Shown here: piece after piece, positions 1-64,000 of the stretch | Position numbering within the stretch: the stretch's first letter is position 1 | How the letters are laid out: every line of letters begins with the position of its first letter | Assembly: GCA_026387665.1 (NCBI GenBank) | Contig: JAPLLG010000007.1 | Span: forward strand, 558,001 to 622,000 | From: Nitrospirota bacterium | Lineage (GTDB): Bacteria; Nitrospirota; Nitrospiria; Nitrospirales; Nitrospiraceae | Direction of reading: 5' to 3' | DNA: 64,000 bases | The notes under the pieces: model-generated | Told to the model about the DNA's origin: nothing | What the model saw: only the letters and a program-made list of their open reading frames with translations | The model's database searches: none | Program-made: the position numbers and the translations under genes

Positions 1-58
1 GCGCCACCAGCCGACAGCCCATCCGACCGGCAGCCCCTGCAACAATCACATTGGTCAT
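1..58 (-). CDS. dapB: 4-hydroxy-tetrahydrodipicolinate reductase, N-terminal fragment
   Basis: Only the first 19 codons are inside the window; the gene runs off the left edge. The start codon lies at 56-58. The visible residues begin MTNVIVAGAAGRMG, the N-terminal strand and glycine-rich GxxGRMG dinucleotide-binding turn of DapB. The family reduces the DapA product with NAD(P)H on the way to lysine and diaminopimelate. It lies 30 bases downstream of dapA on the same strand, so it is very likely the next gene of the lysA-dapA-dapB run. The identification rests on the short motif plus context. Confidence 0.8.
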   Translation of the reverse strand, partial: MTNVIVAGAAGRMGCRLVA

Positions 59-88
59 AGCATCATCACCTGTACCGGAGGATCCCGG

Positions 89-961
89 CTAAATAAGGCC
101 TGCGTCCTTTAAGACCCGCGTCAGCTGGTCCTTCGCGTCCGTCGCCATCTCACAGAGCGGCAGCCGCAACTCCGGATCAATCTTCCCCATCATGCCCAAC
201 GCCGTTTTCACCGGAATCGGATTGGTCTCGTAAAAGAGCGCGGTGAAAAGCGGCGACAGGGCGAAATGAATCCGCCGCGCCTCTTCAACCTGTCCGCTCA
301 AGAAGGCCTTGACCAATTGCGCCATCTGAAGCGGAACGATGTTTGACGTCACACTGATGACGCCCTTGCCTCCGACCGCCATCATAGGCAGGGTCAGGGC
401 ATCGTCGCCGGCCAACACGGTCATCCGGTCGCCGCACATATTCGCGATCTCAGAGGCCTGCTGGACCGATCCGCTCCCCTCCTTGATCCCGACAATGCTC
501 GATAACCCGCAGAGCCTTGCCACAGTGGACGGCAACATGTTCACGCCGGTTCGACCGGGAATGTTATACAACACCTGGGGCAAGTCCACGGATTCCGCAA
601 TCAACTTGTAATGGCGATACAGCCCTTCCTGGGTCGGCTTGTTGTAGTAGGGCGTGATGATCAAGGCCCCGTCGGCCCCTGCCTCTTTGGCATGCTTCGT
701 AAGGGATACCGCTTCCGCCGTGCTGTTGGAACCGGTCCCGGCAATCACGGGGACGCGGCGATTGACCACCTCGACGGTCAATTCGACCACCCGATGATGT
801 TCCTGGTGCGAGAGGGTGGCGGATTCGCCGGTGGTGCCGCAAGGCACGATCCCGTTCGTCCCGTTGGCAATTTGCCATTCGATGAGGTCGCCAAAGGCCC
901 GTTCGTCAACCTTGCCGTTCCTGAACGGGGTCACGATGGCGATCAATGCACCTGTAAACAT
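89..961 (-). CDS. dapA: 4-hydroxy-tetrahydrodipicolinate synthase
   Basis: The 290-residue protein has the usual DapA length. It condenses pyruvate with aspartate semialdehyde in the cytoplasm, the first committed step to lysine and meso-diaminopimelate. Visible family features are the GTTGE turn at residues 42-46, Tyr106 in ITPYYNKP, Tyr132 in LYNIPGRTG and the Schiff-base Lys160 in GIKEGSG. It follows lysA with a 39-base gap and precedes dapB, all on the minus strand, which fits one lysine operon. Nothing is unusual about it. Confidence 0.97.
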   Translation of the reverse strand: MFTGALIAIVTPFRNGKVDERAFGDLIEWQIANGTNGIVPCGTTGESATLSHQEHHRVVELTVEVVNRRVPVIAGTGSNSTAEAVSLTKHAKEAGADGALIITPYYNKPTQEGLYRHYKLIAESVDLPQVLYNIPGRTGVNMLPSTVARLCGLSSIVGIKEGSGSVQQASEIANMCGDRMTVLAGDDALTLPMMAVGGKGVISVTSNIVPLQMAQLVKAFLSGQVEEARRIHFALSPLFTALFYETNPIPVKTALGMMGKIDPELRLPLCEMATDAKDQLTRVLKDAGLI

Positions 962-1000
962 GCTGGCTCCTTCACAAAGACGCGTCTGCCGCGCCGCTCA

Positions 1001-2263
1001 TCAGTCGAGAAATGCCGGAATCGTTTCGCCTTTGACCAAATCCTCGTAGGTCTCCCTGGTCTTGATGACGTGGATCTCTCCGTCTTTGATCAAGACTTCC
1101 GGCACCCGTGGCCGCGAATTATAGTTAGAGGCCATCACGAAGCCATAGGCGCCGGCGCTCATCACCGCCAGCATATCGCCAGGATTGACCTCCGGGAGCA
1201 ACCTGTCTTTTGCCAGAAAATCGCCCGACTCGCAGACCGGGCCGACGACGTCCACATTATGCTTGGGCCGTTTCATGACCTCTTCCGACAGTGGGCGAAT
1301 CTCGTGATAGGCCCCGTAGAGGCTCGGCCTGATCAGATCGTTCATCGCCGCATCGACGATGATAAACCGTTTCGCTTCGCCGTCCTTCCGATACAGCACC
1401 TTCGTCACGAGAATGCCGGCGTTACCGACGATGACGCGGCCCGGCTCCATGATGAGCGTGACATTCAAATCCTTCAGCAAGGGCGACACGGCATCCGCGA
1501 GGTCCTGCGGCAGCGGCGGCGTTTCGTCCGAATAGGTAATGCCGAGCCCGCCGCCGATATTGACGTACCGGATATTGATGCCCTGTTGTTTCAAGGCTGC
1601 GACCAATGTCACCACCTTCTTCACGGCCTCGACGAAGGGAGTGACTTCGGTCAGTTGCGACCCGATATGTTTATGCACTCCGACGACATCGATGTTGGCG
1701 AGTGACGCGGCCAGCGTGAACTCTTCGAGCGCCCGGTCGGCGGCGATCCCGAACTTGCTCTTCTTGAGGCCGGTCGAAATGTAGGGATGCGTTTTCGGAT
1801 CGATATCGGGATTGATGCGCAGGGCGACCCGCGCCTTGACCCCGACGGACTTCGCCACTTCATTGATCGCCTGCAGCTCAGCCGGAGATTCGACGTTGAA
1901 CATGAGGATATCGGCCCTCAAGGCCTCGCGAATCTCCCCATGGTTCTTGCCGACCCCTGCGAACACGATCTTCGAGGGAGGTACGCCGGCCTTGAGCGCA
2001 CGAAACAATTCTCCGCCAGACACAATATCCACTCCGCTCCCCTCCTTCGCCATGAGGCGGAGAATTGCGATATTGGAGTTGGACTTCATGGCAAAGGCAA
2101 TCACGTGAGGCAAGCTCTTGAAGGCCCCATCGTAGGCCCGGAAATGGCGCACGAGGGTTGAGTAACTATAGATGTAACAGGGCGTGCCGACTTCTTTCGC
2201 AATCCGGCTGACCGGTACCTGTTCGCAATACAATTCGCCCTGTCGATACTCGAAATTGTTCAT
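1001..2263 (-). CDS. lysA: Diaminopimelate decarboxylase
   Basis: The 420-residue PLP enzyme decarboxylates meso-diaminopimelate to lysine. Lys60 in the AFAMKSN motif is the expected PLP Schiff-base residue. The glycine-rich phosphate-binding segment NIGGGLGI and the second active-site Cys in GPVCESGD are present. It sits between a small LptM-like lipoprotein gene (upstream) and dapA (downstream) on the same strand. The argH-lptM-lysA-dapA order is common in proteobacterial genomes. Length and motifs are complete, so I expect it to be functional. Confidence 0.97.
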   Translation of the reverse strand: MNNFEYRQGELYCEQVPVSRIAKEVGTPCYIYSYSTLVRHFRAYDGAFKSLPHVIAFAMKSNSNIAILRLMAKEGSGVDIVSGGELFRALKAGVPPSKIVFAGVGKNHGEIREALRADILMFNVESPAELQAINEVAKSVGVKARVALRINPDIDPKTHPYISTGLKKSKFGIAADRALEEFTLAASLANIDVVGVHKHIGSQLTEVTPFVEAVKKVVTLVAALKQQGINIRYVNIGGGLGITYSDETPPLPQDLADAVSPLLKDLNVTLIMEPGRVIVGNAGILVTKVLYRKDGEAKRFIIVDAAMNDLIRPSLYGAYHEIRPLSEEVMKRPKHNVDVVGPVCESGDFLAKDRLLPEVNPGDMLAVMSAGAYGFVMASNYNSRPRVPEVLIKDGEIHVIKTRETYEDLVKGETIPAFLD

Positions 2264-2329
2264 CCTGAAAATCCTTATTGAAAAATTCGAGGCCGGTGAG
2301 CGAGGAGCCCTCCGACGGCGCCATCGCGA

Positions 2330-2593
2330 CTAACGAGTTCCCACCGGTCGTAACGGGGGAAGCTCCACATCCTGTCCCTCTAGCAGCAATAATTGATCCA
2401 ACGGCATATCAGGGAACTCGGCTTTCCGTTGCTTTAACAGCTCCAGCTTCTCCAGCCTCTTTTGTTCCTTAATGGTCAAATTCACACCGACATTTTCCGG
2501 AGGAACCGGCGGCCCCACGGCCCCGCAAGCCACCAAGAGTCCCATCATCAATACAGCCACGATGGATGTCGCGCTTGGCCTCCGTATCCTCAC
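2330..2593 (-). CDS. Small lipoprotein, LptM (YifL)-like
   Basis: This is an 87-residue exported lipoprotein. A basic N-terminus and hydrophobic stretch lead to a lipobox ending LLVAC, giving Cys22 as the lipidation site. Directly after it comes CGAVGPPVPP, which matches the CGxxGPxxPP start of LptM/YifL lipoproteins. The rest is charged and Leu/Pro rich, with a probable short helix at about 40-70. Its place between argH and lysA is where lptM-type genes often lie. In E. coli LptM helps mature the LPS translocon protein LptD; that role here is inference. The gene overlaps the argH stop by four bases, suggesting coupled translation. Confidence 0.75.
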   Translation of the reverse strand: MRIRRPSATSIVAVLMMGLLVACGAVGPPVPPENVGVNLTIKEQKRLEKLELLKQRKAEFPDMPLDQLLLLEGQDVELPPLRPVGTR

Positions 2594-4002
2594 GAGAGCC
2601 TCCGTTCCAGTTCTTTGATGCGCTGCTCGACTCGCGCCCTGGCCGTCCCGCCTATTTGGGACTTCTGGTCGATCGCGGCCATGACCGTCAACCGAGCGAA
2701 CAGGCCCTTTTCAATACGCGAAGAAAATTCCCGCAACTCCTGGAGCGAGAAGTCCGTAAGTTCACGGCCTTGGTCCAAGGCGGCCCGCACCACACGGCCG
2801 GTGATCGCGTGGGCCTCACGAAACGGCACCCCTCGGCCCACAAGATAGTCCGCCACCTCCGTCGCCAACATCCCGCCACCCTGCACCGCCTGCTTGAGGA
2901 CCTCCCGATTCACGGTGAGGCGGCGCATCAATTCCGTCAAAACCTCCACCGAGGCCGTGACAGTGTCGAGGGCATCGAACAAGGCAGGCTTATCCTCTTG
3001 AAGATCCCGATTATAACTCAAGGGCAAGGCCTTGAGAGTCGTCAACAGATTCACCAAATGGCCATAGACACGGCCCGTCTTGCCCCGCACCAGTTCCGGC
3101 ACATCGGGATTCTTCTTCTGCGGCATCATGCTACTGCCGGTACAGAAGGCATCGGGAAGATCGACGAACCGGAATTCCTGAGACGACCAGAGAATCAATT
3201 CTTCGCTAAGCCGTGACAAATGCATCATCGTGATCGAAAGCACCGAAGCCACCTCGATCATGAAATCGCGATCGGACACGGCATCGAGACTGTTTTGCGT
3301 GACGGAGGGAAAGCCCAACAGCTTGGCCGTGAACAGACGATCGACCGGATAGTTCGTCCCCGCCAGCGCGCCGGACCCCAGCGGCATGACATTCAATCGC
3401 GCCACGGCATCGCGCACCCGCCCCTTGTCCCGTTCGATCATTTCCACATAGGCCAGGAGATGATGGGCAAACAAGACCGGCTGCGCCCGCTGCAGATGCG
3501 TATAGCCAGGCATCGCCACAGTGCGGTTCGCCTTCCCTTTCGCCACCAGGACCCGTTGGAAATTTTCCAGATGCGCCGTGAGTCGGCCGAGCTGATCCCG
3601 CAAGTACAGCCGAATATCCAGCGCCACCTGGTCGTTCCGGCTCCGGCCCGTATGGACCTTGCCGCCAAGCGGCCCGATCAACTCCGTCAACCGGCGCTCA
3701 ATCGCCAGGTGAATGTCTTCGTCTTGTTGCGTGAAACGAAAACGGCCCCGATCCAGCTCTCGCTTCACCGATTCCAGCCCCTTCACGATCGCCTTGGTTT
3801 CAGCGGCGGTCAATACGCGCGCCTTCCCCAAGGTCTGGCAATGGGCGATGCTCCCCTGAATGTCATAGGCATAGAGCCGGCGATCGACCGCCACCGAGAC
3901 GGTGAAGGCCTCCACCAACCGATTCGTCTTTTGCGTGAACCGCCCGCCCCAAGCCTTTTCGCCTTTCGACGCGGCGGGACTGCGGCCCTTTGCTCGTGCC
4001 AT
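2590..4002 (-). CDS. argH: Argininosuccinate lyase
   Basis: The 470-residue fumarase/aspartase-superfamily enzyme splits argininosuccinate to arginine and fumarate, the last step of arginine synthesis. The signature GSSMMPQKKN is at residues 289-298. HTGRSRNDQ is near 117-125 and the catalytic Thr-His pair is in GYTHLQ (about 166-171). The start codon overlaps the argG stop by one base (TAATG). The 3' end overlaps the small lipoprotein gene by four bases. A short Ala/Lys-rich N-terminal extension precedes the conserved AWGGRF start. Confidence 0.97.
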   Translation of the reverse strand: MARAKGRSPAASKGEKAWGGRFTQKTNRLVEAFTVSVAVDRRLYAYDIQGSIAHCQTLGKARVLTAAETKAIVKGLESVKRELDRGRFRFTQQDEDIHLAIERRLTELIGPLGGKVHTGRSRNDQVALDIRLYLRDQLGRLTAHLENFQRVLVAKGKANRTVAMPGYTHLQRAQPVLFAHHLLAYVEMIERDKGRVRDAVARLNVMPLGSGALAGTNYPVDRLFTAKLLGFPSVTQNSLDAVSDRDFMIEVASVLSITMMHLSRLSEELILWSSQEFRFVDLPDAFCTGSSMMPQKKNPDVPELVRGKTGRVYGHLVNLLTTLKALPLSYNRDLQEDKPALFDALDTVTASVEVLTELMRRLTVNREVLKQAVQGGGMLATEVADYLVGRGVPFREAHAITGRVVRAALDQGRELTDFSLQELREFSSRIEKGLFARLTVMAAIDQKSQIGGTARARVEQRIKELERRLS

Positions 4003-5213
4003 TAGGTCGTGGCCTTCTTTCGTTGGGCTCGGATCTTCAACCGCAACGCGTTCAACCGGATGAACCCCTCTGCATCTTTCTGATTATAGACCTGGTCTTC
4101 TTCAAACGTGGCGATGTCGAGTCGATAGAGCGAATTCTTCGACTTACGTCCGGCCAACGTGCAGCTCCCCTTATAGAGCTTCACCCGCGCCGTGCCAGTC
4201 ACGTCCTGCTGTGCCGCATCGATGGCCGTCTGGAGCATCTCCCGTTCCGGACTGAACCAGTAGCCGTTGTAAATCAAATCGGCGAAACGCGGAATCAAAC
4301 TGTCCCTGAAGTGCAGTACCTCGCGATCCATCGTCAAGGACTCGATCCCGCGATGCGCCACATGCAGGATCGTCCCGCCCGGCGTTTCATAGACCCCGCG
4401 AGACTTCATGCCGACATAGCGATTTTCGACGAGATCGACGCGGCCGATGCCATGGGCGCCACCCAGCTTATTGAGATGGGCCAGCAACGTGGCAGGGCTC
4501 ATTCTCTTTCCATCGACCGACACAGGATTGCCGGCCTCGTAGCCGATCTCGACTTCGAGCGGCTTGTTCGGCGCCTTCTCCGGCGACACGGTCATTTGGA
4601 AAATCTCGTCCGGCGGCGACTTCCAGGGATCTTCCAGGATGCCGCCTTCATAGCTGACATGGAACAAATTCAGATCCATGCTGTAGGGCTTGGCCTTCGT
4701 CACCGTGACGGGAATACCGTGCCGATCGGCATACTCGATCAATTCGCGCCGCGATCCCATCGTCCATTCACGCCACGGTGCGATGATCTTGAGATTCGGC
4801 GCCAATGCCGTGTAGGTCAGCTCGAACCGGACCTGGTCGTTGCCCTTTCCCGTCGCGCCATGCGACACCGCCTCGGCACCTTCCTGGATCGCGATCTCGG
4901 CTTGCCGCCGCGCAATGAGGGGCCGCGCAATCGAGGTCCCGAGCAAATAGCAACCTTCGTACATGGCGTTGCCACGCAGCATCGGGAAGACATAGTCCTT
5001 CACGAAGGTCTCGCGCAGGTCCTCGACGTAGACTTTCTTGACGCCAAGATTTTTCGCCTTGGCCTTGATCGCTTGCAAATCCTCGCCCTGCCCCAGGTCG
5101 GCGCAAAACGCGATGACCTCGCAATCATGGGTCTCTTGCAGCCACTTCAAAATCACAGAGGTATCGAGCCCGCCGGAATAGGCCAACACGACTTTCTTCT
5201 TGCCACGACTCAT
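4002..5213 (-). CDS. argG: Argininosuccinate synthase
   Basis: The enzyme ligates citrulline and aspartate with ATP. I chose the start at 5211-5213 ([15 protein letters not shown]) because the PP-loop motif AYSGGLDTS then falls at residues 10-18, as in the family; upstream in-frame sequence looks non-coding. The resulting 403 residues match the usual length. The start overlaps the argF stop region by four bases and the stop overlaps argH by one, so argF-argG-argH are probably translationally coupled. Confidence 0.97.
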
Positions 5214-6181
5214 CGTTTGGTTCGACTCCTCTTGCCTAATAGGTTCGTTAAAATGGCCTTCTGCATGTGCAACCGGTTTTCCGCCTGGTCGATGATCACG
5301 GACTGAGGACCGTCCAGCACCTCGGCGCTGATTTCCTCTCCCCGGTGGGCGGGCAAACAATGCATGACGATCGCATCCGGCTTGGCGCGCTGCAACAGGC
5401 GGCTGTTCACTTGATAGGGCGCCAGGACCTTCAACCGCCGCGCCTGCTCCCGCTCGCGGCCCATGCTGATCCAGACGTCCGTGTAGATGACATCCGCATC
5501 CTTCGCCGCGATGTGGGGATCCTGGCTGATTTCAATCAAGGCGCCGGTTTTTTCGGCTTCCACTCTGGCCCGGTCCACAATATGCTGCTCCGGCTGATAC
5601 CCGGCCGGACAACCAAGGGCGATCACCATCCCCATCTTCGCCGCCGCCTCGATCAGGGAATTCGCCACATTGTTGCCGTCGCCGATATAGGCGATCTTGA
5701 TCCCCTTCAACCGGCCCTTCTTCTCGCGAATGGTCAACAGATCGGACAGGGCCTGGCAGGGATGGCTCAGGTCGGTCAGTCCATTGATGACCGGCATCGT
5801 CGCTTCCCGCGCCCATTCCTCCACAATCACATGGTCGTAGGTGCGGATCACGATCGCGTCGAGATAGCAGGACAGCACACGCGCCGTATCGGGAACACTT
5901 TCTCCGCGCGAGAGCTGTATCTCGCCCATGGGCAACACCAGCGCATGGCCGCCCAACTGGTTCATGCCAGCTTCGAAGGAGACTCTCGTCCTCGTCGAAG
6001 GTTTCTGGAAGAGGAGCCCCAGCGTCTTGCCGGACAGCAGAGGATGGGGAATCCCGCGTCGTTGCTTCTCTTTCAGCAGGACTGCGGACGCGAGCAGACG
6101 CTCCACCTCCGCCCTGCTGATGGTGGCGATATCCAGAAGATCTTTTTTGCCGGCCGGCACTTGTACCGCTCGTTTCGTCAT
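5210..6181 (-). CDS. argF: Ornithine carbamoyltransferase
   Basis: The enzyme transfers carbamoyl phosphate to ornithine to make citrulline. The start at 6179-6181 (MTKRAVQV) gives 323 residues. Family motifs seen are the carbamoyl-phosphate site [13 protein letters not shown], and [10 protein letters not shown] near the C-terminus, which carries the active-site Cys. It lies between argD and argG with a 29-base gap to argD and a 4-base overlap with argG. Longer in-frame upstream sequence overlaps argD and carries no OTC homology that I can see. Confidence 0.97.
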
Positions 6182-6210
6182 ACCGTCTTGTCCAATCGGC
6201 GGGGAGCGCC

Positions 6211-7407
6211 TTAGGCTGCCTGCTTGCTGAAAATCTGTCCGAGCGTTTCGAGCAGTCGATCGATATCCGGCTGGCTGATAATCAACGGGGGCACGAACCG
6301 CAGCACATGCTCGCCGGTCCCATTGATCAAAATGCCGCGAGCCAAACATTCGCTCACGACGACTTTCCCCTCCATGGCGAGCTCCATCCCCTGCAAGAGC
6401 CCGAGGCCCCGCACCTCGCGCACGACCCGGTGCCGTTCCTTACAGTCGACTAATCCCTTGGCGAAATACTCACCCATCCGGCGCGCCTGGTCGAGCACCT
6501 GACCTTCCAGCAACACACGGCAGACTGCCAACCCCGCGGCGCAGGCCAACGGATTGCCGCCGAATGTCGAAGCATGGCTGCCGGGGGAGAAGGCCTGGGC
6601 CACGGAATCGGTCGCGAGACAGGCGCCGATCGGCATGCCTCCGCCCAGCCCCTTCGCCAGGGTCATGATGTCAGGCTGGACCCCTAGCTGCTCATAGGCG
6701 AACAGGGTCCCAGTCCGTCCCATCCCGGTCTGCACTTCATCGAAGATCAAGAGCACGTCTCGTTTCGTGCAGAGGTCCCGCACCTGCCTCAAATACTCGC
6801 GGTCCGCGACGTGGACGCCCCCCTCACCCTGGATCGGCTCAAGCATAATGGCCGCGGTCTTGTCGGTCACCGCCTCGGTCAGCTCTTCCAGACTATTGAA
6901 GGCAACGTAACGGAAGCCCGGAAGCAACGGCTCGTAGCCCTTTTGGATCTTATCCTGGCCGGTGGCCGTCAAGGTCGCCATCGTCCGACCATGAAACGAG
7001 TTCTTCATCGTGACGATCTCGAAGCGCCCGGCTCCATACTTGTCATGCGAATAACGGCGGGCCAGCTTGATCGCCGCTTCATTCGCCTCTGCCCCGCTGT
7101 TGCAGAAGAACACCTTGTCGGCGAACGAGTGGTCGACCAGCACCTGCGCCAGCTTCACTTGCGGTTCTGTGTAATAGAGATTCGAGGTGTGGATCAGCTG
7201 CGCGGCTTGGCGCTGGATGGCCTGGACTAAGTCCGGATGGCCATGTCCCAGGATGTTCACCGCAATCCCGCCGACGAAATCGAGGTACTCGCGCCCCTCA
7301 AAATCATAGACCTTCGTCCCCCGTCCTCGCGCAATCGCGAGTGGTTGACGCGTATAGGTCTGCATCAAATACCGTGCGGCGTCTTGCTTCAGTTCTTCTG
7401 TCGGCAT
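6211..7407 (-). CDS. argD: Acetylornithine/succinyldiaminopimelate aminotransferase
   Basis: This is a class-III PLP aminotransferase of 398 residues. The DEVQTGMGRTG segment and the PLP-lysine segment TLAKGLGGGMPIGA are present. It makes N-acetylornithine and, in many bacteria, also serves in diaminopimelate synthesis, which suits its neighbours lysA and dapA. The start at 7405-7407 is preceded by AAGGGG about 11 bases upstream. An in-frame ATG at 7444-7446 lacks a ribosome site. It is the first gene of the arg/lys minus-strand run and is divergent from the DUF2628 gene. Confidence 0.95.
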   Translation of the reverse strand: MPTEELKQDAARYLMQTYTRQPLAIARGRGTKVYDFEGREYLDFVGGIAVNILGHGHPDLVQAIQRQAAQLIHTSNLYYTEPQVKLAQVLVDHSFADKVFFCNSGAEANEAAIKLARRYSHDKYGAGRFEIVTMKNSFHGRTMATLTATGQDKIQKGYEPLLPGFRYVAFNSLEELTEAVTDKTAAIMLEPIQGEGGVHVADREYLRQVRDLCTKRDVLLIFDEVQTGMGRTGTLFAYEQLGVQPDIMTLAKGLGGGMPIGACLATDSVAQAFSPGSHASTFGGNPLACAAGLAVCRVLLEGQVLDQARRMGEYFAKGLVDCKERHRVVREVRGLGLLQGMELAMEGKVVVSECLARGILINGTGEHVLRFVPPLIISQPDIDRLLETLGQIFSKQAA

Positions 7408-7551
7408 GACAGACGTATCCCCTTGTAAAGTAAGGGAAGGTAGCATAGGTCTAACGATGGAAGCAACTTGAAATGGGGGGCCGAAGACGGGGCACAGGGC
7501 CGCGCTGCTTCTTTACCCAGATGACGCCTCCACTGTGATAGTCTCTGGCGG

Positions 7552-8196
7552 ATGAAACCCTGCACGCAATGCCAACAGCAAAATCAAGAAGATTCCAAAT
7601 TCTGCTACCAATGCGGGAACTCGCTGGCCACCGCGCCTGAGGCTCCAATCGTCGCAACCGCCGCCGCCACACCCAGCGATGAAGCCATCTGGCGCCAATT
7701 CATCGGCCCCCACGCCGATCGCTACATGGAACATTTCAAGAAGTTTGGCCTAGGCGATGAGCCAAAGTTCGCGCTGACGTGGAATTGGCCGGCTTTTCTC
7801 TACATTTCCTTCCTCTGGTTTCTCTATCGGAAGATGTACGTCTATGCGCTGGTCTATGCCCTCGGCCCCATGCTTTCGACCTACCTGACCGGCGACTTCA
7901 CCGTAGGTCTTGTCTGGAGCATCATGGCCGGAGCCACCGCGAACTATCTGTACTATTGGCATTGCCGCGAGCAGATCGGCGAAATCAAGAAGAGCGCCTG
8001 GACCGATCCAGTGAAACAGGACGAGGCCTTGAAGGAGGCTGGGGGCGTCCAGCCCTACGTCATCTGGGTCGGAGTCGCCATGTACATCTTCTTTGCGCTG
8101 ACGATGATCAAGCTACTGCAGGATGGTCTACCGGACGGAGATCAGATGCCGTCCAAACCGGCCAAGCCAGCAGCGACGAGCACGACGAGTACCTAA
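7552..8196 (+). CDS. Zinc-ribbon membrane protein with DUF2628 domain
   Basis: A 214-residue protein of unknown function. The N-terminus has two CxxC pairs (Cys4/7 and Cys18/21) typical of a zinc-ribbon. About 60 residues later a DUF2628-like region begins (FALTWNWPAFLY...), containing three hydrophobic segments between roughly 75 and 130 and a last one at about 171-191. The C-terminus is a short Lys/Ala/Thr-rich tail. It faces away from argD across a 144-base gap. A decayed copy of the dispersed palindrome follows its stop codon. The domain names are from memory of the families; no function is inferred. Confidence 0.85.
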   Translation: MKPCTQCQQQNQEDSKFCYQCGNSLATAPEAPIVATAAATPSDEAIWRQFIGPHADRYMEHFKKFGLGDEPKFALTWNWPAFLYISFLWFLYRKMYVYALVYALGPMLSTYLTGDFTVGLVWSIMAGATANYLYYWHCREQIGEIKKSAWTDPVKQDEALKEAGGVQPYVIWVGVAMYIFFALTMIKLLQDGLPDGDQMPSKPAKPAATSTTST

Positions 8197-8210
8197 GCGA
8201 GGAGGACCTG

Positions 8211-8286
8211 AGTCGTACCCTTGGGGTACGTTGAAGGTCTGAACGATGCGAAAACGACGCAGGCAGCTGTTCTCACCAGCCTGCTA
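8211..8286 (-). repeat. Dispersed stop-codon palindrome, copy 1 (decayed)
   Basis: A partial copy of a roughly 125-bp palindromic repeat seen five more times in the window. The central GTACC...GGTACG loop region (8214-8230) and the right arm, ending CAGCCTGCTA, are recognisable. The left arm is degraded or replaced by the end of the DUF2628 gene. The terminal CTA (8284-8286) is the stop codon, read as TAG, of the minus-strand gene that follows. Confidence 0.7.
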
Positions 8287-9108
8287 CCGGCTCCGCTGCC
8301 ATCCGATCCAAGCCTGAAACCACCCGAAATCCTGTTCGTAGGCGGCGCCGCCCGCGTCAGAAGATTCCTGCTTCTGCTCCAGCTGCGTATAGGTGCGCGG
8401 CCAGTTCTTCTGCCACCAGGACTTCAATTCATCCGGCGCATAGGCCTGACCGTTCGGCTGAAGGATGGCCGCCGCCGCACAGACCGGCGCAATCAGCTGC
8501 CAGTAGCGATCTTTGCCGAGGCCGAGGCTGCGAAAATGCTCGCGCAGCAGGAACACCACCCAGAGTTCGGCACTATGTTTCTTATTATGTTTGAAGGGCT
8601 GAGTCTGCCGGAGGGGAACCGGATCGAATTGCTTGATGACCGAAGTATAGTCCGGACCTCCATAGCTCCCTGCCACCTCGGCAATGCCTTCCAACATCTT
8701 CCCCAACTCGACCTCTGCGACCGGAGAAGAGGCCCCTCCCCCTCCGAGGGCTGACTCTGCCAGAGGGTTCGGCGTGGTCAATAATTCGATGAGAGGCTTG
8801 AGCTCTCGAAGGCGCGCGGTGGCCGCCTTAAGAATCTGCTCCGATTCCAGCCAATAGTCGGGATCGTTCTTGGTGAGCCGCTCTCGTCCCGGCGGCGGAA
8901 GCACCGTCGGCACCCAGTAACGCATGAGCACAAAGAGGATATAGTCGGCCTGCCCGCCGGCCTGCGCGATCCGATCAAAGACACGGCCCGCTCTCATGCC
9001 TGTAAAGAAATCGCGGGCCCGGTCGGCGACCTGTAACCGCTCACCGATTCCGTTCCACCACACTTCCAGTGCGGACCAGTTCATATCGGGAGGTGGCGAG
9101 GCGGTCAT
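8284..9108 (-). CDS. Conserved hypothetical protein, 274 residues
   Basis: I do not recognise this protein. It is soluble-looking, Trp-rich and mostly alpha-helical by composition, with no signal peptide or membrane segment. The N-terminal half carries a possible membrane-associating hydrophobic patch (YILFVLMRYWVP). A Gly/Ser linker lies near residues 120-130, and the C-terminal half has several Trp and Lys/Gln residues. Convergent with the DUF2628 gene, it ends inside the right arm of the dispersed palindrome. The reading frame is long, intact and codon use looks like that of its neighbours. Confidence 0.75.
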   Translation of the reverse strand: MTASPPPDMNWSALEVWWNGIGERLQVADRARDFFTGMRAGRVFDRIAQAGGQADYILFVLMRYWVPTVLPPPGRERLTKNDPDYWLESEQILKAATARLRELKPLIELLTTPNPLAESALGGGGASSPVAEVELGKMLEGIAEVAGSYGGPDYTSVIKQFDPVPLRQTQPFKHNKKHSAELWVVFLLREHFRSLGLGKDRYWQLIAPVCAAAAILQPNGQAYAPDELKSWWQKNWPRTYTQLEQKQESSDAGGAAYEQDFGWFQAWIGWQRSR

Positions 9109-9250
9109 ACGGGCAGTCTATCCTTTATGGGGAAAATCAGGCGGAATGGTACTGCCAGCGCCAGGCGAAAGCAACCGCTTGACTTGATCGGCTGTTCCAG
9201 TATGCTTGCGACCTGCCGCGAAATCTCTTCCGGCGCAAGAGGAATAGACC

Positions 9251-9856
9251 ATGGCTCGATTAGTGCTGCTGCGTCACGGCGAATCACAATGGAATCTGGA
9301 AAACCGCTTCACGGGATGGGTCGATGTGCCCTTGACGCCGAAAGGAATCCAGGAAGCCAAGAATGCGGGAGAGAAACTCCGGGGCTTCACCTTCGATCGC
9401 GCCTTCACCTCCGTGCTCGAACGGGCGAACGAAACGCTCCGACTGGCGCTGGACGTAATCGGTCAACCGAAGATCCCCATCGAGCGGGACAAGGCCCTCA
9501 ACGAACGGATGTATGGCGACTTACAGGGACTGAACAAAGCCGAGACGGCGAAAAAATATGGTGAGGCGCAAGTGAAAATCTGGCGCCGGAGTTACGACGT
9601 GCCTCCGCCGGGTGGGGAAAGTCTGAAAGATACAGCGGAGCGTGTGCTGCCCTATTATGAGCAGACCATCAAACCCTACCTCTTGAAGGGGGAAACGATC
9701 CTCATCGCGGCGCACGGCAACAGCTTGCGGGCCCTGATCATGGAACTGGAGCAGCTCTCACGGGAACAAGTGCTGGAGTTGAATATCCCGACCGGTGCGC
9801 CGCTGCTCTATGAGCTGGATGGAACAGGGAAGGTCGTCGATCACCGCTATCTCTGA
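9251..9856 (+). CDS. gpmA: 2,3-bisphosphoglycerate-dependent phosphoglycerate mutase
   Basis: A 201-residue histidine-phosphatase-superfamily enzyme interconverting 3- and 2-phosphoglycerate. The phosphorylated histidine is in the LLRHGES motif near the N-terminus (His9). The [12 protein letters not shown] and [13 protein letters not shown] segments are diagnostic of dPGM. The second catalytic histidine is in [10 protein letters not shown]. It is somewhat shorter than the E. coli enzyme (about 250) but keeps all motifs. It stands alone between two minus-strand unknowns. Confidence 0.93.
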
Positions 9857-9878
9857 CAGGCTTCGGCACACAGCAAGA

Positions 9879-10373
9879 TTACCCGACGTCTTGCAATAAC
9901 TGCCCGTAGGTATCAACCGGCACGAAATCGATTAAAAATGTCAGGAGATTCCGCCGCTCCTCCTCTTTCACTAATTGGCGCTCCTCCATCAAATCAGCCG
10001 CGTCCGCACTGATCGCCAGCGGACTCATTCCTTCTTCCACCAGACGGCTGTACCGACGACGGCGCTCCTGCCATTCGTTGAGGTATGGAGTCCAAGCCAT
10101 CGACCCGACGGGAAGGGTCATGCCCCAGCCTGCCTCCATCGTATCCAGGATGAACTCCGACAGCAGGGCCTGATACTTCTGCGGAATATGCGCCTCGATC
10201 GAGGCGAAGATCCAAAACAGGTTCAGCGACAGCACTTCGCTCGTAATCGCCTGGGCCTGCTCCGTCGTCGCCGCGATCCCATATTCCTCCAGCTGCTGAA
10301 CCGACACACCGGTTGGCATCGCGGCGATCAGCGCAACCGCTGCTTGTTTCGGCGTCATGGCATGAGCGGACAT
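9879..10373 (-). CDS. Hypothetical protein, 164 residues
   Basis: An unrecognised cytoplasmic-looking protein, helical by composition and without signal peptide or membrane segments. The start codon at 10371-10373 has no strong ribosome site, so an internal start (Met6) is also possible. It is convergent with gpmA, leaving only 22 bases between the stops. It is divergent from the beta-barrel gene across an 86-base to 104-base gap. The frame is intact over its whole length, which supports a real gene, but no function can be offered. Confidence 0.65.
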   Translation of the reverse strand: MSAHAMTPKQAAVALIAAMPTGVSVQQLEEYGIAATTEQAQAITSEVLSLNLFWIFASIEAHIPQKYQALLSEFILDTMEAGWGMTLPVGSMAWTPYLNEWQERRRRYSRLVEEGMSPLAISADAADLMEERQLVKEEERRNLLTFLIDFVPVDTYGQLLQDVG

Positions 10374-10477
10374 AAACCCATCCTTCCCTCGTTCAAGAAC
10401 CGAGAGAATACGCTACTCGCACCGGCAGCCTCAAGCGACTTGTCTGCGCCGCGCCCCCCATGCTAGAGTCCGCCACT

Positions 10478-11044
10478 ATGATTCAATATATCGCCAACTC
10501 ATTCTCTCGATGGGCCTGTGCCGCAGCCCTGGCGACGATCGTCGCCGCGAGCACCGTATCTGCCACTCCCGCCCTCGCCGACGAACAACGCTGGGGATTC
10601 GGAAGCGACCTGGGACTCACCTCGGGAACCGTCAACGGCACGGTCTTCACCATGGCGCTCAGCGCCGACTACTATCTCGATCGAAACTTTTCCATCGGAC
10701 CGATGATGCAGCTCAGCCCGGTCGGCGATCTCTTTCAAGTCTCCTTCGCCGGGGTCACTCGCTATCACTTTCGCTTGAAGAATGGCATCAACCTGGTGCC
10801 CTTCACGGGAATCGGCTTGATCCACGCGGATCTCGACCGGGGAACCGGCGCGGGCCGCATCGACCGCAACGACACGAGTTGGTATATCCCCCTCGGCCTC
10901 TCAGTCGAATATCAGACCGCCCACAACCTCGCGCTCTCCTCAACCCTGATCGTCAATCTCCACGATATCAACCTCGCCCCGTCGCTCCAGGAAAAGGACA
11001 GCACAAGCGTCGCCCTGCTGTTCGGCTTCCGCTTCAACCCATAG
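10478..11044 (+). CDS. Small outer-membrane beta-barrel protein, exported
   Basis: With the start at 10478 the protein has 188 residues. It opens with a signal peptide: a short N-region, a hydrophobic Ala-rich core, and an AxA-type cleavage site near ALA-DEQ. The mature part alternates polar and hydrophobic residues, as in an eight-strand beta-barrel (FGSDLGLTSG, FTMALSADYY, YIPLGLSVEY). It ends in a strand with terminal Phe (LLFGFRFNP), as in outer-membrane barrels. An upstream in-frame ATG at 10460 would spoil the signal peptide. The ligand or role is unknown. It is convergent with the ATP-grasp gene. Confidence 0.8.
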   Translation: MIQYIANSFSRWACAAALATIVAASTVSATPALADEQRWGFGSDLGLTSGTVNGTVFTMALSADYYLDRNFSIGPMMQLSPVGDLFQVSFAGVTRYHFRLKNGINLVPFTGIGLIHADLDRGTGAGRIDRNDTSWYIPLGLSVEYQTAHNLALSSTLIVNLHDINLAPSLQEKDSTSVALLFGFRFNP

Positions 11045-11082
11045 CATTGATGAAGGATTCGATACGGTGAGGTGAAGCGGCG

Positions 11083-12105
11083 CTACGCCGCTTTAGCCGG
11101 CTGCCAGCGAAGACCGATGTTGATCAATTCCTGCAACAGATCTTTATAGCTATAGCCGGCCTTCTGCGCCGAATCCGCGAAATCTTCGTCATGCGCGATT
11201 TGCGGATTGGGATTGGCCTCCAACACGAAGACATTCCCCTGCCCGTCCATCCGCACGTCGATCCGCGCATAGCCGCTCAGGCCGAGTGAACGATAGACAC
11301 GCTTTGCGAGATGTTGAATCTCCTCGGCCTTCCCCTTCGGAAGGTTCTTGGCTTCGCCGGAATCGATCCCATACTTGTCTTGATAGGTCCGGCTCCATTT
11401 GACTCGCTCAGTCGCAATCCGCCTGGCATCATCCGGGAGCTTATCCAGGATTAACTCCCAGACCGGCAAAACCTCCGCATGGCCGTTGCCCATCACCCCG
11501 ACATAGAGTTCGCGCCCCTCGATGTATTGCTCGATGAGTGCGCCAGTCCCGATGCTCGTGTGGATGAAGGCCACTCGCTCCTTGAGCTTCTCGTCGTCCT
11601 GGACAATGGAGGCCTGGGAAATTCCCAGCGACGCCTCTTCGGTCACTGACTTGACGATCAACGGGAACGACAGGCCCTTGGGGCGTTTCACAGCCCGCCC
11701 CTGCGGCACCACCATGAAATCCGGAAACGGAATACGATGGAACGAGAACAGCTTCTTGGAGAGGACCTTGTCCCGCGCCAGCATCAACCCCCGAGGACTG
11801 CACCCCGTATAGGGCACGTGAAGCAATTCCAGATACGAGACGACGTTCTGATCGTACACCGCCACTCCATCGAACTCTTCGAGCAGATTGAAGGCGATGT
11901 GCGGCTTCCACTCTTCAATGGCAGACCGAAGCACGCCAAGATCACTCCTGACCCCGATCGGTTTAACGTCATGGCCGAGCTTCCGTAGCGTGGAGACCAC
12001 GTCGTATTCCGTCCTCCAAGCGGCGCGGGTTGCATCCTGCCCGCTGAGATGATCAGGAGGAACCAGATCTTCGTGCATGAGGACGAGGACACGCAGCCGT
12101 CTCAT
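11083..12105 (-). CDS. ATP-grasp ligase, D-Ala-D-Ala ligase-like
   Basis: A 340-residue protein with the ATP-grasp fold order. An N-terminal Rossmann-like part (VLVLMHEDLVPP) is followed by the segment YTGCSPRGLMLARDK, typical of Ddl enzymes. A lysine-bearing strand PLIVKSVTEEASLGIS follows, then a metal-binding C-terminal segment with ARIDVRMD and VLEANPNP. The family joins a carboxylate to an amine with ATP. The sequence is clearly diverged from cell-wall Ddl (no SVG loop in the usual form), so substrate is open. It overlaps the upstream metallopeptidase gene by four bases (ATGA), implying a two-gene unit whose proteins work together. Confidence 0.85.
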   Translation of the reverse strand: MRRLRVLVLMHEDLVPPDHLSGQDATRAAWRTEYDVVSTLRKLGHDVKPIGVRSDLGVLRSAIEEWKPHIAFNLLEEFDGVAVYDQNVVSYLELLHVPYTGCSPRGLMLARDKVLSKKLFSFHRIPFPDFMVVPQGRAVKRPKGLSFPLIVKSVTEEASLGISQASIVQDDEKLKERVAFIHTSIGTGALIEQYIEGRELYVGVMGNGHAEVLPVWELILDKLPDDARRIATERVKWSRTYQDKYGIDSGEAKNLPKGKAEEIQHLAKRVYRSLGLSGYARIDVRMDGQGNVFVLEANPNPQIAHDEDFADSAQKAGYSYKDLLQELINIGLRWQPAKAA

Positions 12106-13163
12106 ACCGCCACCTTATGCCGCCCGCTGCGTAAATAGTTCATCGTGTGAACCGTCAACAGAATCGTGAAGTCCAGCTTCGCCTGCTCCTCTGCCAGCGG
12201 GAGCCGCAAGTGAAGCTGGCGGCAGCGCTGAATCATGTCCTCCAGCACCTGGTCGATCGTATATTGATATTCTCCCGTCCAGGCCGACACTTTGCGGCGC
12301 ACCTCTTTGCGGAAACGATTCAGGAAGGTGGCGGCGCTCATTTTGTCGGCATGGGCCGGCGAGTCGGAAAACAGCCGTTTCAAATCCGGATCGTAAAATG
12401 ACCGGTGCTCGATGCCATAATGTTTGCGCTTTCGCTCGTAATGCTCGCGCAGGGTCTTCTTCAGCACGGGCAGCGGATCGATTTCCTCGCTCGTCACCAC
12501 CTTGGGCGGGACGCCGGCCAGCCCCTGCATCAACCCGTTCACATACTGCAGCTTCCTCAGGACCGGCCAACCCTTGTAGCGATCGGCCCAGGTCGAATCG
12601 GGCGTGAGCCAGACCGCAAAAGTTTCGGCAAAGTCTTCATCCGGATGGCTTTGCGCATACCACACGTCGAGGTGGCGCACGAAGCTCCGGCTGTAGGGTC
12701 TGGGACTGTAATATTTCGGGTAGGGATCCGACGAGCGGCCGAATACTTGCTGCCGGCTGCGAAGACGGCGGAGACGATAGGCATTCTCAATGGCATGGCC
12801 TGCCTCATGCCGCAAGATACGCATGCACCATTCCGCGGTCCCTCCCTCGACTTCGAGCATCTGCCCCATTTCAAGTTTCGCGAGACGCGGATGGGCCAGA
12901 TAAAAGGGAATGGCGATTCCCGGCACACCGTCCGGGGTAAACCATTCGTTCGACAACCAGAAGTGGGGACGAAAGGTGAGCTGCCTGGCCTCGAGTTCTG
13001 CGTAGAGTTGGGCGATCTGCTCGGACAGGAATCCCCCCTCAAGGGTGAGACCCAGGCGACAGATGGGAAGGGCCAGAATCTTCTCGTCAGACCACGAGAC
13101 CCATTCCGGTTCCGGCTGGCCCCCCTCTGACTGGGCAGCTGTTTGTATCTGCGCTCGATGCAT
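12102..13163 (-). CDS. Putative zinc metallopeptidase (zincin-like)
   Basis: I chose the ATG at 13161-13163 because GGAGG lies nine bases upstream; a TTG ten codons earlier has no such site. The 353-residue product has HEAGH at about 119-123, a zincin HExxH motif. An acidic segment DEDFAETF near 175-182 could supply the third ligand. No signal peptide is seen, so it is probably cytoplasmic. The Trp/Tyr-rich N-terminal part and the basic C-terminal helix region are of unknown role. It is co-translated with an ATP-grasp ligase. Together they may make and cut, or process, a peptide or amide; that is inference. Confidence 0.8.
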   Translation of the reverse strand: MHRAQIQTAAQSEGGQPEPEWVSWSDEKILALPICRLGLTLEGGFLSEQIAQLYAELEARQLTFRPHFWLSNEWFTPDGVPGIAIPFYLAHPRLAKLEMGQMLEVEGGTAEWCMRILRHEAGHAIENAYRLRRLRSRQQVFGRSSDPYPKYYSPRPYSRSFVRHLDVWYAQSHPDEDFAETFAVWLTPDSTWADRYKGWPVLRKLQYVNGLMQGLAGVPPKVVTSEEIDPLPVLKKTLREHYERKRKHYGIEHRSFYDPDLKRLFSDSPAHADKMSAATFLNRFRKEVRRKVSAWTGEYQYTIDQVLEDMIQRCRQLHLRLPLAEEQAKLDFTILLTVHTMNYLRSGRHKVAV

Positions 13164-13390
13164 GGACACAATCCTCCGACCGGCACTCTGCAAGAATCCC
13201 TATAGAGAATATAGCAGGTGTTTCAGGATTGGCCTGACTCAGGAGGCCATCCAGTCGGTAGGCCTGCACGATGGAGAAAAATGTCCGATTGAGTTCAAGA
13301 ATGAACCGGCCTAGCAAGCTACGAAAAAACTCGGTTGATCCGAAAATCCCGGCCAAAATATTCCGTACAGTACTGGGGCACAAATTACCT

Positions 13391-13516
13391 CAGGATGCTC
13401 AAAAAGACCGTCCAGCAAGGCCGCAGCAAGCGAAGAGGCGAGGCGTACGCTTCGGTACGTTGAGCCTCTGAGCGACGCGAGAACGCCGCTGGCGGACTTT
13501 TTCAGCATCCTACTAG
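13391..13516 (-). repeat. Dispersed stop-codon palindrome, copy 2
   Basis: A full copy of the palindrome. Outer arms CAGGATGCTCAAAAAG and (opposite strand) AGTAGGATGCTGAAAAAG frame inner arms with GGCGAGGCGTACG / CGGTACGTTGAGCC around a small loop at about 13450. It lies in the 3' flank of the LMW-PTP-like gene, whose TGA stop is 14 bases outside the repeat. This is the only full copy in which the stop codon is not inside the arm. Confidence 0.85.
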
Positions 13517-13529
13517 GCAATATATTCCG

Positions 13530-14033
13530 TCAAACCGGACTACTGGAGGCGGGAAGGAGGGTCGGCGCCGTGGCCCAAATGCTATCCATCACGGACCAGA
13601 CATAGGCGCGAGCCTGCTCGGGATCGGTCTTCCACTCCGGCATCACTTCGTGGAGATCCAGAATCGGCTCGTCCTGGCCGAGACAAACCTGATTGAAGAG
13701 CGGAACATCCAGCCCAAACTCCTCCCGAATAAAAATCTGGTGGTCGCGCCCCATCGCCATGACGAGGTCGGCAACTTCGAGCATCTCCCTGGTCAGTTGT
13801 CGTTGAACATGGGTGGTTGGATCAGCGCCCTTCGTGCGCAACCGGGACTGGACCCAATCATGCATCGCCTGAGGCTTAACGTCGATTCCAGCGGAACTGA
13901 CGACGCAGGAGCTGTCCGCGCCAAGTCTGATCTTGAGCGCATATTCGGCGGTCACACTCCTGAAAATGTTCGCCGTACAGACGAACAGGACGGACTGCGG
14001 CTTCCCGCCCGAGCCTCTCTCATCCTGCTTCAT
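13530..14033 (-). CDS. Low-molecular-weight phosphotyrosine phosphatase family protein
   Basis: The start at 14031-14033 (MKQDERGSGG) gives 167 residues. The P-loop VLFVCTANIFRS near the N-terminus fits the family signature C-x5-R-S. The acid-loop Asp is probably in ILDLHEVMPEW near the C-terminus. The family hydrolyses phosphotyrosine or, in related enzymes, reduces arsenate; no second arsenate-reductase cysteine motif is evident, so phosphatase is preferred. It is divergent from ttcA with about 56 bases between starts. A dispersed palindrome follows its stop. Confidence 0.82.
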   Translation of the reverse strand: MKQDERGSGGKPQSVLFVCTANIFRSVTAEYALKIRLGADSSCVVSSAGIDVKPQAMHDWVQSRLRTKGADPTTHVQRQLTREMLEVADLVMAMGRDHQIFIREEFGLDVPLFNQVCLGQDEPILDLHEVMPEWKTDPEQARAYVWSVMDSIWATAPTLLPASSSPV

Positions 14034-14089
14034 AATGCCTCCGCTTGGTGATCGACAGTGGCGCGGCTGACCGAGTAAAATGCCGACCC

Positions 14090-14944
14090 ATGTCACAGTC
14101 TACACGCTCCCCACGCGCGCTTCACAAACTCGACGTGGCCACCGAACAGTTGCAAACCAAACTGCTGCGCCTCGTCGGGGGAACCGTCGGCGAATATGGC
14201 CTGATCGAAGAGGGCGACAAAATCATGGTCTGCCTCTCAGGCGGAAAAGACAGTTACGTCCTGCTCGACTTACTGCTCGTCTTGCAACGGCATGCCAAGA
14301 TTCATTTCGACCTGGTCGCGGTAAACCTGGACCAAAAACAGCCAGGCTTCCCGGCCCATGTGCTCCCCGACTATCTCGCAAAGATCGGCGTTCCCTTCCA
14401 TATCGAGGAGCAAGACACCTATGCCATCGTCAAACGACTCATCCCTGAGGGAGAGAAAACTTGTTCCCTCTGCTCCCGACTCCGACGTGGCATTCTCTAC
14501 CACGTCGCCACGAAATTGGGAGCAACCAAGATCGCGCTGGGCCACCACCGTGATGACATTGTCGAAACCCTGCTTCTGAACCTGTTCTACACCGGCAAGC
14601 TCAAGACGATGCCGCCGAAACTGCGCTCGAAAGACGGCAAGCATCTGGTCATTCGGCCGTTGGCCGCGGTGCGGGAGAGCGATCTCGCGCGCTATGCGAA
14701 GTTGCGCGCCTTTCCCATTATTCCCTGCAATCTCTGCGGCTCACAAGAGGACCTCAAGAGGAAAGAGGTCAAAGCATTTTTACGGGAATGGGAACAGCGG
14801 TCACCCAGCTGCACGGACAGCATGTTCGCCGCTCTGTCAAATGTGTCGCTGCCGTTTCTCCTGGACCAGAAGCTGTTCGACTTCAAAGCACTGCGCACAT
14901 CAGACCAGACAGCGGGGCACGACGATGCCTGGCTGGACGAGTGA
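14090..14944 (+). CDS. ttcA: tRNA 2-thiocytidine(32) synthetase
   Basis: The 284-residue protein (start at 14090, MSQSTRS) has the PP-loop ATPase motif SGGKDS at about 50-55. It carries two CxxC pairs, [10 protein letters not shown] and CNLCGS, which in TtcA bind a labile [4Fe-4S] cluster used for sulfur transfer. [15 protein letters not shown] is a further conserved segment. It thiolates C32 of certain tRNAs, including tRNA-Arg species. A longer TTG-initiated version overlapping the divergent gene is unlikely. It is convergent with msrA. Confidence 0.92.
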
Positions 14945-14986
14945 ACCGGTTCGCCCAGCGCAGCAAGAGCTGAAAGTTGAGGCAGG

Positions 14987-15550
14987 CTACGATTTCAGTT
15001 TTGAGGTGAACTGTTTGCGAAACTTGATGACCTTGGGCAGGACGACTGCAGCACAGTACCCCTCGAAGGGATGCCGCACGAAATACTCTTGATGGTAAGG
15101 TTCAGCCTCGTACCAAATCCCGGCCGGCTCCACTTGCGTCACGATGGGGTTGGGATAGAGGCCCTCTTTGGTGATCGCCGCAATCATGTCCTCCGCCACC
15201 TGTTGCTGCTCCGGCGTATGGAAGAAAATGGCGGAGCGGTATTGTGTCCCGATATCATGCCCCTGCCGGTTCAGTGTCGTCGGGTCATGGATGACGAACA
15301 GGACCTCTAGCAACTCACGATAGCTGACGACAGCGGGATCGAAGGTGATACGCACCGCTTCTGCATGGCCGGTTCGTCCGCTGCAGACCGCTTCATAGGT
15401 CGGGGCATCCATCTGACCGCCGACATAGCCTGACTCGACCGACACCACACCCTGCATCTGGTCATAGACCGCTTCAAGACACCAGAAACACCCGCCCGCA
15501 ACGGTGGCAATTTCGTATCGCGGAGCGGTTGGCAGCATAGCTTGTTCCAT
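14987..15550 (-). CDS. msrA: Peptide methionine sulfoxide reductase A
   Basis: A 187-residue enzyme reducing methionine-S-sulfoxide in proteins or free form. The catalytic cysteine is in the hallmark GCFWCLEAVY near residues 20-29. SGYVGG, GHAEAV and HDPTTLNRQGHDIGTQYRS are the other family blocks. The C-terminus includes EGYCAAV, whose Cys could resolve the sulfenic intermediate. It appears cytoplasmic because there is no signal peptide. It stands alone, convergent with ttcA. Confidence 0.96.
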   Translation of the reverse strand: MEQAMLPTAPRYEIATVAGGCFWCLEAVYDQMQGVVSVESGYVGGQMDAPTYEAVCSGRTGHAEAVRITFDPAVVSYRELLEVLFVIHDPTTLNRQGHDIGTQYRSAIFFHTPEQQQVAEDMIAAITKEGLYPNPIVTQVEPAGIWYEAEPYHQEYFVRHPFEGYCAAVVLPKVIKFRKQFTSKLKS

Positions 15551-15752
15551 CCTATGGATCCTCGCTCATTGATTGAGAAGCTAAGGTATCAGAATCGTAG
15601 AATCTTGACGTCAGATCCTACGGAGGCCTTATACCATGGCGCGACTCTGGCTCGCGAATAAATCATGGAATAAGTGGAAAGGGCCCCGTTCGTAGAGGGC
15701 AGGCGATTGTCAGGTCTATATTGGATGGTACGAAAAACCTGGTGAGAAAAGA

Positions 15753-16142
15753 TTACGCAGTGCCTTCTGCATCGAGGTTGGCAATGACTTGCTTGAGTTT
15801 CGCCTTCTCCTCAGCCTGGATCTTGGTGAACTGGATCCCGAAGGTCTTGGCCTTCACCCACCGCACATGGGCTTCGTCGATACGCAGGGGCCAATCGAGC
15901 CCTGGAACATAGATGCGGCATTCGAAGGACGTGCCCTCGACAACCGGGAAATCCGTCTCGATCATACAGCCACCGATGGAGAGGTCCCGCGTCCGGCCTT
16001 GGCCCTCCCGTTGCCCTCCCGAGAAGGTGCTTCTGAACTGCGACGTAAAACGCGGCTGCTGGCGCTGCTCCCTGAACGATTCTTCCTTGCCGGCGCGGGG
16101 CTTCGATTTCTTCGCGCTGGTTTTGGCGGAACTCTTGGTCAT
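15753..16142 (-). CDS. PilZ domain protein
   Basis: With the start at 16140-16142, backed by an AAGGGGG ribosome site eight bases upstream, the protein has 129 residues. A Lys/Ser-rich tail of about 25 residues precedes a single PilZ domain. It shows an Arg-containing start (QQPRF) and the DLSIGG form of the D/NxSxxG motif that binds cyclic di-GMP. The RxxxR part is less canonical (only QxxPRF is seen), so ligand binding is uncertain. It probably acts as a c-di-GMP effector of unknown target. It follows pal on the same strand but a terminator lies between. Confidence 0.85.
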   Translation of the reverse strand: MTKSSAKTSAKKSKPRAGKEESFREQRQQPRFTSQFRSTFSGGQREGQGRTRDLSIGGCMIETDFPVVEGTSFECRIYVPGLDWPLRIDEAHVRWVKAKTFGIQFTKIQAEEKAKLKQVIANLDAEGTA

Positions 16143-16172
16143 GGCCCGGCCCCCTTCAGTCCAACTCAAACA

Positions 16173-16213
16173 AGAAGCCCCGGCGTCTCGCGACTGAGCA
16201 GGCCGGGGCTTCT
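16173..16213 (-). terminator. Terminator hairpin downstream of pal
   Basis: GC-rich inverted repeat AGAAGCCCCGGC / GCCGGGGCTTCT with a loop of about 17 bases, lying between the pal stop and the PilZ start. On the minus strand it is followed by a T-rich stretch (CTTGTTTGAG). It would end pal transcription. Confidence 0.7.
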
Positions 16214-16234
16214 CGAACAGAGTAAGTCTTTTCG

Positions 16235-16852
16235 CTACTGCTTCAGCTTCAGCAACACATGCCCGCGGCGATTCTGCTGATAGCAGGATTCATCCTGGTC
16301 CCTGCAGAACGGGCGCTCCTTGCCGTACGACAGGATCGCCACCTGCTTGGGACTGACCCCGGACTCCACCAAATAACTGCGGGCGGCCTTCGCCCGCTTA
16401 TCGCCCAGCACCACATTGTAGTCGGCCGTTCCCCGTTCATCGCAATGGCCTTCCACCTTCATCACAGCGCCAGGGTGATCCTTGAGCCACTGCGCATCAC
16501 GGTTCAAGGCAGCCATGCCACTATCCGACAACAGCCACTGATCGTATCCGAAAAACACGTCTTGCAAGCCGGCTTCGATGGCCGCCTGTTCTTCCCTGGT
16601 TAACTCCGCGCGCTGACGGGCGCCCATCCCGGAAGAGGCGAGCGATGCGATATCCCCGCCACGGCCCAACCGTTCTTCCATGGGATTCCGAGAGAAACCA
16701 CTCAATCCTCCGTCCGACCGACCTTGAGTCAGACCGCCTTCGGATCCCGTCTCTCCATCAGACTGCAGCCATTTCATGCTACAGCCCTGTCCTGCCAGCA
16801 GGACAAGCCCCATCGCTATTACAACACTGGTCTTCGTCGGACGTCCGATCAT
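16235..16852 (-). CDS. pal: Peptidoglycan-associated lipoprotein (OmpA-like)
   Basis: The start at 16850-16852 has GGGAGGGG upstream and gives 205 residues. A signal peptide ends in a lipobox (LLAGQGC), so the mature protein is lipid-anchored, most likely in the outer membrane. A low-complexity Gly/Ser linker precedes an OmpA C-terminal domain. That domain contains EGHCDERGTADYN and LGDKRAKAARSYL, the peptidoglycan (mDAP)-binding motifs typical of Pal. Pal links the outer membrane to peptidoglycan. No tolB or tolQRA genes are seen here. Confidence 0.93.
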   Translation of the reverse strand: MIGRPTKTSVVIAMGLVLLAGQGCSMKWLQSDGETGSEGGLTQGRSDGGLSGFSRNPMEERLGRGGDIASLASSGMGARQRAELTREEQAAIEAGLQDVFFGYDQWLLSDSGMAALNRDAQWLKDHPGAVMKVEGHCDERGTADYNVVLGDKRAKAARSYLVESGVSPKQVAILSYGKERPFCRDQDESCYQQNRRGHVLLKLKQ

Positions 16853-17069
16853 GATTGTTCCCCTCCCTTGGAATAAGATTTCGCCTATGTAGGTAAAATA
16901 TAGCACCTGAATGAAAAAGCGAGTCCACTAACGGACAGCGACAATTTCACCTGAGTTATCAAGCTATTGGGAGTGGAAATATGGAATTGATGCGGAAAGA
17001 TGAACGCCGGTAAGCGAACAGGCCCTCTCTCTCAGCAGCCAGAAATGAGGTGGCAAGAAAGGAAGCTAT

Positions 17070-17219
17070 TTAGAAGTGAGTCAGCTTGCGATCAGCCCAC
17101 CGTGGCGGATGCATCACAGTACTCAATGCAGCCACAGCGCAAATAAAGGCCAGCATGGCCAACCCCACCATCAAGAAAAACCCAGCCCGGACATCGTGAA
17201 GGACATCGTGGTTCATCAT
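17070..17219 (-). CDS. Small single-span membrane protein, 49 residues
   Basis: A short frame reading MMNHDVLHDVRAGFFLMVGL at the start. It is preceded by GGAGAGG five to eight bases upstream of the ATG at 17217-17219. Residues 12 to 36 form one hydrophobic transmembrane segment rich in Ala, Leu, Val and Met. The C-terminal tail is basic and polar (PPRWADRKLTHF) and should lie on the cytoplasmic side. I do not recognise it. It is the only plausible gene in the 700 bases between pal and the tRNA. The good ribosome site and clean topology support it. Confidence 0.55.
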   Translation of the reverse strand: MMNHDVLHDVRAGFFLMVGLAMLAFICAVAALSTVMHPPRWADRKLTHF

Positions 17220-17572
17220 GGCCTCTCCTTCTTGGCTGCGCTGTTCGTCGCGGCTCTGTTATCCGTAAAAACAGATCGCCACATGATCATTAAAATCATA
17301 CTACAGCAATCATCGAGTGCAATAGGAATAGTGCTGCCCCTGGCACATAGTCTACGACCGAGAACCCCTTCACCCAAAGGCTCACGAGGTCCTGTCAGTA
17401 TAGCATCCCAGGGAAGGCGTGAATTCCGCTGGTTCGCGTGGACAAGAAGCTGGAAGTGATTGAAAACTATGATGTTTACGAGCCATGACCCGCTCGAAAC
17501 AACTGGAGAACCGAGCCCTACTCCGTTGATATTGCAACGGTTCAGGCTGGACGGTTTGCCGGATTATTTGGA
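17220..17572. other. Intergenic region with no clear gene
   Basis: About 350 bases between the small membrane protein start and the tRNA-Arg 3' end. I see no gene with a ribosome site. On the plus strand, positions 17423-17488 read as a protein-like tail (IPLVRVDKKLEVIENYDVYEP, then TGA) just after a stop codon. This may be the remnant of a lost gene. Confidence 0.4.
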
Positions 17573-17649
17573 TGGTGCGCCCGGAGGGAATTGAACCCCC
17601 AACCCCCGGATCCGAAGTCCGATGCTCTATCCAATTGAGCTACGGGCGC
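17573..17649 (-). tRNA. tRNA-Arg (anticodon TCG)
   Basis: A 77-nt cloverleaf with encoded CCA. The acceptor stem is GCGCCCG paired with CGGGCGC, the D arm is GCTC...GAGC, and the anticodon loop is CTTCGGA closed by TCGGA/TCCGG, giving anticodon TCG (reads CGA). The T arm has GTTCAATTC. It lies 34 bases downstream of the aroK stop on the same strand. Confidence 0.95.
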
Positions 17650-17683
17650 ATCGGCTATTTCAAACACTTCGAGTGAGACCTTG

Positions 17684-18193
17684 TCAAGAACGGGGAAGCA
17701 ATGCGAGCAGCGCTTCGACCAATTGATCGATCGTTCGACCGTCCGTCGCGATGACATGATCGGCGGCGGCGCGATACTTTGGCTCCCGCTCCCGCAACAC
17801 ATCCTGAATTTCCTCGACGAACGATTTGGTCCCGGTCAGCGAGGGGCGCTGATTATCCCCGCCGATGCGTTTCGCAATCGTCTCGACGGAGGCCGTCAGC
17901 CAAAACAAGGTGCCGTTCTTCTTGAGCGCTTCGACATTCTGCGGGCGAAGGATGGCCCCGCCTCCTGTATCGATCACGAGCTGGTCGCGGCCAGCAAGAT
18001 CACGGCAGACAGCAGACTCCAGATCGCGAAAATGCTCCCAGCCCTCTTGCGCCACGATCTCCGGAATGGTCCGCTTCGCCCGAGCGACGATCTCCGCGTC
18101 GGTTGACAGACAGTCTCGTCCCAACCGCGCCGCAAGCCGCCTCCCCACCGTACTCTTGCCGGTCCCCCGATAGCCGATCAGGACGATGTTCAT
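17684..18193 (-). CDS. aroK: Shikimate kinase
   Basis: The start at 18191-18193 (MNIVLIGYRG) gives 169 residues, the usual size. The Walker A motif GYRGTGKST is near residues 7-15. The shikimate-site Asp is in STDAEI, Arg in FRDLES, and the GGG turn in IDTGGGAI. It phosphorylates shikimate in aromatic amino acid synthesis. Its start overlaps the aroE stop by four bases, so aroE-aroK are coupled. The in-frame extension upstream lies entirely within aroE and is not used. Confidence 0.95.
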   Translation of the reverse strand: MNIVLIGYRGTGKSTVGRRLAARLGRDCLSTDAEIVARAKRTIPEIVAQEGWEHFRDLESAVCRDLAGRDQLVIDTGGGAILRPQNVEALKKNGTLFWLTASVETIAKRIGGDNQRPSLTGTKSFVEEIQDVLREREPKYRAAADHVIATDGRTIDQLVEALLALLPRS

Positions 18194-19044
18194 GAGAAGC
18201 GGGACTCCAGCACGGCGCGCATGACGTCGGTCGGCGCTGCCTGGTTGGTCCAGAGTTCGAACTGCGCCGCTGCTTGATGGAGAAACATCTCGAGCCCTGG
18301 AATCGTGCGGCAGCCCGCCGCCTTCGCCTCCCTCAGCAGCCTGGTCTCCCGAGGGTTGTACACGATGTCCATGACCGTCAATCCCGCATGGAGCAACGAA
18401 GCCGGCACAGAGGTTCCCTGCACATTGGGCGACATGCCCATCGGGGTGCAATGGATCAGCACCTGAGCCTCCGGCAAAACCTGTCGCAGAGTCGCTTCAT
18501 CCAAAGGCGATGCCTGCACTGTCAGTCCTGTCTTCGATTGGAGATCCTGCGCCAGAGTTGTGCGTTCCCGTTCGTCGATTCCCAAGAGGGTCAAGCGATC
18601 GATTCCCGCCTCTGTTCCGAGCGCAAAGGCGATCGCGCGGGCCGCGCCTCCGGACCCGAGCATCACCACATACTGCCCCTTCAAGGCCACGCCACCTTCG
18701 CGAAGCGCGCGCAAGGCGCCGGTTGCATCGGTGTTGTAGCCTGTCAGGCTTCCGCCCTCTACCACAATCGTATTGATCGCGCCGATATGACGGGCGGTCG
18801 GTTCGACAGAATCGAGAAAGGGAACGGCCGCCACCTTATGGGGGATGGTCACGCTGGCGCCACGAAAGTTACCCAGGGCGCGCAGCCCCTTGATCGCGTC
18901 GCCGATCGCTTCCACGCGGAAGGCCAGATACACGAAGTTCAAACCGAGTTTCTGAAACGCGGCATTATGAATCGCGGGAGAGAGCGAATGTTCGACGGGA
19001 TTGCCGATGACGCCGCAGAACTGAGTATGTGCATTGATATCCAT
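18190..19044 (-). CDS. aroE: Shikimate dehydrogenase
   Basis: A 284-residue NADPH-dependent enzyme reducing 3-dehydroshikimate. The substrate site is shown by GNPVEHSLSPAIHNAAF near the N-terminus and by VTIPHK with the catalytic Lys. The cofactor loop is LGSGGAARAIAFAL, and GYNTDATG is also present. It lies 21 bases downstream of the SDR gene and overlaps aroK, forming a minus-strand run with trmI and the SDR. Other aromatic-pathway genes (aroA, aroF, tyrA, pheA) are in a separate cluster at 36-41 kb. Confidence 0.95.
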   Translation of the reverse strand: MDINAHTQFCGVIGNPVEHSLSPAIHNAAFQKLGLNFVYLAFRVEAIGDAIKGLRALGNFRGASVTIPHKVAAVPFLDSVEPTARHIGAINTIVVEGGSLTGYNTDATGALRALREGGVALKGQYVVMLGSGGAARAIAFALGTEAGIDRLTLLGIDERERTTLAQDLQSKTGLTVQASPLDEATLRQVLPEAQVLIHCTPMGMSPNVQGTSVPASLLHAGLTVMDIVYNPRETRLLREAKAAGCRTIPGLEMFLHQAAAQFELWTNQAAPTDVMRAVLESRFS

Positions 19045-19065
19045 AGGTTCGAGAATCGCCGCGCC

Positions 19066-19821
19066 TCAGGAAATGGTCATGCCACCATCGACCGGGAAGG
19101 TTCCGCCTGTGACCCAGGCTGCCTCGTCGGACGCGAGATAGAGGACCATGCTGGCCACTTCTTCCGGCTTCCCGACTCGCCGGATAGGATAGTGCGCCAG
19201 AATGGGGTCCAGTTGTTCGGGATTGCTCATCAGAGGAGCGGCCATCGGCGTATCGATCAGTCCTGGATTCACCACGTTGCAACGAATCCCATCCTTGGCG
19301 TAGTCGACCGCCAGGGCTCTAGTCAGGGAATCGAGCGCCCCTTTGGAGGCGGCATAGGCCGGCAAGGTAGGGAGCCCGATCAGACTCGCAATGGAGGAGA
19401 TATTGACGATCGCGCCAGTCCCCTGCTTCAGCATCTGCGGCAAAGCAGCCCGCGTCATGCGAAACACCCCGTTCAGATTGACGTCGAGGATCTGCGCCCA
19501 GGTTGCATCATCGGTCTCGTGCAGACGTTTCCCAAACTCTCCGATTCCCGCATTATTGACGAGGATGTCCAGCCGCCCGAACTGCTGCAGCGTCTGACGC
19601 ACCGTTTCCTGGACATGCGCTTCATCTGTGACCGATCCGGCAACGGCCAAGACCTGGCCCTGCTCCTTCACAATGTCGCTCACGACCCGGTCCAGCTCCC
19701 CTTGCCGTCTTCCCGTGATCACGACCGAGGCCCCTTCGCGCGCAAAGGCTTTGGCGATTGCTTCACCGATACCGGCGTTGCCCCCCGTAACGATCGCGAC
19801 CTTTCCACTTAACCGATTCAT
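19066..19821 (-). CDS. Short-chain dehydrogenase/reductase (FabG-like)
   Basis: A 251-residue classical SDR. The NAD(P) motif TGGNAGIGEA is near residues 12-21. NNAGIGEF follows, then the catalytic Ser (NISSIASL) and the YAASK pair of Tyr and Lys near 152-156. The tail WVTGGTFPVDGG is typical of FabG and glucose-dehydrogenase-type SDRs. The substrate cannot be told from sequence; since it is not in a fab cluster I leave the symbol blank. It overlaps trmI by four bases and precedes aroE. Confidence 0.88.
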   Translation of the reverse strand: MNRLSGKVAIVTGGNAGIGEAIAKAFAREGASVVITGRRQGELDRVVSDIVKEQGQVLAVAGSVTDEAHVQETVRQTLQQFGRLDILVNNAGIGEFGKRLHETDDATWAQILDVNLNGVFRMTRAALPQMLKQGTGAIVNISSIASLIGLPTLPAYAASKGALDSLTRALAVDYAKDGIRCNVVNPGLIDTPMAAPLMSNPEQLDPILAHYPIRRVGKPEEVASMVLYLASDEAAWVTGGTFPVDGGMTIS

Positions 19822-20687
19822 CGCGCGTCGTCCTCTTGCTCGTCACGATCATCGGCAGCCTCGTCCACAGCCTCAGCCGCTTGCGCGGTGGGCCACAAAC
19901 CAGACTCGATTTTCCTGGCCACGGTGATGAAGCCTGAATGGGCAACCATGCGGTGATCGGGCCGGACGCTACGGCCCTGAATCGACCAGGTCCTCAAGAG
20001 CGTTTCAAACGTTTCGATCATGCCAAAGACCATCGCTTTCTCAAGGGCCTCCACTGTCTGCACCACTTGAGGAACGGTGGGCACAAAACTCAAATAGATC
20101 CCGCCGGAACGGAGAGCCTGGGCCGCATGAGGCACCACCTGCCAAGGCTCCGGAAGATCGAGGACGAGACGATCGAAAAGCAAACCATCGTCGAGCAGGC
20201 TGATCCCCTCATACACGTTCCGGCGAAGCGGGATAAGATTCGGCATCGGGCCCATGTACCGTTCAATATTCGTCATCGCCGTTTTCGCGAAATCCTCGCG
20301 GGCTTCGTAAGTCACGACCAGACCGCGCGGGCCCACGGCACGCAGGAGGGCCATCGTCAGAGCTCCGGAGCCGGTCCCCGCCTCGAACACGCGCGCGCCG
20401 GGATAGACATCCGCCCACATGGGAATGAGGGCCAAATCTTTCGGATACAACACCTGCGCGCCCCGCGGCATCTTCAGCACATAGTCGCCGAAGGTCGGCT
20501 TGAGCGCCAACATCGTCTTATTGCCGGAAAGCGTGACCAAAGAGCCGTCCGGCTTTCCGATGAGGTCGTCATGATCGATTTTGTGACCGCTCAGTTGATA
20601 GCGATCTCCGGCCTTTAAGGTCAGGGCATACTGCCGCCCCTTCTTATCGACCAAGTGGATACGTTCGCCCGATTGAAATTGTGCCAT
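19818..20687 (-). CDS. trmI: tRNA (adenine-N1)-methyltransferase, TrmI/GCD14 family
   Basis: The 289-residue protein starts with a small beta domain (FQSGERIHLVDKKGRQY). A class-I SAM methyltransferase fold follows, with the SAM loop EAGTGSGALTMALL and the acidic residue in VVTYEARED. The family makes m1A58 in the T loop of tRNAs and occurs in archaea, eukaryotes and some bacteria such as Thermus and Actinobacteria. The catalytic region LVLDLPEPWQVV is intact. The C-terminal tail is acidic. It heads the trmI-SDR-aroE-aroK run. Confidence 0.88.
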   Translation of the reverse strand: MAQFQSGERIHLVDKKGRQYALTLKAGDRYQLSGHKIDHDDLIGKPDGSLVTLSGNKTMLALKPTFGDYVLKMPRGAQVLYPKDLALIPMWADVYPGARVFEAGTGSGALTMALLRAVGPRGLVVTYEAREDFAKTAMTNIERYMGPMPNLIPLRRNVYEGISLLDDGLLFDRLVLDLPEPWQVVPHAAQALRSGGIYLSFVPTVPQVVQTVEALEKAMVFGMIETFETLLRTWSIQGRSVRPDHRMVAHSGFITVARKIESGLWPTAQAAEAVDEAADDRDEQEDDAR

Positions 20688-21083
20688 AGGAGCCCATTCT
20701 AGAAGCGCTGCGCCTGGTTTTCAACCGGACAAACAACCAGGCTCTTCCCTCTTGCCGCTTTTCACAACGACTGTTTCAGCCGCTTGCAATGTGGCAATTG
20801 AGCCTGTGCCCTATCGCCGCACTGCGCAATTGTGACAAGGCTGCATCACCGCCCCTCACCTCTCCTCATTAAATCGCTCTAACAGTCCTGCCTTTTCGAT
20901 GGATTACGAGCTACCGCTCTCATGAACAGTCCAGCACAGGATTTGCTGCATAGAAAGGCAACAAAACAAGAATGAATCGTTTTACGAATCACTGTCTCTC
21001 ATGTAGTAGAGCAACAAACCAAACCGACCGAGGTCACAGCCATGCGGAACACAACATCGGACAGTCAGAGGAGGGGCAACGAC
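20688..21083. other. Long leader/promoter region upstream of the sigma factor gene
   Basis: About 400 bases between the divergent starts of trmI and the sigma factor. It holds no gene that I can support. AT-rich stretches around 20860-21020 could carry promoters. I could not fix a convincing -35/-10 pair. Confidence 0.4.
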
Positions 21084-22340
21084 ATGAGAGAACATTTATT
21101 CCCAACCCCTGAACCGGAAGAGTTGGTCGCGATTGCAAAGGATGTCGATGCAGACGATCCTGAAGCGAGCGGCCTCCTGGATGTGATCGGTCGCGATACC
21201 TCCGAAGAGGAAGAGCCTGTCGTGCAGGCAAAGGCCGTGACTCGCACCGCTGTGAATGGCGGCCCTTTCATGTTGGAGTCGCTCTACTTTCGCTCATTCG
21301 GAGGACGGGCCTTGCTGACCAGAGAAGAAGAAGTCGAGCTGGCGAAGAAGATCGATGGCGGGACGAGTACCATTCGAAAGGCCTTACGGCGCGCCATCCA
21401 AGCGGTCCCCAAACTCAAACGGACTGATTCTGTGATCGAGGCGGTTCAGACTCTCCAGCTCGTCAAAGGGTTGAGCGGACTCTCAGCCACGTCGCTCAAT
21501 AAGGCCGAGCAGAGTCTGACCGAGATAATCTCACAAGGAACGGGACAACAAAAACTTCCGGCGACCATAGTCAAGCAGCTTAAGGAAGAGTTGGCCACCC
21601 TCCGCTCCGCCCGGATCGTGCTCGAACAGGCCAAGGACGAATTGGTGCGCTGCAATCTGCGGCTCGTGGTGGATATCGCCAAGCACTACACGGGCCGCGG
21701 CTTGACCCTGCTGGATCTCGTGCAGGAAGGCAATATCGGGTTGATGAAAGCGGCCGAACGCTATCAATACCGCAAGGGATTCAAATTCAGCACCTATGCC
21801 ACCTGGTGGATCCGTCAAGGCATCACCAGAGGGCTGGCGGATCAATCGCGGACCATTCGCATCCCGGTTCACCAGACTGAAGCCTCGCACCGCATTCTTC
21901 GCGTGACCAGACGGCTCGGACAACAACTGGGCCGTCCGGCTCGGATTGAAGAAGTGGCCGAGGTGCTGAAGATGAGACCGGAGCGACTCCACGAAACCGT
22001 GCAGGCCTTTCAAGAGCCGGTTGCCCTGGAGAAACCGGTGGGTGACGGGACCACGGAATTCGGGGAACTGCTCCCGGATCTGCAAGCAGTCCCGCCGGAC
22101 GCCAATGTGCACTTGACGGAAATGGCGCAGCAGCTTGAACGGATTCTCGGCATGCTCACGCCGCGAGAGCAGACCGTCATCCGGCTACGATTCGGGATCG
22201 GCTACGATCAAGCCTGCACGTTGGAGCAGGTAGGACAGAGCCTCTCGGTGACGAGAGAACGGATTCGTCAAATTGAAGCGAAAGCGCTCAAGAAGCTGAA
22301 GACTCCTCAGATTAAAGAAATGTTTGCCGCCATCCAGTAA
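21084..22340 (+). CDS. RNA polymerase sigma factor, RpoD/RpoS (sigma-70) family
   Basis: The start at 21084 is chosen because GAGGAGGGG lies about eight bases upstream; an in-frame ATG at 21042 has only a weak site. The 418-residue protein lacks the long acidic region 1.1 of a full RpoD. Region 1.2 is YFRSFGGRALLTREEEVELAKKI. Region 2 includes DLVQEGNIGLMKAAERY and STYATWWIRQGITR. Region 3 contains RIPVHQTE, and region 4 ends in VTRERIRQIEAKAL. It is a group 1 or group 2 sigma factor; I cannot say whether it is the housekeeping one. A strong terminator follows. Confidence 0.9.
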   Translation: MREHLFPTPEPEELVAIAKDVDADDPEASGLLDVIGRDTSEEEEPVVQAKAVTRTAVNGGPFMLESLYFRSFGGRALLTREEEVELAKKIDGGTSTIRKALRRAIQAVPKLKRTDSVIEAVQTLQLVKGLSGLSATSLNKAEQSLTEIISQGTGQQKLPATIVKQLKEELATLRSARIVLEQAKDELVRCNLRLVVDIAKHYTGRGLTLLDLVQEGNIGLMKAAERYQYRKGFKFSTYATWWIRQGITRGLADQSRTIRIPVHQTEASHRILRVTRRLGQQLGRPARIEEVAEVLKMRPERLHETVQAFQEPVALEKPVGDGTTEFGELLPDLQAVPPDANVHLTEMAQQLERILGMLTPREQTVIRLRFGIGYDQACTLEQVGQSLSVTRERIRQIEAKALKKLKTPQIKEMFAAIQ

Positions 22341-22356
22341 ACGCGGTCATCCGACA

Positions 22357-22390
22357 GAAAGGGGCGAGGATCATCCTCGCCCCTTTTCTC
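22357..22390 (+). terminator. Rho-independent terminator after the sigma factor gene
   Basis: Perfect hairpin AAAGGGGCGAGGAT / ATCCTCGCCCCTTTT with almost no loop, followed by TCTCTTCT. It lies 17 bases downstream of the sigma factor stop codon. Confidence 0.9.
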
Positions 22391-22455
22391 TTCTACGGCT
22401 TTCCCCCTGAGAGCACTTATGCGACAATGAGGCCCTCTCGAATGGACGAGGCCCC

Positions 22456-23526
22456 ATGATGACTGTGCGCACAACAACGATCCACTCTCTCCTCTTTCGC
22501 TTCGTCACAATTTCATTCCTTCTTGCCAGCGCCTGGACCCTGGAGGCGCCGATCGCCTCAGCTGAGCCAGTGGTCGGATCAGCCCCCTCCCATGAAAAAC
22601 CTCTCTCGGTCCCGGCCGTCGTGGCAAAAGTGCGCCCTTCGGTCGTCACCATTCTGACGCGCGGCGTGCCTGCCACTCCCTCGCAGGCCCAATCCGGGTC
22701 CGGATCCGGCGTCATTATCGACGAGGGCGGCTATATCCTGACAAACAATCACCTGGTGGCGGGCATCAAAAGCCTGGTGGTGGGACTCTCAACCGGCCGA
22801 TTGACTCCGGGCCGTGTCGTCGCCCGAGACTTTCTGCTCGATCTGGCCCTCGTCAAGATCACAGCCACGGACTTGGTGCCAGCCACGCTGAGTCCTTCTC
22901 CATCGCTTGAGATCGGCGAGTCGGTCATCGCCATCGGCAACCCCCTCGCCCTCAAGGGAGGCTCAACTGTCACAGTCGGGGTCGTCAGCGCGGTCGATCG
23001 CTCGGTGCTCACCCCGGACGGCGAAACCCTCTACGATCTGATCCAAACCGATGCCGCTATCAACCCGGGCAATAGCGGAGGGCCGCTCGTCGATCTGGCC
23101 GGTCATGTGATCGGCATCAACGTGGCCATCGCCCCCTCTGCTCAAGCCATCAGCTATGCGATTTCCATGGAAGCCATCTACCCCCATATTCAATCGATGA
23201 TCGCCCGCGGCTCGGTCCTCCGCCCCGACATCGGATTCACCCCTGTCACCATCACAGCCAGCATCATGGCCAGCTTCGAACTGGAAGGCGACCGCGGGGT
23301 CCTGGCCCTCAATGTCAAACCGACAGGGCCTGCTGCCGTCGGCGGCCTCCATAACGAAGACATCATTACCGCTGTGGAACAACATCAGATTTATAATCTC
23401 GGAGATTTTTGGCATGCCCTCCGACGGTCCGGGGACCAGCCTCTCTTGCAACTGACGATTCAAAGAAAAAACGTCCAGTCCACGATCTCGATTCAAAAAC
23501 CCGCATTGCTGAAGCCTGTCCCATGA
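22456..23526 (+). CDS. Trypsin-like serine protease with PDZ domain (DegP/HtrA family)
   Basis: A 356-residue protein with an N-terminal signal or anchor segment (about residues 15-35), so it acts in the periplasm. The catalytic triad is visible as His in LTNNHLVAG, Asp in DLALVKI, and Ser in NPGNSGGPL. A single PDZ domain fills the C-terminal third (VLALNVKPTGPAAVGGLHNEDII). One PDZ and the short length make it more like DegS or HhoB than DegP. Its stop overlaps the lipB start (ATGA), so the two are translated together. Confidence 0.9.
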   Translation: MMTVRTTTIHSLLFRFVTISFLLASAWTLEAPIASAEPVVGSAPSHEKPLSVPAVVAKVRPSVVTILTRGVPATPSQAQSGSGSGVIIDEGGYILTNNHLVAGIKSLVVGLSTGRLTPGRVVARDFLLDLALVKITATDLVPATLSPSPSLEIGESVIAIGNPLALKGGSTVTVGVVSAVDRSVLTPDGETLYDLIQTDAAINPGNSGGPLVDLAGHVIGINVAIAPSAQAISYAISMEAIYPHIQSMIARGSVLRPDIGFTPVTITASIMASFELEGDRGVLALNVKPTGPAAVGGLHNEDIITAVEQHQIYNLGDFWHALRRSGDQPLLQLTIQRKNVQSTISIQKPALLKPVP

Positions 23527-24305
23527 GTCACGATTTCCCGAAACAGAAGAAGAAGACTCCCCCAATTCCTGCCCAGCAAGTCGGGAGGCTCATTCGATTC
23601 TCCGAGCCAGTCCCCTATGCGGAGGCCTGGACCATTCAACAACAACTGCAAGAAGAACGGATTGCGGAGAGGCAAGGGGATACCCTGTTGCTCCTTGAAC
23701 ATGCGCCGGTCTATACCCTGGGCCGTAGCACCAAGCCAACCCATTGGAACTGCGGAGAAGAGGCTCTTCGTCAAACAGGCGCCAGCCTCCAGTCCGTCGA
23801 TCGGGGAGGCTCGATCACCTACCATGGACCGGGACAGGTCGTGGGTTATCCCATTCTCAAACTGTCCCATTATTGTTCAGGGCCGAAACAGTATGTGCGG
23901 ATGTTGGAGGAAGTCCTGATCCAGACCCTCGCGCACTGGGAGATTGACGGCTATCGCCTCGACAAGAAACCTGGCGTCTGGGTCCGCGCGAACCAGGCCG
24001 ATGCGAAGATTGCCGCGATCGGAGTCCGGATCGATCACGGGGTCACGATCCACGGATTTGCGCTCAACGTGGACCTGGACCTCTCCCCCTTCTCCCATAT
24101 CCTGCCCTGCGGCCTGGCGCAATGTCCCATCACCTCCATGGCGGAGGTCCGGCAGTCTGCCCTCTCCCCTCTAGCCGTTGCGCAGCAGGTCGCAGTAGCA
24201 TTCGCGCGAACGTTCAATCTGCAATGGATCGATCTCCCGCCTGCCCCCCTGAGGCAGGAGCATCATGATCGCCAGCTTACAGCGGCATCCCAACTGCACC
24301 CCTGA
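23523..24305 (+). CDS. lipB: Octanoyl-[acyl carrier protein]:protein N-octanoyltransferase
   Basis: The start at 23523 overlaps the protease stop by four bases and gives 260 residues. LipB moves octanoate from ACP to lipoyl domains. Conserved blocks are EHAPVYTLGRST, DRGGSITYHGPGQVVGYP and AKIAAIGVR with the catalytic Lys. PCGLAQCPITSM carries the catalytic Cys. About 35 residues precede the usual family start and a polar tail follows. No lipA is seen nearby. Confidence 0.95.
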   Translation: MSHDFPKQKKKTPPIPAQQVGRLIRFSEPVPYAEAWTIQQQLQEERIAERQGDTLLLLEHAPVYTLGRSTKPTHWNCGEEALRQTGASLQSVDRGGSITYHGPGQVVGYPILKLSHYCSGPKQYVRMLEEVLIQTLAHWEIDGYRLDKKPGVWVRANQADAKIAAIGVRIDHGVTIHGFALNVDLDLSPFSHILPCGLAQCPITSMAEVRQSALSPLAVAQQVAVAFARTFNLQWIDLPPAPLRQEHHDRQLTAASQLHP

Positions 24306-24319
24306 TAAAGGAACAACCC

Positions 24320-25576
24320 ATGCGTGAATTCGACACACAAACGTTCCGGCTGGCGGTGGCGCAGTTCGATCAAGCAGCCGAGGCGATGGAGCTGGACCAG
24401 AATTTACGCGAGCGGCTGAAACTTCCGCAGCGGTCACTGATCGTCAGCGTGCCGGTTCGCATGGATGATGGCCGGGTCGAAGTCTATACCGGCTATCGGG
24501 TACAGCATGATTCGTCCCGCGGCCCCACCAAGGGCGGTGTCCGCTACCATCCGGACGTGAATCTCGGGGAAGTCGCAGCCCTCGCCATGTGGATGACCTG
24601 GAAATGCGCCTTAACCGACCTGCCCTATGGAGGAGCCAAGGGGGGCGTGGCAATCGATCCCAAACAATTGTCGCGAGCAGAACTCCAGCGACTAACCAGG
24701 CGCTATGCCGCGGAAATCTTCCCGCTGATCGGACCGGAGCAGGACATCCCCGCCCCGGACGTCGGCACAGACGCCCAGGTGATGGCATGGATGATGGACA
24801 CCTATAGTCAGCAAGTGGGGTACTCAGTGCCGGGCGTCGTCACAGGCAAGCCTCTCTCGATCGGCGGCAGCCTCGGACGTGAAGAGGCCACAGGCCGCGG
24901 AGTGACCTATGTCACCATCGAAGCCCTCCGTCATCTCAAGCTCGACATGCAGAACTGCACCGTGGCCATCCAAGGATTCGGCAATGTGGGGTCCCACACT
25001 GCTCGCATCATGCAAGAATGCGGCGCGCGCGTGATCGCCGTGAGCGATGTGAACGGCGGCATCCATAATGCGAAAGGGTTGGATATTCCGGAGCTCCTCA
25101 CCCGCTACCAGACCGACGGCCAATCCCTCCGCGAGACCAAGCTGGGAGACTGGCTCTCCAACGACGACTTGCTGCAGCTCGACTGCACCGTGCTGGTCCC
25201 AGCCGCGCTCTCCGAGCAGATCACCGAACGCAATGCCGCAAAGCTGCGCTGCAGGATTCTTGCCGAAGGGGCGAACGGTCCGACGACCCTGGAGGCCGAT
25301 CGCATCTTACAAGACAAGGGCGTCTTTATTATTCCGGACATCCTGGCCAACTCCGGTGGCGTGATCGTGTCCTACTTCGAATGGGTGCAGGATGTGCAGC
25401 GATTTTTCTGGAAAGCCACAGACATTCAAGACCGGCTGCAGGATATTCTGACCAGCGCCTTTCATCGGACATTACAGTTTTCCCTCTCCAGAAACACGTC
25501 CATGCGGATGGCCGCCCTGATGAGCGGAATCGATAAAGTCGCCCAGGCCCATCTCCATCGTGGGCTCTACCCGTGA
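24320..25576 (+). CDS. Glu/Leu/Phe/Val dehydrogenase (glutamate dehydrogenase type)
   Basis: A 418-residue enzyme with the hexameric-GDH fold. The substrate-binding region PTKGGVRYHPDVN and catalytic Lys in LPYGGAKGGV are present. The dinucleotide loop is GFGNVGSHTA, and NSGGVIVSYFEWVQ closes the active site. It interconverts glutamate and 2-oxoglutarate with ammonia, or a branched-chain equivalent. Glutamate is the likeliest substrate, but this is not proven by sequence. It lies 14 bases after lipB and is followed closely by a membrane protein gene. Confidence 0.92.
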   Translation: MREFDTQTFRLAVAQFDQAAEAMELDQNLRERLKLPQRSLIVSVPVRMDDGRVEVYTGYRVQHDSSRGPTKGGVRYHPDVNLGEVAALAMWMTWKCALTDLPYGGAKGGVAIDPKQLSRAELQRLTRRYAAEIFPLIGPEQDIPAPDVGTDAQVMAWMMDTYSQQVGYSVPGVVTGKPLSIGGSLGREEATGRGVTYVTIEALRHLKLDMQNCTVAIQGFGNVGSHTARIMQECGARVIAVSDVNGGIHNAKGLDIPELLTRYQTDGQSLRETKLGDWLSNDDLLQLDCTVLVPAALSEQITERNAAKLRCRILAEGANGPTTLEADRILQDKGVFIIPDILANSGGVIVSYFEWVQDVQRFFWKATDIQDRLQDILTSAFHRTLQFSLSRNTSMRMAALMSGIDKVAQAHLHRGLYP

Positions 25577-25607
25577 ACGAGCAATATCAGATGGGCAGGA
25601 ATCGCGC

Positions 25608-26015
25608 ATGGCCGGGGGCTCTCGATTGAAGGACTATGCCTTGGCCGCCCTCGCCGGCATTTGGTTGACCGACGGCATCACCCTGTTGATCGCTCCCCGC
25701 TTCATCATCACGCAGGTCCGCGAGTTACTGCAGCGGTCCCCGTCGATATTGCGGTGGGAGCTTCTCGCCATCATCGCGGGCACCTTCTTGTTTTTCGCCG
25801 CGCAGGACCTGCCCTACCGGTGGCTCTGGCTGGTGACGGCGGGAGGCATGGTCGCCAAGGGACTCTTCTTGTCGTTCGGATCTCCCTCCTGGCGTGAACC
25901 GGTCATCGCGTGGTGCATCGGTCGGGACGACATCGACTATCGATTCTGGGGACTGGGTCTCTGTGCGCTTGCGGCCCTGTTACTCCATGCGCTAGGGTGG
26001 ATCGGCCGAAACTGA
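25608..26015 (+). CDS. Integral membrane protein, unknown function
   Basis: A 135-residue protein starting at 25608 (MAGGSRLKDY), with AGGA about eight bases upstream. It has about four hydrophobic segments: roughly residues 9-27, 45-60, 66-85 and 112-130. An amphipathic, charged loop (SPSWREPVIAWCIGRDDIDY) precedes the last segment. I do not recognise it. It follows the dehydrogenase gene by 31 bases and could be in the same transcript. Confidence 0.7.
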   Translation: MAGGSRLKDYALAALAGIWLTDGITLLIAPRFIITQVRELLQRSPSILRWELLAIIAGTFLFFAAQDLPYRWLWLVTAGGMVAKGLFLSFGSPSWREPVIAWCIGRDDIDYRFWGLGLCALAALLLHALGWIGRN

Positions 26016-26041
26016 ATCGCACCATCGCAGAGGATTTCGAA

Positions 26042-26335
26042 ATGGACCGGGCTGCCGTGCTGACCCTCTGGGAAACCCACAAGAAAGCACGATGGCCTCA
26101 GGTGGGCAGTCTTCAAGAAGGCCCACTGATGACATTGGACACGGTGATCAGCGGCTGCGTGGTGTATTGCCTCGACAGCCCCGAGGGGCTCGATGCGCAG
26201 CGACTTGGGATCGTCGAAGATTGTCTCGCCGACCTGGACAACCTGACCGCCGAGCTCGACGAAGACTGTCTGCCCTACTTTCAACGGCTCCGGCGCCTCG
26301 GCGCCCTCCTCATCGCCAGCCACCGCACCAACTAA
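26042..26335 (+). CDS. Small hypothetical protein, 97 residues
   Basis: The start at 26042 (MDRAAVLTLWETHKKARWP) has AGAGGA upstream. The protein is acidic, helical by composition and Cys-containing (two Cys around residues 39-43, further ones later), without signal peptide or membrane segment. It lies 26 bases after the membrane protein gene and may be co-transcribed. No family is recognised. An overlapping longer frame from 25910 is disfavoured since it would overlap the upstream gene. Confidence 0.65.
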   Translation: MDRAAVLTLWETHKKARWPQVGSLQEGPLMTLDTVISGCVVYCLDSPEGLDAQRLGIVEDCLADLDNLTAELDEDCLPYFQRLRRLGALLIASHRTN

Positions 26336-26345
26336 ACGCCATTCC

Positions 26346-26374
26346 TTGCAAGTTCACAGACCGTTCGATAAAAT
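26346..26374 (+). promoter_or_regulatory. Sigma-70-type promoter
   Basis: TTGCAA (26346-26351) and TAAAAT (26369-26374) separated by 17 bases, about 85 bases upstream of the exported-protein gene at 26459. AAGGAGAAG just before the start codon is a good ribosome site. Confidence 0.55.
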
Positions 26375-26458
26375 GCGCGCGGATTGCATGGCCCGCCAAT
26401 TTCGCCAATAGATTGTACGCACCAGTGAGCTCTCGAAACCCGGGGTAAGGAGAAGTCG

Positions 26459-26992
26459 ATGAAGGATGTATTGCGAGTTGTCACGCTGACCTGCCTGGTC
26501 ATGGCCGGAGTCGGCCCATGGATCTCTTCCGGCTATGCCGAGCCCTACGAATTGAGCAAGAACGACGTGATGGACGCCAAGCTCTTGAAAAGCACCGACG
26601 TCTCACTGTTTGGCGTCAAACTGGGAGACTCCGAAGCCACCGCATTGGACTCGCTGGTGAATGAAAAAATTCCTGGAATTAAAGTGGAACAGGAAGCCTT
26701 GTTTATTTTCCTGCTCGACCAACGTAAACCGACCGGTCCGATGGCCGGCGTGCGGATCCAGGACGGCAAGGTCGATCTCATCTTTATCAATAACCGATTC
26801 TCCTATAAGACCCGCGGCATCTTCCGCAACGTCTTGAACAGTGAAAGCCCTGATGACGTGCGCAAGCTGTTGGGACAGGAAGAATACGGAGATGAGAACG
26901 TGATGGGCGCCATCCTGGCGTACGACAAGCAGGGGTTCGTCATCAACTATCTCGGGAAAGACGTCAACGTCGAGTTCTCCCCTCTTCGGTAG
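26459..26992 (+). CDS. Exported hypothetical protein, 177 residues
   Basis: An N-terminal signal peptide (hydrophobic residues about 7-20, cleavage likely after GYA-EPY) precedes a mature domain of about 150 residues. The mature part is mixed alpha/beta with segments such as VSLFGVKLGDSEATALDSLV and DLIFINNRFSYKTRGIF. It has no Cys and no membrane segment, so it is probably a soluble periplasmic protein. I do not recognise the family. It has its own promoter and a strong hairpin after its stop, so it is monocistronic. Confidence 0.8.
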   Translation: MKDVLRVVTLTCLVMAGVGPWISSGYAEPYELSKNDVMDAKLLKSTDVSLFGVKLGDSEATALDSLVNEKIPGIKVEQEALFIFLLDQRKPTGPMAGVRIQDGKVDLIFINNRFSYKTRGIFRNVLNSESPDDVRKLLGQEEYGDENVMGAILAYDKQGFVINYLGKDVNVEFSPLR

Positions 26993-26999
26993 AAAATCC

Positions 27000-27020
27000 G
27001 GCAGGGGCTCGGCCCCTGCC
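27000..27020 (+). terminator. Hairpin terminator after exported protein gene
   Basis: Perfect 9-bp stem GGCAGGGGC / GCCCCTGCC with a TCG loop, eight bases after the stop codon. There is no clear T-run, so it may act with Rho or by mRNA protection. Confidence 0.65.
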
Positions 27021-27168
27021 AACTCCCGCGCGCCTCGCCTTCCACACAGACCAGGCCTGACGACCTTCACCGCGCCCTATGAGGAATTACGCGAGCAAGC
27101 GCCGTGGCGCAGCCATCAGGCTACGCCGTCGCGCCTCAGCGCATATCGAGATCATCACGCGGGGGAAT

Positions 27169-28092
27169 TCAGTGGGGGACTTCAGAGACCCGGAGCCCGT
27201 AGCTAATGAGGTTCGTCGCGGTATTCCAACGGCGATTCGAGTTGAGAATCACCAGCAACAAATCGCTCCCATTCTGAGAGACCTTGGCAATCAGGCACCG
27301 GCCGGCCTTGGACGTAAATCCCGTCTTCACCCCTTCGACGCCGGGGATGCGCCCCAACAGTTTGTTCGTGGTGTGCAGGATATACGCATGCTGTCCGTTG
27401 ACCGGCGTAATGATCGCCCGCTCTTCACGGACCAACTGCCGGAAGATCGGCTGATCGAGGGCAATGACACTCAACGTCGCCAGGTCTTCGGCCGTCGAGT
27501 AATGGTCCGGGTTGTCGAACCCGCAGCCATTGCTGAAATGCGTATCGGCCAAGCCGAGGGCCGCCGCCTTGGCATTCATGAGGACCACGAACTGTGCTTC
27601 GTCGCCCCCCACATGCTCCACCGCGGCAAGGCAGGCATCGTTTGCGGACATGATTAACATGGCCTTCAGCAGATCTTCCAACCGGAAAACCTGCCCCGCC
27701 TTCACGCGCAAGTGCGTCTTGTGAGCCCTGGCGGCATTGGGGCTGATCGTCACGAGATCATCCAGCTGCCCCTTCTCCAGAATGACCAGCGCCGACATGA
27801 TTTTCGTGAGACTGGCTGGGGACATCCGCTTCCCGGCATCGTGTTCGTACAACACCCGCCCGGTCTTGAGATCCTTGAGCAGAATGCCATGGGCTGGAGC
27901 GACTCGCCAGGGAGGAAGCTGATGCCCGGCCATCGCGGGCTGAACATACACCGGTTGAGCCGCGACGCTTTTCGCGAGCGCAAGGGAGGGAGTGGCGGTC
28001 GCCGCACTGATTATCGCAAGACCAACGAGCAGCCTCGCAGTATTGGCGAGGGATATCCCGCGAGAGGACTTCTCATCGTCTCTTGTCATCAT
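27169..28092 (-). CDS. D-alanyl-D-alanine carboxypeptidase (PBP5/DacA family)
   Basis: The start at 28090-28092 has AGGAG ten bases upstream and gives 307 residues. An N-terminal signal peptide is present. The three penicillin-binding motifs are all there: SLTK (nucleophile Ser, general base Lys), SAN in MSANDACLAA, and KTG in GVKTGFTSKAG. It trims D-Ala from peptidoglycan stem peptides in the periplasm. The usual C-terminal beta-sandwich of PBP5 is missing. The protein ends just after the catalytic domain, as in short homologues. A small zinc-ribbon gene lies 17 bases upstream. Confidence 0.93.
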   Translation of the reverse strand: MMTRDDEKSSRGISLANTARLLVGLAIISAATATPSLALAKSVAAQPVYVQPAMAGHQLPPWRVAPAHGILLKDLKTGRVLYEHDAGKRMSPASLTKIMSALVILEKGQLDDLVTISPNAARAHKTHLRVKAGQVFRLEDLLKAMLIMSANDACLAAVEHVGGDEAQFVVLMNAKAAALGLADTHFSNGCGFDNPDHYSTAEDLATLSVIALDQPIFRQLVREERAIITPVNGQHAYILHTTNKLLGRIPGVEGVKTGFTSKAGRCLIAKVSQNGSDLLLVILNSNRRWNTATNLISYGLRVSEVPH

Positions 28093-28109
28093 GCGCGTAT
28101 CACTCCTGC

Positions 28110-28298
28110 TCATAGGGTAAATGACTCCCGCACCTTTCCTCCGCGAAACCCGCTGTCGATCACTTTATGGAAGAATCGGAGCAGGTCGGCAAGGTCAATC
28201 CAGAATCCACAATTCAAACAACGGGCATAGAGGCGTCGGTTGACTAGCGTATAGTGACGCTCGACCATCATGAAGCCTTTGCATTTCAAACAGTCCAT
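28110..28298 (-). CDS. Small zinc-ribbon protein, 62 residues
   Basis: Two CxxC pairs (CLKC at residues 3-6 and CLNC at about 33-36) set 26 residues apart form a likely zinc knuckle of rubredoxin/ribbon type. The C-terminal half is helical (LLRFFHKVIDS) and basic. It resembles small DNA- or RNA-binding zinc-ribbon proteins but I cannot name a family. It lies just upstream of the carboxypeptidase gene and 28 bases after the small membrane protein gene on the same strand. Confidence 0.65.
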   Translation of the reverse strand: MDCLKCKGFMMVERHYTLVNRRLYARCLNCGFWIDLADLLRFFHKVIDSGFRGGKVRESFTL

Positions 28299-28326
28299 CG
28301 GTGCGCCCTAGTTCAGTCGTCGGTTT

Positions 28327-28527
28327 CTACCGAAGTCGTTTCATCACTAGCGCCAAACAGCCGGCCAGCAAGCCTCCGCCGAAAATCGTCGTGCCGAACG
28401 AGAGGTAGGGGCTCGCCCCGTTCCCGGGAGCGGCTCCATCAAGCAGGTCTCGCACTCCCCCCTGAACCATCAGGATCGACAGTGTGAGCAGCGCACCGAT
28501 AGCAAACCACCACCCAAAGGATCTCAC
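28327..28527 (-). CDS. Small two-span membrane protein
   Basis: I choose the GTG at 28525-28527 because GAGGA lies five bases upstream; a longer in-frame start at 28605 has no site. The 66-residue product has two hydrophobic segments (about residues 3-22 and 41-60). They are separated by a Gly/Pro-rich loop (DGAAPGNGASPY) and followed by a basic tail, MKRLR. Function unknown. The topology and ribosome site support a real gene, but evidence is modest. Confidence 0.5.
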   Translation of the reverse strand: MRSFGWWFAIGALLTLSILMVQGGVRDLLDGAAPGNGASPYLSFGTTIFGGGLLAGCLALVMKRLR

Positions 28528-28656
28528 TGATATCCTCAAACCGAGCACGAATAGGCATAAAATCGCACTATTGGCCACTCTAGCCGAGGGTCGATAGGCT
28601 GTCAAGCAGACGGCCCTTTGCTGTCACTCTCGTCATCGGTCGAGTTGGGACAAACC

Positions 28657-29853
28657 TTACTGCCTGTCCGCAGCGGGGGCGGTCACAGACTTCAAGCCTC
28701 GATGCAAAAAGATGGAGACGCTGCCATTGCCGTTGTCCGCCGTCACAAGCCCCGGCTCTTCCTCTTCCTTCGTCGTGACACGAAACGTCGCAAGGGCAAA
28801 GGGGCCCGGCTTCGTCCCATAATTTTTGGGTGGATACTCGAAGGTTCCATCGCCCCGGCCAAAGAGAATCGACAAATCGCTCGACTGGAGATTGACGATG
28901 GCGACGTCGATGCGATGATCGCCGTTGAAGTCGCGGGCCAGCCCGAAATTCGGCCCTGCATCGGCGCCGGAATCATGGCCAGGCAGGAACGTCCCATTCC
29001 CGTTACCGAGAAAAGTTGTGAAGCTATCCTTCTCGCCGTTGATCACCAGCAGATCGTGGATCCGGTCATTATTGAAATCAGCGAAGCTGACCCCGAGCGG
29101 GCGCTTGTCCGTCCGATAGTCGGTGGGAAGGCGGAAGGTCCCGTCCCCGTTCCCAGCCCAAATGGACACAGCGTTCGACATCGGCCCCCCGTTCGTCACA
29201 GCTAGGTCGATCGTCCCGTCGCCATTCAAGTCTGCCAGCGCGATGGATGTGGGCGTATCGCCATATTCGTACTGCGCCCCAGGGGTAAAATCGCCGGTGC
29301 CAGCCCCCAGAAAGACCTTGATCTTGTCATTGCGCAATGCGACTACGAGATCCGGCGCATGATCGCCGTTCAGATCGGCGCTGGCGATGGCAATGGGAGT
29401 CCGATGGACCGGATAGCGCGGGCCTTCTTCGAACTTCCCGTCGACGCGACCGAGAAGGACCGACACTTCGTCGCCCCCGGAACAGGCCAATGCCACATCG
29501 GGATAGGAGTCGCGGTTGAACAACCCCAGCGCCAGTGAGCGTGGCTCCTTGCAGACATTCAGTTGGACTTGCTCGCGGAAGGTGCCGTCACCGTTGCCCA
29601 GGAGAATCGAGAGCGTATTGCTGCCGATGTTGGTTGTCAGCAAATCAGTCAGCCCGTCTTGATTGACATCCGTCGTGGTCACGGTGGTCGGACTCTTGCC
29701 GACTTTGTAGCTGGCAAAATAATAGAAAAGATCAGGCGGGGTATAGGGATCCTGCTTGGTACAGCCACTGACTATAAGGAGAACGAGACCGGTCGCTACG
29801 ACCGCCAGATTCAAATGCCTGCGCCCATTATGGCCGTCGCCCTGTTTGCTCAC
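28657..29853 (-). CDS. FG-GAP/VCBS repeat lipoprotein, seven-bladed propeller
   Basis: I favour the GTG at 29851-29853 (GAGGAG six bases upstream; an ATG at 29901 is possible). The product has about 398 residues. An N-terminal hydrophobic stretch ends in a lipobox, LIVSGC, so it is a lipoprotein. Seven repeats follow with Ca-binding-type cores such as DVNQDGLTD, DLNGDHAPD, DLNGDGTID, DFNNDRIHD and DFNGDHRID. One repeat has NRDSYPD instead, and the last is degenerate. This fits an integrin-like beta-propeller with seven blades on the cell surface or periplasm. No partner gene is evident. Confidence 0.85.
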   Translation of the reverse strand: MSKQGDGHNGRRHLNLAVVATGLVLLIVSGCTKQDPYTPPDLFYYFASYKVGKSPTTVTTTDVNQDGLTDLLTTNIGSNTLSILLGNGDGTFREQVQLNVCKEPRSLALGLFNRDSYPDVALACSGGDEVSVLLGRVDGKFEEGPRYPVHRTPIAIASADLNGDHAPDLVVALRNDKIKVFLGAGTGDFTPGAQYEYGDTPTSIALADLNGDGTIDLAVTNGGPMSNAVSIWAGNGDGTFRLPTDYRTDKRPLGVSFADFNNDRIHDLLVINGEKDSFTTFLGNGNGTFLPGHDSGADAGPNFGLARDFNGDHRIDVAIVNLQSSDLSILFGRGDGTFEYPPKNYGTKPGPFALATFRVTTKEEEEPGLVTADNGNGSVSIFLHRGLKSVTAPAADRQ

Positions 29854-30041
29854 GCAGGACTCCTCACGTAGGGACCAGGCGACAGGGAAATACCTCTGCA
29901 TACATATGCCCTTCACCAGGCCGTCAGTCGAAGTCAGTCGCGCCAGTATACAGACCAACGCTTTCTCCTGGCAATCAATCCGCCCGTGCAGTAATCCACG
30001 CCAAAACGCACTTTCCCAGTCCTGGCGGGCGTAGCAAGGCT

Positions 30042-30071
30042 TTGAAAACGGCGTTGCGTTTGGGATATACT
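30042..30071 (+). promoter_or_regulatory. Sigma-70-type promoter
   Basis: TTGAAA (30042-30047) and TATACT (30066-30071) with an 18-base spacer, about 23 bases upstream of the start codon at 30094. An AAGGAGG ribosome site stands before the start. Confidence 0.7.
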
Positions 30072-30093
30072 GTTTTCTTGGCAAGGAGGACCC

Positions 30094-30414
30094 ATGAGCA
30101 AGATGATGAAAATTGATCTGTCGATGTACGGAATCGCCGAGATCCTGCACTGGTGCCACGACCGCAATAAGGGTCGCATCCCCGGAGTGGACACGGCAGG
30201 ATTCGAGAAGATGAAGGCGCTCTTGGCTGAGAAGCCCCAGTCAGGAGATTATTTCGCTCTCGATCAGTTCTGGAAGACGAGAGTCCTCCTGGAACTGACC
30301 GAAGAAGAAGTCGCAACGATCGATCGCTGTCTCTACGATATCCCCAATTTGGACAGCGAACCTCTTCCGCAAATCCGTCATAAGTTCTGGCCGCAACAAG
30401 CAGCGGCAGTCTAG
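30094..30414 (+). CDS. Hypothetical protein, 106 residues
   Basis: A soluble, mostly helical protein of unknown function with the ribosome site AAGGAGG seven bases before the ATG. The N-terminus is MSKMMKIDLSMYGIAEIL, and a Cys-His pair (HWCHD) occurs near residue 20. The C-terminal half is acidic, then ends with a basic-aromatic tail (HKFWPQQ). A clear promoter precedes it and it is expressed alone. A dispersed palindrome lies between it and the convergent PCP_red gene. Confidence 0.75.
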   Translation: MSKMMKIDLSMYGIAEILHWCHDRNKGRIPGVDTAGFEKMKALLAEKPQSGDYFALDQFWKTRVLLELTEEEVATIDRCLYDIPNLDSEPLPQIRHKFWPQQAAAV

Positions 30415-30507
30415 CTCAGAGAGGGGCCGTCTACAACGTGGCCGAGAACCGCGTGAGTAATCCATTGCGTGTTAGCGCGAACTGGCAGGATGAAAAAACT
30501 GCCCTTG

Positions 30508-30636
30508 CAGGATGCTCAAAAAGGCCGTCCAGCAAGGCCGCAGCGAGTGAAAGCCCGAGGCGTACCCTTTGGGTACGTTGAGGGTTTGAACGAAGCGAGA
30601 ACGAAGCTGGTGGCCTTTTTCAGCATCCTGCCGCTA
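30508..30636 (-). repeat. Dispersed stop-codon palindrome, copy 3
   Basis: Full copy with arms CAGGATGCTCAAAAAGG (left) and CCTTTTTCAGCATCCTG (right). The inner arms close on GCGTACCC/GGGTACGT near 30567-30580. The terminal CTA (30634-30636) is the TAG stop of the PCP_red gene read on the minus strand. A shorter look-alike (GGCAGGATGAAAAAACTGCC, 30485-30504) lies just outside the left arm. Confidence 0.9.
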
Positions 30637-31635
30637 GAGCGACCCTTCGCCCTTGAGATACCGGCGAAAGCGTCCCATCAAATCGGCGCCGAGCGTCCCA
30701 CCTTCCGGCTTCTTCACGTCCGGATCGGCAAAATGCCCGCGAATTTCCTGAAGGCGCTTTTCCGCCTGTTCATTCCCCTGCAGCCGCTTGGTCTTCTCCA
30801 ACGCCGTATCGAAAGCCTCAAACGTCAACTCGTTGTATCCGAATGAGCGAATCCGTTTGACCGCTTTCATCATGGCCTGATTCCGAAAGCCCGTCAGATG
30901 CTCCGAATCGATCTCTTTGAGCCCGAGCTTCCGAGCCCGCCGCTCGGCGGCCTTGCGGATTCCGCTGCGCACGAAATCAGGAGACGTCTGCAGCCGCTTC
31001 CAGGCCTCATCGGTCCAGGCGACTCGCTCTTGAGGGGCGCCCCACAATTGCAGCAAGATCGACTCGTCGATCTTCGTCACGCCCTTCTCTCTCGCCAAAT
31101 CTTCCGTGTCCCGTTTCAGCATGTCCGTAACGAATTCCACGGCGATCGGCGGCGATTGTTTCAATTTCTCGTGCAACTGGGCCAGCGCCCCCTCGCTCCA
31201 CTCCAAGGGAGGCGCCGAAGCCTCACGGAGATCGCCCAGCGCTTCCACCTTTTCGAAGAGCTCGACGTTCACCTCGAGATGCCCTCGCTCCTTGGCGATC
31301 TCTTCGGCAATTTGCTTGGTCATGCCGCGCATGAATTCCGGCACGGTGTTTAGCCGTTCCTTGGCGGCAGCCGTCCAGGGGAGATGGCCTTGCGCCATTT
31401 GCTCCGCCGCGTCCGCCATGCCGGATTCGCCGCCCATCCCACCCATCATTTGATTCTTGAACTGATCGAGGATCTCCCCCGTAATCTCCGCGTAGCCAAA
31501 TTCCTTGGCCTTCTTTTCGGCCAAACGGCGAACCATGCCGCGCAAAAATAATGGGGCCCGCTCGAGACGTTTGGAGGCCTCGTCCGTCCAACGGACATCT
31601 ATCCCGACCGCATCCTGAGAATCTGGTGAGTTCAT
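30634..31635 (-). CDS. Protein with four tandem PCP_red domains
   Basis: A 333-residue soluble protein with four similar units of about 45-50 residues. Each starts with WT/WS followed by a helix, a P-x-F/V stretch and basic helices. Units begin near residues 16 (WTDEASKRL), 87 (WTAAAKERL), 146 (WSEGALAQL) and 207 (WTDEAWKRL). This resembles Pfam PCP_red, the C-terminal domain of the light-independent protochlorophyllide reductase B subunit. There it is about 50 residues and packs against the Fe-S catalytic core. No photosynthesis genes are present. The function here is unknown; it lies 13 bases downstream of the IHF-type gene. Confidence 0.8.
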   Translation of the reverse strand: MNSPDSQDAVGIDVRWTDEASKRLERAPLFLRGMVRRLAEKKAKEFGYAEITGEILDQFKNQMMGGMGGESGMADAAEQMAQGHLPWTAAAKERLNTVPEFMRGMTKQIAEEIAKERGHLEVNVELFEKVEALGDLREASAPPLEWSEGALAQLHEKLKQSPPIAVEFVTDMLKRDTEDLAREKGVTKIDESILLQLWGAPQERVAWTDEAWKRLQTSPDFVRSGIRKAAERRARKLGLKEIDSEHLTGFRNQAMMKAVKRIRSFGYNELTFEAFDTALEKTKRLQGNEQAEKRLQEIRGHFADPDVKKPEGGTLGADLMGRFRRYLKGEGSL

Positions 31636-31648
31636 GGTCCGCTTCCTG

Positions 31649-31930
31649 TTATGACTGGTTCAGGAGTTCTTTCAATTCTTTGCCGGCCTTGAAGAACGGC
31701 ACCTTCTTGGCTGGCACCGCCACGGTGGCGCCGGTCTTGGGATTCCGCCCCTCTTTCATCCGGCGAGCCCGCAACCGAAAGCTGCCGAACCCTCGAATCT
31801 CCGTCTTGTCGCCGTTCTTCAACGAGTCCCGCACACAGTCGAAAATCGTATTGACGACGACTTCCGCCTGCCGCTTCGTCAAGGTCGTCACCTGCTCGGA
31901 TACACGCTCGATGATCTGGGCCTTCGTCAT
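31649..31930 (-). CDS. HU/IHF family DNA-binding protein (IHF-like)
   Basis: A 93-residue dimeric nucleoid protein. The N-terminal helices begin MTKAQIIERVSEQ. The DNA-intercalating beta-arm is at RMKEGRNPKTGATV. GFGSFRLRARR is the conserved core. Sequence resembles IHF beta-type chains, but a clear IHF/HU split cannot be made from this alone. It lies between sppA (upstream, same strand, 53 bases) and the tandem PCP_red gene. A second HU-family gene lies at 56643. Confidence 0.93.
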   Translation of the reverse strand: MTKAQIIERVSEQVTTLTKRQAEVVVNTIFDCVRDSLKNGDKTEIRGFGSFRLRARRMKEGRNPKTGATVAVPAKKVPFFKAGKELKELLNQS

Positions 31931-31982
31931 AATGGGCTCCCCTTTCGTGGTGTGAATCGGCCAACCGGCCGACCCGACCGCG

Positions 31983-32876
31983 CTAAAACGCCATAAGATA
32001 CTTCAACCCGACCCCGGAATAAAAATCCAACTTGGGAAAGAGCACCGACAATCGCGACTCGATCAACTCTCTGATCGAAAATCGCCGGCGCGGCTCAATG
32101 ACTTTCGGCTCTCCCTCGATACCGGCCACATCCGCCGCAAGCTGGATGGCATCGTCCAAATCGCCGAGTTCGTCCACCAGCTTTGACGCTTTGGCCTGAC
32201 GACCCGTGAAAATCCTGCCGTCCGCCAGGGCCTGCACAACCGCCAGATCGAGTCCACGCCCCTCCGCCACCGCCTCGATAAACTGCTGATGGACATCGTC
32301 CATGACGGATTGGAGCAGCGCGCGCTCCTCATCGCTCATCTTCCGGAGCGGCGACCCCACATCCTTATAGCGCCCGCTTTTAATCACGATGCCTTCGACC
32401 CCGATCTTCTTGAGCAGCCCCTCGACGTTGGCCATCTCCATGATGACCCCGATACTCCCCGTCAGGGTTCCTGAATTGGCCATGATCCGATCGGTCGCCA
32501 CCGCAATATAGTACCCCCCGGACGCCGCCACCGTGCCCATGGAGGTAATCACCGCCTTATTGTGTTTGCTGCGCACCCGCTGCACCGCATCGTGGATTTC
32601 CTGCGACGGCACGACCCCTCCGCCGGGACTGTCGATCCGCAAGACGATCGCTTTCACGGAGGGATTCTCCGCAAACCGCTTCAACTCGCTGATCGTGGCT
32701 TGCGCATCCAGGATGACCCCTTCGATGCGAATCACTCCCACCCGGTCCTCCATCGAAAAATCGAGATCGGGGAAGAACAGATTCATCAGGAAGAGGAACC
32801 CCAGCCCGAGGCCGAGCGCCCAGAATATTTTACGCAGGATGCCGCGCTTGGCCGGCTTATCTGTTTCAAGAGCCAT
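31983..32876 (-). CDS. sppA: Signal peptide peptidase SppA
   Basis: The start at 32874-32876 (MALETDKPAK) gives 297 residues; a GTG five codons upstream is also in frame and neither has a strong ribosome site. An N-terminal membrane anchor (FWALGLGLGFLFLMNLFF) is followed by a single SppA catalytic domain. Ser in the TVAASGGYYIA motif is the nucleophile and Lys in GRYKDVGSP the probable general base. It degrades residual signal peptides in the membrane. The short length matches the single-domain, SppA_67K-type C-terminal half. Confidence 0.9.
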   Translation of the reverse strand: MALETDKPAKRGILRKIFWALGLGLGFLFLMNLFFPDLDFSMEDRVGVIRIEGVILDAQATISELKRFAENPSVKAIVLRIDSPGGGVVPSQEIHDAVQRVRSKHNKAVITSMGTVAASGGYYIAVATDRIMANSGTLTGSIGVIMEMANVEGLLKKIGVEGIVIKSGRYKDVGSPLRKMSDEERALLQSVMDDVHQQFIEAVAEGRGLDLAVVQALADGRIFTGRQAKASKLVDELGDLDDAIQLAADVAGIEGEPKVIEPRRRFSIRELIESRLSVLFPKLDFYSGVGLKYLMAF

Positions 32877-32896
32877 AATTTTTCTGTTCACTCACA

Positions 32897-32926
32897 ATGC
32901 CGGGAGCGCCTAGGCGCTCCCGGCAT
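32897..32926. repeat. 30-bp perfect palindrome between rpsA and sppA
   Basis: ATGCCGGGAGCGCC / GGCGCTCCCGGCAT flanks a central TA, with no mismatch. It lies 24 bases beyond the rpsA stop and 20 bases before the sppA start. No T-run follows, so it may be an attenuator or RNA-processing hairpin. Confidence 0.8.
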
Positions 32927-32950
32927 ATACGGAAACCCGGTGACTCGAAC

Positions 32951-34666
32951 CTACTTCTCGTCCTCGGCTGAGCCACGTTTCCGGCTCTGCTTCGCCGCGC
33001 GACCCAAGCTCTGGTCCAACGTGCCTTGGGTGGAATGGTATTCATCCACCTGCCGGCGATCGCTATCCGACTGGTGATCGCGCAAGCTGAGCGCAATCTT
33101 CCGCTCTTCACGATCCACCTTGATGATCTTGGCCGTCACTTCATCGCCCAGCTTGAACTTCTCTTCCAGCTTGGCTTGCGCATCGAGACCCGCCTCGCTG
33201 ATGTGAATCAAGCCTTCAACGCCTCCGTCCAATTCGACGAAGATGCCGAAGTCGGCGATCTTGCTGACCTTCCCGACCGCCACATCCCCGACACCGTACC
33301 GGTTCGGGATCTCGGCGTCCCAGGGATCGCTCCCCAGCTGCTTATACCCGAGCGACAGCCGCTCCTTTTCCTTGTCGATCCGCAGAACCACGGCTTCGAC
33401 CTTCTGGCCCTTCTTGAAGAGCTCAGAGGGATGCTTGATGTGCTTCGTCCAGGACATGTCGGAAATATGGATCAATCCATCGATGCCCTCTTCGAGTCCG
33501 ACGAACGCGCCGAAGTCTGTGAGGCTCTTCACCTTCCCTTCGATGCGCGTGCCGATGGCGTACTTGCCTTCCACCATATCCCAGGGGTTCGGCGCCGTCT
33601 GCTTCATGCCGAGCGAGATCTTCCTGCTGCCAGGATCCACGTTCAACACCGCCGCTTCGACCTGATCGCCGATGGAGACGACGCGCGACGGATGCCGCAC
33701 TTCATGCGTCCAGGACATCTCGGAGACATGGACCAATCCCTCGACGCCCGGTTCGAGTTCGATGAACGCGCCGTAATCGGTCAAGCTCACGACACGGCCG
33801 CGGACGCGCGTGCCGATTGCGTACTTGCCGGCCACGCCGCTCCATGGATCCGCGCTCTTCTGCTTCAGACCGAGTGAAATACGTCCGGTCTCGCGATCGT
33901 ACTTGAGGACGCTGACTTCCACCTTATCGCCGATGTTGAACATTTCCGACGGATGGCCGACACGGCCCCAGGACATGTCCGTGATGTGGAGCAGTCCGTC
34001 GATGCCGCCGAGGTCGATGAAGGCTCCGTAATCCGTGATGTTCTTCACCACGCCTTGGATCAACTGCCCTTCCTTCAACGTGGAGAGGGTGTTCTTCCGC
34101 TTCGAATCTCTCGTCTCTTCCAGCAGCACGCGCCGGGAAACGACGACGTTGCCGCGGCGATGATTGATCTTGATGATCTTGAGGGGGAACGTGCGCCCGA
34201 CCAGCCCGTCGAGATCCCGCACCGGATGGAGGTCGATCTGCGAGCCAGGCAAAAACGCCTTCACGCCGATGTCCACCATCATGCCGCCCTTGATCCGCGC
34301 CACGATCTTGCCGTCGATGCTCTTCTCTTCATTGAAGAGCTTCTCCAGCTCTTCCCAAATCTTCATCTTGTCGGCTTTTTCTTTCGACAAAACCAGATTG
34401 CCGTCCGCGTCTTCGCACTCCTCGATGTAGACTTTGATCGGATCGCCCACCTTGAGGTTCTGGAGCTCCTCGGTGGAAAACTGATCGTTCGAGATCATGC
34501 CTTCGGACTTGTATCCGATATCGACAACGACCTTGTCTTTGCTCACGGCAACGACGCGGCCCTCCGTGATGGTGCCCTCTTCGAGGTTTTTGAAGGTCTC
34601 CTCGTACAGGGCCGCTAAGGCCGCTCGGTCTAACTGCTGGTCACTCGATGGCGAAACCGTACTCAT
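32951..34666 (-). CDS. rpsA: 30S ribosomal protein S1
   Basis: A 571-residue protein with six S1 (OB-fold) RNA-binding repeats. The repeats show the family pattern of V-x-G-x-V...G-x-F-V/I-x-L...G-L-x-H-I/V-S-E/D, for example DYGAFIDLGGIDGLLHI and DFGIFVELDGGVEGLIHI. S1 helps load mRNA on the ribosome. The gene is 59 bases downstream of plsC. A cmk-rpsA neighbourhood with a nearby IHF gene is classic in proteobacteria; here plsC separates cmk and rpsA. Confidence 0.97.
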   Translation of the reverse strand: MSTVSPSSDQQLDRAALAALYEETFKNLEEGTITEGRVVAVSKDKVVVDIGYKSEGMISNDQFSTEELQNLKVGDPIKVYIEECEDADGNLVLSKEKADKMKIWEELEKLFNEEKSIDGKIVARIKGGMMVDIGVKAFLPGSQIDLHPVRDLDGLVGRTFPLKIIKINHRRGNVVVSRRVLLEETRDSKRKNTLSTLKEGQLIQGVVKNITDYGAFIDLGGIDGLLHITDMSWGRVGHPSEMFNIGDKVEVSVLKYDRETGRISLGLKQKSADPWSGVAGKYAIGTRVRGRVVSLTDYGAFIELEPGVEGLVHVSEMSWTHEVRHPSRVVSIGDQVEAAVLNVDPGSRKISLGMKQTAPNPWDMVEGKYAIGTRIEGKVKSLTDFGAFVGLEEGIDGLIHISDMSWTKHIKHPSELFKKGQKVEAVVLRIDKEKERLSLGYKQLGSDPWDAEIPNRYGVGDVAVGKVSKIADFGIFVELDGGVEGLIHISEAGLDAQAKLEEKFKLGDEVTAKIIKVDREERKIALSLRDHQSDSDRRQVDEYHSTQGTLDQSLGRAAKQSRKRGSAEDEK

Positions 34667-34725
34667 GGGTGAATCCTACCCTTCCGACAGGTGTCGGGTG
34701 CTGATGGTTAAAGAAACACCGACAT

Positions 34726-35382
34726 TCACTCAGCGTTGCGAATGCCGGCACTGGACTGCTGAACCGGAGACTCGATGACACCTAAGGAGGCGATGCGATT
34801 CATCACGGTGCGACTCACCTCCTGATAAAACTGCTTCCCTTCTCCGTGCTCCCCGTTTCGGGAAAACGTGAGGGGCTCGCCATACAACACGGTCACGGGA
34901 CGAAAACGCGGCCACATGGTGCCCATCGGCAGCACCTCGTAGGTGCCCTTGAGATAGGCCGGCACCACCGGACAGCCGGTCTGCGCCACAATCACGCCGA
35001 TCCCCGGCTTGGGAACTTGCAGCCGTCCGTCCTGGCTGCGGCTCCCCTCAGGAAAGATCACCACGATCTTTCCTGCCTTGATCAAACTGACTGCCTTGCC
35101 GAATGCGTCACGATCCAACCGGCCGGTCCGCAAGGGAATCCATCCCAACCATTGGCAGATCGCCTTGCCGCCTGGAACCGAGAAAAGATCGCTCCGCCCC
35201 AAATACCAGGCCCGCCGCCCTAGCCCACAACCCAGGAACGGGATATCCAAATAACTGGCATGGTTCGCCGCCACGATGAACCCGCCGCTCTTGGGAACAG
35301 ACCCCACGACCCGATAGCGGAAACACATTTTCCCGATGGCCAGGAAGAGAATCCGCAAAAACCCATAGATCGCTCCGCTCAC
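34726..35382 (-). CDS. plsC: 1-acyl-sn-glycerol-3-phosphate acyltransferase
   Basis: A 218-residue inner-membrane acyltransferase that makes phosphatidic acid. An N-terminal hydrophobic segment is present. The catalytic NHASYLD motif (H-x4-D) is near residue 36. The second block is VVIFPEGSRSQDG and the third GCPVVPAYLKG. Its start overlaps the cmk stop by four bases, and rpsA follows, so cmk-plsC-rpsA form one unit. Confidence 0.95.
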   Translation of the reverse strand: MSGAIYGFLRILFLAIGKMCFRYRVVGSVPKSGGFIVAANHASYLDIPFLGCGLGRRAWYLGRSDLFSVPGGKAICQWLGWIPLRTGRLDRDAFGKAVSLIKAGKIVVIFPEGSRSQDGRLQVPKPGIGVIVAQTGCPVVPAYLKGTYEVLPMGTMWPRFRPVTVLYGEPLTFSRNGEHGEGKQFYQEVSRTVMNRIASLGVIESPVQQSSAGIRNAE

Positions 35383-36101
35383 AACTTCGCCGCAATCACA
35401 GCCATCATCTGGTCCACCACCTCGGTCGCGGATAAATTCGAGGTGTCGATATGGCTGGCATCCTCAGCAGGAACCAGCGGGGAGATCGCGCGGGAGCGGT
35501 CCCTCGTATCGCGGCTCGCCAGATCGGCATTCGTCTCTTCAAGCGCCCCGGAATGGCCCGCCGTCACCAGTTCCCGATGCCGGCGCTGCGCTCGCACATT
35601 CGGATCCGCTTCGAGGAAAAATTTCACATCTGCGGCGGGAAACACCTTCGTGCCCATGTCGCGCCCCTCCGCCACTACCGCCCCGCCTGCTCCAATCTGT
35701 CGCTGAATCGGCAACAGCCAGGCCCGCACGACGGGAATAGCAGAGACTACCGAGGCAGCGGCCGACACGCCGGGCGTTCTGAGTGCGCCGGTCACATCCT
35801 TGCGGTTTACTAAGACCGTAACGGTTCCGTGATGCAGCGGCATCTCAATCGAAAGACTGGGTAGCAAGGCGGCAACCGCCACCTCATCAGCCGGATCCAA
35901 GCCTGACTCAATCACTGCCCAGGCCGTCGCCCGATAGAGGGCCCCCGTATCGAGATAGAGATAGCCCAATCGAGCAGCCAGCGACTTGGCCGCCGTGCTC
36001 TTGCCGACACCGGCAGGGCCGTCGATCGCCACGATCAACCGGTTCGCTTGTTTATGTTCCGTCACAGTTCCCACGTCGTGGCCCCGTATTATAGCTGTCA
36101 C
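35379..36101 (-). CDS. cmk: Cytidylate kinase
   Basis: A 240-residue CMP/dCMP kinase. The P-loop GPAGVGKSTAAK lies near residues 28-39. LDTGALYRA and the RRHREL/RDTRDRSR arginine-rich segments are characteristic. The frame opens with a GTG at 36101 that overlaps the aroA stop; a second GTG at about 36065 is a shorter alternative. It follows aroA and overlaps plsC by four bases. Confidence 0.95.
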   Translation of the reverse strand: MTAIIRGHDVGTVTEHKQANRLIVAIDGPAGVGKSTAAKSLAARLGYLYLDTGALYRATAWAVIESGLDPADEVAVAALLPSLSIEMPLHHGTVTVLVNRKDVTGALRTPGVSAAASVVSAIPVVRAWLLPIQRQIGAGGAVVAEGRDMGTKVFPAADVKFFLEADPNVRAQRRHRELVTAGHSGALEETNADLASRDTRDRSRAISPLVPAEDASHIDTSNLSATEVVDQMMAVIAAKL

Positions 36102-37420
36102 TGACGGTCCGTCAATAATTCCAACAGTGTGCGCTGAAAGGCCGGGAAGGATGTGTCGATGCAGGCAGTCTCATCGATCACGGTCGGCGCCGACGCAGTC
36201 AGGCCGGCGATGGCCAACGACATCGCTACGCGATGGTCTCCGTGACTCCTGCCGCGAGCAGCCTGCAAGCAGCCATTCTTCTCTGCCGTGCCCAACCCTC
36301 GCACCACCATCCCGTCCGGCTGTTCCGTAATCTGCGCCCCCATCACGCGCAATTCCGTCGAGACGGTCGCGATCCGATCGCTCTCTTTCACCCGCAGCTC
36401 CTCGGCCCCTGAAATAATCGTCTCCCCCTTCGCGACCGCAGCCGCGACACAGAGGATCGGGAACTCATCGATCGTCTGAGGAATCAGCTCAGGCCCGACC
36501 GACACCCCGTGCAATCTGGCCGACTTCACCCGGATATCCGCAACCGGCTCTCCCGCTTCTTCCCGCCGATTGAGCAATTGAATATCCGCGCCCATGCTCA
36601 TCATCACATCCAGCAAACCGGTTCTAGTGGGATTGATCCCCACATGCTGAATCGTCACATCCGAGCCGGGCACAATCGTCGCGCCCACGATGAAGAAGGC
36701 AGCGGCGGAGAAATCGCCCGGCACAACAAGTTGCGGGACCCCATTCCATCCGACCGAGGGCCGGCCCTCGACCAACAGCGTCGTCCCTTCCCTCTTCAAT
36801 CCGATACCGAAAAACTGAAACATCCGTTCCGTATGGTCCCGCGAGAGACGGGGCTCAGTGAGACGGCTCGTCCCTTCAGCAAACAAGGCCGCCAGCAGCA
36901 GGGCGGATTTAATTTGCGCGCTCGCCACAGGCGACGCATAGGTGATCGCACGGAGACGCCTCCCCGTCACGGCGAGAGGCGCCAGTTCACCACCCTTACG
37001 CCCGGCGATACTCGCGCCCATTTCCCGCAACGGTTTGACGATCCGCCCCATCGGACGGCGCCTGATCGATTCATCGCCGGTCAAAACTGTAAAAAAATCC
37101 TGCCCGGCCAGCAGACCGGTCAAAAGGCGAATGCCTGTTCCTGAGTTCCCGCAATCGATCGGTCCGCTCGGCTCAGTCAGGCCCCACAAGCCTTTTCCAT
37201 GCACGCACAATTCCTCGGCCGATTCATCGATACGGACGCCCAGAGCCTGCAACGCGCGCATCGTGTTGAGGCAGTCTTCACCGCGGCAATAGCGAGCAAC
37301 CCTGCTGATCCCATTGGCCAAAGCGGTCAGAATGATCGCGCGATGGGTAATCGACTTATCGCCGGGGACGAAAATCGTTCCCTGTAACGGCCGGCCTGGC
37401 GTGATCGTGATAGACGTCAT
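36098..37420 (-). CDS. aroA: 3-phosphoshikimate 1-carboxyvinyltransferase (EPSP synthase)
   Basis: A 440-residue enzyme adding enolpyruvate to shikimate-3-phosphate. Conserved features are GDKSITHRAII near residue 19, the LDCGNSGTG-type segment (PIDCGNSGTGIRLL), the RRRPMGRIVKPL block and the catalytic DEFPILCVAAA. It lies five bases after the tyrA stop and overlaps cmk by four. It forms part of the pheA-hisC-aroF-tyrA-aroA-cmk unit. Confidence 0.96.
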   Translation of the reverse strand: MTSITITPGRPLQGTIFVPGDKSITHRAIILTALANGISRVARYCRGEDCLNTMRALQALGVRIDESAEELCVHGKGLWGLTEPSGPIDCGNSGTGIRLLTGLLAGQDFFTVLTGDESIRRRPMGRIVKPLREMGASIAGRKGGELAPLAVTGRRLRAITYASPVASAQIKSALLLAALFAEGTSRLTEPRLSRDHTERMFQFFGIGLKREGTTLLVEGRPSVGWNGVPQLVVPGDFSAAAFFIVGATIVPGSDVTIQHVGINPTRTGLLDVMMSMGADIQLLNRREEAGEPVADIRVKSARLHGVSVGPELIPQTIDEFPILCVAAAVAKGETIISGAEELRVKESDRIATVSTELRVMGAQITEQPDGMVVRGLGTAEKNGCLQAARGRSHGDHRVAMSLAIAGLTASAPTVIDETACIDTSFPAFQRTLLELLTDRQ

Positions 37421-37425
37421 ACGTA

Positions 37426-38319
37426 CTATGCGGACACAACCGGCCTTGCAGAAAGCTTCTCTCGCTCCTGCCTGGCCCGTTCGAGTTCCTTTTCGATCCC
37501 TGCTGCATCGCCCACTCGGATGAGCTGCTTCAACTGGCCCAACGATCGCTCATAGGCTTCGATAAACGTGACCACATTGTCGCGGTTCCAGAGGAATATA
37601 TCGCGCCACATCTCAGGCGAACTGGCGGCAATCCTGGTCGTGTCCCGCAACCCGCCGCCAGAATGGCTCGCCAGATCGAGAGCGGGAATCTGCTGGTCGC
37701 GAATTTCAGCCAACGCATTGATCAAGGCAAAGGCCGCCACATGGGGCAAATGACTCACCGCGCCAAGGATCTTGTCATGCAGATGGGCATCCATCGTGAG
37801 CACCACCGAGCCGGTCTCCTGCCACATCGCGGTCACTTGCTTGAGCGCCTGTTGATCCGTCGTCTTCGTCGGCGTGATGATGCAGCGCGCGCCCATAAAG
37901 AGCTGATCCGATCCGGCCGCCACGCCCGTCTTTTCCTTGCCGGCAATAGGATGAGCTCCGACAAAATGGACGCCGGCCGGCATGGCCCGTTCAGCCTGTT
38001 CCACCAGGAGCCCCTTCACACTGCCGACATCCGTCACAATCGCGCCCGGCTTCAAACAGGAGGCCCATTCCGTCAAATGCCGCTCATAGGTATCGACCGG
38101 CGTTGCCAGCACGACCAGATCAGCATCCTTCACGCCCTCTTTGGGATCGATGACATAGCGGTCGATCGCGCCCAGCTCCACCGCCGTCTTCAAATTCTCG
38201 ATGCGCCGCCCGACCCCGACGACCCTGGTCGCCAAGCCCTTCCGGCGCAGGATCATGCCGAGTGATCCGCCGATCAACCCGACTCCGATAATCGTGACCT
38301 GTGTAAAGTGCGGCGCCAT
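37426..38319 (-). CDS. tyrA: Prephenate dehydrogenase
   Basis: A 297-residue NAD-dependent enzyme of the tyrosine branch. The nucleotide loop is GVGLIGGSLGM at residues 12-22. VVLATPVDTY, DVGSVKG and HPIAGKEKTG are the family blocks. No chorismate mutase or ACT domain is fused. A C-terminal basic helix (ERARQEREKL) is extra. It lies in the aromatic cluster between aroF and aroA with short gaps. Confidence 0.95.
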   Translation of the reverse strand: MAPHFTQVTIIGVGLIGGSLGMILRRKGLATRVVGVGRRIENLKTAVELGAIDRYVIDPKEGVKDADLVVLATPVDTYERHLTEWASCLKPGAIVTDVGSVKGLLVEQAERAMPAGVHFVGAHPIAGKEKTGVAAGSDQLFMGARCIITPTKTTDQQALKQVTAMWQETGSVVLTMDAHLHDKILGAVSHLPHVAAFALINALAEIRDQQIPALDLASHSGGGLRDTTRIAASSPEMWRDIFLWNRDNVVTFIEAYERSLGQLKQLIRVGDAAGIEKELERARQEREKLSARPVVSA

Positions 38320-38365
38320 ACTTCACGCTGGATCGAGGCCAAGCCTCCATCCCGAGTCCTTCAGG

Positions 38366-39379
38366 TTACAGGTCCCGACCGACCGCGACTGCGATCTTCC
38401 GCATGTCATGCATCAGCTCTTTGAACTTGCTCGGCTTGATGGATTCTTCCCCGTCGCACAGCGCGCATTCCGGGTTTGAATGGACTTCGATCAGCAGGCC
38501 GTCCGCTCCGGCCGCCACGGCTGCTTTCGACATCGGCGCCACCAGATTCCATTTACCGGTCGCATGGCTGGGATCGACGATGACGGGCAAATGCGACAGT
38601 TCCTTTAACGTCGGCACCGCCGCGAGATCGAGCGTGTTGCGATATTGCGTTTCGAAGGTCCTGATCCCCCGCTCGCACAACATGACGTTCTGGTTTCCGC
38701 GAGACATGATGTATTCCGCCGACAGGAGGAATTCCTTGATCGTGGCCGACAGGCCCCGCTTCAACAGCACCGGCTTGTCGTAAGCTCCGACTTCCTTGAG
38801 GAGCTCGAAGTTCTGCATATTGCGCGCGCCGATCTGGATGATGTCGGCCTTTTCGAGAAACAAGTCGATGTCGCGGGTGTCCAGAATCTCGCTGACCACC
38901 GGCAACCCGGTCTGCTTCTTCGCTTCCAGCAGATAGTCCAATCCTTCGCGTCCCAACCCCTGAAAGGAATAGGGAGAGGTGCGAGGCTTGTAGGCGCCGC
39001 CGCGCAAGATGCTCGCGCCGGCCGCCTTGACCTCGTGGGCAATCCCGACCGTTAGTTCGAGCCGCTCCACCGCGCAGGGGCCCGCCATAATGACCAGCTT
39101 GTTGCCGCCGATCTTGACGCCGCCCACATCGATGATCGTGCCTTCACGCTTAAACTCCCGGCTGACCAGTTTCCAGGGCGCGAGAATCGGCAGCACACTT
39201 TCCACGCCAGGCAAGGCCGTGAGCGGCTGATTGTGCAGGATCCGATCGTCGCCGATGACGGCGATGATCGTCCGTTCCTGGCCGGTCGACAATTGCGACT
39301 TCAATCCCAACTCGCGAAGCCGATCAATAATGTGGTCGACTTCCCGTTCGCTGGCTTCTGGCTTTAATACAATAATCAT
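38366..39379 (-). CDS. aroF: 3-deoxy-7-phosphoheptulonate synthase (type I-beta)
   Basis: The start at 39377-39379 (MIIVLKPEAS) has GAGGGC upstream and gives 337 residues. A ferredoxin-like regulatory domain occupies about residues 1-70, as in Thermotoga DAHP synthase, where it mediates tyrosine/phenylalanine feedback. The catalytic barrel follows with AGPCAVE, GGAYKPRTSPYSFQG and IVDPSHATGKW. It condenses PEP and erythrose-4-phosphate as the first aromatic step. HisC lies immediately upstream and tyrA downstream. Confidence 0.95.
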   Translation of the reverse strand: MIIVLKPEASEREVDHIIDRLRELGLKSQLSTGQERTIIAVIGDDRILHNQPLTALPGVESVLPILAPWKLVSREFKREGTIIDVGGVKIGGNKLVIMAGPCAVERLELTVGIAHEVKAAGASILRGGAYKPRTSPYSFQGLGREGLDYLLEAKKQTGLPVVSEILDTRDIDLFLEKADIIQIGARNMQNFELLKEVGAYDKPVLLKRGLSATIKEFLLSAEYIMSRGNQNVMLCERGIRTFETQYRNTLDLAAVPTLKELSHLPVIVDPSHATGKWNLVAPMSKAAVAAGADGLLIEVHSNPECALCDGEESIKPSKFKELMHDMRKIAVAVGRDL

Positions 39380-39397
39380 GTTGCCCTCACCCTGCAC

Positions 39398-40480
39398 TCA
39401 ACGCGAATGAAGCACCCGCTTGAGCGCAGCCAAAAATTCCTTGTTCTCTTCTTCCAGGCCGATGGTCACGCGAACCATGGGCCCCTCGATGTGACGAACG
39501 ATGATGCCATCCCGCAACAGGGCCTCGAACACCGTTCGGCCATCTCGTCCGATATCGACATAGACAAAATTCGCCTCGCTCGGAATCGGCGTAAATCCGA
39601 GATCGGTCAAACCCCTGACCACCTGCTCCATCCCTGCTGCATTCACCGCCCGGCTCCGCGCCACATGATCGTCGTCCCCGAGAGCGGCGAGGGCGGCGCG
39701 CTGCGCCAGACTATTGGCGTTGAAGGGAGGACGGAGACGGTTTAGAAAATTCACGATCTCCGTCGTCGCCACGCCATACCCGATGCGCAATCCCGCGAGG
39801 CCATAGATCTTCGAAAAGGTCCGCAGCACGATCACATTCCTCCCCTGCTTCACATAGGCCAGGGAATCCGGGAACTGCGGACTCCGGACATACTCGAAGT
39901 AGGCTTCGTCGAAGATCACGACGACATGAGCCGGCACGCGCGCGAGCAGCCGTTCGACTTCCTCGGCCGACACCATCGTGCCGGTCGGGTTATTGGGGTT
40001 GCACACGAACAGCAATCTCGTCCGGTCCGTGATGGCGTCCGCCATCGCCGAAAGATCGTGCCGCCACTGTTTCAAGGGGACGATGACCGGCTTCCCGTGC
40101 GCCGCTGTCACTTCCATCTTATAGATGACGAAGGTCTGGTCCGCCATGACCGCTTCATCGCCCGGGGCCAAAAACGTCCTGGCGAGCAAACCCAGGATTT
40201 CATCCGATCCGTTCCCGAGGATCACCTGATCCGACGTCACCTTGCAGCGATCCGCCAAGGCTTCGCGCAAACGAAACGCGCCTCCGTCTGGATAGCGGTG
40301 CAGCGTCTCATGGCCCTCGCGCAATGCAGCGAGCGCCTTCGGGGAAGGGCCCAAGGGATTCTCGTTGGACGCCAGCTTGATGACGCGCGCGAGACCCAGC
40401 TCCCGTTGAAGCTCCTCAATCGGCTTCCCGGGAACATAGGGACTCAGCGAGGCGATATCTGGGTGGACCTTCAGTGCCAT
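39398..40480 (-). CDS. hisC: Histidinol-phosphate aminotransferase (HisC family)
   Basis: A 360-residue class-I PLP aminotransferase. NENPLGPSPKA and LGNGSDEI near the N-terminus, NPNNPTG, and the PLP-lysine segment RTFSKIYGLAGLRIGYG are the family blocks. In this aromatic cluster it may also transaminate phenylpyruvate or prephenate, since HisC-type enzymes are often broad. No his genes are nearby, which supports that inference but does not prove it. Confidence 0.92.
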   Translation of the reverse strand: MALKVHPDIASLSPYVPGKPIEELQRELGLARVIKLASNENPLGPSPKALAALREGHETLHRYPDGGAFRLREALADRCKVTSDQVILGNGSDEILGLLARTFLAPGDEAVMADQTFVIYKMEVTAAHGKPVIVPLKQWRHDLSAMADAITDRTRLLFVCNPNNPTGTMVSAEEVERLLARVPAHVVVIFDEAYFEYVRSPQFPDSLAYVKQGRNVIVLRTFSKIYGLAGLRIGYGVATTEIVNFLNRLRPPFNANSLAQRAALAALGDDDHVARSRAVNAAGMEQVVRGLTDLGFTPIPSEANFVYVDIGRDGRTVFEALLRDGIIVRHIEGPMVRVTIGLEEENKEFLAALKRVLHSR

Positions 40481-40484
40481 GGTG

Positions 40485-41561
40485 CTAATTGTGCGCCGGG
40501 TACGATCCCAGCACTTTCATGAAGAGACAACGACCGGTGATTTCTTCAACGGCTTTCTTGACCCGCTCTTCCTCGATATGGCCTTCGATATCGACGAAGA
40601 AAATATACTCCCAGGCTTTCCGCCTGGAGGGACGAGACTCAATCTTGGTCATGCTCAGGCCATGCGAGGCAAAGGGCCGGAGCAAATCATAGAGGGCGCC
40701 GACCTTGTCTTTCACCGACAGCATCAAGGAGGTCTTATCTTTCCCCGTACGCTGAGGCGGTTTCTGGGACAGGATCAGGAAGCGGGTCATATTGTTCATA
40801 TTGTCTTCGATGCGGGCCTTGATGACCTTCAACCCGTAAAGCTGGGCCGCTAACTCCGACGCAATGGCGGCAAGCGAAGGATTCTCCAGACACAGTTCCG
40901 CCGCGCGAGCGGTGCTCGCCACTTCCGACACCGGCACATTAGGGAGGTTGGTCTCCAGCCAGTTACGGCATTGGGCAATAGCCTGGGGATGCGAGTGGAT
41001 TTTCTTCACCTCTTCCATCACGCCGGACTTCGAAAGCAAGTGATGGGATACTTCCTGAAGAATTTCGCCGTAGATCAAGAGATTGGAGTCGATGAACATA
41101 TCGAGCGTATGGTTCACCACCCCTTCCGTCGTGTTCTCAATCGGAACCACGCCGAAATTGGCTCGCCCTCGCTCGACTTCGTTGAACACGTCCTTGATGC
41201 TATTGACCGGAATATATTGGGCGGAGGACCCGAATTTCTGCATGCAGGCCATGTGCGTGAACGTGGCGCGAGGCCCCAGATAGGCGACCTTCTGAGGGCC
41301 CTCGAGCGAGAGGGACGCGGACATGATTTCACGATAGACGGGGCGAATCGCCTCGGAGGGAAAGGGTCCGGAATTCTGCTGGACAAGGCGCGCAATGATC
41401 GCCGCCTCACGTGCCGGGGTATGGAGGTTGGCGTCAGCGTCCTGCTGCTTCTTCAGCTTCCCGATCTCAATGACGCTTTTAGACCGCTCATTGAGCAGAT
41501 GCAAAATCTCGTCATCGATACGATCGATTTCTTTCCGGTAGTCGGAAAGGTCTCCGGACAT
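40485..41561 (-). CDS. pheA: Bifunctional chorismate mutase/prephenate dehydratase
   Basis: A 358-residue protein in three parts. Residues about 1-90 are an AroQ chorismate mutase helix domain (YRKEIDRIDDEILHLLNERS). About 93-270 is prephenate dehydratase (VAYLGPRATFTHMA, NTTEGVVNHTLD, ending NMTRFLIL). About 280-358 is an ACT domain with ESRPSRR for phenylalanine feedback. It heads the aromatic run pheA-hisC-aroF-tyrA-aroA-cmk. The gap to ruvB upstream is 191 bases. Confidence 0.97.
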   Translation of the reverse strand: MSGDLSDYRKEIDRIDDEILHLLNERSKSVIEIGKLKKQQDADANLHTPAREAAIIARLVQQNSGPFPSEAIRPVYREIMSASLSLEGPQKVAYLGPRATFTHMACMQKFGSSAQYIPVNSIKDVFNEVERGRANFGVVPIENTTEGVVNHTLDMFIDSNLLIYGEILQEVSHHLLSKSGVMEEVKKIHSHPQAIAQCRNWLETNLPNVPVSEVASTARAAELCLENPSLAAIASELAAQLYGLKVIKARIEDNMNNMTRFLILSQKPPQRTGKDKTSLMLSVKDKVGALYDLLRPFASHGLSMTKIESRPSRRKAWEYIFFVDIEGHIEEERVKKAVEEITGRCLFMKVLGSYPAHN

Positions 41562-41752
41562 AACTAACCCCCTCTTTCCAGCCCAGTGAGGCGGTTACCC
41601 GTCCGTCGGCTGGAAGTGGCGCAGGCCAAGTAGGAAATGATACAGGAACCATTCCCGACAATGCAAGGAGATCCTCGACCTTTCAGTAGTTTACGCAATG
41701 GACCCGGCCCATTCGAATCTGCGGCCAGCAGGGGCTGGCTGGGCCAGGCAGA
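41562..41752 (-). promoter_or_regulatory. Gap between ruvB and pheA with a possible terminator
   Basis: A 191-base intergenic region. A GC-rich inverted repeat (GGCCAGC...GCTGG..., near 41723-41746) just after the ruvB stop could be a terminator. The pheA promoter should be here, but I see no clear -35/-10 pair. Confidence 0.4.
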
Positions 41753-42760
41753 TCAGGGGAAGAGGGGGGAATTGGGCCGCTTGAAGTGATCGAAGGCCAG
41801 CTTCGTGGCCTGGCGGCCGCGTCCGGTTCGCTCGAGGAAACCGGCCTGAATCAAATAGGGCTCATGGACGTCTTCGAGGGTACTTTTGTCTTCCTGGACT
41901 GCAGCAGCCAGGGATTCCACCCCGACCGGTCCCCCGGCAAACTTGTCGATAATGGCCAAAAGGATCTGACGATCCATCTCGTCGAATCCCGCCGTATCGA
42001 CACCCAGCCAAGCGAGCGCCTCCTGGGCGACGGTCTGGGTAATGCGGCCTTCCGCCTTCACCTGGGCATAGTCGCGCACCCGCTTGATCAGGCGATTAAC
42101 GATGCGGGGAGTTCCCCTGGCACGACAGGCGATTTCCCTCGCTCCCTCGGAGTCAATCGGGATCCCGAGCACTCCCGCCGAACGGGTCACAATGGTCTGG
42201 AGTTCTGATGGAGAATAAAACTCCAGCCGGTGAACAAGACCGAACCGGTCCCTGAGCGGAGAGGTCAAGGCGCCGGCTCTGGTCGTGGCCCCCACCAGCG
42301 TAAACCGAGGAAGATCCAGTTTCACCGTCCTGGCTGCAGGTCCCTGGCCGATCACGAGATCGAGCTGGTAATCCTCCATGGCAGGATAGAGCGCCTCTTC
42401 GACCGAGGCAGGGAGCCGGTGAATCTCGTCGATGAAGAGGACGTCGTGCTCTTGGAGGTTCGTCAGGATGGCGGCCAGATCTCCCGCATGGGCCAAGACA
42501 AGACCGGAGGTCGAGCGGAGCGACGCACCCATCTCGCGGGCAATGATGTGAGCGATCGTGGTTTTGCCCAGTCCAGGCGGGCCATAAAAGATCGTGTGAT
42601 CGAGCGCTTCCTTCCGCTGCTTGGCCGCTTCAATACAAATCCGGAGGGACTCCTTCATCCGCTCCTGGCCGACATATTCCTCCAGGGTCTGCGGACGCAG
42701 CACATTCTCGATGCTGCGCTCTTCATCGGTGATCTGCGTGCTGACAACTCGCTCGGCCAT
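41753..42760 (-). CDS. ruvB: Holliday junction branch migration ATPase RuvB
   Basis: A 335-residue AAA+ motor. Walker A is GPPGLGKTT and Walker B is LFIDEIHRL. The [18 protein letters not shown] sensor segment is RuvB-specific, as is the C-terminal winged helix ending in [14 protein letters not shown]. With RuvA it drives branch migration. A Cys-rich exported protein gene separates it from ruvA, which is unusual. Confidence 0.97.
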
Positions 42761-42784
42761 CGTGAAAGGACCTCTCTCCTGGTC

Positions 42785-43243
42785 TTATTTTTTCTCAGGC
42801 GTGGGCAAGTACTTGGGCGGAGGAGGCAAGGCCCCCTGCCCCGGCGTGGCAGTGCTCCCGCAATCAGGAGGACAAGTCTTACTGCCCTGGGTCGGATCAG
42901 GAAAGTTCAGCTCCATCTTCTCCAGCTGACATTGCGTGAGCCGCCCCCCATCCTGACTGCCACAGCGGGCCGGCACAAACGAGCTGCCGATTTCGCGGTA
43001 GCCCTCGGGGCAGAATCCGCAGACTGGCAATAGATTGGCCCCCAGGGGGACACATTGCACCAGGGTAGGATCGCCGTCCTTGCAAATTTCTTTGGACTCG
43101 GTCACGCCAGTAGTCGCATAGCCCTCAGGACAGGTGCCGCAGGTCTTGCGAATGCTTCTCGGCTCGCTCGCCTCTCCTGCGAAGCTGGGAAGGACCCCCA
43201 ACCCCAAGAGGAACAGGACAAGTCCGATGGATAACGATCGCAT
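42785..43243 (-). CDS. Cys-rich exported protein with two CGxCPEGY repeats
   Basis: A 152-residue protein with a signal peptide (residues about 1-22, cleavage near SFA-GEA). The mature part contains two repeats of about 40 residues, starting CGTCPEGY and CGFCPEGY and each with later Cys (VQC, TQC). A further CPPDCG precedes a Pro-rich tail. The Cys count and spacing suggest disulfides in the periplasm. I do not recognise the family. It lies between ruvA (2 bases) and ruvB (24 bases) on the same strand. Confidence 0.75.
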   Translation of the reverse strand: MRSLSIGLVLFLLGLGVLPSFAGEASEPRSIRKTCGTCPEGYATTGVTESKEICKDGDPTLVQCVPLGANLLPVCGFCPEGYREIGSSFVPARCGSQDGGRLTQCQLEKMELNFPDPTQGSKTCPPDCGSTATPGQGALPPPPKYLPTPEKK

Positions 43244-43245
43244 CC

Positions 43246-43854
43246 TTACCCCCGTGCGAGCTCCTTCAAAGACTCACGAATCATGTCTTTGAGCGGGATG
43301 GACTCAGGATTGGACTTTCTCACCTGCTTCAACGCCTCTTTGGCATCTTGCGGGCGGTAGCCTAAATTCACAAGCGCCGACAGGGCATCGTCGAACGTGG
43401 CATCCTGTCCCTGCCTGGGTGAATCGCTGGCTGGAACGGGGCCCGGCTGGAGCTTGCCGACTTTATCCTTGAGCTCTAACACCAGACGGCTGGCCGATTT
43501 GTTCCCGATCCCTGGAACCGTCGTCAGTTTTTCGACATTGTCAGACTGAATCGCAAAGACCAAATCGGACACAGGAAGAGCCGACAAGACACTGAGCGCC
43601 AGCTTCGGCCCGACGCCGGACACGCTGGTCAGCAGCACGAAGGCATCTTTTTCCTGCGAGGTCAGAAAGCCGAAAAGCTGAATCGCATCTTCGCGGACAT
43701 GGGTATGCACGCTCAGGGAGGTGCTGTCGCCAAGATTGGCTAGTCCGTAGTAGGTGCTGAGGGGAATAAACACTTCGTAGCCGACCCCATGCACATCGAG
43801 GACCAGGGAGGTCGGAGACTTGAAGGCCAATCGGCCTGTCAGTGAGGCAATCAT
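43246..43854 (-). CDS. ruvA: Holliday junction branch migration protein RuvA
   Basis: A 202-residue protein. An N-terminal OB-fold (MIASLTGRLAFKSP) is followed by helix-hairpin-helix motifs (SGVGPKLALSVLS, VPGIGNKSASRLVLELKDK). A C-terminal domain (ALVNLGYRPQDAKEALKQV) contacts RuvB. It binds four-way junctions. It lies downstream of yebC with a 97-base gap. The usual ruvC is not between yebC and ruvA here. Confidence 0.96.
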   Translation of the reverse strand: MIASLTGRLAFKSPTSLVLDVHGVGYEVFIPLSTYYGLANLGDSTSLSVHTHVREDAIQLFGFLTSQEKDAFVLLTSVSGVGPKLALSVLSALPVSDLVFAIQSDNVEKLTTVPGIGNKSASRLVLELKDKVGKLQPGPVPASDSPRQGQDATFDDALSALVNLGYRPQDAKEALKQVRKSNPESIPLKDMIRESLKELARG

Positions 43855-43951
43855 GCGCTAGGAAGCAGCGAGGAATGGTGCGTGCAGACCCCTGAGCGAA
43901 GGAGGAAGATCTTGAATTCTCCGTTCATCGTTCAGCGCTCTGTGTTGTTGT

Positions 43952-44704
43952 TTACCCAGCAGCGGCCACCTTCTCCATCACCTCGTCGGAAATATCGAAA
44001 TTCGCGTGCACCTTCTGCACATCGTCATGCTCGTCCAAGACTTCCATCAACTTGAGCATCTGTTCGGCCGCTTTCTCCTCGAGCTTGATCGTGTTCTGCG
44101 GGACAAAAGTGACTTCCGCAAGCACCGTCTCGATCTTCGCATCGACGAGAGCCTTCTTCACTGCTTCAAAATGGTGCGGGTCCGTGAGAACTTCAAAACT
44201 CGCCTCCCCCACCTTCACGTCCTCCGCTCCTGCGTCGAGCGCAAGGGAGAGCAACGTATCTTCGTCGACTTTGCCCTTCTCGATCGTGAGCAGTCCCTTT
44301 TTATGGAACTGCCAGGAGACGGCGCCGGCTTCCGCCATGTTGCCATGATTCTTCGTGAGGAGGTTGCGCAACTCGGCAACGGTGCGATTGCGATTGTCGC
44401 TTGTGATTTCCAGTAAGATGCCGGTCCCGCCTGGACCATAGGCTTCCAGGTGGAACTCTTCGTACATCACGCCGGGCAACTCGCCCGTGCCTCGCTGAAT
44501 GGCTTTTTTCAGCGTATCGCCGGGCATGTTGGCCTCTTTGGCCTTCAAGATCGCTAGCCGGAGCCGCGGGTTGCCATCCGGATCCGCGCCGGTACGAGCC
44601 GCAATCGTCACCTCGCGGATAATTCGCGTGAAAATCTTCCCGCGCTTAACGTCCATGGCACCCTTGTGCCGTTTAACCGTCGCCCAATGGCTATGTCCAC
44701 CCAT
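43952..44704 (-). CDS. yebC: YebC/PmpR family transcriptional/translational regulator
   Basis: The start at 44702-44704 (MGGHSHWATVKRHKG) has AGGGAG eight bases upstream and gives 250 residues. The family hallmark GHS-x-W-A...K-x-K-x-x-D-x-x-RGK-x-F is evident (VKRGKIFTRIIREV). The YebC family includes DNA-binding regulators (PmpR) and ribosome-associated factors easing polyproline stalls. Which role applies here cannot be said from sequence. It is the usual neighbour of ruvA. Confidence 0.94.
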   Translation of the reverse strand: MGGHSHWATVKRHKGAMDVKRGKIFTRIIREVTIAARTGADPDGNPRLRLAILKAKEANMPGDTLKKAIQRGTGELPGVMYEEFHLEAYGPGGTGILLEITSDNRNRTVAELRNLLTKNHGNMAEAGAVSWQFHKKGLLTIEKGKVDEDTLLSLALDAGAEDVKVGEASFEVLTDPHHFEAVKKALVDAKIETVLAEVTFVPQNTIKLEEKAAEQMLKLMEVLDEHDDVQKVHANFDISDEVMEKVAAAG

Positions 44705-44840
44705 ATTCACTCCCTACAGCCGGACTCAGAAGGGCCGACCGCACAAGAAGGTGAAGTCGCTCGATAAGAGCTGGTACTCGTAGCACAGGGTTTGGAAAAG
44801 TGTCAATTATGCGAGGGGAGAAACCGCGCGCCGGGAACGA

Positions 44841-45629
44841 CTACTCTGAATACACAAGCAACTGGATTCCGATAAGCAGGATCAAGCCGGACCAGAACAG
44901 TTCCCGCTTGGAGTACCGCGCCTGGACTGGAGCCCTGAGCCAATCCGATAACAATTTGGACGAGCCGGCCGTCACCGCCATGGTGCCCATCAGCGCATGA
45001 CCCATGGCGATTTTGTGGGCCGAGGGATGGAGGCCGTGCGAATGGCCGAACAACATCAGGCCTCCGATGATGGCAAACAGGGGCAACGGAACAGCCCAGG
45101 CCGCATGCCCGATCTGTCTCACTCGGCGGAGCAGCTCAATCGCGCCAACGGTCAATGACAAGAGCGCGTAACTCTTATGCTGAAAGATCTCCGAGTCACT
45201 GCCGAAAAACGTCTGCGCAAAACTGAGCGAGCCGATCGGCCAGGCATCATGGTCGCTCCAGACCAGAAGAAACACTCCCGCCGTGAGCAAGGCGCCCGGC
45301 AAAAGAAACCTGGTCCAAGCCCAGAACGGTATCGCCAGCGCTTGTCGCAACTCGCTCAGGCCGATGATGAGGACTAGCAAACCGGTGAGGTGATGATTAA
45401 ACTCGGAATAGGCGGTGCCTGCGACTGACCCTTCCCACCCCTCGTGGCCAGCCACACCAGAATGTACGTGGCCAGTGGCGACTGCTTCCTGCACTACAGC
45501 ATAACCCTGCTCATCATGCTGCGCCCAGAGCGGCAGAGCCGACAAGAAAAGACAGACCAGCATGATGAATCCCAATGCGCGACCTCGATGCGGTCTCCGC
45601 AGGATGCCACCATCACGACTGCTGTCCAT
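44841..45629 (-). CDS. Polytopic membrane protein, exported N-terminus
   Basis: I favour the Met at 45627-45629 because a terminator hairpin covers the sequence just upstream; the resulting 262-residue protein starts MDSSRDGGILRRP. A signal or anchor stretch (FIMLVCLFLSALPLWAQ) comes first. A His/Gly-rich loop (HVHSGVAGHEGWEG) follows, then about six membrane segments between residues 80 and 260. Histidines in or near membranes (FNHHLTG, FGHSHGLHP) could bind metal, which is inference. I do not recognise the family. Confidence 0.7.
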   Translation of the reverse strand: MDSSRDGGILRRPHRGRALGFIMLVCLFLSALPLWAQHDEQGYAVVQEAVATGHVHSGVAGHEGWEGSVAGTAYSEFNHHLTGLLVLIIGLSELRQALAIPFWAWTRFLLPGALLTAGVFLLVWSDHDAWPIGSLSFAQTFFGSDSEIFQHKSYALLSLTVGAIELLRRVRQIGHAAWAVPLPLFAIIGGLMLFGHSHGLHPSAHKIAMGHALMGTMAVTAGSSKLLSDWLRAPVQARYSKRELFWSGLILLIGIQLLVYSE

Positions 45630-45633
45630 ATCT

Positions 45634-45670
45634 AAAGGAAGGGCCCATCCGGCTGACCGGATGAGCCCTC
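45634..45670 (-). terminator. Terminator after the zinc-ribbon/PCP_red gene
   Basis: On the minus strand, stem GGGCTCATCCGG / CCGGATGGGCCC with a TCAG loop, followed by TTCCTTT. It lies 33 bases after the stop at 45703. Confidence 0.8.
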
Positions 45671-45702
45671 GTACCGTTACGATCATAGTCTCGCGTATCT
45701 GC

Positions 45703-46461
45703 CTACATGAACTTCATAAACTTATCTTTGACGTCATCCATCACTTGCGCCGTAATGGTGGCCAGTCCCCGCTCCTTCGCCACCCGCTCGACTTCTTTGC
45801 GGGCCATGGGACGGATGAAGTCCGGAATATTCTCAAGCCGCTTCTCCGCATCAGGCGTCCAGGTCATCCCGTTGCTCGACTCGCTCTTGGAGTCGTCCAT
45901 CACTTGCAACGTGATCGTCTGGTATCCCTGCTTGCGCGCGAACGCTTCCACGCTGCTCTGCACCATCGGCTTCACAAACGAGGGCAGGCGATCGAGCTTC
46001 TCCTTCGCATCGGCTGACCAGGTGAACTCCGAGGTAACCGCTCCACCGGTGGCTGGCTTACCGCCCGAGGTGAGCCCCATTTCCGCGACCATCGCGGAGA
46101 AGGGACAACCGCCGCTGGGCTTCTCGCCCGGCTTGCCCGTCGGTGCGGCTGTGGCAGCGGCTGCTGTCGGCTGACCACCCTGAATCTTCTCGTTCAAATA
46201 GGCTGCCATCTGGCCAGAGCCTGCGGTGGCCTCGTCTTTCAACGTGCCCCTGGTCATCTCGAACGGTTCGGCCGCAACCGTACGCCCGCCCAACTGCACC
46301 CCGAGAGAGCTGACCATCTGGGTTTCGCCAGGATTGGTCACCATGGAAAACTTGGCGCTGCAAGACGGACAGCCGAAGAACACGCCCAGCGTGCCCTCAC
46401 CAGGCTTCTCCACCTTCTCAAAGTTCATGTAGGTTTCACAGTTGAGGCACACGAATTTCAT
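45703..46461 (-). CDS. Zinc-ribbon protein with two PCP_red domains
   Basis: A 252-residue protein in three parts. A zinc-ribbon at about residues 5-34 has two CxxC pairs (CLNC, CPSC). A low-complexity Gly/Ala/Thr linker runs to about 140 and contains one further Cys (GGCPFSAMV). Two PCP_red-like units start near residues 148 (WSADAKEKLDRLP) and 201 (WTPDAEKRLENIP); each ends ITxQVMDD. It lies 26 bases downstream of the Mrp ATPase gene, so they form a transcript. The combination suggests a role in protein assembly or metal-cluster handling, but function is unknown. Confidence 0.8.
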   Translation of the reverse strand: MKFVCLNCETYMNFEKVEKPGEGTLGVFFGCPSCSAKFSMVTNPGETQMVSSLGVQLGGRTVAAEPFEMTRGTLKDEATAGSGQMAAYLNEKIQGGQPTAAAATAAPTGKPGEKPSGGCPFSAMVAEMGLTSGGKPATGGAVTSEFTWSADAKEKLDRLPSFVKPMVQSSVEAFARKQGYQTITLQVMDDSKSESSNGMTWTPDAEKRLENIPDFIRPMARKEVERVAKERGLATITAQVMDDVKDKFMKFM

Positions 46462-46487
46462 GGCGTCTCCTCTTAGGTGCGTGACAG

Positions 46488-47408
46488 CTACAGTTTATCG
46501 GCCAGCACCTTTTTATAATCCAGCAAGGTCCTGATGCGCCCGGCGATTTCCTGATACCGTTGAATTGTCGGGTAGGTTTCGTCCAGCAACGGCTCTCCCT
46601 TGTCGAAGGTGCGAGCGATTTTCCGATCGAAGGGAATTCGTCCGAGCAACGGTAGGTCTAGCGCCTCGCACATCGCCTCGGTGTTGCCCTCGAACAACTC
46701 GTTCACTTCGCCACAAGAGGGGCAACGATACTCGCTCATATTCTCGACCATGCCCAGGACTTTGATGCCCATATCACGGGCATAGGTCACCGACTTCTGC
46801 ACCACGTCCGAGGCCACTTCTGATGGTGTCGTCACGACGATCGCTCCCGCCAAGTCCGGAATGAACCCGGCGATGACCGGCGGCTTATCTGCCGCGGCCC
46901 CGGGAGGCAGATCGACCAACAGATAATCAAGTTCGCCCCAAACGACATCTGCCAGGAATTCGCGGATCACATTCATTTCCATCAGCCCCAACCAGACCGG
47001 GCTGACATCCATCGGCCCCTTCCAGCGAACCGGCGACGCGTCGTCCAGGAAGAAATCCATCGACGCGACCTTCACCCCAAGCGGCCCGACCGGGGGAATC
47101 GCTCCCTCAGGCCTCATGGTCAATGACTGTCCATGCATGCCCAGCATGCGAGGCACGCAGGGTCCGTTCAAATCCACATCTAATAGTCCGACCTTCGCTC
47201 CCTGCCGCGCAAACGCTAACGCCAGGTTGACCGTGGTCATGCTCTTGCCGACCCCGCCCTTTCCGCTCATGACGACCAGCTTATGCTTGATCCCAGCCAT
47301 ACGAGCCTGGACCTGCCGCATTTGCTCAGTGATCTGCTGGACGACTTTAGCGTCGTCAGAATATTTCAGTTTGCCAAGAATGGCCTTGAGATCTTTCTCG
47401 ACCGCCAT
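46488..47408 (-). CDS. Mrp/NBP35-type P-loop ATPase (Fe-S carrier family)
   Basis: A 306-residue protein. The deviant Walker A motif SGKGGVGKSMT is near residues 48-58. DVDLNGPCVPRMLG is the family's switch region. DYLLVDLPPG is followed by VENMSEYRCPSCGEVN, whose CPSC pair in Mrp/NBP35 binds a bridging [4Fe-4S] cluster between two subunits. Family members ferry Fe-S clusters to apo-proteins. A helical N-terminal tail of about 40 residues is present, but not the full MIP18-like domain. It is upstream of the zinc-ribbon/PCP_red gene. Confidence 0.9.
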   Translation of the reverse strand: MAVEKDLKAILGKLKYSDDAKVVQQITEQMRQVQARMAGIKHKLVVMSGKGGVGKSMTTVNLALAFARQGAKVGLLDVDLNGPCVPRMLGMHGQSLTMRPEGAIPPVGPLGVKVASMDFFLDDASPVRWKGPMDVSPVWLGLMEMNVIREFLADVVWGELDYLLVDLPPGAAADKPPVIAGFIPDLAGAIVVTTPSEVASDVVQKSVTYARDMGIKVLGMVENMSEYRCPSCGEVNELFEGNTEAMCEALDLPLLGRIPFDRKIARTFDKGEPLLDETYPTIQRYQEIAGRIRTLLDYKKVLADKL

Positions 47409-47565
47409 GACTGATACCCCTCGTTAACTGTGCAAATACAGAGCGATGGAACGGTACCACAGGGGTTTCTGGAGAGTCAAACCAGCGAAAACCTATCCAA
47501 GTCAGGCGAGCGAGCACCGGAAAATCATGCCCCTGGCCACTTCGCGACCTGAGCGAAGGGACAAG

Positions 47566-47813
47566 CAGGAGGCTCAAAAAGTCCATCAGCGAGGCCGCAC
47601 GAGCTGTCGCTTTGTAAGGGGTAGGTGGGATGGCCCCAACTGCTCGCGTCGAACAATATAAATGCTCCCTCCAAGCTTGCTCACTTTCTCTTCAGGGATG
47701 GGGGCTGATTGATCTTCCACTGTGCGCGTCCAACGAGGGGAGTCCTCGACCGCGCGTTGCGCGAGCACAGAAGATCATCAGCCTCCACCCCCCCCTTTTT
47801 CAGCATCCTGCTA
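47566..47813 (-). repeat. Dispersed stop-codon palindrome, copy 4 (composite)
   Basis: The outer left arm CAGGAGGCTCAAAAAG (47566) and right arm TTTTTCAGCATCCTGCTA (47796-47813) match the other copies. The middle is replaced by unrelated sequence. That insert contains its own hairpin, GGCTGATTGATCTTC...GAAGATCATCAGCC, with GTGCGCG / CGCGAGCAC inside (47693-47783). The outer end includes the CTA of the cysNC stop. Together with 47414-47565, this makes up the non-coding gap between mrp and cysNC. Confidence 0.75.
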
Positions 47814-49661
47814 GATGGAGTATTGAAAGGTCGGCTTCGCTCCGATCGCCTGGGCCAAAACTCCACGGCGCTTCAGCTCCTCAAGAATCCGATGAGTGGC
47901 CTCATCGAAGTCAGTCGGGCCTGACAGCACAATATCCGTATTGGGCGGGGCTTCTTCCGGAACCTTACTCATCTGCACGGCAATGACCGGGACCGGATGG
48001 ACAAGTGTCCGGATCGCCTGGGCCGCCTCAACATAGGCCATGCCGAAGGGATTCGTCGTCGACACCACGATCAACCCCGTATCGACGAGCAGTCTCGCCA
48101 CCTCGCCGTAGCGGCGAGCCATTTCTGCCGCCTGGCCTCGCTCTCCCTCCGAGAGGTCCGCATCGAGCCCACGGCGGAGATTCCCTCCATCGAGCAAGTA
48201 GGCATGCCGTCCGTCTGCCACAAGCCTGGCTTCAATTTTCTTGGCCAGGAAGGACTTCCCTGTATGACGCCCCCCGGTCACCAGCACAATGGCGGCCCGG
48301 TGGCCATACTGCTGGGCGCGATCCTCGACGCCGACCTCGCCCTTCACCCAGGCAAAATCGCGCTGTCTCGCTTCTTCGCGGAGAAACTCCTGATCGTCAT
48401 GGACCAGTTCCGTCACAATGCCGCCGCCGGCAATGTCGTACTCATCCACCAGAACGAACCGGCCCGTCGCCTCGAACGAAGCCGAGAGGTCGAACGCGAC
48501 CGGCGCTTTGGCCCGGATCGTCAACTCCGCGACCTGGTTCCGGTTCACCACATTGCTGCCTTGCTGCTGGGACAGATCCATCGTGTCGATGATCCGGTGA
48601 ATCGCGGCGACCTCACAGTCCACTTCCTTCGTCGCCACTCTCAATTGATAGCGCCGCCCCCGTTCCAGCGGCTTTCGGCCCAGCCAGAACACATTGGCGC
48701 GAAAAGCCGTCGACACCAGCGGGAGCGCCTCTTGATGCGACGCGACCTCTCCCCGTTCGACAAAGATCTGTTCGTCCAGCGTAATACCGACCGACTGGCC
48801 TGCGTGGCCTTCTACTCGCGGAGGTTCAACATTGAAAGCTTCAATAGACTTGACCGTCGCCCGCTTGTTCGATGGCGAGAACACCAGAGAATCGCCAACC
48901 TTTACTCGGCCAGCTGTCACGCGGCCGGCAATGATGCGACGGGCGTCGAACTTGTATACGTCCTGAACCGGCATACGAAGCGGCTGCTCGGATCGTCCCG
49001 GCTCCTTCTTGAAGGCGCTGAGCGCGTCCAGCACGGTCGGGCCCTTATACCAAGGCATCTGCTCGCTCCGGTTGGCGATGTTATCTCCGAGCTTGGCGCT
49101 GACCGGGATGATCTGCTGGGGGACCGCCTTGAACTGCCCGAGGAACTCCCGATATTCCTTTTCGATCCCGTCGAACACATCCTGCCGGTAACCGACCAGA
49201 TCCATCTTGTTCACGACGACGGCAAACTGGCGCACGCCCAGGAGCGACAAGAGATAGCCATGCTTCTTGGACTGCTCTTTCACGCCCTCCAAGGCATCGA
49301 TCAGGAGCAAAGCCCCTTCGGCCCGCGCCGCCCCGGAGATCATGTTCTTGAGAAATTCCTTGTGGCCCGGCGCATCGATGATGATGTATTGCCGACCCTT
49401 CCATCCAAAGAAGGTCCGAGCCGTATCGATGGTGATGCCCTGTTCCTGCTCTTCCAGGAAGGCATCGAACAGGAAGGCGTACTCGAATTCCTTACCCTGC
49501 TGCCGACAGATGGCCTGAACCTTTTCAAGTTTGCCGTCCGGCAAAGAGCCAGTGTCGGCATAAAGCCGCCCCAGCAGAGTGGACTTTCCATGGTCCACAT
49601 GCCCGACGATAACGATGTTCAGATTGTCCGATGGTTTCTGGGTGAGATTGTCCATAGTCAT
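47811..49661 (-). CDS. cysNC: Sulfate adenylyltransferase large subunit fused to APS kinase
   Basis: A 616-residue fusion. Residues 1 to about 430 are the EF-Tu-like GTPase CysN with [17 protein letters not shown] and NKMD. The remainder is a CysC-like APS kinase with the P-loop GGRHTGKSF near residue 455 and [14 protein letters not shown]. CysN drives ATP sulfurylase with CysD; the CysC part can phosphorylate APS to PAPS. A palindrome copy lies 10 bases upstream of its start and a composite copy ends on its stop. Confidence 0.95.
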
Positions 49662-49671
49662 TTGCTTTCTT

Positions 49672-49800
49672 GCGGATGATCAAAAAGACCATCCAGCGAG
49701 GCCCGAGGCGAGTCGAAACCGGAGGCGTACCCTCTGGGGTACGTTGAGGATTTCGATGAGCCGAGAACGAAGCTGGGGGTCTTTTTCATCATCCGCACTA
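49672..49800 (-). repeat. Dispersed stop-codon palindrome, copy 5
   Basis: Full copy lying inside an operon, between cysD and cysNC. Arms GCGGATGATCAAAAAGACC and GGTCTTTTTCATCATCCGC match by compensatory changes: ATGATC/CATCAT replaces ATGCTC/CAGCAT of the other copies. The CTA at 49798-49800 is the cysD stop. Confidence 0.9.
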
Positions 49801-50595
49801 CATGTAGCCGTCTTTTCGGAGCAGTTCCATTCCTCGCCCCTCATCCTGCGCGCGGCCCGACCGCTCCGCCGTCGTGGTATGCCGCAACTCATTAATAATG
49901 TCGTCCACGGACTTCGCCGTCGATTTGATCGGCGTCGTGCAGGGCGCGCAGCCGAGACTGCGATAGCGGGTTCCATCTCCCTTGTCGAGATAGAGATCGA
50001 TGAAGGGAATATTCTCGGCCTTGATGTATTCCCAAATATTGATCTCCGTCCAATCCAGCAGGGGATGGATCCGAATATGGGTCCCCGGAGGAAAGGTCGT
50101 CTTGAATTGATCCCAGAGTTCCGGCGGCTGATCGCGGAAGTCCCAATCGCCATGTTTGTCGCGCGGCGAAAAATACCGTTCCTTGGCTCTCGTCCCCTCC
50201 TCGTCCGCCCGCACACCGAGGATGATGCCCGTGTAGCCCTTTTGCTCGATCAGTTGCTTGAGCCCGTTGGTCTTCAAGGCCGTACAGCAATTGACTCGGC
50301 CCATCGCGGGATTCATCCCTGCCGCGAGCGCTTCCTTATTTTGCCCCACGACCAATTTGAGGCCCCACTCGCGGGCCACGCGATCCCGATACTCGATCAT
50401 GGCGGGAATTTTGAAACTCGTATCGACATGCAACAGCGGAAACGGGACATGGCCGAAAAAGGCTTTTCTGGCCAACCAGAGCAGCACGGTCGAATCTTTC
50501 CCCATCGACCACAGCATCGCCAGGTTATCGAAATGCTTATAGGCTTCCCGGAGGATGTAGACACTCTGGTCTTCTAATTGACGAAGGTGTTGCAC
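49798..50595 (-). CDS. cysD: Sulfate adenylyltransferase small subunit
   Basis: A 265-residue PP-loop-type enzyme, the ATP-sulfurylase catalytic subunit. The PP-loop variant [18 protein letters not shown] is near residues 30-47. [22 protein letters not shown] and the C-terminal [10 protein letters not shown] block are typical. With CysN it turns sulfate and ATP into adenylyl sulfate. The TrpD2-like gene is 21 bases upstream. The palindrome separates it from cysNC. Confidence 0.96.
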
Positions 50596-50616
50596 GGACT
50601 CGATCCTCTCCTCTGG

Positions 50617-51678
50617 TCAATGGGTTCGGCCGGTGACGTTGGTGCCCACCGGCTCTTGAGTCAGTTCCTCTAACTTTCGGGCCGCCGCTCCCTCTTCGAG
50701 CGCTCGACGGGCCAGCGGGATGCAGGCCGCCCAGGTCGCTCCCTTGCCTGCCGCGTACAGAATCAACGCCGCGTTCATCAGCACCCAGTTGCAGGACCCG
50801 CCAGGCATTTGGTTGTGGAGAATCCGCCGGAGCAGATCCGCTTCCTTGTCTCGCTGATCCGAAGGGAAACCGGCCATGTCGCGTGGCGTGCCCAGCGGCA
50901 ATCCGACATCTTTCGACGCGAACGACAGAGGCGTAATCCGCTCGTCCCGCAATTCCAACACCCTGGTGAGGGCGGAAATCGACAGCTCCGGATCGCCCTC
51001 CACGCCGCTGACCACCAGAGCCCTGGGGCAGGCCAGCATCCGCAATACTTCGGCAGTCTTTTCAAAGTGGGGAGGATGGGACAGGCCGACGACCTGCGAC
51101 GAGGCGCGGGCCGGGTTCAAGAGTCTGGCGATCGGATGAAAGACGTTCCGCGCGCCCAGCTCCTGGCGCATCTCCAAAAACCGATAGACCGGGGGATGAT
51201 AAAGGGCGATATCGAGATAGGCGAATCCATGTTTCGTCACCGTCTCTGCCGCCGCGTTTGGATTCATGTCGATCGGCAACCCCAGGGCCTTGAGCGCCCC
51301 GGCGTTCCCCGAACGACCGGGAATCCCGTCATACCCATGCATCAAGACCGATGCGCCGGCCGAGGCCGCCACGATGGCAGCAGCCGCCAGGGCATGAAAA
51401 GTTTCCTGTTTCCCCGCATAGCTCGGCAAATCCACGACGCCGAGCTCGCGCGGAATCGGCACCGGCGCCACATAAGAACGCGCCGTCGCGGTCATCGCCG
51501 CCAGTTCCGTGACGGACTCCATCTTGATCCGCATGGCAATGAGAAAGGCCCCGGCCTGAGCCGGCGTGGCCTCCCCTTCAATGAGGGCCTTCATCGCCCG
51601 CTTCGCTTCATCCCACGTGAGGTCCTTGGCAGCCCTTGGCCCCTTGGCAATTTTCGCGATAAATTCCTGCATCGACAT
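50617..51678 (-). CDS. TrpD2-like (YbiB-type) glycosyltransferase-fold protein
   Basis: A 353-residue protein with the anthranilate phosphoribosyltransferase fold. The N-terminal helices (EAKRAMKALIEGEATPAQAGAF) are typical. The PRPP-binding GTGGD loop of true TrpD is absent: the equivalent region reads VVDLPSYAGKQETFHALAA. This matches the TrpD2/YbiB group, some of which bind nucleic acid. It overlaps the cysH stop by one base and precedes cysD, so it is in the sulfate-assimilation unit; that role is inference. Confidence 0.8.
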   Translation of the reverse strand: MSMQEFIAKIAKGPRAAKDLTWDEAKRAMKALIEGEATPAQAGAFLIAMRIKMESVTELAAMTATARSYVAPVPIPRELGVVDLPSYAGKQETFHALAAAAIVAASAGASVLMHGYDGIPGRSGNAGALKALGLPIDMNPNAAAETVTKHGFAYLDIALYHPPVYRFLEMRQELGARNVFHPIARLLNPARASSQVVGLSHPPHFEKTAEVLRMLACPRALVVSGVEGDPELSISALTRVLELRDERITPLSFASKDVGLPLGTPRDMAGFPSDQRDKEADLLRRILHNQMPGGSCNWVLMNAALILYAAGKGATWAACIPLARRALEEGAAARKLEELTQEPVGTNVTGRTH

Positions 51679-52385
51679 TACGAGGCCTTATGTAACCCGC
51701 ACTCCGTCTTGGTGAAATTCTTCCATCGTCCCGCGCGGGGGTCATCGCCGGGATTCACGGGGCTCGTGCAATAGGTGCAGCCGATACTGGGATAGTTGCG
51801 GTCATGCAATTCGTTGTAGGGCACTTCGTGGACACGAATGTAGGTCCAGACATCCTCCCACGTCCAGGCCGCGAGCGGATTCACTTTGACCAGCTGAAAC
51901 TTCTGGTCCCATTCGATCAGCTTCGCATTGGCTCTCGTGGGAGACTGGTCCCGCCTGATCCCGGTGATCCAGGCGTCGAATCCCTTGAGCACGCGGGTGA
52001 GCGGCTCCACTTTGCGCAGCTCGCAACATTGATCGGGATGGCGCGCCCACAGCGCCTCGCCATGCTGCGCCGCCTGCTGCGCCGGCGTCAGCAGCGACTT
52101 CACCTGAATGACCTGCTGCGGTTGCAGTCCATAATGCTGGATCACGCGGTCACGCGTGGCATAGGTCTCAGGAAAGAGAAACTCCGTATCGAGATAAAAC
52201 AGCGGCACGGAGGGATTGATGCGGTGGACCATGTCCAACAGCACCACATCCTCCGCTCCGAAACTGCAAGCCAGCACGATCTTCGGCGCATAGCGCTCAA
52301 TCGCGGCAGTCAGCACCTCTTGCGGTTGCTTCGCCTCGAACGACAAGCCCCAGGCTGCGAGTTCTTCTGATGACATACCGGCCAT
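51678..52385 (-). CDS. cysH: Adenylylsulfate/phosphoadenylylsulfate reductase, Fe-S type
   Basis: I choose the ATG at 52383-52385 (MAGMSSEELA), preceded by AGAGAG, giving 235 residues. CSFGAEDVVLLDM is the PP-like binding loop. CCELRKVEPL and IGCTYCTSP carry the Cys-Cys and CxxC pairs of [4Fe-4S] APS reductases. TECGLH provides the catalytic Cys near the C-terminus. These iron-sulfur forms usually reduce APS, yet CysNC carries an APS kinase domain, so substrate is not settled. It lies 56 bases downstream of sir. Confidence 0.92.
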   Translation of the reverse strand: MAGMSSEELAAWGLSFEAKQPQEVLTAAIERYAPKIVLACSFGAEDVVLLDMVHRINPSVPLFYLDTEFLFPETYATRDRVIQHYGLQPQQVIQVKSLLTPAQQAAQHGEALWARHPDQCCELRKVEPLTRVLKGFDAWITGIRRDQSPTRANAKLIEWDQKFQLVKVNPLAAWTWEDVWTYIRVHEVPYNELHDRNYPSIGCTYCTSPVNPGDDPRAGRWKNFTKTECGLHKAS

Positions 52386-52441
52386 TGAGCGCTCTCTTCC
52401 CTCACACACTGCAAGCGACGGAGGATCATCCCTCCGCTGCC

Positions 52442-54928
52442 CTATTCTACTTTTTCGACCACGATCCGGTAATGAGCCGCTTCTGCTTCGAGCGGTTCCT
52501 GCAGCAACAGTTTATGCCCGTCGTTCTTCAAACTGAGCGGCACATTCTTGATCGGTTCGCCCGCGTCCAGCCAGACTTCCAACTGTTCGCCCGCATCCAT
52601 CATTTCCAGCTTCAGCTTGGTCTTCACATAATTCATCGGACAGGTCACGCCACGCAAATCGTACACCGGCGCGCCGGACGAGACAGGCGCGGCAACAGAA
52701 GCGACCGGTGCCTTGACCTCCGGCGTGACTCCTGCTCCTGTACCCACTGCCGCCAACTTCAGATCTTTGCCCATCTGCTCCGTAGCGGCACGGCAGGCAT
52801 CGACGAAGCCCTTGGCAAAGACCATCTTCTCGCGGGCCGACTCGCCCGTCGTCTCCTTGGGCCCTAAATCGCCGACTCGTTTCCGCAAGTCCCGATAGAT
52901 CACGGGGACAATCCCCTTTTGCGCAATCCGGCTGTCGAACTCCGTGAAGGTTTCCGCGTCGGTCGAGGGCTCCAGTCCTTCCGTCACCAGCAAGGCCTTG
53001 GCAGCGGACAGGACCGCGCGATAGGACTTGTTCACCGAGACGGAATACTGATGGTTGTCCACGAGGAGCTTCGCCTGATAGAGCTCTTGGTCTGCTTCGA
53101 GAATGCCGTTCTCGATCATCTCCAGCGCGCCGCCGGCGCACTCGCCCGGTCCGAGATCCTCCAGCACAAACTCCGCTTCGCCTTCCCAGTCATAATAGAA
53201 CGTCGGGTCCTCTTCAAAGGAAGGCACGATGGTATAGGGAATCAGCTCGTCCTTGAGTTTGATCTTGCCGGCACGATCCACGAAAGCCGGCAGTCCTTCG
53301 CCGGCAAGGCGATCGCGCCGATAGACGGCAATCAAATGTGTGATCGCAGCGGATACGCTCTTGGCCGGCAGCTTGACCACCAGCTGTCCGATCTTCGCTG
53401 CTCCATCGACCCGCCCGCCCACATGCAATTCATAAAAGGGCGCGACATGCTCGCCGATACGTTTCCCCACTCCATGCAAACCAATCGTGGCGATATGGTG
53501 CTGGGCGCAGGAATTGTGGCAGCCGCTGATCTTGACGGTGACATCGCTCAGATCCTCCGGCACCCGCCCTGCCGGGAATACTTCCGCCAAGGCCCGCGCG
53601 AGCCCTTTGGAGGACGTAATCCCCAGGCCGCACGTATCGGTGCCCGGGCAGGCGATAATATCTTCGACCAGTTCGGCCCCTGGATCGGCCAGGCCCTGCG
53701 AGGCCAGGTCCGCATAGAGGTCGGCAATGCGAGACTCCGGCACCCATCGAATGACCATATTCTGATTGATCGTCGTCCTAATGTTGCCGTTGGAATAGCG
53801 CTCCGCCAGATCAGCGATGTGCAGCATCTGCTCCGCCGTGAGATCGCCCATGAACAACTTGGTCACGGCCGCGACGTAGCCCTCTTGCTTCTGACGTACC
53901 ACGTTGGTGCGGCGCCACATGTCGAACGGCGTCTCCGCCGGCGCACCGTTGGCATGGACGTTGGTCTGTCCCGCCGCCCGCTTCGATCCATTGGCGGATG
54001 TCGGCATGATGAGGGCGACAGGCTCGTCCGGATAGGACAGTACCGTGATCGGCTCATGGGTCGGGCGATCATGCCCCATCGACACATAGGCCTCTTCCCA
54101 GCGGCGCTTGAATTCATCGAAGCCCAGCTTTTCGATCACGAACTTCATGCGGGCCTTGGTGCGATTCTTTCGATTGCCCAGGGTATCGAACACCCGGATC
54201 ACGGCTTCGATGCTCGGAATGAGCTCATCCATCGGCGTGAATTCACGAAGGACCTGTGCCAGCCGGGGAGCCGAACCGAGCCCGCCTCCTGCAACCATGC
54301 GAAAGCCGATCGCTCCGTCCGCGCGCTTCGCAGCGAGGAGCCCGACATCGTGAATCGGCGTGAGGGCACAGTCCTGCTTGCAGCCGGAAAAGGCAATTTT
54401 AAATTTGCGGGGCAGGCTCTGATTGAGCGGATTCCGCAAGAGATGGAGCGCGACGGTTTTTGCGTAAGGCGTCACGTCAAACACTTCCCCCTGACAGATT
54501 CCGGCCAGGTGGCAGGCCGTCACGTTGCGGACTGTATTGGCGCAAGCTTCTCTCGTCGTTAAACCGACCTCCGCCAGACCACGCATGATGGTCGGCACAT
54601 CCTGCAACTCGACAAAATGCAGCTGGATATCCTGGCGCGTGGTCACATGCCCGACGCCTGTGGCGTAACGCTCGGTCAATTCCGCCACCCGGCGAAGCTG
54701 ATTGGCCGTCATCCCGCCGAAGGGAATCTTGATCCGGACCATCTGGACACCGGCCTGCCGCTGTCCATAAATACCGTACTGGAGGCGGAAGGGCCTGAAC
54801 AGATCGCTCGAGACGTCGCCGGACGCCAGACGCAACGCCTCAGCCTCGAAAGTCTCGATCTCCTCAGCAATGGCAGGAGAAATAGGCTCAGTCTTGATCG
54901 GAACAATACTCAATGGTGCGCGACTCAT
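52442..54928 (-). CDS. Siroheme sulfite reductase fused to HEPN-like and TusA domains
   Basis: An 828-residue protein. Two ferredoxin-like/siroheme half-domain pairs span about residues 40-570 with IKIPFGGMTANQLRRVAEL and TTRQDIQLHF. The [4Fe-4S]-siroheme ligands appear as CPGTDTC (C-x5-C) and CHNSC (C-x3-C). A helical segment at about 595-720 (AKLLVDNHQYSVSVNKSYRA) resembles HEPN-type helices. A TusA/SirA domain ends the chain from about residue 753 (YDLRGVTCPMNYVKTKL) with its sulfur-carrying CPxx motif. It should reduce sulfite (possibly nitrite) and may hand sulfur to TusA. It is directly downstream of the Rrf2 gene. Confidence 0.88.
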   Translation of the reverse strand: MSRAPLSIVPIKTEPISPAIAEEIETFEAEALRLASGDVSSDLFRPFRLQYGIYGQRQAGVQMVRIKIPFGGMTANQLRRVAELTERYATGVGHVTTRQDIQLHFVELQDVPTIMRGLAEVGLTTREACANTVRNVTACHLAGICQGEVFDVTPYAKTVALHLLRNPLNQSLPRKFKIAFSGCKQDCALTPIHDVGLLAAKRADGAIGFRMVAGGGLGSAPRLAQVLREFTPMDELIPSIEAVIRVFDTLGNRKNRTKARMKFVIEKLGFDEFKRRWEEAYVSMGHDRPTHEPITVLSYPDEPVALIMPTSANGSKRAAGQTNVHANGAPAETPFDMWRRTNVVRQKQEGYVAAVTKLFMGDLTAEQMLHIADLAERYSNGNIRTTINQNMVIRWVPESRIADLYADLASQGLADPGAELVEDIIACPGTDTCGLGITSSKGLARALAEVFPAGRVPEDLSDVTVKISGCHNSCAQHHIATIGLHGVGKRIGEHVAPFYELHVGGRVDGAAKIGQLVVKLPAKSVSAAITHLIAVYRRDRLAGEGLPAFVDRAGKIKLKDELIPYTIVPSFEEDPTFYYDWEGEAEFVLEDLGPGECAGGALEMIENGILEADQELYQAKLLVDNHQYSVSVNKSYRAVLSAAKALLVTEGLEPSTDAETFTEFDSRIAQKGIVPVIYRDLRKRVGDLGPKETTGESAREKMVFAKGFVDACRAATEQMGKDLKLAAVGTGAGVTPEVKAPVASVAAPVSSGAPVYDLRGVTCPMNYVKTKLKLEMMDAGEQLEVWLDAGEPIKNVPLSLKNDGHKLLLQEPLEAEAAHYRIVVEKVE

Positions 54929-55017
54929 AATGACCTCTATGCAGACGGCTGAAAAACCCGGTGAAAAAGAAAAATATAGCTAAAGTGGCCCATATGGCAT
55001 GGAGACATCAATAACCT

Positions 55018-55142
55018 CGGATGCTCAAAAAGGCCGTCCAGCAAGGCCGCAGCGAGCAAAGAGGCGAGGCGTACCCTTGTGGTACGTTGAGCCTCTTTGT
55101 GAAGCGAGAACGCCGCTGGCGGTCTTTTTGAGCATCCTGCTA
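55018..55142 (-). repeat. Dispersed stop-codon palindrome, copy 6
   Basis: The best-paired copy. The outer 16 bases (CGGATGCTCAAAAAGG / GCTTTTTGAGCATCC) and the inner CAAAGAGGCGAGGCGTACC / GGTACGTTGAGCCTCTTTG pair around a CTTGT loop. The CTA at 55140-55142 is the stop of the Rrf2 gene. It separates the regulator from the sulfite reductase gene. Confidence 0.92.
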
Positions 55143-55589
55143 AATGTGGTACATCAACGACCGCTCTTGTTCGAGCACTCGTTGCTGCCCGGCTAATTCT
55201 TCCACGCTGATGGCTTCAAGCACATGACGCTCCGCTTGATGGACCTGCTCCCACATCTTTCCAAGCAGCAGTTCCGGCTTGCTGAGACGTCGCGCCGGCG
55301 TCCGCCCGGCTCCGCCGTTGGGAGGGGCAAGCGGACCGTCGAGCGCCTCAAGGATCTCGACGACCGAGACCTCGGATGGTTTCTTCGACAATACATAGCC
55401 CCCCTGGGCGCCTCGAAGGCTCGACACAAGACCGGCCTTCTTCATGCCATGGAGTACCTGCTCAAGGAAGCGAGCAGGGATCGCTTGCCGACGCGCAATC
55501 GATTTCGCCTGCACTGGCGTGGACCCAGGATGCATCGCTAAATCGACAGCCGCCATGATTCCGTACGTTGCTCTAAGAGAAACCTTCAT
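55140..55589 (-). CDS. Rrf2 family transcriptional regulator
   Basis: A 149-residue regulator. The winged-helix start (MKVSLRATYGIMAAVDLAMH) and the recognition region IPARFLEQVLHGMKKAGLVSSLRGAQGGYVLSK are typical Rrf2. There is no Cys at all, so it cannot be an Fe-S sensor like IscR. It is more like CymR, which controls sulfur assimilation in Bacillus. It lies at the head of the sulfate-assimilation unit and probably controls it. The start codon lacks an obvious ribosome site. Confidence 0.9.
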   Translation of the reverse strand: MKVSLRATYGIMAAVDLAMHPGSTPVQAKSIARRQAIPARFLEQVLHGMKKAGLVSSLRGAQGGYVLSKKPSEVSVVEILEALDGPLAPPNGGAGRTPARRLSKPELLLGKMWEQVHQAERHVLEAISVEELAGQQRVLEQERSLMYHI

Positions 55590-55597
55590 ACACGAGT

Positions 55598-55611
55598 ATT
55601 CCGGTAGGAAT
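55598..55611 (-). promoter_or_regulatory. Candidate Rrf2 operator
   Basis: Perfect inverted repeat ATTCC-N4-GGAAT, between the likely transcription start and the Rrf2 start codon. Flanking bases (TTTA..., ...ACTC) make a longer, partly symmetric A/T-rich site. Binding by Rrf2 is inference from its location. Confidence 0.55.
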
Positions 55612-55627
55612 TAAACCGTTCCTCCTT

Positions 55628-55657
55628 TTAATACTCCCCGAAAGACGCTCCTGTCAA
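55628..55657 (-). promoter_or_regulatory. Sigma-70-type promoter of the Rrf2-sulfite reductase unit
   Basis: On the minus strand, TTGACA at 55652-55657 and TATTAA at 55628-55633, separated by 18 bases. It lies upstream of the candidate operator, whose binding would block it. Confidence 0.7.
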
Positions 55658-55888
55658 GTCACCCCTCCCAGATGGTCCTCGCGCGTAATACCGGAACATT
55701 TCGCCCGCACGAACAAGAGGAGAGGCAGTCGAAAAGTAAACGCTCCCTCTTGTCTGCCCCGTCACATGAAACGGCAAAAAGAGAAAAGCCCAGCCCGTCA
55801 AACAAATAACCCAGGACAAGTCCCTCGCCACTCGTTGAGGGGCAGTGTCCATCCGGCAGCAAATAGCTGCCTCGCTCCATTTTCCTCG

Positions 55889-55917
55889 TTGACATCAAAT
55901 AGGCTCTGGGCAATAAT
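55889..55917 (+). promoter_or_regulatory. Sigma-70-type promoter of the Fis-domain gene
   Basis: TTGACA (55889-55894) and AATAAT (55912-55917) with a 17-base spacer, some 30 bases upstream of the start at 55947. Confidence 0.65.
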
Positions 55918-55946
55918 CCGCACCACTTCGTTGTTCTTCGGCTGGA

Positions 55947-56543
55947 ATGTTCATGCCGCCTACATTATCCGTCTTCAGTCTGTTGTTGCTCAGCGGCAAC
56001 CCGGACATTCAGAATCAGGTCAAACACATATTCAAAGATGCGTCCGTCACGATCGCAAAGGACGCGGCAGCGCTACCCAAAGACACGGCCAGGCGCACAT
56101 TTGATGCAGTCATCATCGAATCGAAACCGGGTTCATCTGATGGAGCGGCGGCTCTCTCGTCCAACATCGATCTCACGCACGCACTGGTGATCACCGGTTC
56201 GCGGACCGTGCTGAAGCGCGCCTCCAAATTCATGCACGTGATCGCGCGCGCGAAAACAGCAGGCGTAAACGGGAAAGATGCCCTTTCGCTTGAGGACTAC
56301 CTTGAATGGAAGATGGGAGATTTCGTGAAGGGGATGAGGGACGGCTCGGGCCGCAACCTCCACCCCATGCTGATCAGTGCCATTGAGCGCCCCTTGATTA
56401 CCAGGGCGCTTCAGGAAACCAACGGGAACCAGATCCAAGCGGCAGAACTGCTGGGCTTGAATCGGAACACCCTCAGGAAAAAGATCAAAGACTTGCACAT
56501 TCCCGTGAAACGGAAGCGGGCGGCGCAGACGCGGGAGACGTAA
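55947..56543 (+). CDS. Fis-type DNA-binding protein with degenerate receiver-like N-terminus
   Basis: A 198-residue protein (start at 55947, or Met3 at 55953). Residues about 7-80 resemble a response-regulator fold (LLLLSGNPDIQNQVKHIF, FDAVIIESKPGSS). The conserved acidic pocket and phospho-Asp are not evident. The C-terminal 55 residues form a Fis-type helix-turn-helix (ISAIERPLITRALQETNGNQ, LLGLNRNTLRKKIKDL). There is no AAA+ domain, so it cannot activate sigma-54. A promoter with TTGACA lies upstream. An HU-family gene follows 99 bases later on the same strand. Confidence 0.8.
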   Translation: MFMPPTLSVFSLLLLSGNPDIQNQVKHIFKDASVTIAKDAAALPKDTARRTFDAVIIESKPGSSDGAAALSSNIDLTHALVITGSRTVLKRASKFMHVIARAKTAGVNGKDALSLEDYLEWKMGDFVKGMRDGSGRNLHPMLISAIERPLITRALQETNGNQIQAAELLGLNRNTLRKKIKDLHIPVKRKRAAQTRET

Positions 56544-56642
56544 CAACCTCCGGTGCCAGCGCCCAATCTGATTCACGAATGTGCCGGACCAACGTCGGTG
56601 GCAAGGAGTCGCGTAGTTCAACCCAACAACAGGAGGGGTACG

Positions 56643-56915
56643 ATGACGAAAGAAGAGCTGATCGCAAAGATGGCGGCATCCGCTGGTATCACCAAGGTCG
56701 CGGCAGGCACTGCGCTGCAGGCCTTCACCGGAGCGGTCACCACATCCCTGAAGAAGGGCCAGCGCGTCTCCTTGGTGAATTTCGGGACCTTTACGGTGGC
56801 CAAGCGAAAAGCCCGGCTCGGGCGCAATCCCAGAACCGGTGAGGCATTGCGCATTCCCGCCGCCAAAGTTCCGAAGTTCTCGGCAGGGAAAATCCTGAAG
56901 TCAGCCGTCAGGTAA
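56643..56915 (+). CDS. HU family DNA-binding protein
   Basis: The start at 56643 (MTKEELIAKM) has AGGAGGGG nearby and gives 90 residues. The family core (SLVNFGTFTVAKRKARLGRN) and the arm with GRNPRTGEALRIPAAKVPKF are present. HU bends and wraps DNA. A strong terminator follows. Another HU/IHF-type gene is at 31649, so the genome has at least two. Confidence 0.94.
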   Translation: MTKEELIAKMAASAGITKVAAGTALQAFTGAVTTSLKKGQRVSLVNFGTFTVAKRKARLGRNPRTGEALRIPAAKVPKFSAGKILKSAVR

Positions 56916-56948
56916 TCCCGACGATCGTCCGTCGTCGCGTCGGCAAAC

Positions 56949-56999
56949 AAGAGAGGAGGCGGCGTACTCCACCCTCGGGGTACGTCCCCCTCTCTTTTT
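56949..56999 (+). terminator. Terminator after HU gene
   Basis: Stem AGAGAGGAGG / CCCCCTCTCT with a GTAC/GTAC inner pair, then TTTTT (56995-56999). It echoes the core (GCGTAC...GGTACG) of the dispersed palindromes. Confidence 0.85.
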
Positions 57000-57052
57000 G
57001 CGTTTCTTGACACATTGGGCAGGGCTATATTAGCATGCGCCTTCGGATTGAC

Positions 57053-57127
57053 AGGCGCGTAGCTCAGGGGGAGAGCGCTACCTTGACACGGTAGAGGTCG
57101 ACGGTTCAAGACCGTCCGCGCCTACCA
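57053..57127 (+). tRNA. tRNA-Val (anticodon GAC)
   Basis: A 75-nt cloverleaf with encoded CCA. The acceptor stem is AGGCGCG paired with CGCGCCT. The anticodon loop TTGACAC closed by CTACC/GGTAG gives GAC (reads GTC). The T arm is GACGG-TTCAAGA-CCGTC. A TTGACA (57007-57012) lies upstream. Confidence 0.95.
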
Positions 57128-57137
57128 CCCAGCTGAG

Positions 57138-57180
57138 GGCATCCGCTTGCCTCTCGTAGGCGGGGTGCCTTTGTTGTTTC
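57138..57180 (+). terminator. Terminator after tRNA-Val
   Basis: Imperfect stem GGCATCCGCTTGCCT / AGGCGGGGTGCC with loop CTCGT, followed by TTTGTTGTTT. Confidence 0.7.
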
Positions 57181-57207
57181 TAGTGCTCGTTCGATGCAGT
57201 GCATATC

Positions 57208-59139
57208 ATGAAAATTACGCTCAAAGATGGCGGCAGTCGGGATATTCCGACAGGACAGACTGTTGGGTCTGCCCTGTCAGCTCTCGGCCTGACGCTTGGT
57301 CCTGACATCCTGGCGGCGAAGGTCAACGGCCGGATGGTGGACCTCTCGAGCGTTCTGACGGAAGATGCCGAGGTCGCGCCCCTTCTGTTCGACAGCGCCG
57401 AAGGCCGTGAGGTCTACCGCCATAGCAGCACGCATATTATGGCGCAGGCCGTCAAAGAGGTCTTCCCCACGGCAAAACTGACGATCGGCCCGGCCATCGA
57501 GGACGGGTTCTTCTACGACTTTGACTATGAGCGGCCCTTTACGCCGGAAGATCTTGAGAAAATTGAAGCGCGCGCGAAAGACATCATCAAGCGCGCCCTG
57601 CCTGTGAAACGGGCAGAATTATCGAAGCACGCCGCGGTGAAGTTTTTCCAGGAACGCGGCGAAGCCTACAAAGTCGAGCTGATTCAAGGACTGGCGGAGG
57701 GACAGACCATCACGGTCTACGGCCAGGGAGAGTTCACCGACCTCTGCCGCGGCCCGCACCTCCCGACCACCGGCCATGTCGGGGCCTTCAAGCTCCTAAA
57801 CACAGCCGGCGCCTACTGGCGCGGCGACGAACGCAATCCCATGCTGCAGCGGATCTACGGGACCTCCTTCCCCACCCAGGCGGAACTCGACGCGCATCTC
57901 GCGCGCTTAGAAGAAATTAAGCGCCGGGACCACCGCAAGGTCGGCAAGGAACTCGACTTGATCTCGATCTCGGATGAAATCGGCCCAGGCCTGGTGCTCT
58001 GGCATCCGAAGGGCGCGACCATCCGGCTGTTGATCGAAAACTTCTGGCGCGACCAGCACATTCAAAACGGTTATGAACTGGTGTACTCCCCTCATGTCGC
58101 CAAACTGGACCTCTGGAAAACCAGCGGCCACGTCGACTACTACCGCGAAAACATGTTCGCGCCCATGAAGGTCGAAAACAGCGAGTACCAGCTCAAACCG
58201 ATGAATTGTCCGTTCCATATCATGATTTACAAGTCCCATCTGCGCAGTTACCGGGACCTCCCTATCCGCTACGGCGAACTGGGGACCGTCTATCGGTATG
58301 AGCGGACGGGCGTCCTCCACGGTCTATTGCGGGTTCGCGGCTTCACGCAAGACGACGCACACCTCTTCTGCCGGCCTGATCAAATTGAAAGCGAAGTCAG
58401 CCAGGTCCTGGACTTCACGTTCTTTATCCTTGGCACCTTCGGGTTTACCGAGTTTGAAGTGTTCCTCTCGACGAAGCCGGAAAAGGCCGTCGGCTCCGAG
58501 GAGCGTTGGACGCAAGCCACGAGCGCGCTCGAAGCGGCCTTGAAGGGACGCAACGTCGCCTACCAGATCGATCCGGGCGAAGGCGTCTTCTACGGACCAA
58601 AAATCGACATCAAGATCAAGGATGCCCTGGGTCGCTCTTGGCAATGCTCCACCATTCAAGTCGATTTCAACAATCCCGAGCGGTTCGAGTTGGGCTATAT
58701 CGGGGAAGACGGCAGGGTGCACCAGCCGATCATGATCCACCGAGCCCTGATGGGTTCGATCGAACGGTTCTTCGGCATTTTGATCGAACACTTCGGCGGC
58801 GCCTTCCCGACCTGGCTCGCCCCGGTTCAGGCGACGGTCATGTCGATCACGGACAACCAGCATCCCTACGTCGCCGAGGTCGTGGCCCAACTCAAGGCTG
58901 CAGGCTTCCGCGCCGAAGCCGACCTGCGAAATGAAAAAATCGGGCTCAAGATTCGAGAAGCGGAAAAAGCAAAGGTTCCATTTATGTTTGTGGTTGGCGA
59001 CCGGGAAGTGCAGAGTGGGACTCTGGCCATACGGGGCCGGAGCGGGGCCAACCTCGGCAGTATGACCGTCGCAGGAGCGCTCGATCTGCTCCGTGCAGAC
59101 CTCAAGCCGGCAGGGCAGCAACATTCACTGACACAATAA
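57208..59139 (+). CDS. thrS: Threonyl-tRNA synthetase
   Basis: The start at 57208 (MKITLKDGGSRDIP) gives 643 residues, the full bacterial length. An N-terminal TGS domain is followed by the editing domain (RHSSTHIMAQAVKEVFP). The class-II catalytic core has the MNCPFHI and RYERTGVLHGLLRVRGF blocks, and an anticodon domain ends the protein. Neither this start nor an in-frame GTG at 57199 has a ribosome site that I can see. thrS-infC-rpmI-rplT is a classic order. Confidence 0.97.
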   Translation: MKITLKDGGSRDIPTGQTVGSALSALGLTLGPDILAAKVNGRMVDLSSVLTEDAEVAPLLFDSAEGREVYRHSSTHIMAQAVKEVFPTAKLTIGPAIEDGFFYDFDYERPFTPEDLEKIEARAKDIIKRALPVKRAELSKHAAVKFFQERGEAYKVELIQGLAEGQTITVYGQGEFTDLCRGPHLPTTGHVGAFKLLNTAGAYWRGDERNPMLQRIYGTSFPTQAELDAHLARLEEIKRRDHRKVGKELDLISISDEIGPGLVLWHPKGATIRLLIENFWRDQHIQNGYELVYSPHVAKLDLWKTSGHVDYYRENMFAPMKVENSEYQLKPMNCPFHIMIYKSHLRSYRDLPIRYGELGTVYRYERTGVLHGLLRVRGFTQDDAHLFCRPDQIESEVSQVLDFTFFILGTFGFTEFEVFLSTKPEKAVGSEERWTQATSALEAALKGRNVAYQIDPGEGVFYGPKIDIKIKDALGRSWQCSTIQVDFNNPERFELGYIGEDGRVHQPIMIHRALMGSIERFFGILIEHFGGAFPTWLAPVQATVMSITDNQHPYVAEVVAQLKAAGFRAEADLRNEKIGLKIREAEKAKVPFMFVVGDREVQSGTLAIRGRSGANLGSMTVAGALDLLRADLKPAGQQHSLTQ

Positions 59140-59149
59140 GAGGTGTCTT

Positions 59150-59656
59150 ATCGTCCCCAAACTACGAGTTAATCGGGAAATCAGAGTGCGCGAAGTCCGG
59201 GTGATCGGTCCGGAGAGCGAACAGCTCGGCATTCTTCTGACAGCTGATGCATTCAAACAGGCGCAAGATCAGGGCTACGACCTGGTCGAAATCGCACCGA
59301 CGTCTGTGCCTCCCGTATGCCGCATTATGGACTACGGGAAGTACAAGTTTGAGTTGAGCAAGAAAGACCACCAGAATCGCCGGCACCAAAAGTCGACGCA
59401 GGTCAAAGAAATCAAGCTGCGTCCTCGGACGGATAAGCACGACTTGGAAATCAAGGTGCGCCAGATCAAGGGTTTTCTGGCCGACGGCAACAAGACGAAA
59501 GTCGTCTTGACCTACCGAGGCCGTGAAATGGCGAATCAGGAGATGGGCCGATCGCTCATGAATATGGTCATTGCAGAAGTGGGAACGGAGGGCACGATCG
59601 AGTACGCCCCCCGCATGGAAGGGCGCAGCTTGATCATGATCGTGGCGCCGAAGTAA
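59150..59656 (+). CDS. infC: Translation initiation factor IF-3 (ATC start codon)
   Basis: IF-3 blocks early joining of ribosomal subunits. The frame extends 12 codons upstream of the first GTG (59186) to an ATC at 59150, encoding IVPKLRVNREIR, the conserved N-terminus of IF-3. AAGAGGTG stands six bases before the ATC. infC is known for AUU/AUC starts with autoregulation, and ATC fits that. The resulting 168-residue protein has both family domains (DLVEIAPTSVPPVCRIMDYG and the C-terminal KEIKLRP...). Confidence 0.9.
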   Translation: MVPKLRVNREIRVREVRVIGPESEQLGILLTADAFKQAQDQGYDLVEIAPTSVPPVCRIMDYGKYKFELSKKDHQNRRHQKSTQVKEIKLRPRTDKHDLEIKVRQIKGFLADGNKTKVVLTYRGREMANQEMGRSLMNMVIAEVGTEGTIEYAPRMEGRSLIMIVAPK

Positions 59657-59696
59657 GACGGCGGCCCGAACGCTATTAACCAAAGGAAGCACCGAC

Positions 59697-59900
59697 ATGA
59701 AGAAGAGGAAAATGAAAAGCCATAGTGGAGCCAAGAAGCGGTTTACCCGCACCGGCTCCGGGAAATTGGTCAGGAGAAAGGCGGGCAAGCGCCATATCCT
59801 CACCAGCAAGACGCAGGATCGGAAGCGCCGGTTGAGCGGCGCGGTTCTCGTCGATAAGACCAAAGTTCAGGCGCTGGATCGCTTGTTGCCCTACGCCTAA
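59697..59900 (+). CDS. rpmI: 50S ribosomal protein L35
   Basis: A 67-residue, strongly basic ribosomal protein. It has the L35 pattern (KSHSGAKKRFTRTGSGKLVR-type start, then RHILTSK). It lies 40 bases after infC and 43 bases before rplT, as in most bacteria. Confidence 0.96.
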   Translation: MKKRKMKSHSGAKKRFTRTGSGKLVRRKAGKRHILTSKTQDRKRRLSGAVLVDKTKVQALDRLLPYA

Positions 59901-59943
59901 ACAAGACCAGACGGATCGCGTTAACCAAAAGGAGTATTGACTC

Positions 59944-60312
59944 ATGCCTCGCGCAAAAGGTGGCCCAAAAACAAGACATCGTCGGAAGAAGCGGCTCAAG
60001 CTGGCCTCAGGCCAGTACGGCGGAAAGAGCCGGCTGTTCCGGACGGCAACAGAATCGGTCGATAAAGGTCAGGCCTACGCCTATACGGGACGGAAAAACC
60101 GGAAACGGGATTTCCGCGTCTTGTGGATTGCGCGCATCAACGCGGCAGTTCGGGCGCATGGATTGACCTATGGCCGATTCATCAATGCCCTGAAGAAAGC
60201 GAATATCCTCCTGGACCGGAAGGTCCTCTCGGATATGGCGATCAAGGATGCCACAGGGTTTGAGCAGCTGGTCGGTCTCGCCAAGCAGCATCTTGCCCCG
60301 GCGATAGCCTAA
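59944..60312 (+). CDS. rplT: 50S ribosomal protein L20
   Basis: A 122-residue protein. [20 protein letters not shown] near the N-terminus and [20 protein letters not shown] are L20 blocks. L20 is needed for 50S assembly and in E. coli represses its own operon. Ribosome site AAGGAG is present. The bacterial pheST genes often follow rplT; here the strand switches. Confidence 0.97.
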
Positions 60313-60368
60313 GCGCAGCCGCCTCGCAAGAGCACTCTTCGAATCATTGATTTGGATAGATTGCGGGT

Positions 60369-60402
60369 CTTGAGGAATGCGCCGACTGGCGCAGGCCTCA
60401 AG
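60369..60402. terminator. Bidirectional hairpin between rplT and pheT
   Basis: CTTGAGG / CCTCAAG outer stem and GCGCC / GGCGC inner stem. The right arm includes the pheT TGA stop (60398-60400). No long T-run. It is the only hairpin between the convergent ends. Confidence 0.6.
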
Positions 60403-62116
60403 GCCGTTCGGCTAGGTGCGTCAAATCGATTTCAAACGCCACGGCGGGCACGCTAATCTGCCAGCGCTCGAGCACTTCCGGGTGCAGCTCCCCGATCACA
60501 CCAATCTGTTTCCCCTCAGACACAATGGCCCCCACTCGTCCGGCGAGAAACGACGGATGCTGGATCGGCTCCAAACTGTAAGTCTGGTTCACATAATAAA
60601 ACAGCGTGTCCAGGCAGGAATGGACTTCGGAGAAATGCGCATCGGCATGGGCGATCATGCCGCCCAGCACCGTCACCGTGCGGGACCCGAGCGGCTGCGT
60701 CAGATCCAGCTTGGCCACTTCACCCGCCTCGAACAGCCTGTGGGGATAGAAGGCCCGGTTCGATGCAGCTTCCACGCGAAGCAACGACGGCAACATCCAT
60801 TGGCGCAAGGCGGAAAAATTCTGGGACATCACATTGTCCACCTCGACCAATTGCCCCCACTCAGTCCCTTCCAGCCTCATCGCATCGCGCAGGTCTTGCG
60901 GCGAACCGAGGATATTGGAAATGATTTCTTGAAAACCCATGCCGACCATGAGCGCCCTCACCCGGTCGGAGACTTCTTCGATGCGCGAGAGGCCACCGAC
61001 CGTAAAATCCGAGGGCATCACCGGTAAAAAATCTCCGTACCCGCGGCTGATCGCGACATCTTCAACGACGTCCATCGCATGCATCAGGTCCTGCCGATAG
61101 GGCGGCAACGTCACCGTCACATGTTTACCGCTGGCCTTCACCTCATAGCCGTAGGCCGTCAAGGCCTTCGCCACTTCCTTGGCGCCAAGCGTCTGTCCAA
61201 GGGCCTGCTCGATCGTACTGACGGGAAGCTTCTGTGACTTCCTGAGATCCTGCGGAGTCACGACAGTTTTGCCGAGAGACGTTTTATAGGGATAGCGCAC
61301 GTCGATCGGCTCAATGGCCGCGCCACGATCCGCCAAATTCGCCGCGAAAATATTCAGGGTCAGGACGACCATCGGCAGGTCTGTGCCGGTCACTTCGACG
61401 AAGAGGGCATCGTCTCCCACCTTCACTTCGCCGACCTCGCGGCTATTGATGATCGGCGGGAAAGACAGGGCCTGTTGCTTCGCGTCACGCAGGACTGGCA
61501 GACGGTCCTGCCCCGCGAGGATCCCGCCGAACTCCAGCCCTTTGGGATGGACAAGCAACATCTCCCCCAGCGTCATGACCGTATCCATGCCCAGCGGCGT
61601 GAAGCTCACGTCGTCCGGCTTCACCAAGTCATAGGCAACAGGAAACTCGATCGCCGCGAGCCGATAGATCCCGATCGACACAGTTTTGCGTTTGCGCCCG
61701 AACATCTCGGCGAGCTTTTCCTGTGTCTGGATCAGCTGCGCGAGACCTTCCTGGGTCACGCGGTAGCCGGTCGCAGTACAGGCCGCCACGAAGGGCCGGA
61801 CCTTCTCCATGCCAGGGGCCACGTTCAGTCGCTTCAGCACTTTCGGCTTGGCCGTCAGAAACTCGTACGGTGCAAGCGAACCCTGCCGCTTCACCCGGAT
61901 CTGCCGCGCAATCCCTTCGCAACACCAGAGGTCGGGACGGTTGCTATCTTGCAGCTCGATGCGCAGCTCGCCGCTGTCGGGGTTCTGCCCCTTCAGCTCA
62001 CCCTTCACGAGCATCAAGGACTCTTCCAGTTGCTCAATCGTGATCGACTGGCGAGCCTCTCCAGGCCCTGTGAGCAATCCTTCGAGATCCTGTTTGAAAA
62101 TCGTAATCGTCGGCAT
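60398..62116 (-). CDS. pheT: Phenylalanyl-tRNA synthetase beta chain, archaeal/eukaryal type
   Basis: A 572-residue beta subunit. Bacterial PheT is about 800 residues with an N-terminal tRNA-binding domain and a C-terminal anticodon domain; both are absent here. The protein starts MPTITIFKQDLEGLLTGPG, like archaeal PheT. The B5-type segment and RVRALMVGMGFQEIISNILG are visible. ELRIELQDSNRPDLWCCEGIA is close to archaeal forms. It lies eight bases downstream of pheS. Acquisition from archaea, or an old paralogue, is inferred. Confidence 0.92.
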   Translation of the reverse strand: MPTITIFKQDLEGLLTGPGEARQSITIEQLEESLMLVKGELKGQNPDSGELRIELQDSNRPDLWCCEGIARQIRVKRQGSLAPYEFLTAKPKVLKRLNVAPGMEKVRPFVAACTATGYRVTQEGLAQLIQTQEKLAEMFGRKRKTVSIGIYRLAAIEFPVAYDLVKPDDVSFTPLGMDTVMTLGEMLLVHPKGLEFGGILAGQDRLPVLRDAKQQALSFPPIINSREVGEVKVGDDALFVEVTGTDLPMVVLTLNIFAANLADRGAAIEPIDVRYPYKTSLGKTVVTPQDLRKSQKLPVSTIEQALGQTLGAKEVAKALTAYGYEVKASGKHVTVTLPPYRQDLMHAMDVVEDVAISRGYGDFLPVMPSDFTVGGLSRIEEVSDRVRALMVGMGFQEIISNILGSPQDLRDAMRLEGTEWGQLVEVDNVMSQNFSALRQWMLPSLLRVEAASNRAFYPHRLFEAGEVAKLDLTQPLGSRTVTVLGGMIAHADAHFSEVHSCLDTLFYYVNQTYSLEPIQHPSFLAGRVGAIVSEGKQIGVIGELHPEVLERWQISVPAVAFEIDLTHLAERP

Positions 62117-62123
62117 GGGAATG

Positions 62124-63686
62124 CTAGAAAGCCCCCTTAGTGGAGCGAATGAGATCGAGACTGTCGGTGAACAATTCCCGAATATCGTGAATGCCCAGCG
62201 CCACCATCGCCATACGGTCGAGCCCCAGCCCCCAGGCGATCACCGGCACGGTCACGCCCAGTGGAAGGGTGACCTCCGACCGGAACAGGCCGGCTCCACC
62301 CAGCTCCATCCAGCCGAGCTTCGGATGACGCACGTGCAATTCAACCGAGGGTTCGGTGAAGGGGAAATAGGCCGGGAGGAATTTGACTTCCTTGGCCTGC
62401 GCCACTTCACGGGCAAAAAGGTTCAGCAGGCCGAGCAATGTGCGAAAGTTAATATCTTCGCCGAGCACAATCCCCTCCACCTGGAAGAAATCGGTCGCAT
62501 GCGTCGCATCGACTTGATCGTAACGGAAACAACGGGCGATGGAGAAATACTTTCCCGGCACAGCCGGCTGTGCCGCCAGCGTATGGGCCGAGACGGCCGT
62601 GCCCTGGCTCCGCAACACCAAACGCCGCGCACGCTCCATATCGAAAGAATAGTTCCAGCCGGTTGAACCGGTTGAGCCACCGTCCTGATGCGCCTGCGAA
62701 ACCCGGGACAAAAACGGCTCTGCAATCGACGCAGCCTGTTTCGGTTCCTTGACGAAGTAGACGTCATGGATGTCTCTGGCCGGATGGAACTGCGGCATGA
62801 AGAGGGCATCCATATTCCAAAATTCTGTCTCCACCAGCGGGCCCCGCATTTCCTGGAATCCCATGCTCACCAGTTTCGTCTTTACGGTATCCAGAAACTC
62901 GCGATAGGGATGTTTCTTGCCCGGCGCAATCCGCGGCGCGCGAAGACTGATCGTGTACTTACGGAACCGCTTCGTCCGCCAGCTCCCGTCTTTCAAAAGC
63001 TCTGGAGTCAGCTGGGAGACCTCTTCCAGCACTCCCTGCTTCGAGAGCTGCTGCGCTGCCTCGATGCCGGCAGCAGACAGTTTGAGCGATCTGGCCACCC
63101 GATCATCGATGCGGAAGGGTTCCTTCGCGTTCCCTCGTTTGACCGCATGGTCTTGAATAACCTGCCGATGCGCCTCGGGGAATGCCTGCAGCTCGCGCGT
63201 CGTGCCATGAAGCTGTTGCAACAAACCCCGTATCGCTTCCGCCGTCTGGCTTGGCCGACCGGTCGATTCGAGACAGCCGCCTTGCACGATGAGAAGCGCG
63301 CCTTCTTTCTTGAGCCGTCCGATCGCGCCGCTCACCTCCGCCGGTTCCAGCCCTTCCCGCGCTTGAATGTCCTGAATGGTGAGGCGCTTGCCGGTTGTGG
63401 CAGCGTCGCGGGCCGCGGACAGGACCCGTTCGATCGGGGAATACTTTTCAAAGTACAGTTCGCCGATTTTGGTGAGGGACACAATCGGCGTCACCGTCTC
63501 GGTATCAACCGTGAGCAACGACTTGGCCAGCAGCCATTCGACCGACATGCTCAATTGCGAGGGTTCTAAGCCTGAGGTCTGCGCCAACTGCTCGGTCGGG
63601 AGCACCGCAGAGGGATCGGCTCCGAACGTCGACAGAACTTTGACTTCGAGAGGATGCAGGCTGTCGATGAGGGAAGAAATATCCAC
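62124..63686 (-). CDS. pheS: Phenylalanyl-tRNA synthetase alpha chain, archaeal/eukaryal type
   Basis: A 520-residue alpha subunit. Bacterial PheS is about 340 residues; the extra N-terminal 200 here form winged-helix-like units (LHPLEVKVLSTF, LTIQDIQAREGLEPAEVSGA), as in archaeal and eukaryal enzymes. The class-II core follows with MGFQEMRGPLVETEFWNMDA, FHPARDIHDVYF, the motif-2-like region YFSIARCFRYDQVDATH and motif 3 GLGLDRMAMVALGIHDIRELF. With pheT it charges tRNA-Phe. Confidence 0.95.
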   Translation of the reverse strand: MDISSLIDSLHPLEVKVLSTFGADPSAVLPTEQLAQTSGLEPSQLSMSVEWLLAKSLLTVDTETVTPIVSLTKIGELYFEKYSPIERVLSAARDAATTGKRLTIQDIQAREGLEPAEVSGAIGRLKKEGALLIVQGGCLESTGRPSQTAEAIRGLLQQLHGTTRELQAFPEAHRQVIQDHAVKRGNAKEPFRIDDRVARSLKLSAAGIEAAQQLSKQGVLEEVSQLTPELLKDGSWRTKRFRKYTISLRAPRIAPGKKHPYREFLDTVKTKLVSMGFQEMRGPLVETEFWNMDALFMPQFHPARDIHDVYFVKEPKQAASIAEPFLSRVSQAHQDGGSTGSTGWNYSFDMERARRLVLRSQGTAVSAHTLAAQPAVPGKYFSIARCFRYDQVDATHATDFFQVEGIVLGEDINFRTLLGLLNLFAREVAQAKEVKFLPAYFPFTEPSVELHVRHPKLGWMELGGAGLFRSEVTLPLGVTVPVIAWGLGLDRMAMVALGIHDIRELFTDSLDLIRSTKGAF

Positions 63687-63695
63687 CCGCGAGGC

Positions 63696-64000
63696 CTATC
63701 GGTGAGCAGAGACGCGTTGGGGCGTCGTGGAAGAAGGTTGGCCGGCTGCGCGCATCGCAGCAATCGTCGCGGCGTAATCTGGACTGGAGAAAATGGCCGA
63801 CCCGGCGACCAACACGTCGGCGCCCGCGGCTAATATTTGAGATACATTGTCGACCTTAACGCCGCCGTCCACTTCGAGCAACGCGCGGCTCCCGGCCCGA
63901 TCGAGCATGGCGCGGGCCGACGTAATTTTCTTTAAACAAGAAGTGATGAACTTTTGCCCGCCAAAGCCGGGATTGACCGACATGATCAGCACCAAATCCA
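63696..64000 (-). CDS. rpe: Ribulose-phosphate 3-epimerase, C-terminal part
   Basis: The right window edge cuts the gene; about 100 C-terminal codons are inside. [15 protein letters not shown] is the phosphate/substrate loop with the metal-site region nearby. [11 protein letters not shown] carries the second catalytic Asp, and [11 protein letters not shown] the second phosphate loop. It interconverts ribulose- and xylulose-5-phosphate. It lies nine bases upstream of pheS on the same strand. Confidence 0.95.

Follow-up and report, generated by a model that had tools for sequence, protein, structure and literature searches.

Within the window, the 64,000-nt stretch of contig C7 that was analysed, six related elements lie where the original prediction had placed a family of palindromes of about 125 bp docked on the stop codons of minus-strand genes. 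Four of the six have complete hairpins (13391-13512, 30508-30630, 49674-49797 and 55017-55139); the copy at 8193-8283 is without its right arm, and that at 47566-47810 has a different interior. A stop codon touches or lies near the left end in five of the six, the exception being the copy that ends at 13512, where the stop is 17 nt off. The hairpin described at the outset is real, yet it is not the whole of the element, since intact copies run ~75 nt further (in the window, 13315-13512 and 54941-55139). The features of the window, with the putative MITE to which the hairpins are assigned below, are as follows.

30508-30630, minus strand: hairpin (left part) of the MITE copy of the original finding, by sequence search and folding
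30486-30507, minus strand: probable remnant of the right part of that copy, shortened, from the sequence and comparison with full-length copies
30634-30636, minus strand: TAG stop of the PCP_red-repeat gene (30634-31635), by ortholog comparison
13315-13512, minus strand: full-length MITE copy of 198 bp, hairpin plus right part, with an empty site in the relative G255
13513-13516: CTAG target-site copy on the left of the 13315-13512 MITE
13311-13314: CTAG target-site copy on the right of the same MITE
54941-55139, minus strand: full-length MITE copy, the entire unit being missing from the relatives G264 and G081
55140-55143: left TTAG of that copy; an Rrf2-family gene (55140-55589, minus strand) uses its TAG (55140-55142) as stop codon
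49674-49797, minus strand: hairpin-only copy between cysH (PAPS reductase) and cysN/C, found at 25 of 25 scorable ortholog loci
49798-49800, minus strand: TAG stop of the PAPS reductase gene (49798-50595), at the same residue in readable orthologs
47566-47810, minus strand: copy retaining both ends, its interior exchanged for sequence with a different palindrome, adjoining the stop codon 47811-47813
8193-8283, minus strand: copy with an eroded right arm, adjoining the stop codon 8284-8286

The interior of the copy at 47566-47810, like that of a copy in G264 (C17 near 54200, L254), is swapped for the palindrome CTGTGCTCGCGCAACGCGCG...CTCGTTGGACGCGCACAG. This palindrome occurs at ~20 places on C7 by fuzzy search, and looks like a second dispersed family landing inside the first.

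The intact unit of ~198 bp comprises the hairpin and a 75-nt right part, which terminates in TTTTTCcGCAGCCTG, and is bounded by terminal inverted repeats, CAGGATGCTGAAAAAG on the left and CAGGCTGCGGAAAAAC on the right. At the copy of the original finding the right terminal repeat is still recognisable as CAGGATGAAAAAAC at 30486-30499 on the plus strand. A search of all fetched loci yielded 55 full-length copies of 193-203 bp. The flanking 4-bp duplications are CTAG, and also TTAA and ATAG: CTAG stands on the left of 31 of the full-length copies and on the right of 22, and the matched flanks other than CTAG are one ATAG/ATAG and one TTAA/TTAA. Since CTAG reads alike on both strands, most of these flanks are ambiguous between a duplication and a longer terminal repeat, and a shuffle test for duplication at the MITE flanks was not significant (p=0.14). 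True duplication is resolved by the ATAG/ATAG flanks of one MITE copy and by the TTAG/TTAG and ATAG/ATAG flanks of the insertion sequences (IS) described below. At the locus 13311-13516 (C7:571389), G255 reads ATATATTGC-CTAG-GCCGG, with a single CTAG, where the host reads ATATATTGC-CTAG-(198 bp)-CTAG-GCCGG. At the copy of position 55018 (C7:613018) the hairpin and ~75-80 nt to its right are jointly missing in G264 and G081, yet two details of this locus count against simple insertion: the empty relatives read TTTGAGG in place of the TTTAGAGG predicted by the simple model, and the site is filled in G159, a relative more distant than the empty ones. The unit has the features of a MITE, being short, non-autonomous and multicopy, with terminal inverted repeats, a fixed 4-bp duplication, and ends and a target that match those of an autonomous element. 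In some intact copies (e.g. L074, L143, L160, L161 and L174) a reading frame is open over nearly the whole element (195 nt), and the in-frame insertion of such a copy could add a long C-terminal tail to a protein.

Most copies are without the right part and resemble REPs. Their left flank is CTAG, and their right edge is mostly CGGG-like, as at the point inside full-length copies where the hairpin gives way to the right part. These copies also have hairpins of greater divergence (median 110.8 against 121 bits in full-length copies, p=7e-5), and some of them have a convergent stop ~75 nt past the hairpin, at the place expected for the lost right end. The hairpin-only copies thus appear to be eroded full-length copies. 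The possibility that the hairpin transposes as a separate unit finds no support, in that CTAG is rare at the right edge of hairpin-only copies; four of these, with the matching flanks CTGG, CTAA or CCAG, are possible exceptions.

A candidate autonomous partner was sought among the DDE transposases of the genus, and then by matching ends. Insertion sequences of 1314-1318 bp with the ends CAGGCTGCGGAAAAAC occur in other Nitrospiraceae and code for transposases of 363-366 aa, with DUF772 and DDE_Tnp_1 domains, which match the NCBI IS5-family model NF033581 with 267 and 281 bits against a cut-off of 140 (E 1e-79 and 1e-83). The flanks are CTAG/CTAG and TTAG/TTAG in the close group, and ATAG/ATAG and TTAG/TTAG in diverged relatives with the ends CAGTGTGTTGACAAAC; the non-palindromic flanks show a true 4-bp direct duplication. 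One IS relative (L333) has the end CAGGATGTTGAAAAAG, very near the left end of the MITE. IS5 of E. coli is reported to duplicate the 4-bp target C(A/T)A(G/A), e.g. CTAA or CTAG (PMC11677980). The partner element shares with the IS5 family both the transposase model and a 4-bp duplication at a CTAG/CTAA-like target, the ATAG and TTAG targets lying slightly outside the published consensus. Judging from these sequences, an IS5-family transposase probably mobilises the MITE in trans. Relatives of the partner transposase were found in 32 of 108 genomes in a family-wide search. The host genome gave no IS5/IS4-type transposase with PF05598, PF01609 or the partner transposase itself as queries, and the MITE may not be mobile there at present.

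The host genome (2.64 Mb, 14 contigs) is read as that of a Nitrospira species, and the detailed census was conducted by profile search on the window's own contig, C7, of 630 kb. This contig holds 50 complete hairpins as well as fragments; the search of the host genome returned 210 candidates, and extrapolation from C7 gives ~200 per genome. Matches were found in 77 of 246 sampled genomes of the phylum and, among the genomes of the same family that were listed, in 60 of 61, with 13 to 290 first-look candidates each. The element is thus present in almost every genome of the Nitrospira family, in tens to hundreds of copies. The 80 named loci, picked by exact terminal repeats and hence biased to young copies, come nearly all from Nitrospira or Nitrospirae MAGs. 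An exact element also lies at 432-554 of L122, on a contig from a MAG that bears the label Pseudomonadota (KLAP69), reflecting either a mis-binned Nitrospira contig or horizontal spread. The small genomes (1.7-1.8 Mb) G264 (C17) and G159 (C3) carry 1 and 3 copies in 100 kb (L252-L261), and G081 carries 16 in 120 kb, which suggests bulk loss of the MITE during genome reduction, G264, G159 and others being possibly incomplete. The element had no Rfam match above the gathering score, the matches in the window being two tRNAs only. The open-access literature on Nitrospira palindromes, MITEs and insertion sequences, searched also with the literal terminal repeat, yielded no published description of the repeat.

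The association with stop codons extends far beyond the window. Relative to the 658 genes of C7, called by a purpose-made dicodon-trained caller rather than a standard annotator, a co-directed stop lies no more than 4 nt from the start of 31 of the 50 copies, against 1.7% under a random intergenic null (p=5e-42), and no more than 20 nt from the start of 35 (null 7.3%, p=1e-28). The upstream gene points at the hairpin in 40 of the 50, and a single copy lies inside a CDS. When all fetched loci are considered and the docked gene is not chosen beforehand, docking within 4 nt is seen in 56 of the 114 hairpin-only copies and in 17 of the 47 that are full-length, with 47 and 16 of these, respectively, at a distance of exactly 0; the difference in docking strength between eroded and intact copies (49% versus 36%) is not significant. 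The 73 docked stops comprise 58 TAG, 12 TAA and 3 TGA, whereas the genes of C7 use TAG 196 times (30%), TAA 207 (31%) and TGA 254 (39%). The near-absence of docked TGA argues for a DNA target containing TAG or TAA, and not for the recognition of translation ends. In ~28 genomes each, orthologs of the PCP_red-repeat protein (30634-31635) and of PAPS reductase end at the same residue, in the former irrespective of the presence, decay or absence of the element, and by this comparison the stop codon pre-dated the insertion at the two loci examined. Both the docking rich in TAG and TAA and the pre-existing stops would follow from a MITE target that itself contains these triplets. The converse, that the element supplies the stop codon, is true in a minority only: a TGA at -11 in the left end serves 6 of 161 copies (e.g. 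C7:524615).

The tetranucleotide CTAG is six-fold depleted on C7, with 377 occurrences against 2297 expected from base composition. Outside the elements, 178 lie in CDS, 111 are intergenic and 42 are at stop codons, such that stops account for 27% (42/153) of the non-CDS CTAG sites. Full-length copies are docked at either end in 22 of 51 cases, somewhat more than this CTAG-only expectation (p=0.054). Most of the docking could thus be explained by target choice together with the presumed loss of intragenic insertions. Orientation is a different matter. The single orientation relative to the gene, claimed for the window, is true of all six copies there and becomes a bias elsewhere: intact copies are docked at the left and right ends in a ratio of 17:7 (16:4 for exact matches), and 56 left-docked hairpin-only copies stand against 10 that are right-docked, the latter recognised by convergent stops 68-83 nt beyond the hairpin. 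This hairpin-first excess is real, and the insertion model does not account for it.

The palindrome is very probably the left hairpin of a ~198-bp non-autonomous, IS5-derived MITE, the target of which contains stop codons. According to the mechanism proposed here, an IS5-family DDE transposase, as encoded by the ~1315-bp IS of other Nitrospiraceae, would recognise the terminal repeats CAGGATGCTGAAAAAG and CAGGCTGCGGAAAAAC and insert the unit, duplicating 4 bp, at tetranucleotides of the form NTAR, most often CTAG. CTAG is scarce, and since the stop codon TAG forms part of it, its sites cluster in part at gene ends. An insertion at a stop would leave the stop intact and the copy would survive, while intragenic insertions would presumably be lost through selection. 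The 75-nt right part would later erode and the hairpin would stay, so that old copies come to look like REP or ERIC palindromes.

The copy between cysH and cysN deserves separate attention. Every scorable ortholog locus (25 of 25) retains it, both of its arms having undergone compensatory change, and in the reduced genome G264 it is the sole copy above 40 bits in the 100 kb compared, the others being weak remnants. The hairpin lies ~12-20 nt upstream of the next start codon, probably within an operon, and in about half of the lineages TGTTT stands in place of its T5. The broken T tract and the nearness to the next start speak against a simple terminator and, if anything, for an intercistronic structure. 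This copy may have been domesticated. At the same site in G270, G248 and G263 (L227, L240 and L247) the hairpin loop contains an extra insert of ~50-60 bp with a small palindrome, AGCTGTTCCGACAGCT, and a similar arm replacement is seen at the PCP_red site of G248 (L206).

The hairpins fold strongly on both strands (z -6 to -8; 0 of 200 shuffles as good), and the copies have diverged but kept pairing, as originally proposed. Among 48 paralogs, 96% of cells are paired and two-sided changes occur at 16 of 26 pairs; among 21 cysH-cysN orthologs they occur at 15 of 37 pairs, where the covariation leans largely on two haplotypes and the independent events are fewer than the cell counts. None of 500 shuffles equalled the observed cells paired or the covariation score. 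The inner stem (hairpin positions ~36-50 and their partners in alignment A2) is hypervariable, with 31 different 15-mers in 50 copies of one genome, mostly complementary by eye and barcode-like.

Maintained pairing of this kind is what would be expected of a host-owned bidirectional terminator or mRNA 3'-end stabiliser under selection at gene ends, with mobility as its origin only, and the A5-GC-T5 arms, the stable fold, the frequency of convergent gene pairs (22 of the 50 C7 copies) and the presence of the cysH-cysN copy in every scorable genome fit the same idea. Such a role is nevertheless unlikely as the explanation, for the insertion target largely accounts for the docking, and at cysH-cysN a hairpin with a T tract broken in about half of the lineages stands within a probable operon. 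The T5 tract is intact in most paralogs, but conservation of A5/T5 is not specific to a terminator, because the tract is part of the terminal repeat as well; a simple terminator scan is without these hairpins, which its loop limit excludes. Nor is selection on the mRNA strand of the docked gene supported: the antisense strand is the better-folding one in 47 of the 50 copies, sense G-U pairs (21) do not exceed sense A-C (68) among the departures from pairing in the outer stem, the A-C excess coming mainly from two positions, and the degree of pairing does not differ between docked and undocked hairpins (0.94 versus 0.93, p=0.42). Of the three roles originally offered, the mobile palindrome inserting at stops holds in outline; transcription termination and mRNA 3'-end protection may be side effects, with the broken T tract at cysH-cysN and an mRNA strand that is not the better-folding one speaking against them. 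Upkeep of the pairing may instead be due to selection at the DNA level or to palindrome correction, i.e. template switching between the arms in replication. That correction rather than selection is responsible would be compatible with a MITE and is a serious prospect, though somewhat short of an even chance. Double changes, at 98 cells, occur as often as A-C and G-U intermediates together (89), the mRNA strand of the docked gene has no preference for G-U, and pairing is independent of gene context; set against this, conserved interior mismatches imply that correction would be incomplete, and the counts are inflated by the shared ancestry of subfamilies.

Two other mobile systems were weighed as well. 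A REP/BIME-type palindrome spread by a RAYT (TnpA-REP, Y1 transposase), which the original prediction had named as a possible mover, would likewise be multicopy, extragenic and near stop codons, and Y1_Tnp matches do occur in 9 of the 21 genomes in a sample of relatives. The host itself, however, has no Y1_Tnp match or candidate; the element, for its part, is bounded by terminal inverted repeats, shows a 4-bp duplication and has a candidate autonomous DDE partner. Its length of 125-200 bp contrasts with the 20-40 bp given for REPs in PMC3733652, and while REPs are tagged with GTAG or CGTC, its commonest left 4-mer is CTAG and GTAG is rare. A RAYT origin is accordingly very improbable, and an IS5-family DDE transposase with an NTAR target is indicated in its place. 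The position directly after stops, mostly in one orientation, recalls integron-type attC sites as well, yet these are dispersed single copies at unrelated chromosomal genes, with no array, and they have a 4-bp duplication and DDE-type terminal repeats, which reduces an integron origin to a negligible likelihood.

The IS5-derived MITE, the preferred reading, has counterparts in other bacteria. One is QMITE2 of Coxiella burnetii (PMC5896051), a ~190-bp MITE with full-length and shorter REP-like hairpin forms, located mainly in the 3' untranslated regions of ORFs and in some cases touching the C-terminus of a gene. QMITE2 differs in its duplications of 7-11 nt and variable sequence, as opposed to 4-bp NTAR, and in containing a GTAG REP, an IS1111 target, whereas the candidate partner of the Nitrospira element belongs to the IS5 family and matches it at the ends. 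ERIC (IRU, RU-1) of enterobacteria is a dispersed, mostly intergenic repeat of ~127 bp with a stable stem-loop, and alters mRNA stability in Yersinia (PMC2229807); it has TA termini and a short TA-type duplication, unlike the Nitrospira unit of 198 bp with its 4-bp NTAR duplication and candidate autonomous partner. YPAL (RU-2) of Yersinia is palindromic, similar in size (168 bp) and known from empty and filled sites, but has internal inverted repeats and duplications of 3-26 bp at dyad-symmetric targets (PMC2229807). The 107-bp RUP of Streptococcus pneumoniae, with terminal repeats matching IS630-Spn1, follows the same logic of an IS-mobilised MITE, with TA targets and an IS630-type transposase (PMC2229807). 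The Chunjie MITE of Geobacter uraniireducens (PMC10969869), likened here by description only, is a bacterial MITE of 235 bp with marked size variation.

The present work identifies a repeat carried by essentially every genome (60 of the 61 listed) of a nitrifier family of global importance, and offers a very probable explanation for it. What appears to be deliberate docking on stop codons would be reduced to a simple mechanism, in which the target happens to contain a stop codon, and this mechanism may extend to other bacterial palindromes that lie beside stop codons. The cysH-cysN copy makes domestication directly testable. It is a tentative suggestion, doubtful as matters stand, that certain of the hairpins now function as RNA or DNA structures after domestication, with the cysH-cysN copy tuning the expression of the sulfate-assimilation operon. 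If true, transposon hairpins brought to stop codons would, more generally, furnish this family with a supply of mRNA 3' ends that can be renewed.

Follow-up and report, generated by a model that had tools for sequence, protein, structure and literature searches.

PCP_red (PF08369) is known from the tetrapyrrole enzyme BchB/ChlB, the B subunit of DPOR, where it forms a C-terminal domain (2kru, 2xdq, 2ynm, 3aek). The window, i.e. the whole stretch of 64,000 nucleotides analysed here, raises the question of what a protein built of four such domains might do in a genome without the BchB/ChlB core. This protein, designated A, and its parts are the following.

30634..31635, minus strand: protein A, four-unit PCP_red array (333 aa, ATG start, no cysteine, pI 6.3)
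31456..31590, minus strand: PCP_red unit 1 (aa 16-60), 55.0 bits
31249..31377, minus strand: PCP_red unit 2 (from aa 87), 50.6 bits
31048..31200, minus strand: PCP_red unit 3 (from aa 146), divergent, with an insertion, 25.0 bits alone (E 5.7e-5)
30892..31017, minus strand: PCP_red unit 4 (from aa 207), 50.9 bits
30637..30879, minus strand: C-terminal tail of A (aa 253-333), well conserved in the family, modelled with low confidence

The four units proposed in the first-pass annotation are borne out by a Pfam scan, in which PF08369 matches A in four stretches (E 2.6e-47, 159 bits). Scored singly in a six-frame PF08369 search of the genome, the source of the bit scores above, three units (1, 2 and 4) and not just one exceed the curated cut-off of 32.5 bits, and unit 3 falls below it. 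Furthermore, all six pairs among the units are more alike than their shuffles (0/500 for each pair), the last 81 residues, which form the tail, resemble unit 1 (0/500 shuffles) but not units 2-4, and unit 4 is the best conserved, with 66-88% identity to six distant orthologues.

An AlphaFold2 model of A, made from 43 sequences, is of modest confidence, including for the arrangement of the units (pLDDT 68, pTM 0.43), and predicts for each unit a pair of helices followed by a short strand and another helix. Structure prediction, suggested earlier as a check, thus gave helical units whose top PDB matches are PCP_red structures: 2kru (VIA Z 8.0, rmsd 1.9 over 56, with unit 2 inside the matched part) and 2l09 (Z 8.0, rmsd 2.1 over 62) are the first two VIA rows, although a Z of 8 alone is modest, and they are also the best PDB matches in Foldseek (0.028 and 0.098, respectively). 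The model shares the compact helical fold of these two structures. Next come the AAA+ lid domains of RuvB/RuvBL at a VIA Z of about 6-7.6, a likeness that by the tool's own warning may mean only a common arrangement. A likeness to histones was also considered and provisionally dropped, as Foldseek probabilities are at most 0.13; histones do not appear among the 50 VIA rows listed, beyond which other families may still match, and the overall charge of A is near neutral.

No nitrogenase-like core was detected in A by the Pfam scan, and PF00148, the core family of BchB/ChlB, has no match anywhere in the genome; the best NCBIfam score of A for the DPOR subunit B equivalog is 102 bits, far from the cut-off of 509. 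The earlier view that A is unlikely to be a reductase by itself is right: A is not one, because the genome lacks the BchB/ChlB core. The accompanying remark that the segment is without photosynthesis genes holds genome-wide for the reductase core family PF00148, to which the result is confined. The units align by sequence with 2ynm (E 2.5e-6), 2xdq and 2kru, and by fold with 2kru, so A shares the Pfam domain of DPOR subunit B but differs from it in having no enzyme core and four units rather than one. Another stand-alone PCP_red protein is Asr4154 of Nostoc sp. PCC 7120 (2l09), which like A lies outside BchB but consists of one 62-residue unit and belongs to a phototroph; no function for it was found in the open-licence papers searched.

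A does not stand alone, as its genome (2.64 Mb, 14 contigs) holds 12 PCP_red matches in five proteins, A to E. The second of these genes, overlooked in the first-pass annotation, also lies in the window, and three more are found elsewhere in the genome.

45703..46461, minus strand: protein B, 252 aa, an N-terminal zinc-ribbon-like CxxC...CxxC part and two PCP_red units (PF08369 4.5e-34, 2 stretches)
46488..47408, minus strand: Mrp/NBP35-type P-loop Fe-S carrier ATPase (PF10609 7.4e-76), 26 bp upstream of B

The cysteines of B are at positions 5, 8, 31 and 34, and a model of B folded alone has two confident PCP_red units and an unreliable remainder. Protein C (707 aa) carries three PCP_red units together with two domains of the USP type and one rubredoxin-like domain, which scores barely above its cut-off. 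Protein D (461 aa), which starts where C ends, has radical SAM and SPASM domains and one C-terminal PCP_red. Protein E (164 aa), a second zinc-ribbon protein, has two CxC/CxxC pairs and two PCP_red units; its gene is flanked on one side by a DUF420 gene and on the other, with one gene intervening, by a cytochrome bd-type gene. One genome (G002; L052 16500-19501) lacks the Mrp neighbour and the cysteine-bearing N-terminus of B, apparently through a rearrangement. A B12-binding radical SAM protein (L009 4558-6186) represents a second radical-SAM gene before C-D; its top NCBIfam match is slr0320, 'photosystem II high light acclimation', at 445 bits (cut-off 775).

In family f1, which includes the genome studied here, and in family f2, A lies away from other PCP_red genes. 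Other families of the class contributed 16 regions. In 11 of them, which are related and so not 11 independent events, another PCP_red gene lies no more than about 1 kb from A: six have the arrangement Mrp-B-A (L206, L207, L208, L209, L214, L219) and five C-D-A (L211, L212, L213, L216, L217). The remaining five (L204, L205, L210, L218 and L215, which is close to a contig end) show neither. A is thus linked to Mrp-B in some families and to C-D in others, and because these are two separate arrangements a chance adjacency is unlikely; A very probably belongs to the same functional set as B, C and D. The Mrp-B-A clusters also contain Haem_oxygenas_2 and DUF420 genes, and a haem-oxygenase-like gene lies beside B in four of the six, called by profile in L208 and elsewhere by likeness of the sequence start. 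An association with Fe-S or tetrapyrrole enzymes, which had been suggested as something to look for, is backed indirectly; the neighbours that A has outside f1 and f2 include the Mrp-type ATPase and the radical-SAM enzyme.

The earlier suggestion that A is a scaffold or binding module is plausible on this evidence, and we tentatively extend it to a fuller statement, quite possibly correct though we would not yet rely on it, in which A would be the scaffold on which D and the proteins supplying it come together, with a tetrapyrrole (haem-type) role. With four PCP_red modules, all helical and free of cofactors, A would be the scaffold of a PCP_red-based maturation assembly, its units contacting partners by self-association or by binding common partners. 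It would keep D, the radical-SAM enzyme with the PCP_red tag, in contact with the rubredoxin-bearing C and with Mrp-B, which would act as electron- and cluster-supply proteins for D. The assembly would probably act on a tetrapyrrole cofactor of the haem type, since D is of AhbD/NirJ2 type.

The assignment of D comes from its profiles and cysteines. In NCBIfam its best scores are for NirJ2 (TIGR04055, 333 bits) and AhbD (TIGR04545, 318.9 bits), both below cut-offs of 500, followed by TIGR04053 at 266 bits and all others at no more than 179. Its cysteines at 59-63-66 and 267-295-313-350-353-359-362-380 fit the RS motif CX3CX2C and the eight-cysteine SPASM spacing CX20-33CX17CX36-37CX2CX5CX2CX17-35C, and one published account attributes this motif and the full spacing to AhbD of methanogens and sulfate reducers (PMC10452713). 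The full spacing is present in 16 of 19 D homologues, that of the present genome included; of the misfits, L234 and L235 are truncated by the contig end and L238 is complete. Among control sequences, a Paenibacillus NirJ2-like protein also fits (1/1) and NirJ1, NirJ and two TIGR04053 proteins do not (0/4); because the NirJ2-like control fits, the spacing cannot separate AhbD from NirJ2, and a small tree with D had no true AhbD sequences among its members. By profile and cysteine spacing the radical-SAM part of D is thus assigned to the AhbD/NirJ2 (tetrapyrrole) type, its nearest relatives, from which it differs in scoring below both cut-offs and in carrying a C-terminal PCP_red. A D-type gene is followed directly by a HemY-family (protoporphyrinogen-oxidase) gene in L228, L229 and L231, three loci of one family outside the class, with TIGR00562 scores of 304 and 291 bits in L228 and L231 (cut-off 98). 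Separately, a Paenibacillus polymyxa plasmid (L272) carries NirJ1-like, NirJ2-like and AsnC-type genes in a row, which by sequence is a haem d1 or alternative haem type operon.

SPASM enzymes mostly modify peptides, and A could instead be the scaffold of a redox- or stress-sensing or peptide-modifying radical-SAM system (USP, rubredoxin and SPASM) unrelated to tetrapyrroles. C joins USP, rubredoxin-like and PCP_red domains in one protein, and a C-type USP gene is adjacent to the D homologue in 16 of 19 loci, the other three showing USP-like ORFs or the region edge. Such a system is nevertheless rather doubtful, as the best profiles of D and its full cysteine spacing point to AhbD/NirJ2, well above peptide maturases, and no small precursor-peptide gene was noticed beside D on an unsystematic look.

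The tetrapyrrole role that we favour for D is itself constrained by the haem genes of the class. Among the class genomes drawn, HemH is present in 32/40, HemY-type proteins over cut-off in 28/31, PF06778 (ChdC/chlorite dismutase) in 22/31, HemF in 6/31, HemN over cut-off in 4/31 and true HemJ in only 2/40. The draw of 31 includes eight f1 genomes (our own and seven others), all of which lack HemF and cut-off HemN and have ChdC/chlorite-dismutase-family, HemY-type and HemH proteins; in our genome HemH and HemY-type matches lie about 36 bp apart and there are two PF06778 proteins. With these three present, the known coproporphyrin route can bridge the gap in f1; haem b there does not have to come from D, and the idea that D fills a missing haem step was dropped. 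The presence of HemH, HemY-type and PF06778 proteins weakens a tetrapyrrole role for D, which may still lie in, for example, an oxygen-independent route or another modified haem. A CopD-like membrane gene after D/A was rejected as a candidate HemJ: it has one PF03653 match (7.8e-5) below cut-off and no NCBIfam support, and the weak PF03653 match of our own genome lies elsewhere. As side observations, G261 (93% complete) has HemH and HemY-type proteins and no cut-off HemN, HemF or PF06778; ferrochelatase (PF00762) is absent from three near-complete genomes, G096 and G108 of family f2 and G253 of family f8 (99%), the last of which has no HemH, HemF, PF06778, cut-off HemN or cut-off HemY.

The Mrp/NBP35/ApbC type of Fe-S carrier ATPase that adjoins B, in the window and elsewhere, suggests a different emphasis, namely that A is an Fe-S assembly adaptor that with B presents clients to the ATPase, tetrapyrroles being beside the point and D one Fe-S client. 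Of 13 genus regions that extend far enough, 12 have the ATPase adjoining B, as do 6/6 deeper clusters; in another family (L062) Mrp neighbours a B-like gene with a single PCP_red, and D carries three predicted clusters. By NCBIfam the ATPase itself stays under the cut-offs for MrpORP (261 bits, cut-off 450) and ApbC (183 bits, cut-off 348), and we know of no Mrp system that includes a partner like B with PCP_red units. We regard an adaptor role as unlikely: A has no cysteine, it is linked to C-D without Mrp nearby in all five C-D-A regions, and to our knowledge a shared helical repeat is not a usual mark of Mrp clients.

A third reading starts from the gene next to A.

31649..31930, minus strand: HU/IHF-type DNA-binding protein (PF00216 9.7e-31), 13 bp upstream of A

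The IHF-type neighbour reported earlier is indeed there, with an NCBIfam IHF-beta score of 111.9 bits just under the cut-off of 115. The order rpsA-sppA-HU-A is found in all 20 genus regions, which were picked for holding A, and HU precedes A in 79/79 named loci with room upstream and in four f2 regions (L200-L203). In the 16 regions from other families HU is not beside A in any, and in L206, L207 and L219 an HU-type gene lies by Mrp instead. The HU/IHF gene next to A is thus a local arrangement of families f1 and f2 and loses its value as a functional clue. A nucleoid or other DNA-linked role for A, shared with this neighbour, would fit the 13 bp gap on the same strand, the pair kept in f1 and f2, and the weak likeness of a unit to AAA+ lid domains and, at very low probability, to histones; it is nevertheless very improbable, as the adjacency is missing in those 16 regions, A is not basic (54 K+R against 56 D+E, pI 6.3) and PCP_red is used in a radical-SAM enzyme and in USP proteins as well. 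The reading was dropped on the first of these grounds, the missing adjacency outside f1/f2.

Other elements around A are recorded here in their own right. An FG-GAP repeat lipoprotein-like gene (window 28657-30159, minus strand) lies downstream of A, is kept there in 6/6 genus and 67/67 named loci with room, and directly follows A again in the distant family f5 (L214), the only case in 18 distant regions; it is a possible further partner of A. A 106-aa ORF (window 30094-30411, plus strand) without a Pfam or NCBIfam match is kept near A in 6/6 genus and 66/67 named loci with room. Furthermore, the window has inverted-repeat elements at 13390-13513, 30507-30631, 47565-47811 and 55016-55140, three spanning about 125 bp and one about 247 bp, with GCAGGATGCTCAAAAAGGCC-like arms (8 arm matches against 0 expected). 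Two bases separate the end of one of them from the stop codon of A; the stretch around this element folds to -69.6 kcal/mol (z -6.75), and the family looks like a MITE-type or terminator element.

PF08369 was found in 32/32 genomes of the genus. A draw of 295 genomes from the phylum gave 164 that have it, 113 of them (by count of rows) belonging to the class; the 20 negatives listed, besides which there are 111 unlisted ones, all lie outside it. A profile of the full protein A matches 78/78 class genomes, in 73 of them at full length (match spans of at least 278 of 333 positions), the shorter cases being G187, G261 (a fragment at a contig end), G325, G330 and G333. Named relatives were found by the patterns FRNQAMM and MGGESG[MI]A, with 80 of 114 kept; they include N. 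moscoviensis and N. defluvii and are titled Nitrospira, Nitrospiraceae or Nitrospirae/Nitrospirota, with one 'uncultured Nitrosospira'. With these short exact patterns A was not seen outside the class, and a plasmid search with A gave no match. A is thus a core protein of this class of Nitrospira-type Nitrospirota, and with a dN/dS of 0.03-0.07 against six orthologues it is under strong purifying selection. BchB/ChlB is the best-known home of PCP_red, yet this selection and the class-wide retention contradict A being a functionless, drifted leftover of the BchB C-terminus of a phototrophic ancestor, to which we give practically no weight.

A large share of global nitrite oxidation is due to Nitrospira-type bacteria; their PCP_red set is near-universal in the class, yet unstudied as far as the open-licence literature searched shows. 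Search listings of open-licence papers gave none on these proteins, and the main text of a comparison of the Nitrospirales (PMC12342949) does not contain heme, radical SAM, ferrochelatase, universal stress or protochlorophyllide. Meanwhile, a 2026 study counts PF08369 as one of the three Pfams most prevalent in phototrophs, and describes photosynthesis Pfams as a pre-screen of genomes ahead of a stricter pathway test (PMC12815261); because 164 of the 295 genomes drawn from the Nitrospirota carry PF08369, caution is needed with this family as a marker of phototrophy.

A domain of a chlorophyll enzyme has a second, non-photosynthetic career here, in a relative of nitrifiers that is itself not photosynthetic, and the A-E set gives a way to approach the function of PCP_red in DPOR. 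In a speculative extension that we consider distinctly unlikely as a whole, PCP_red would be a general docking module for pairs of a P-loop Fe-S ATPase and a tetrapyrrole enzyme. The Nitrospirota machine (Mrp-B, C, D and A) would then modify a haem-type cofactor in a manner like DPOR, where BchL works with the PCP_red of BchB, but with radical-SAM chemistry, and the use of PCP_red in DPOR would be one branch of an older system.
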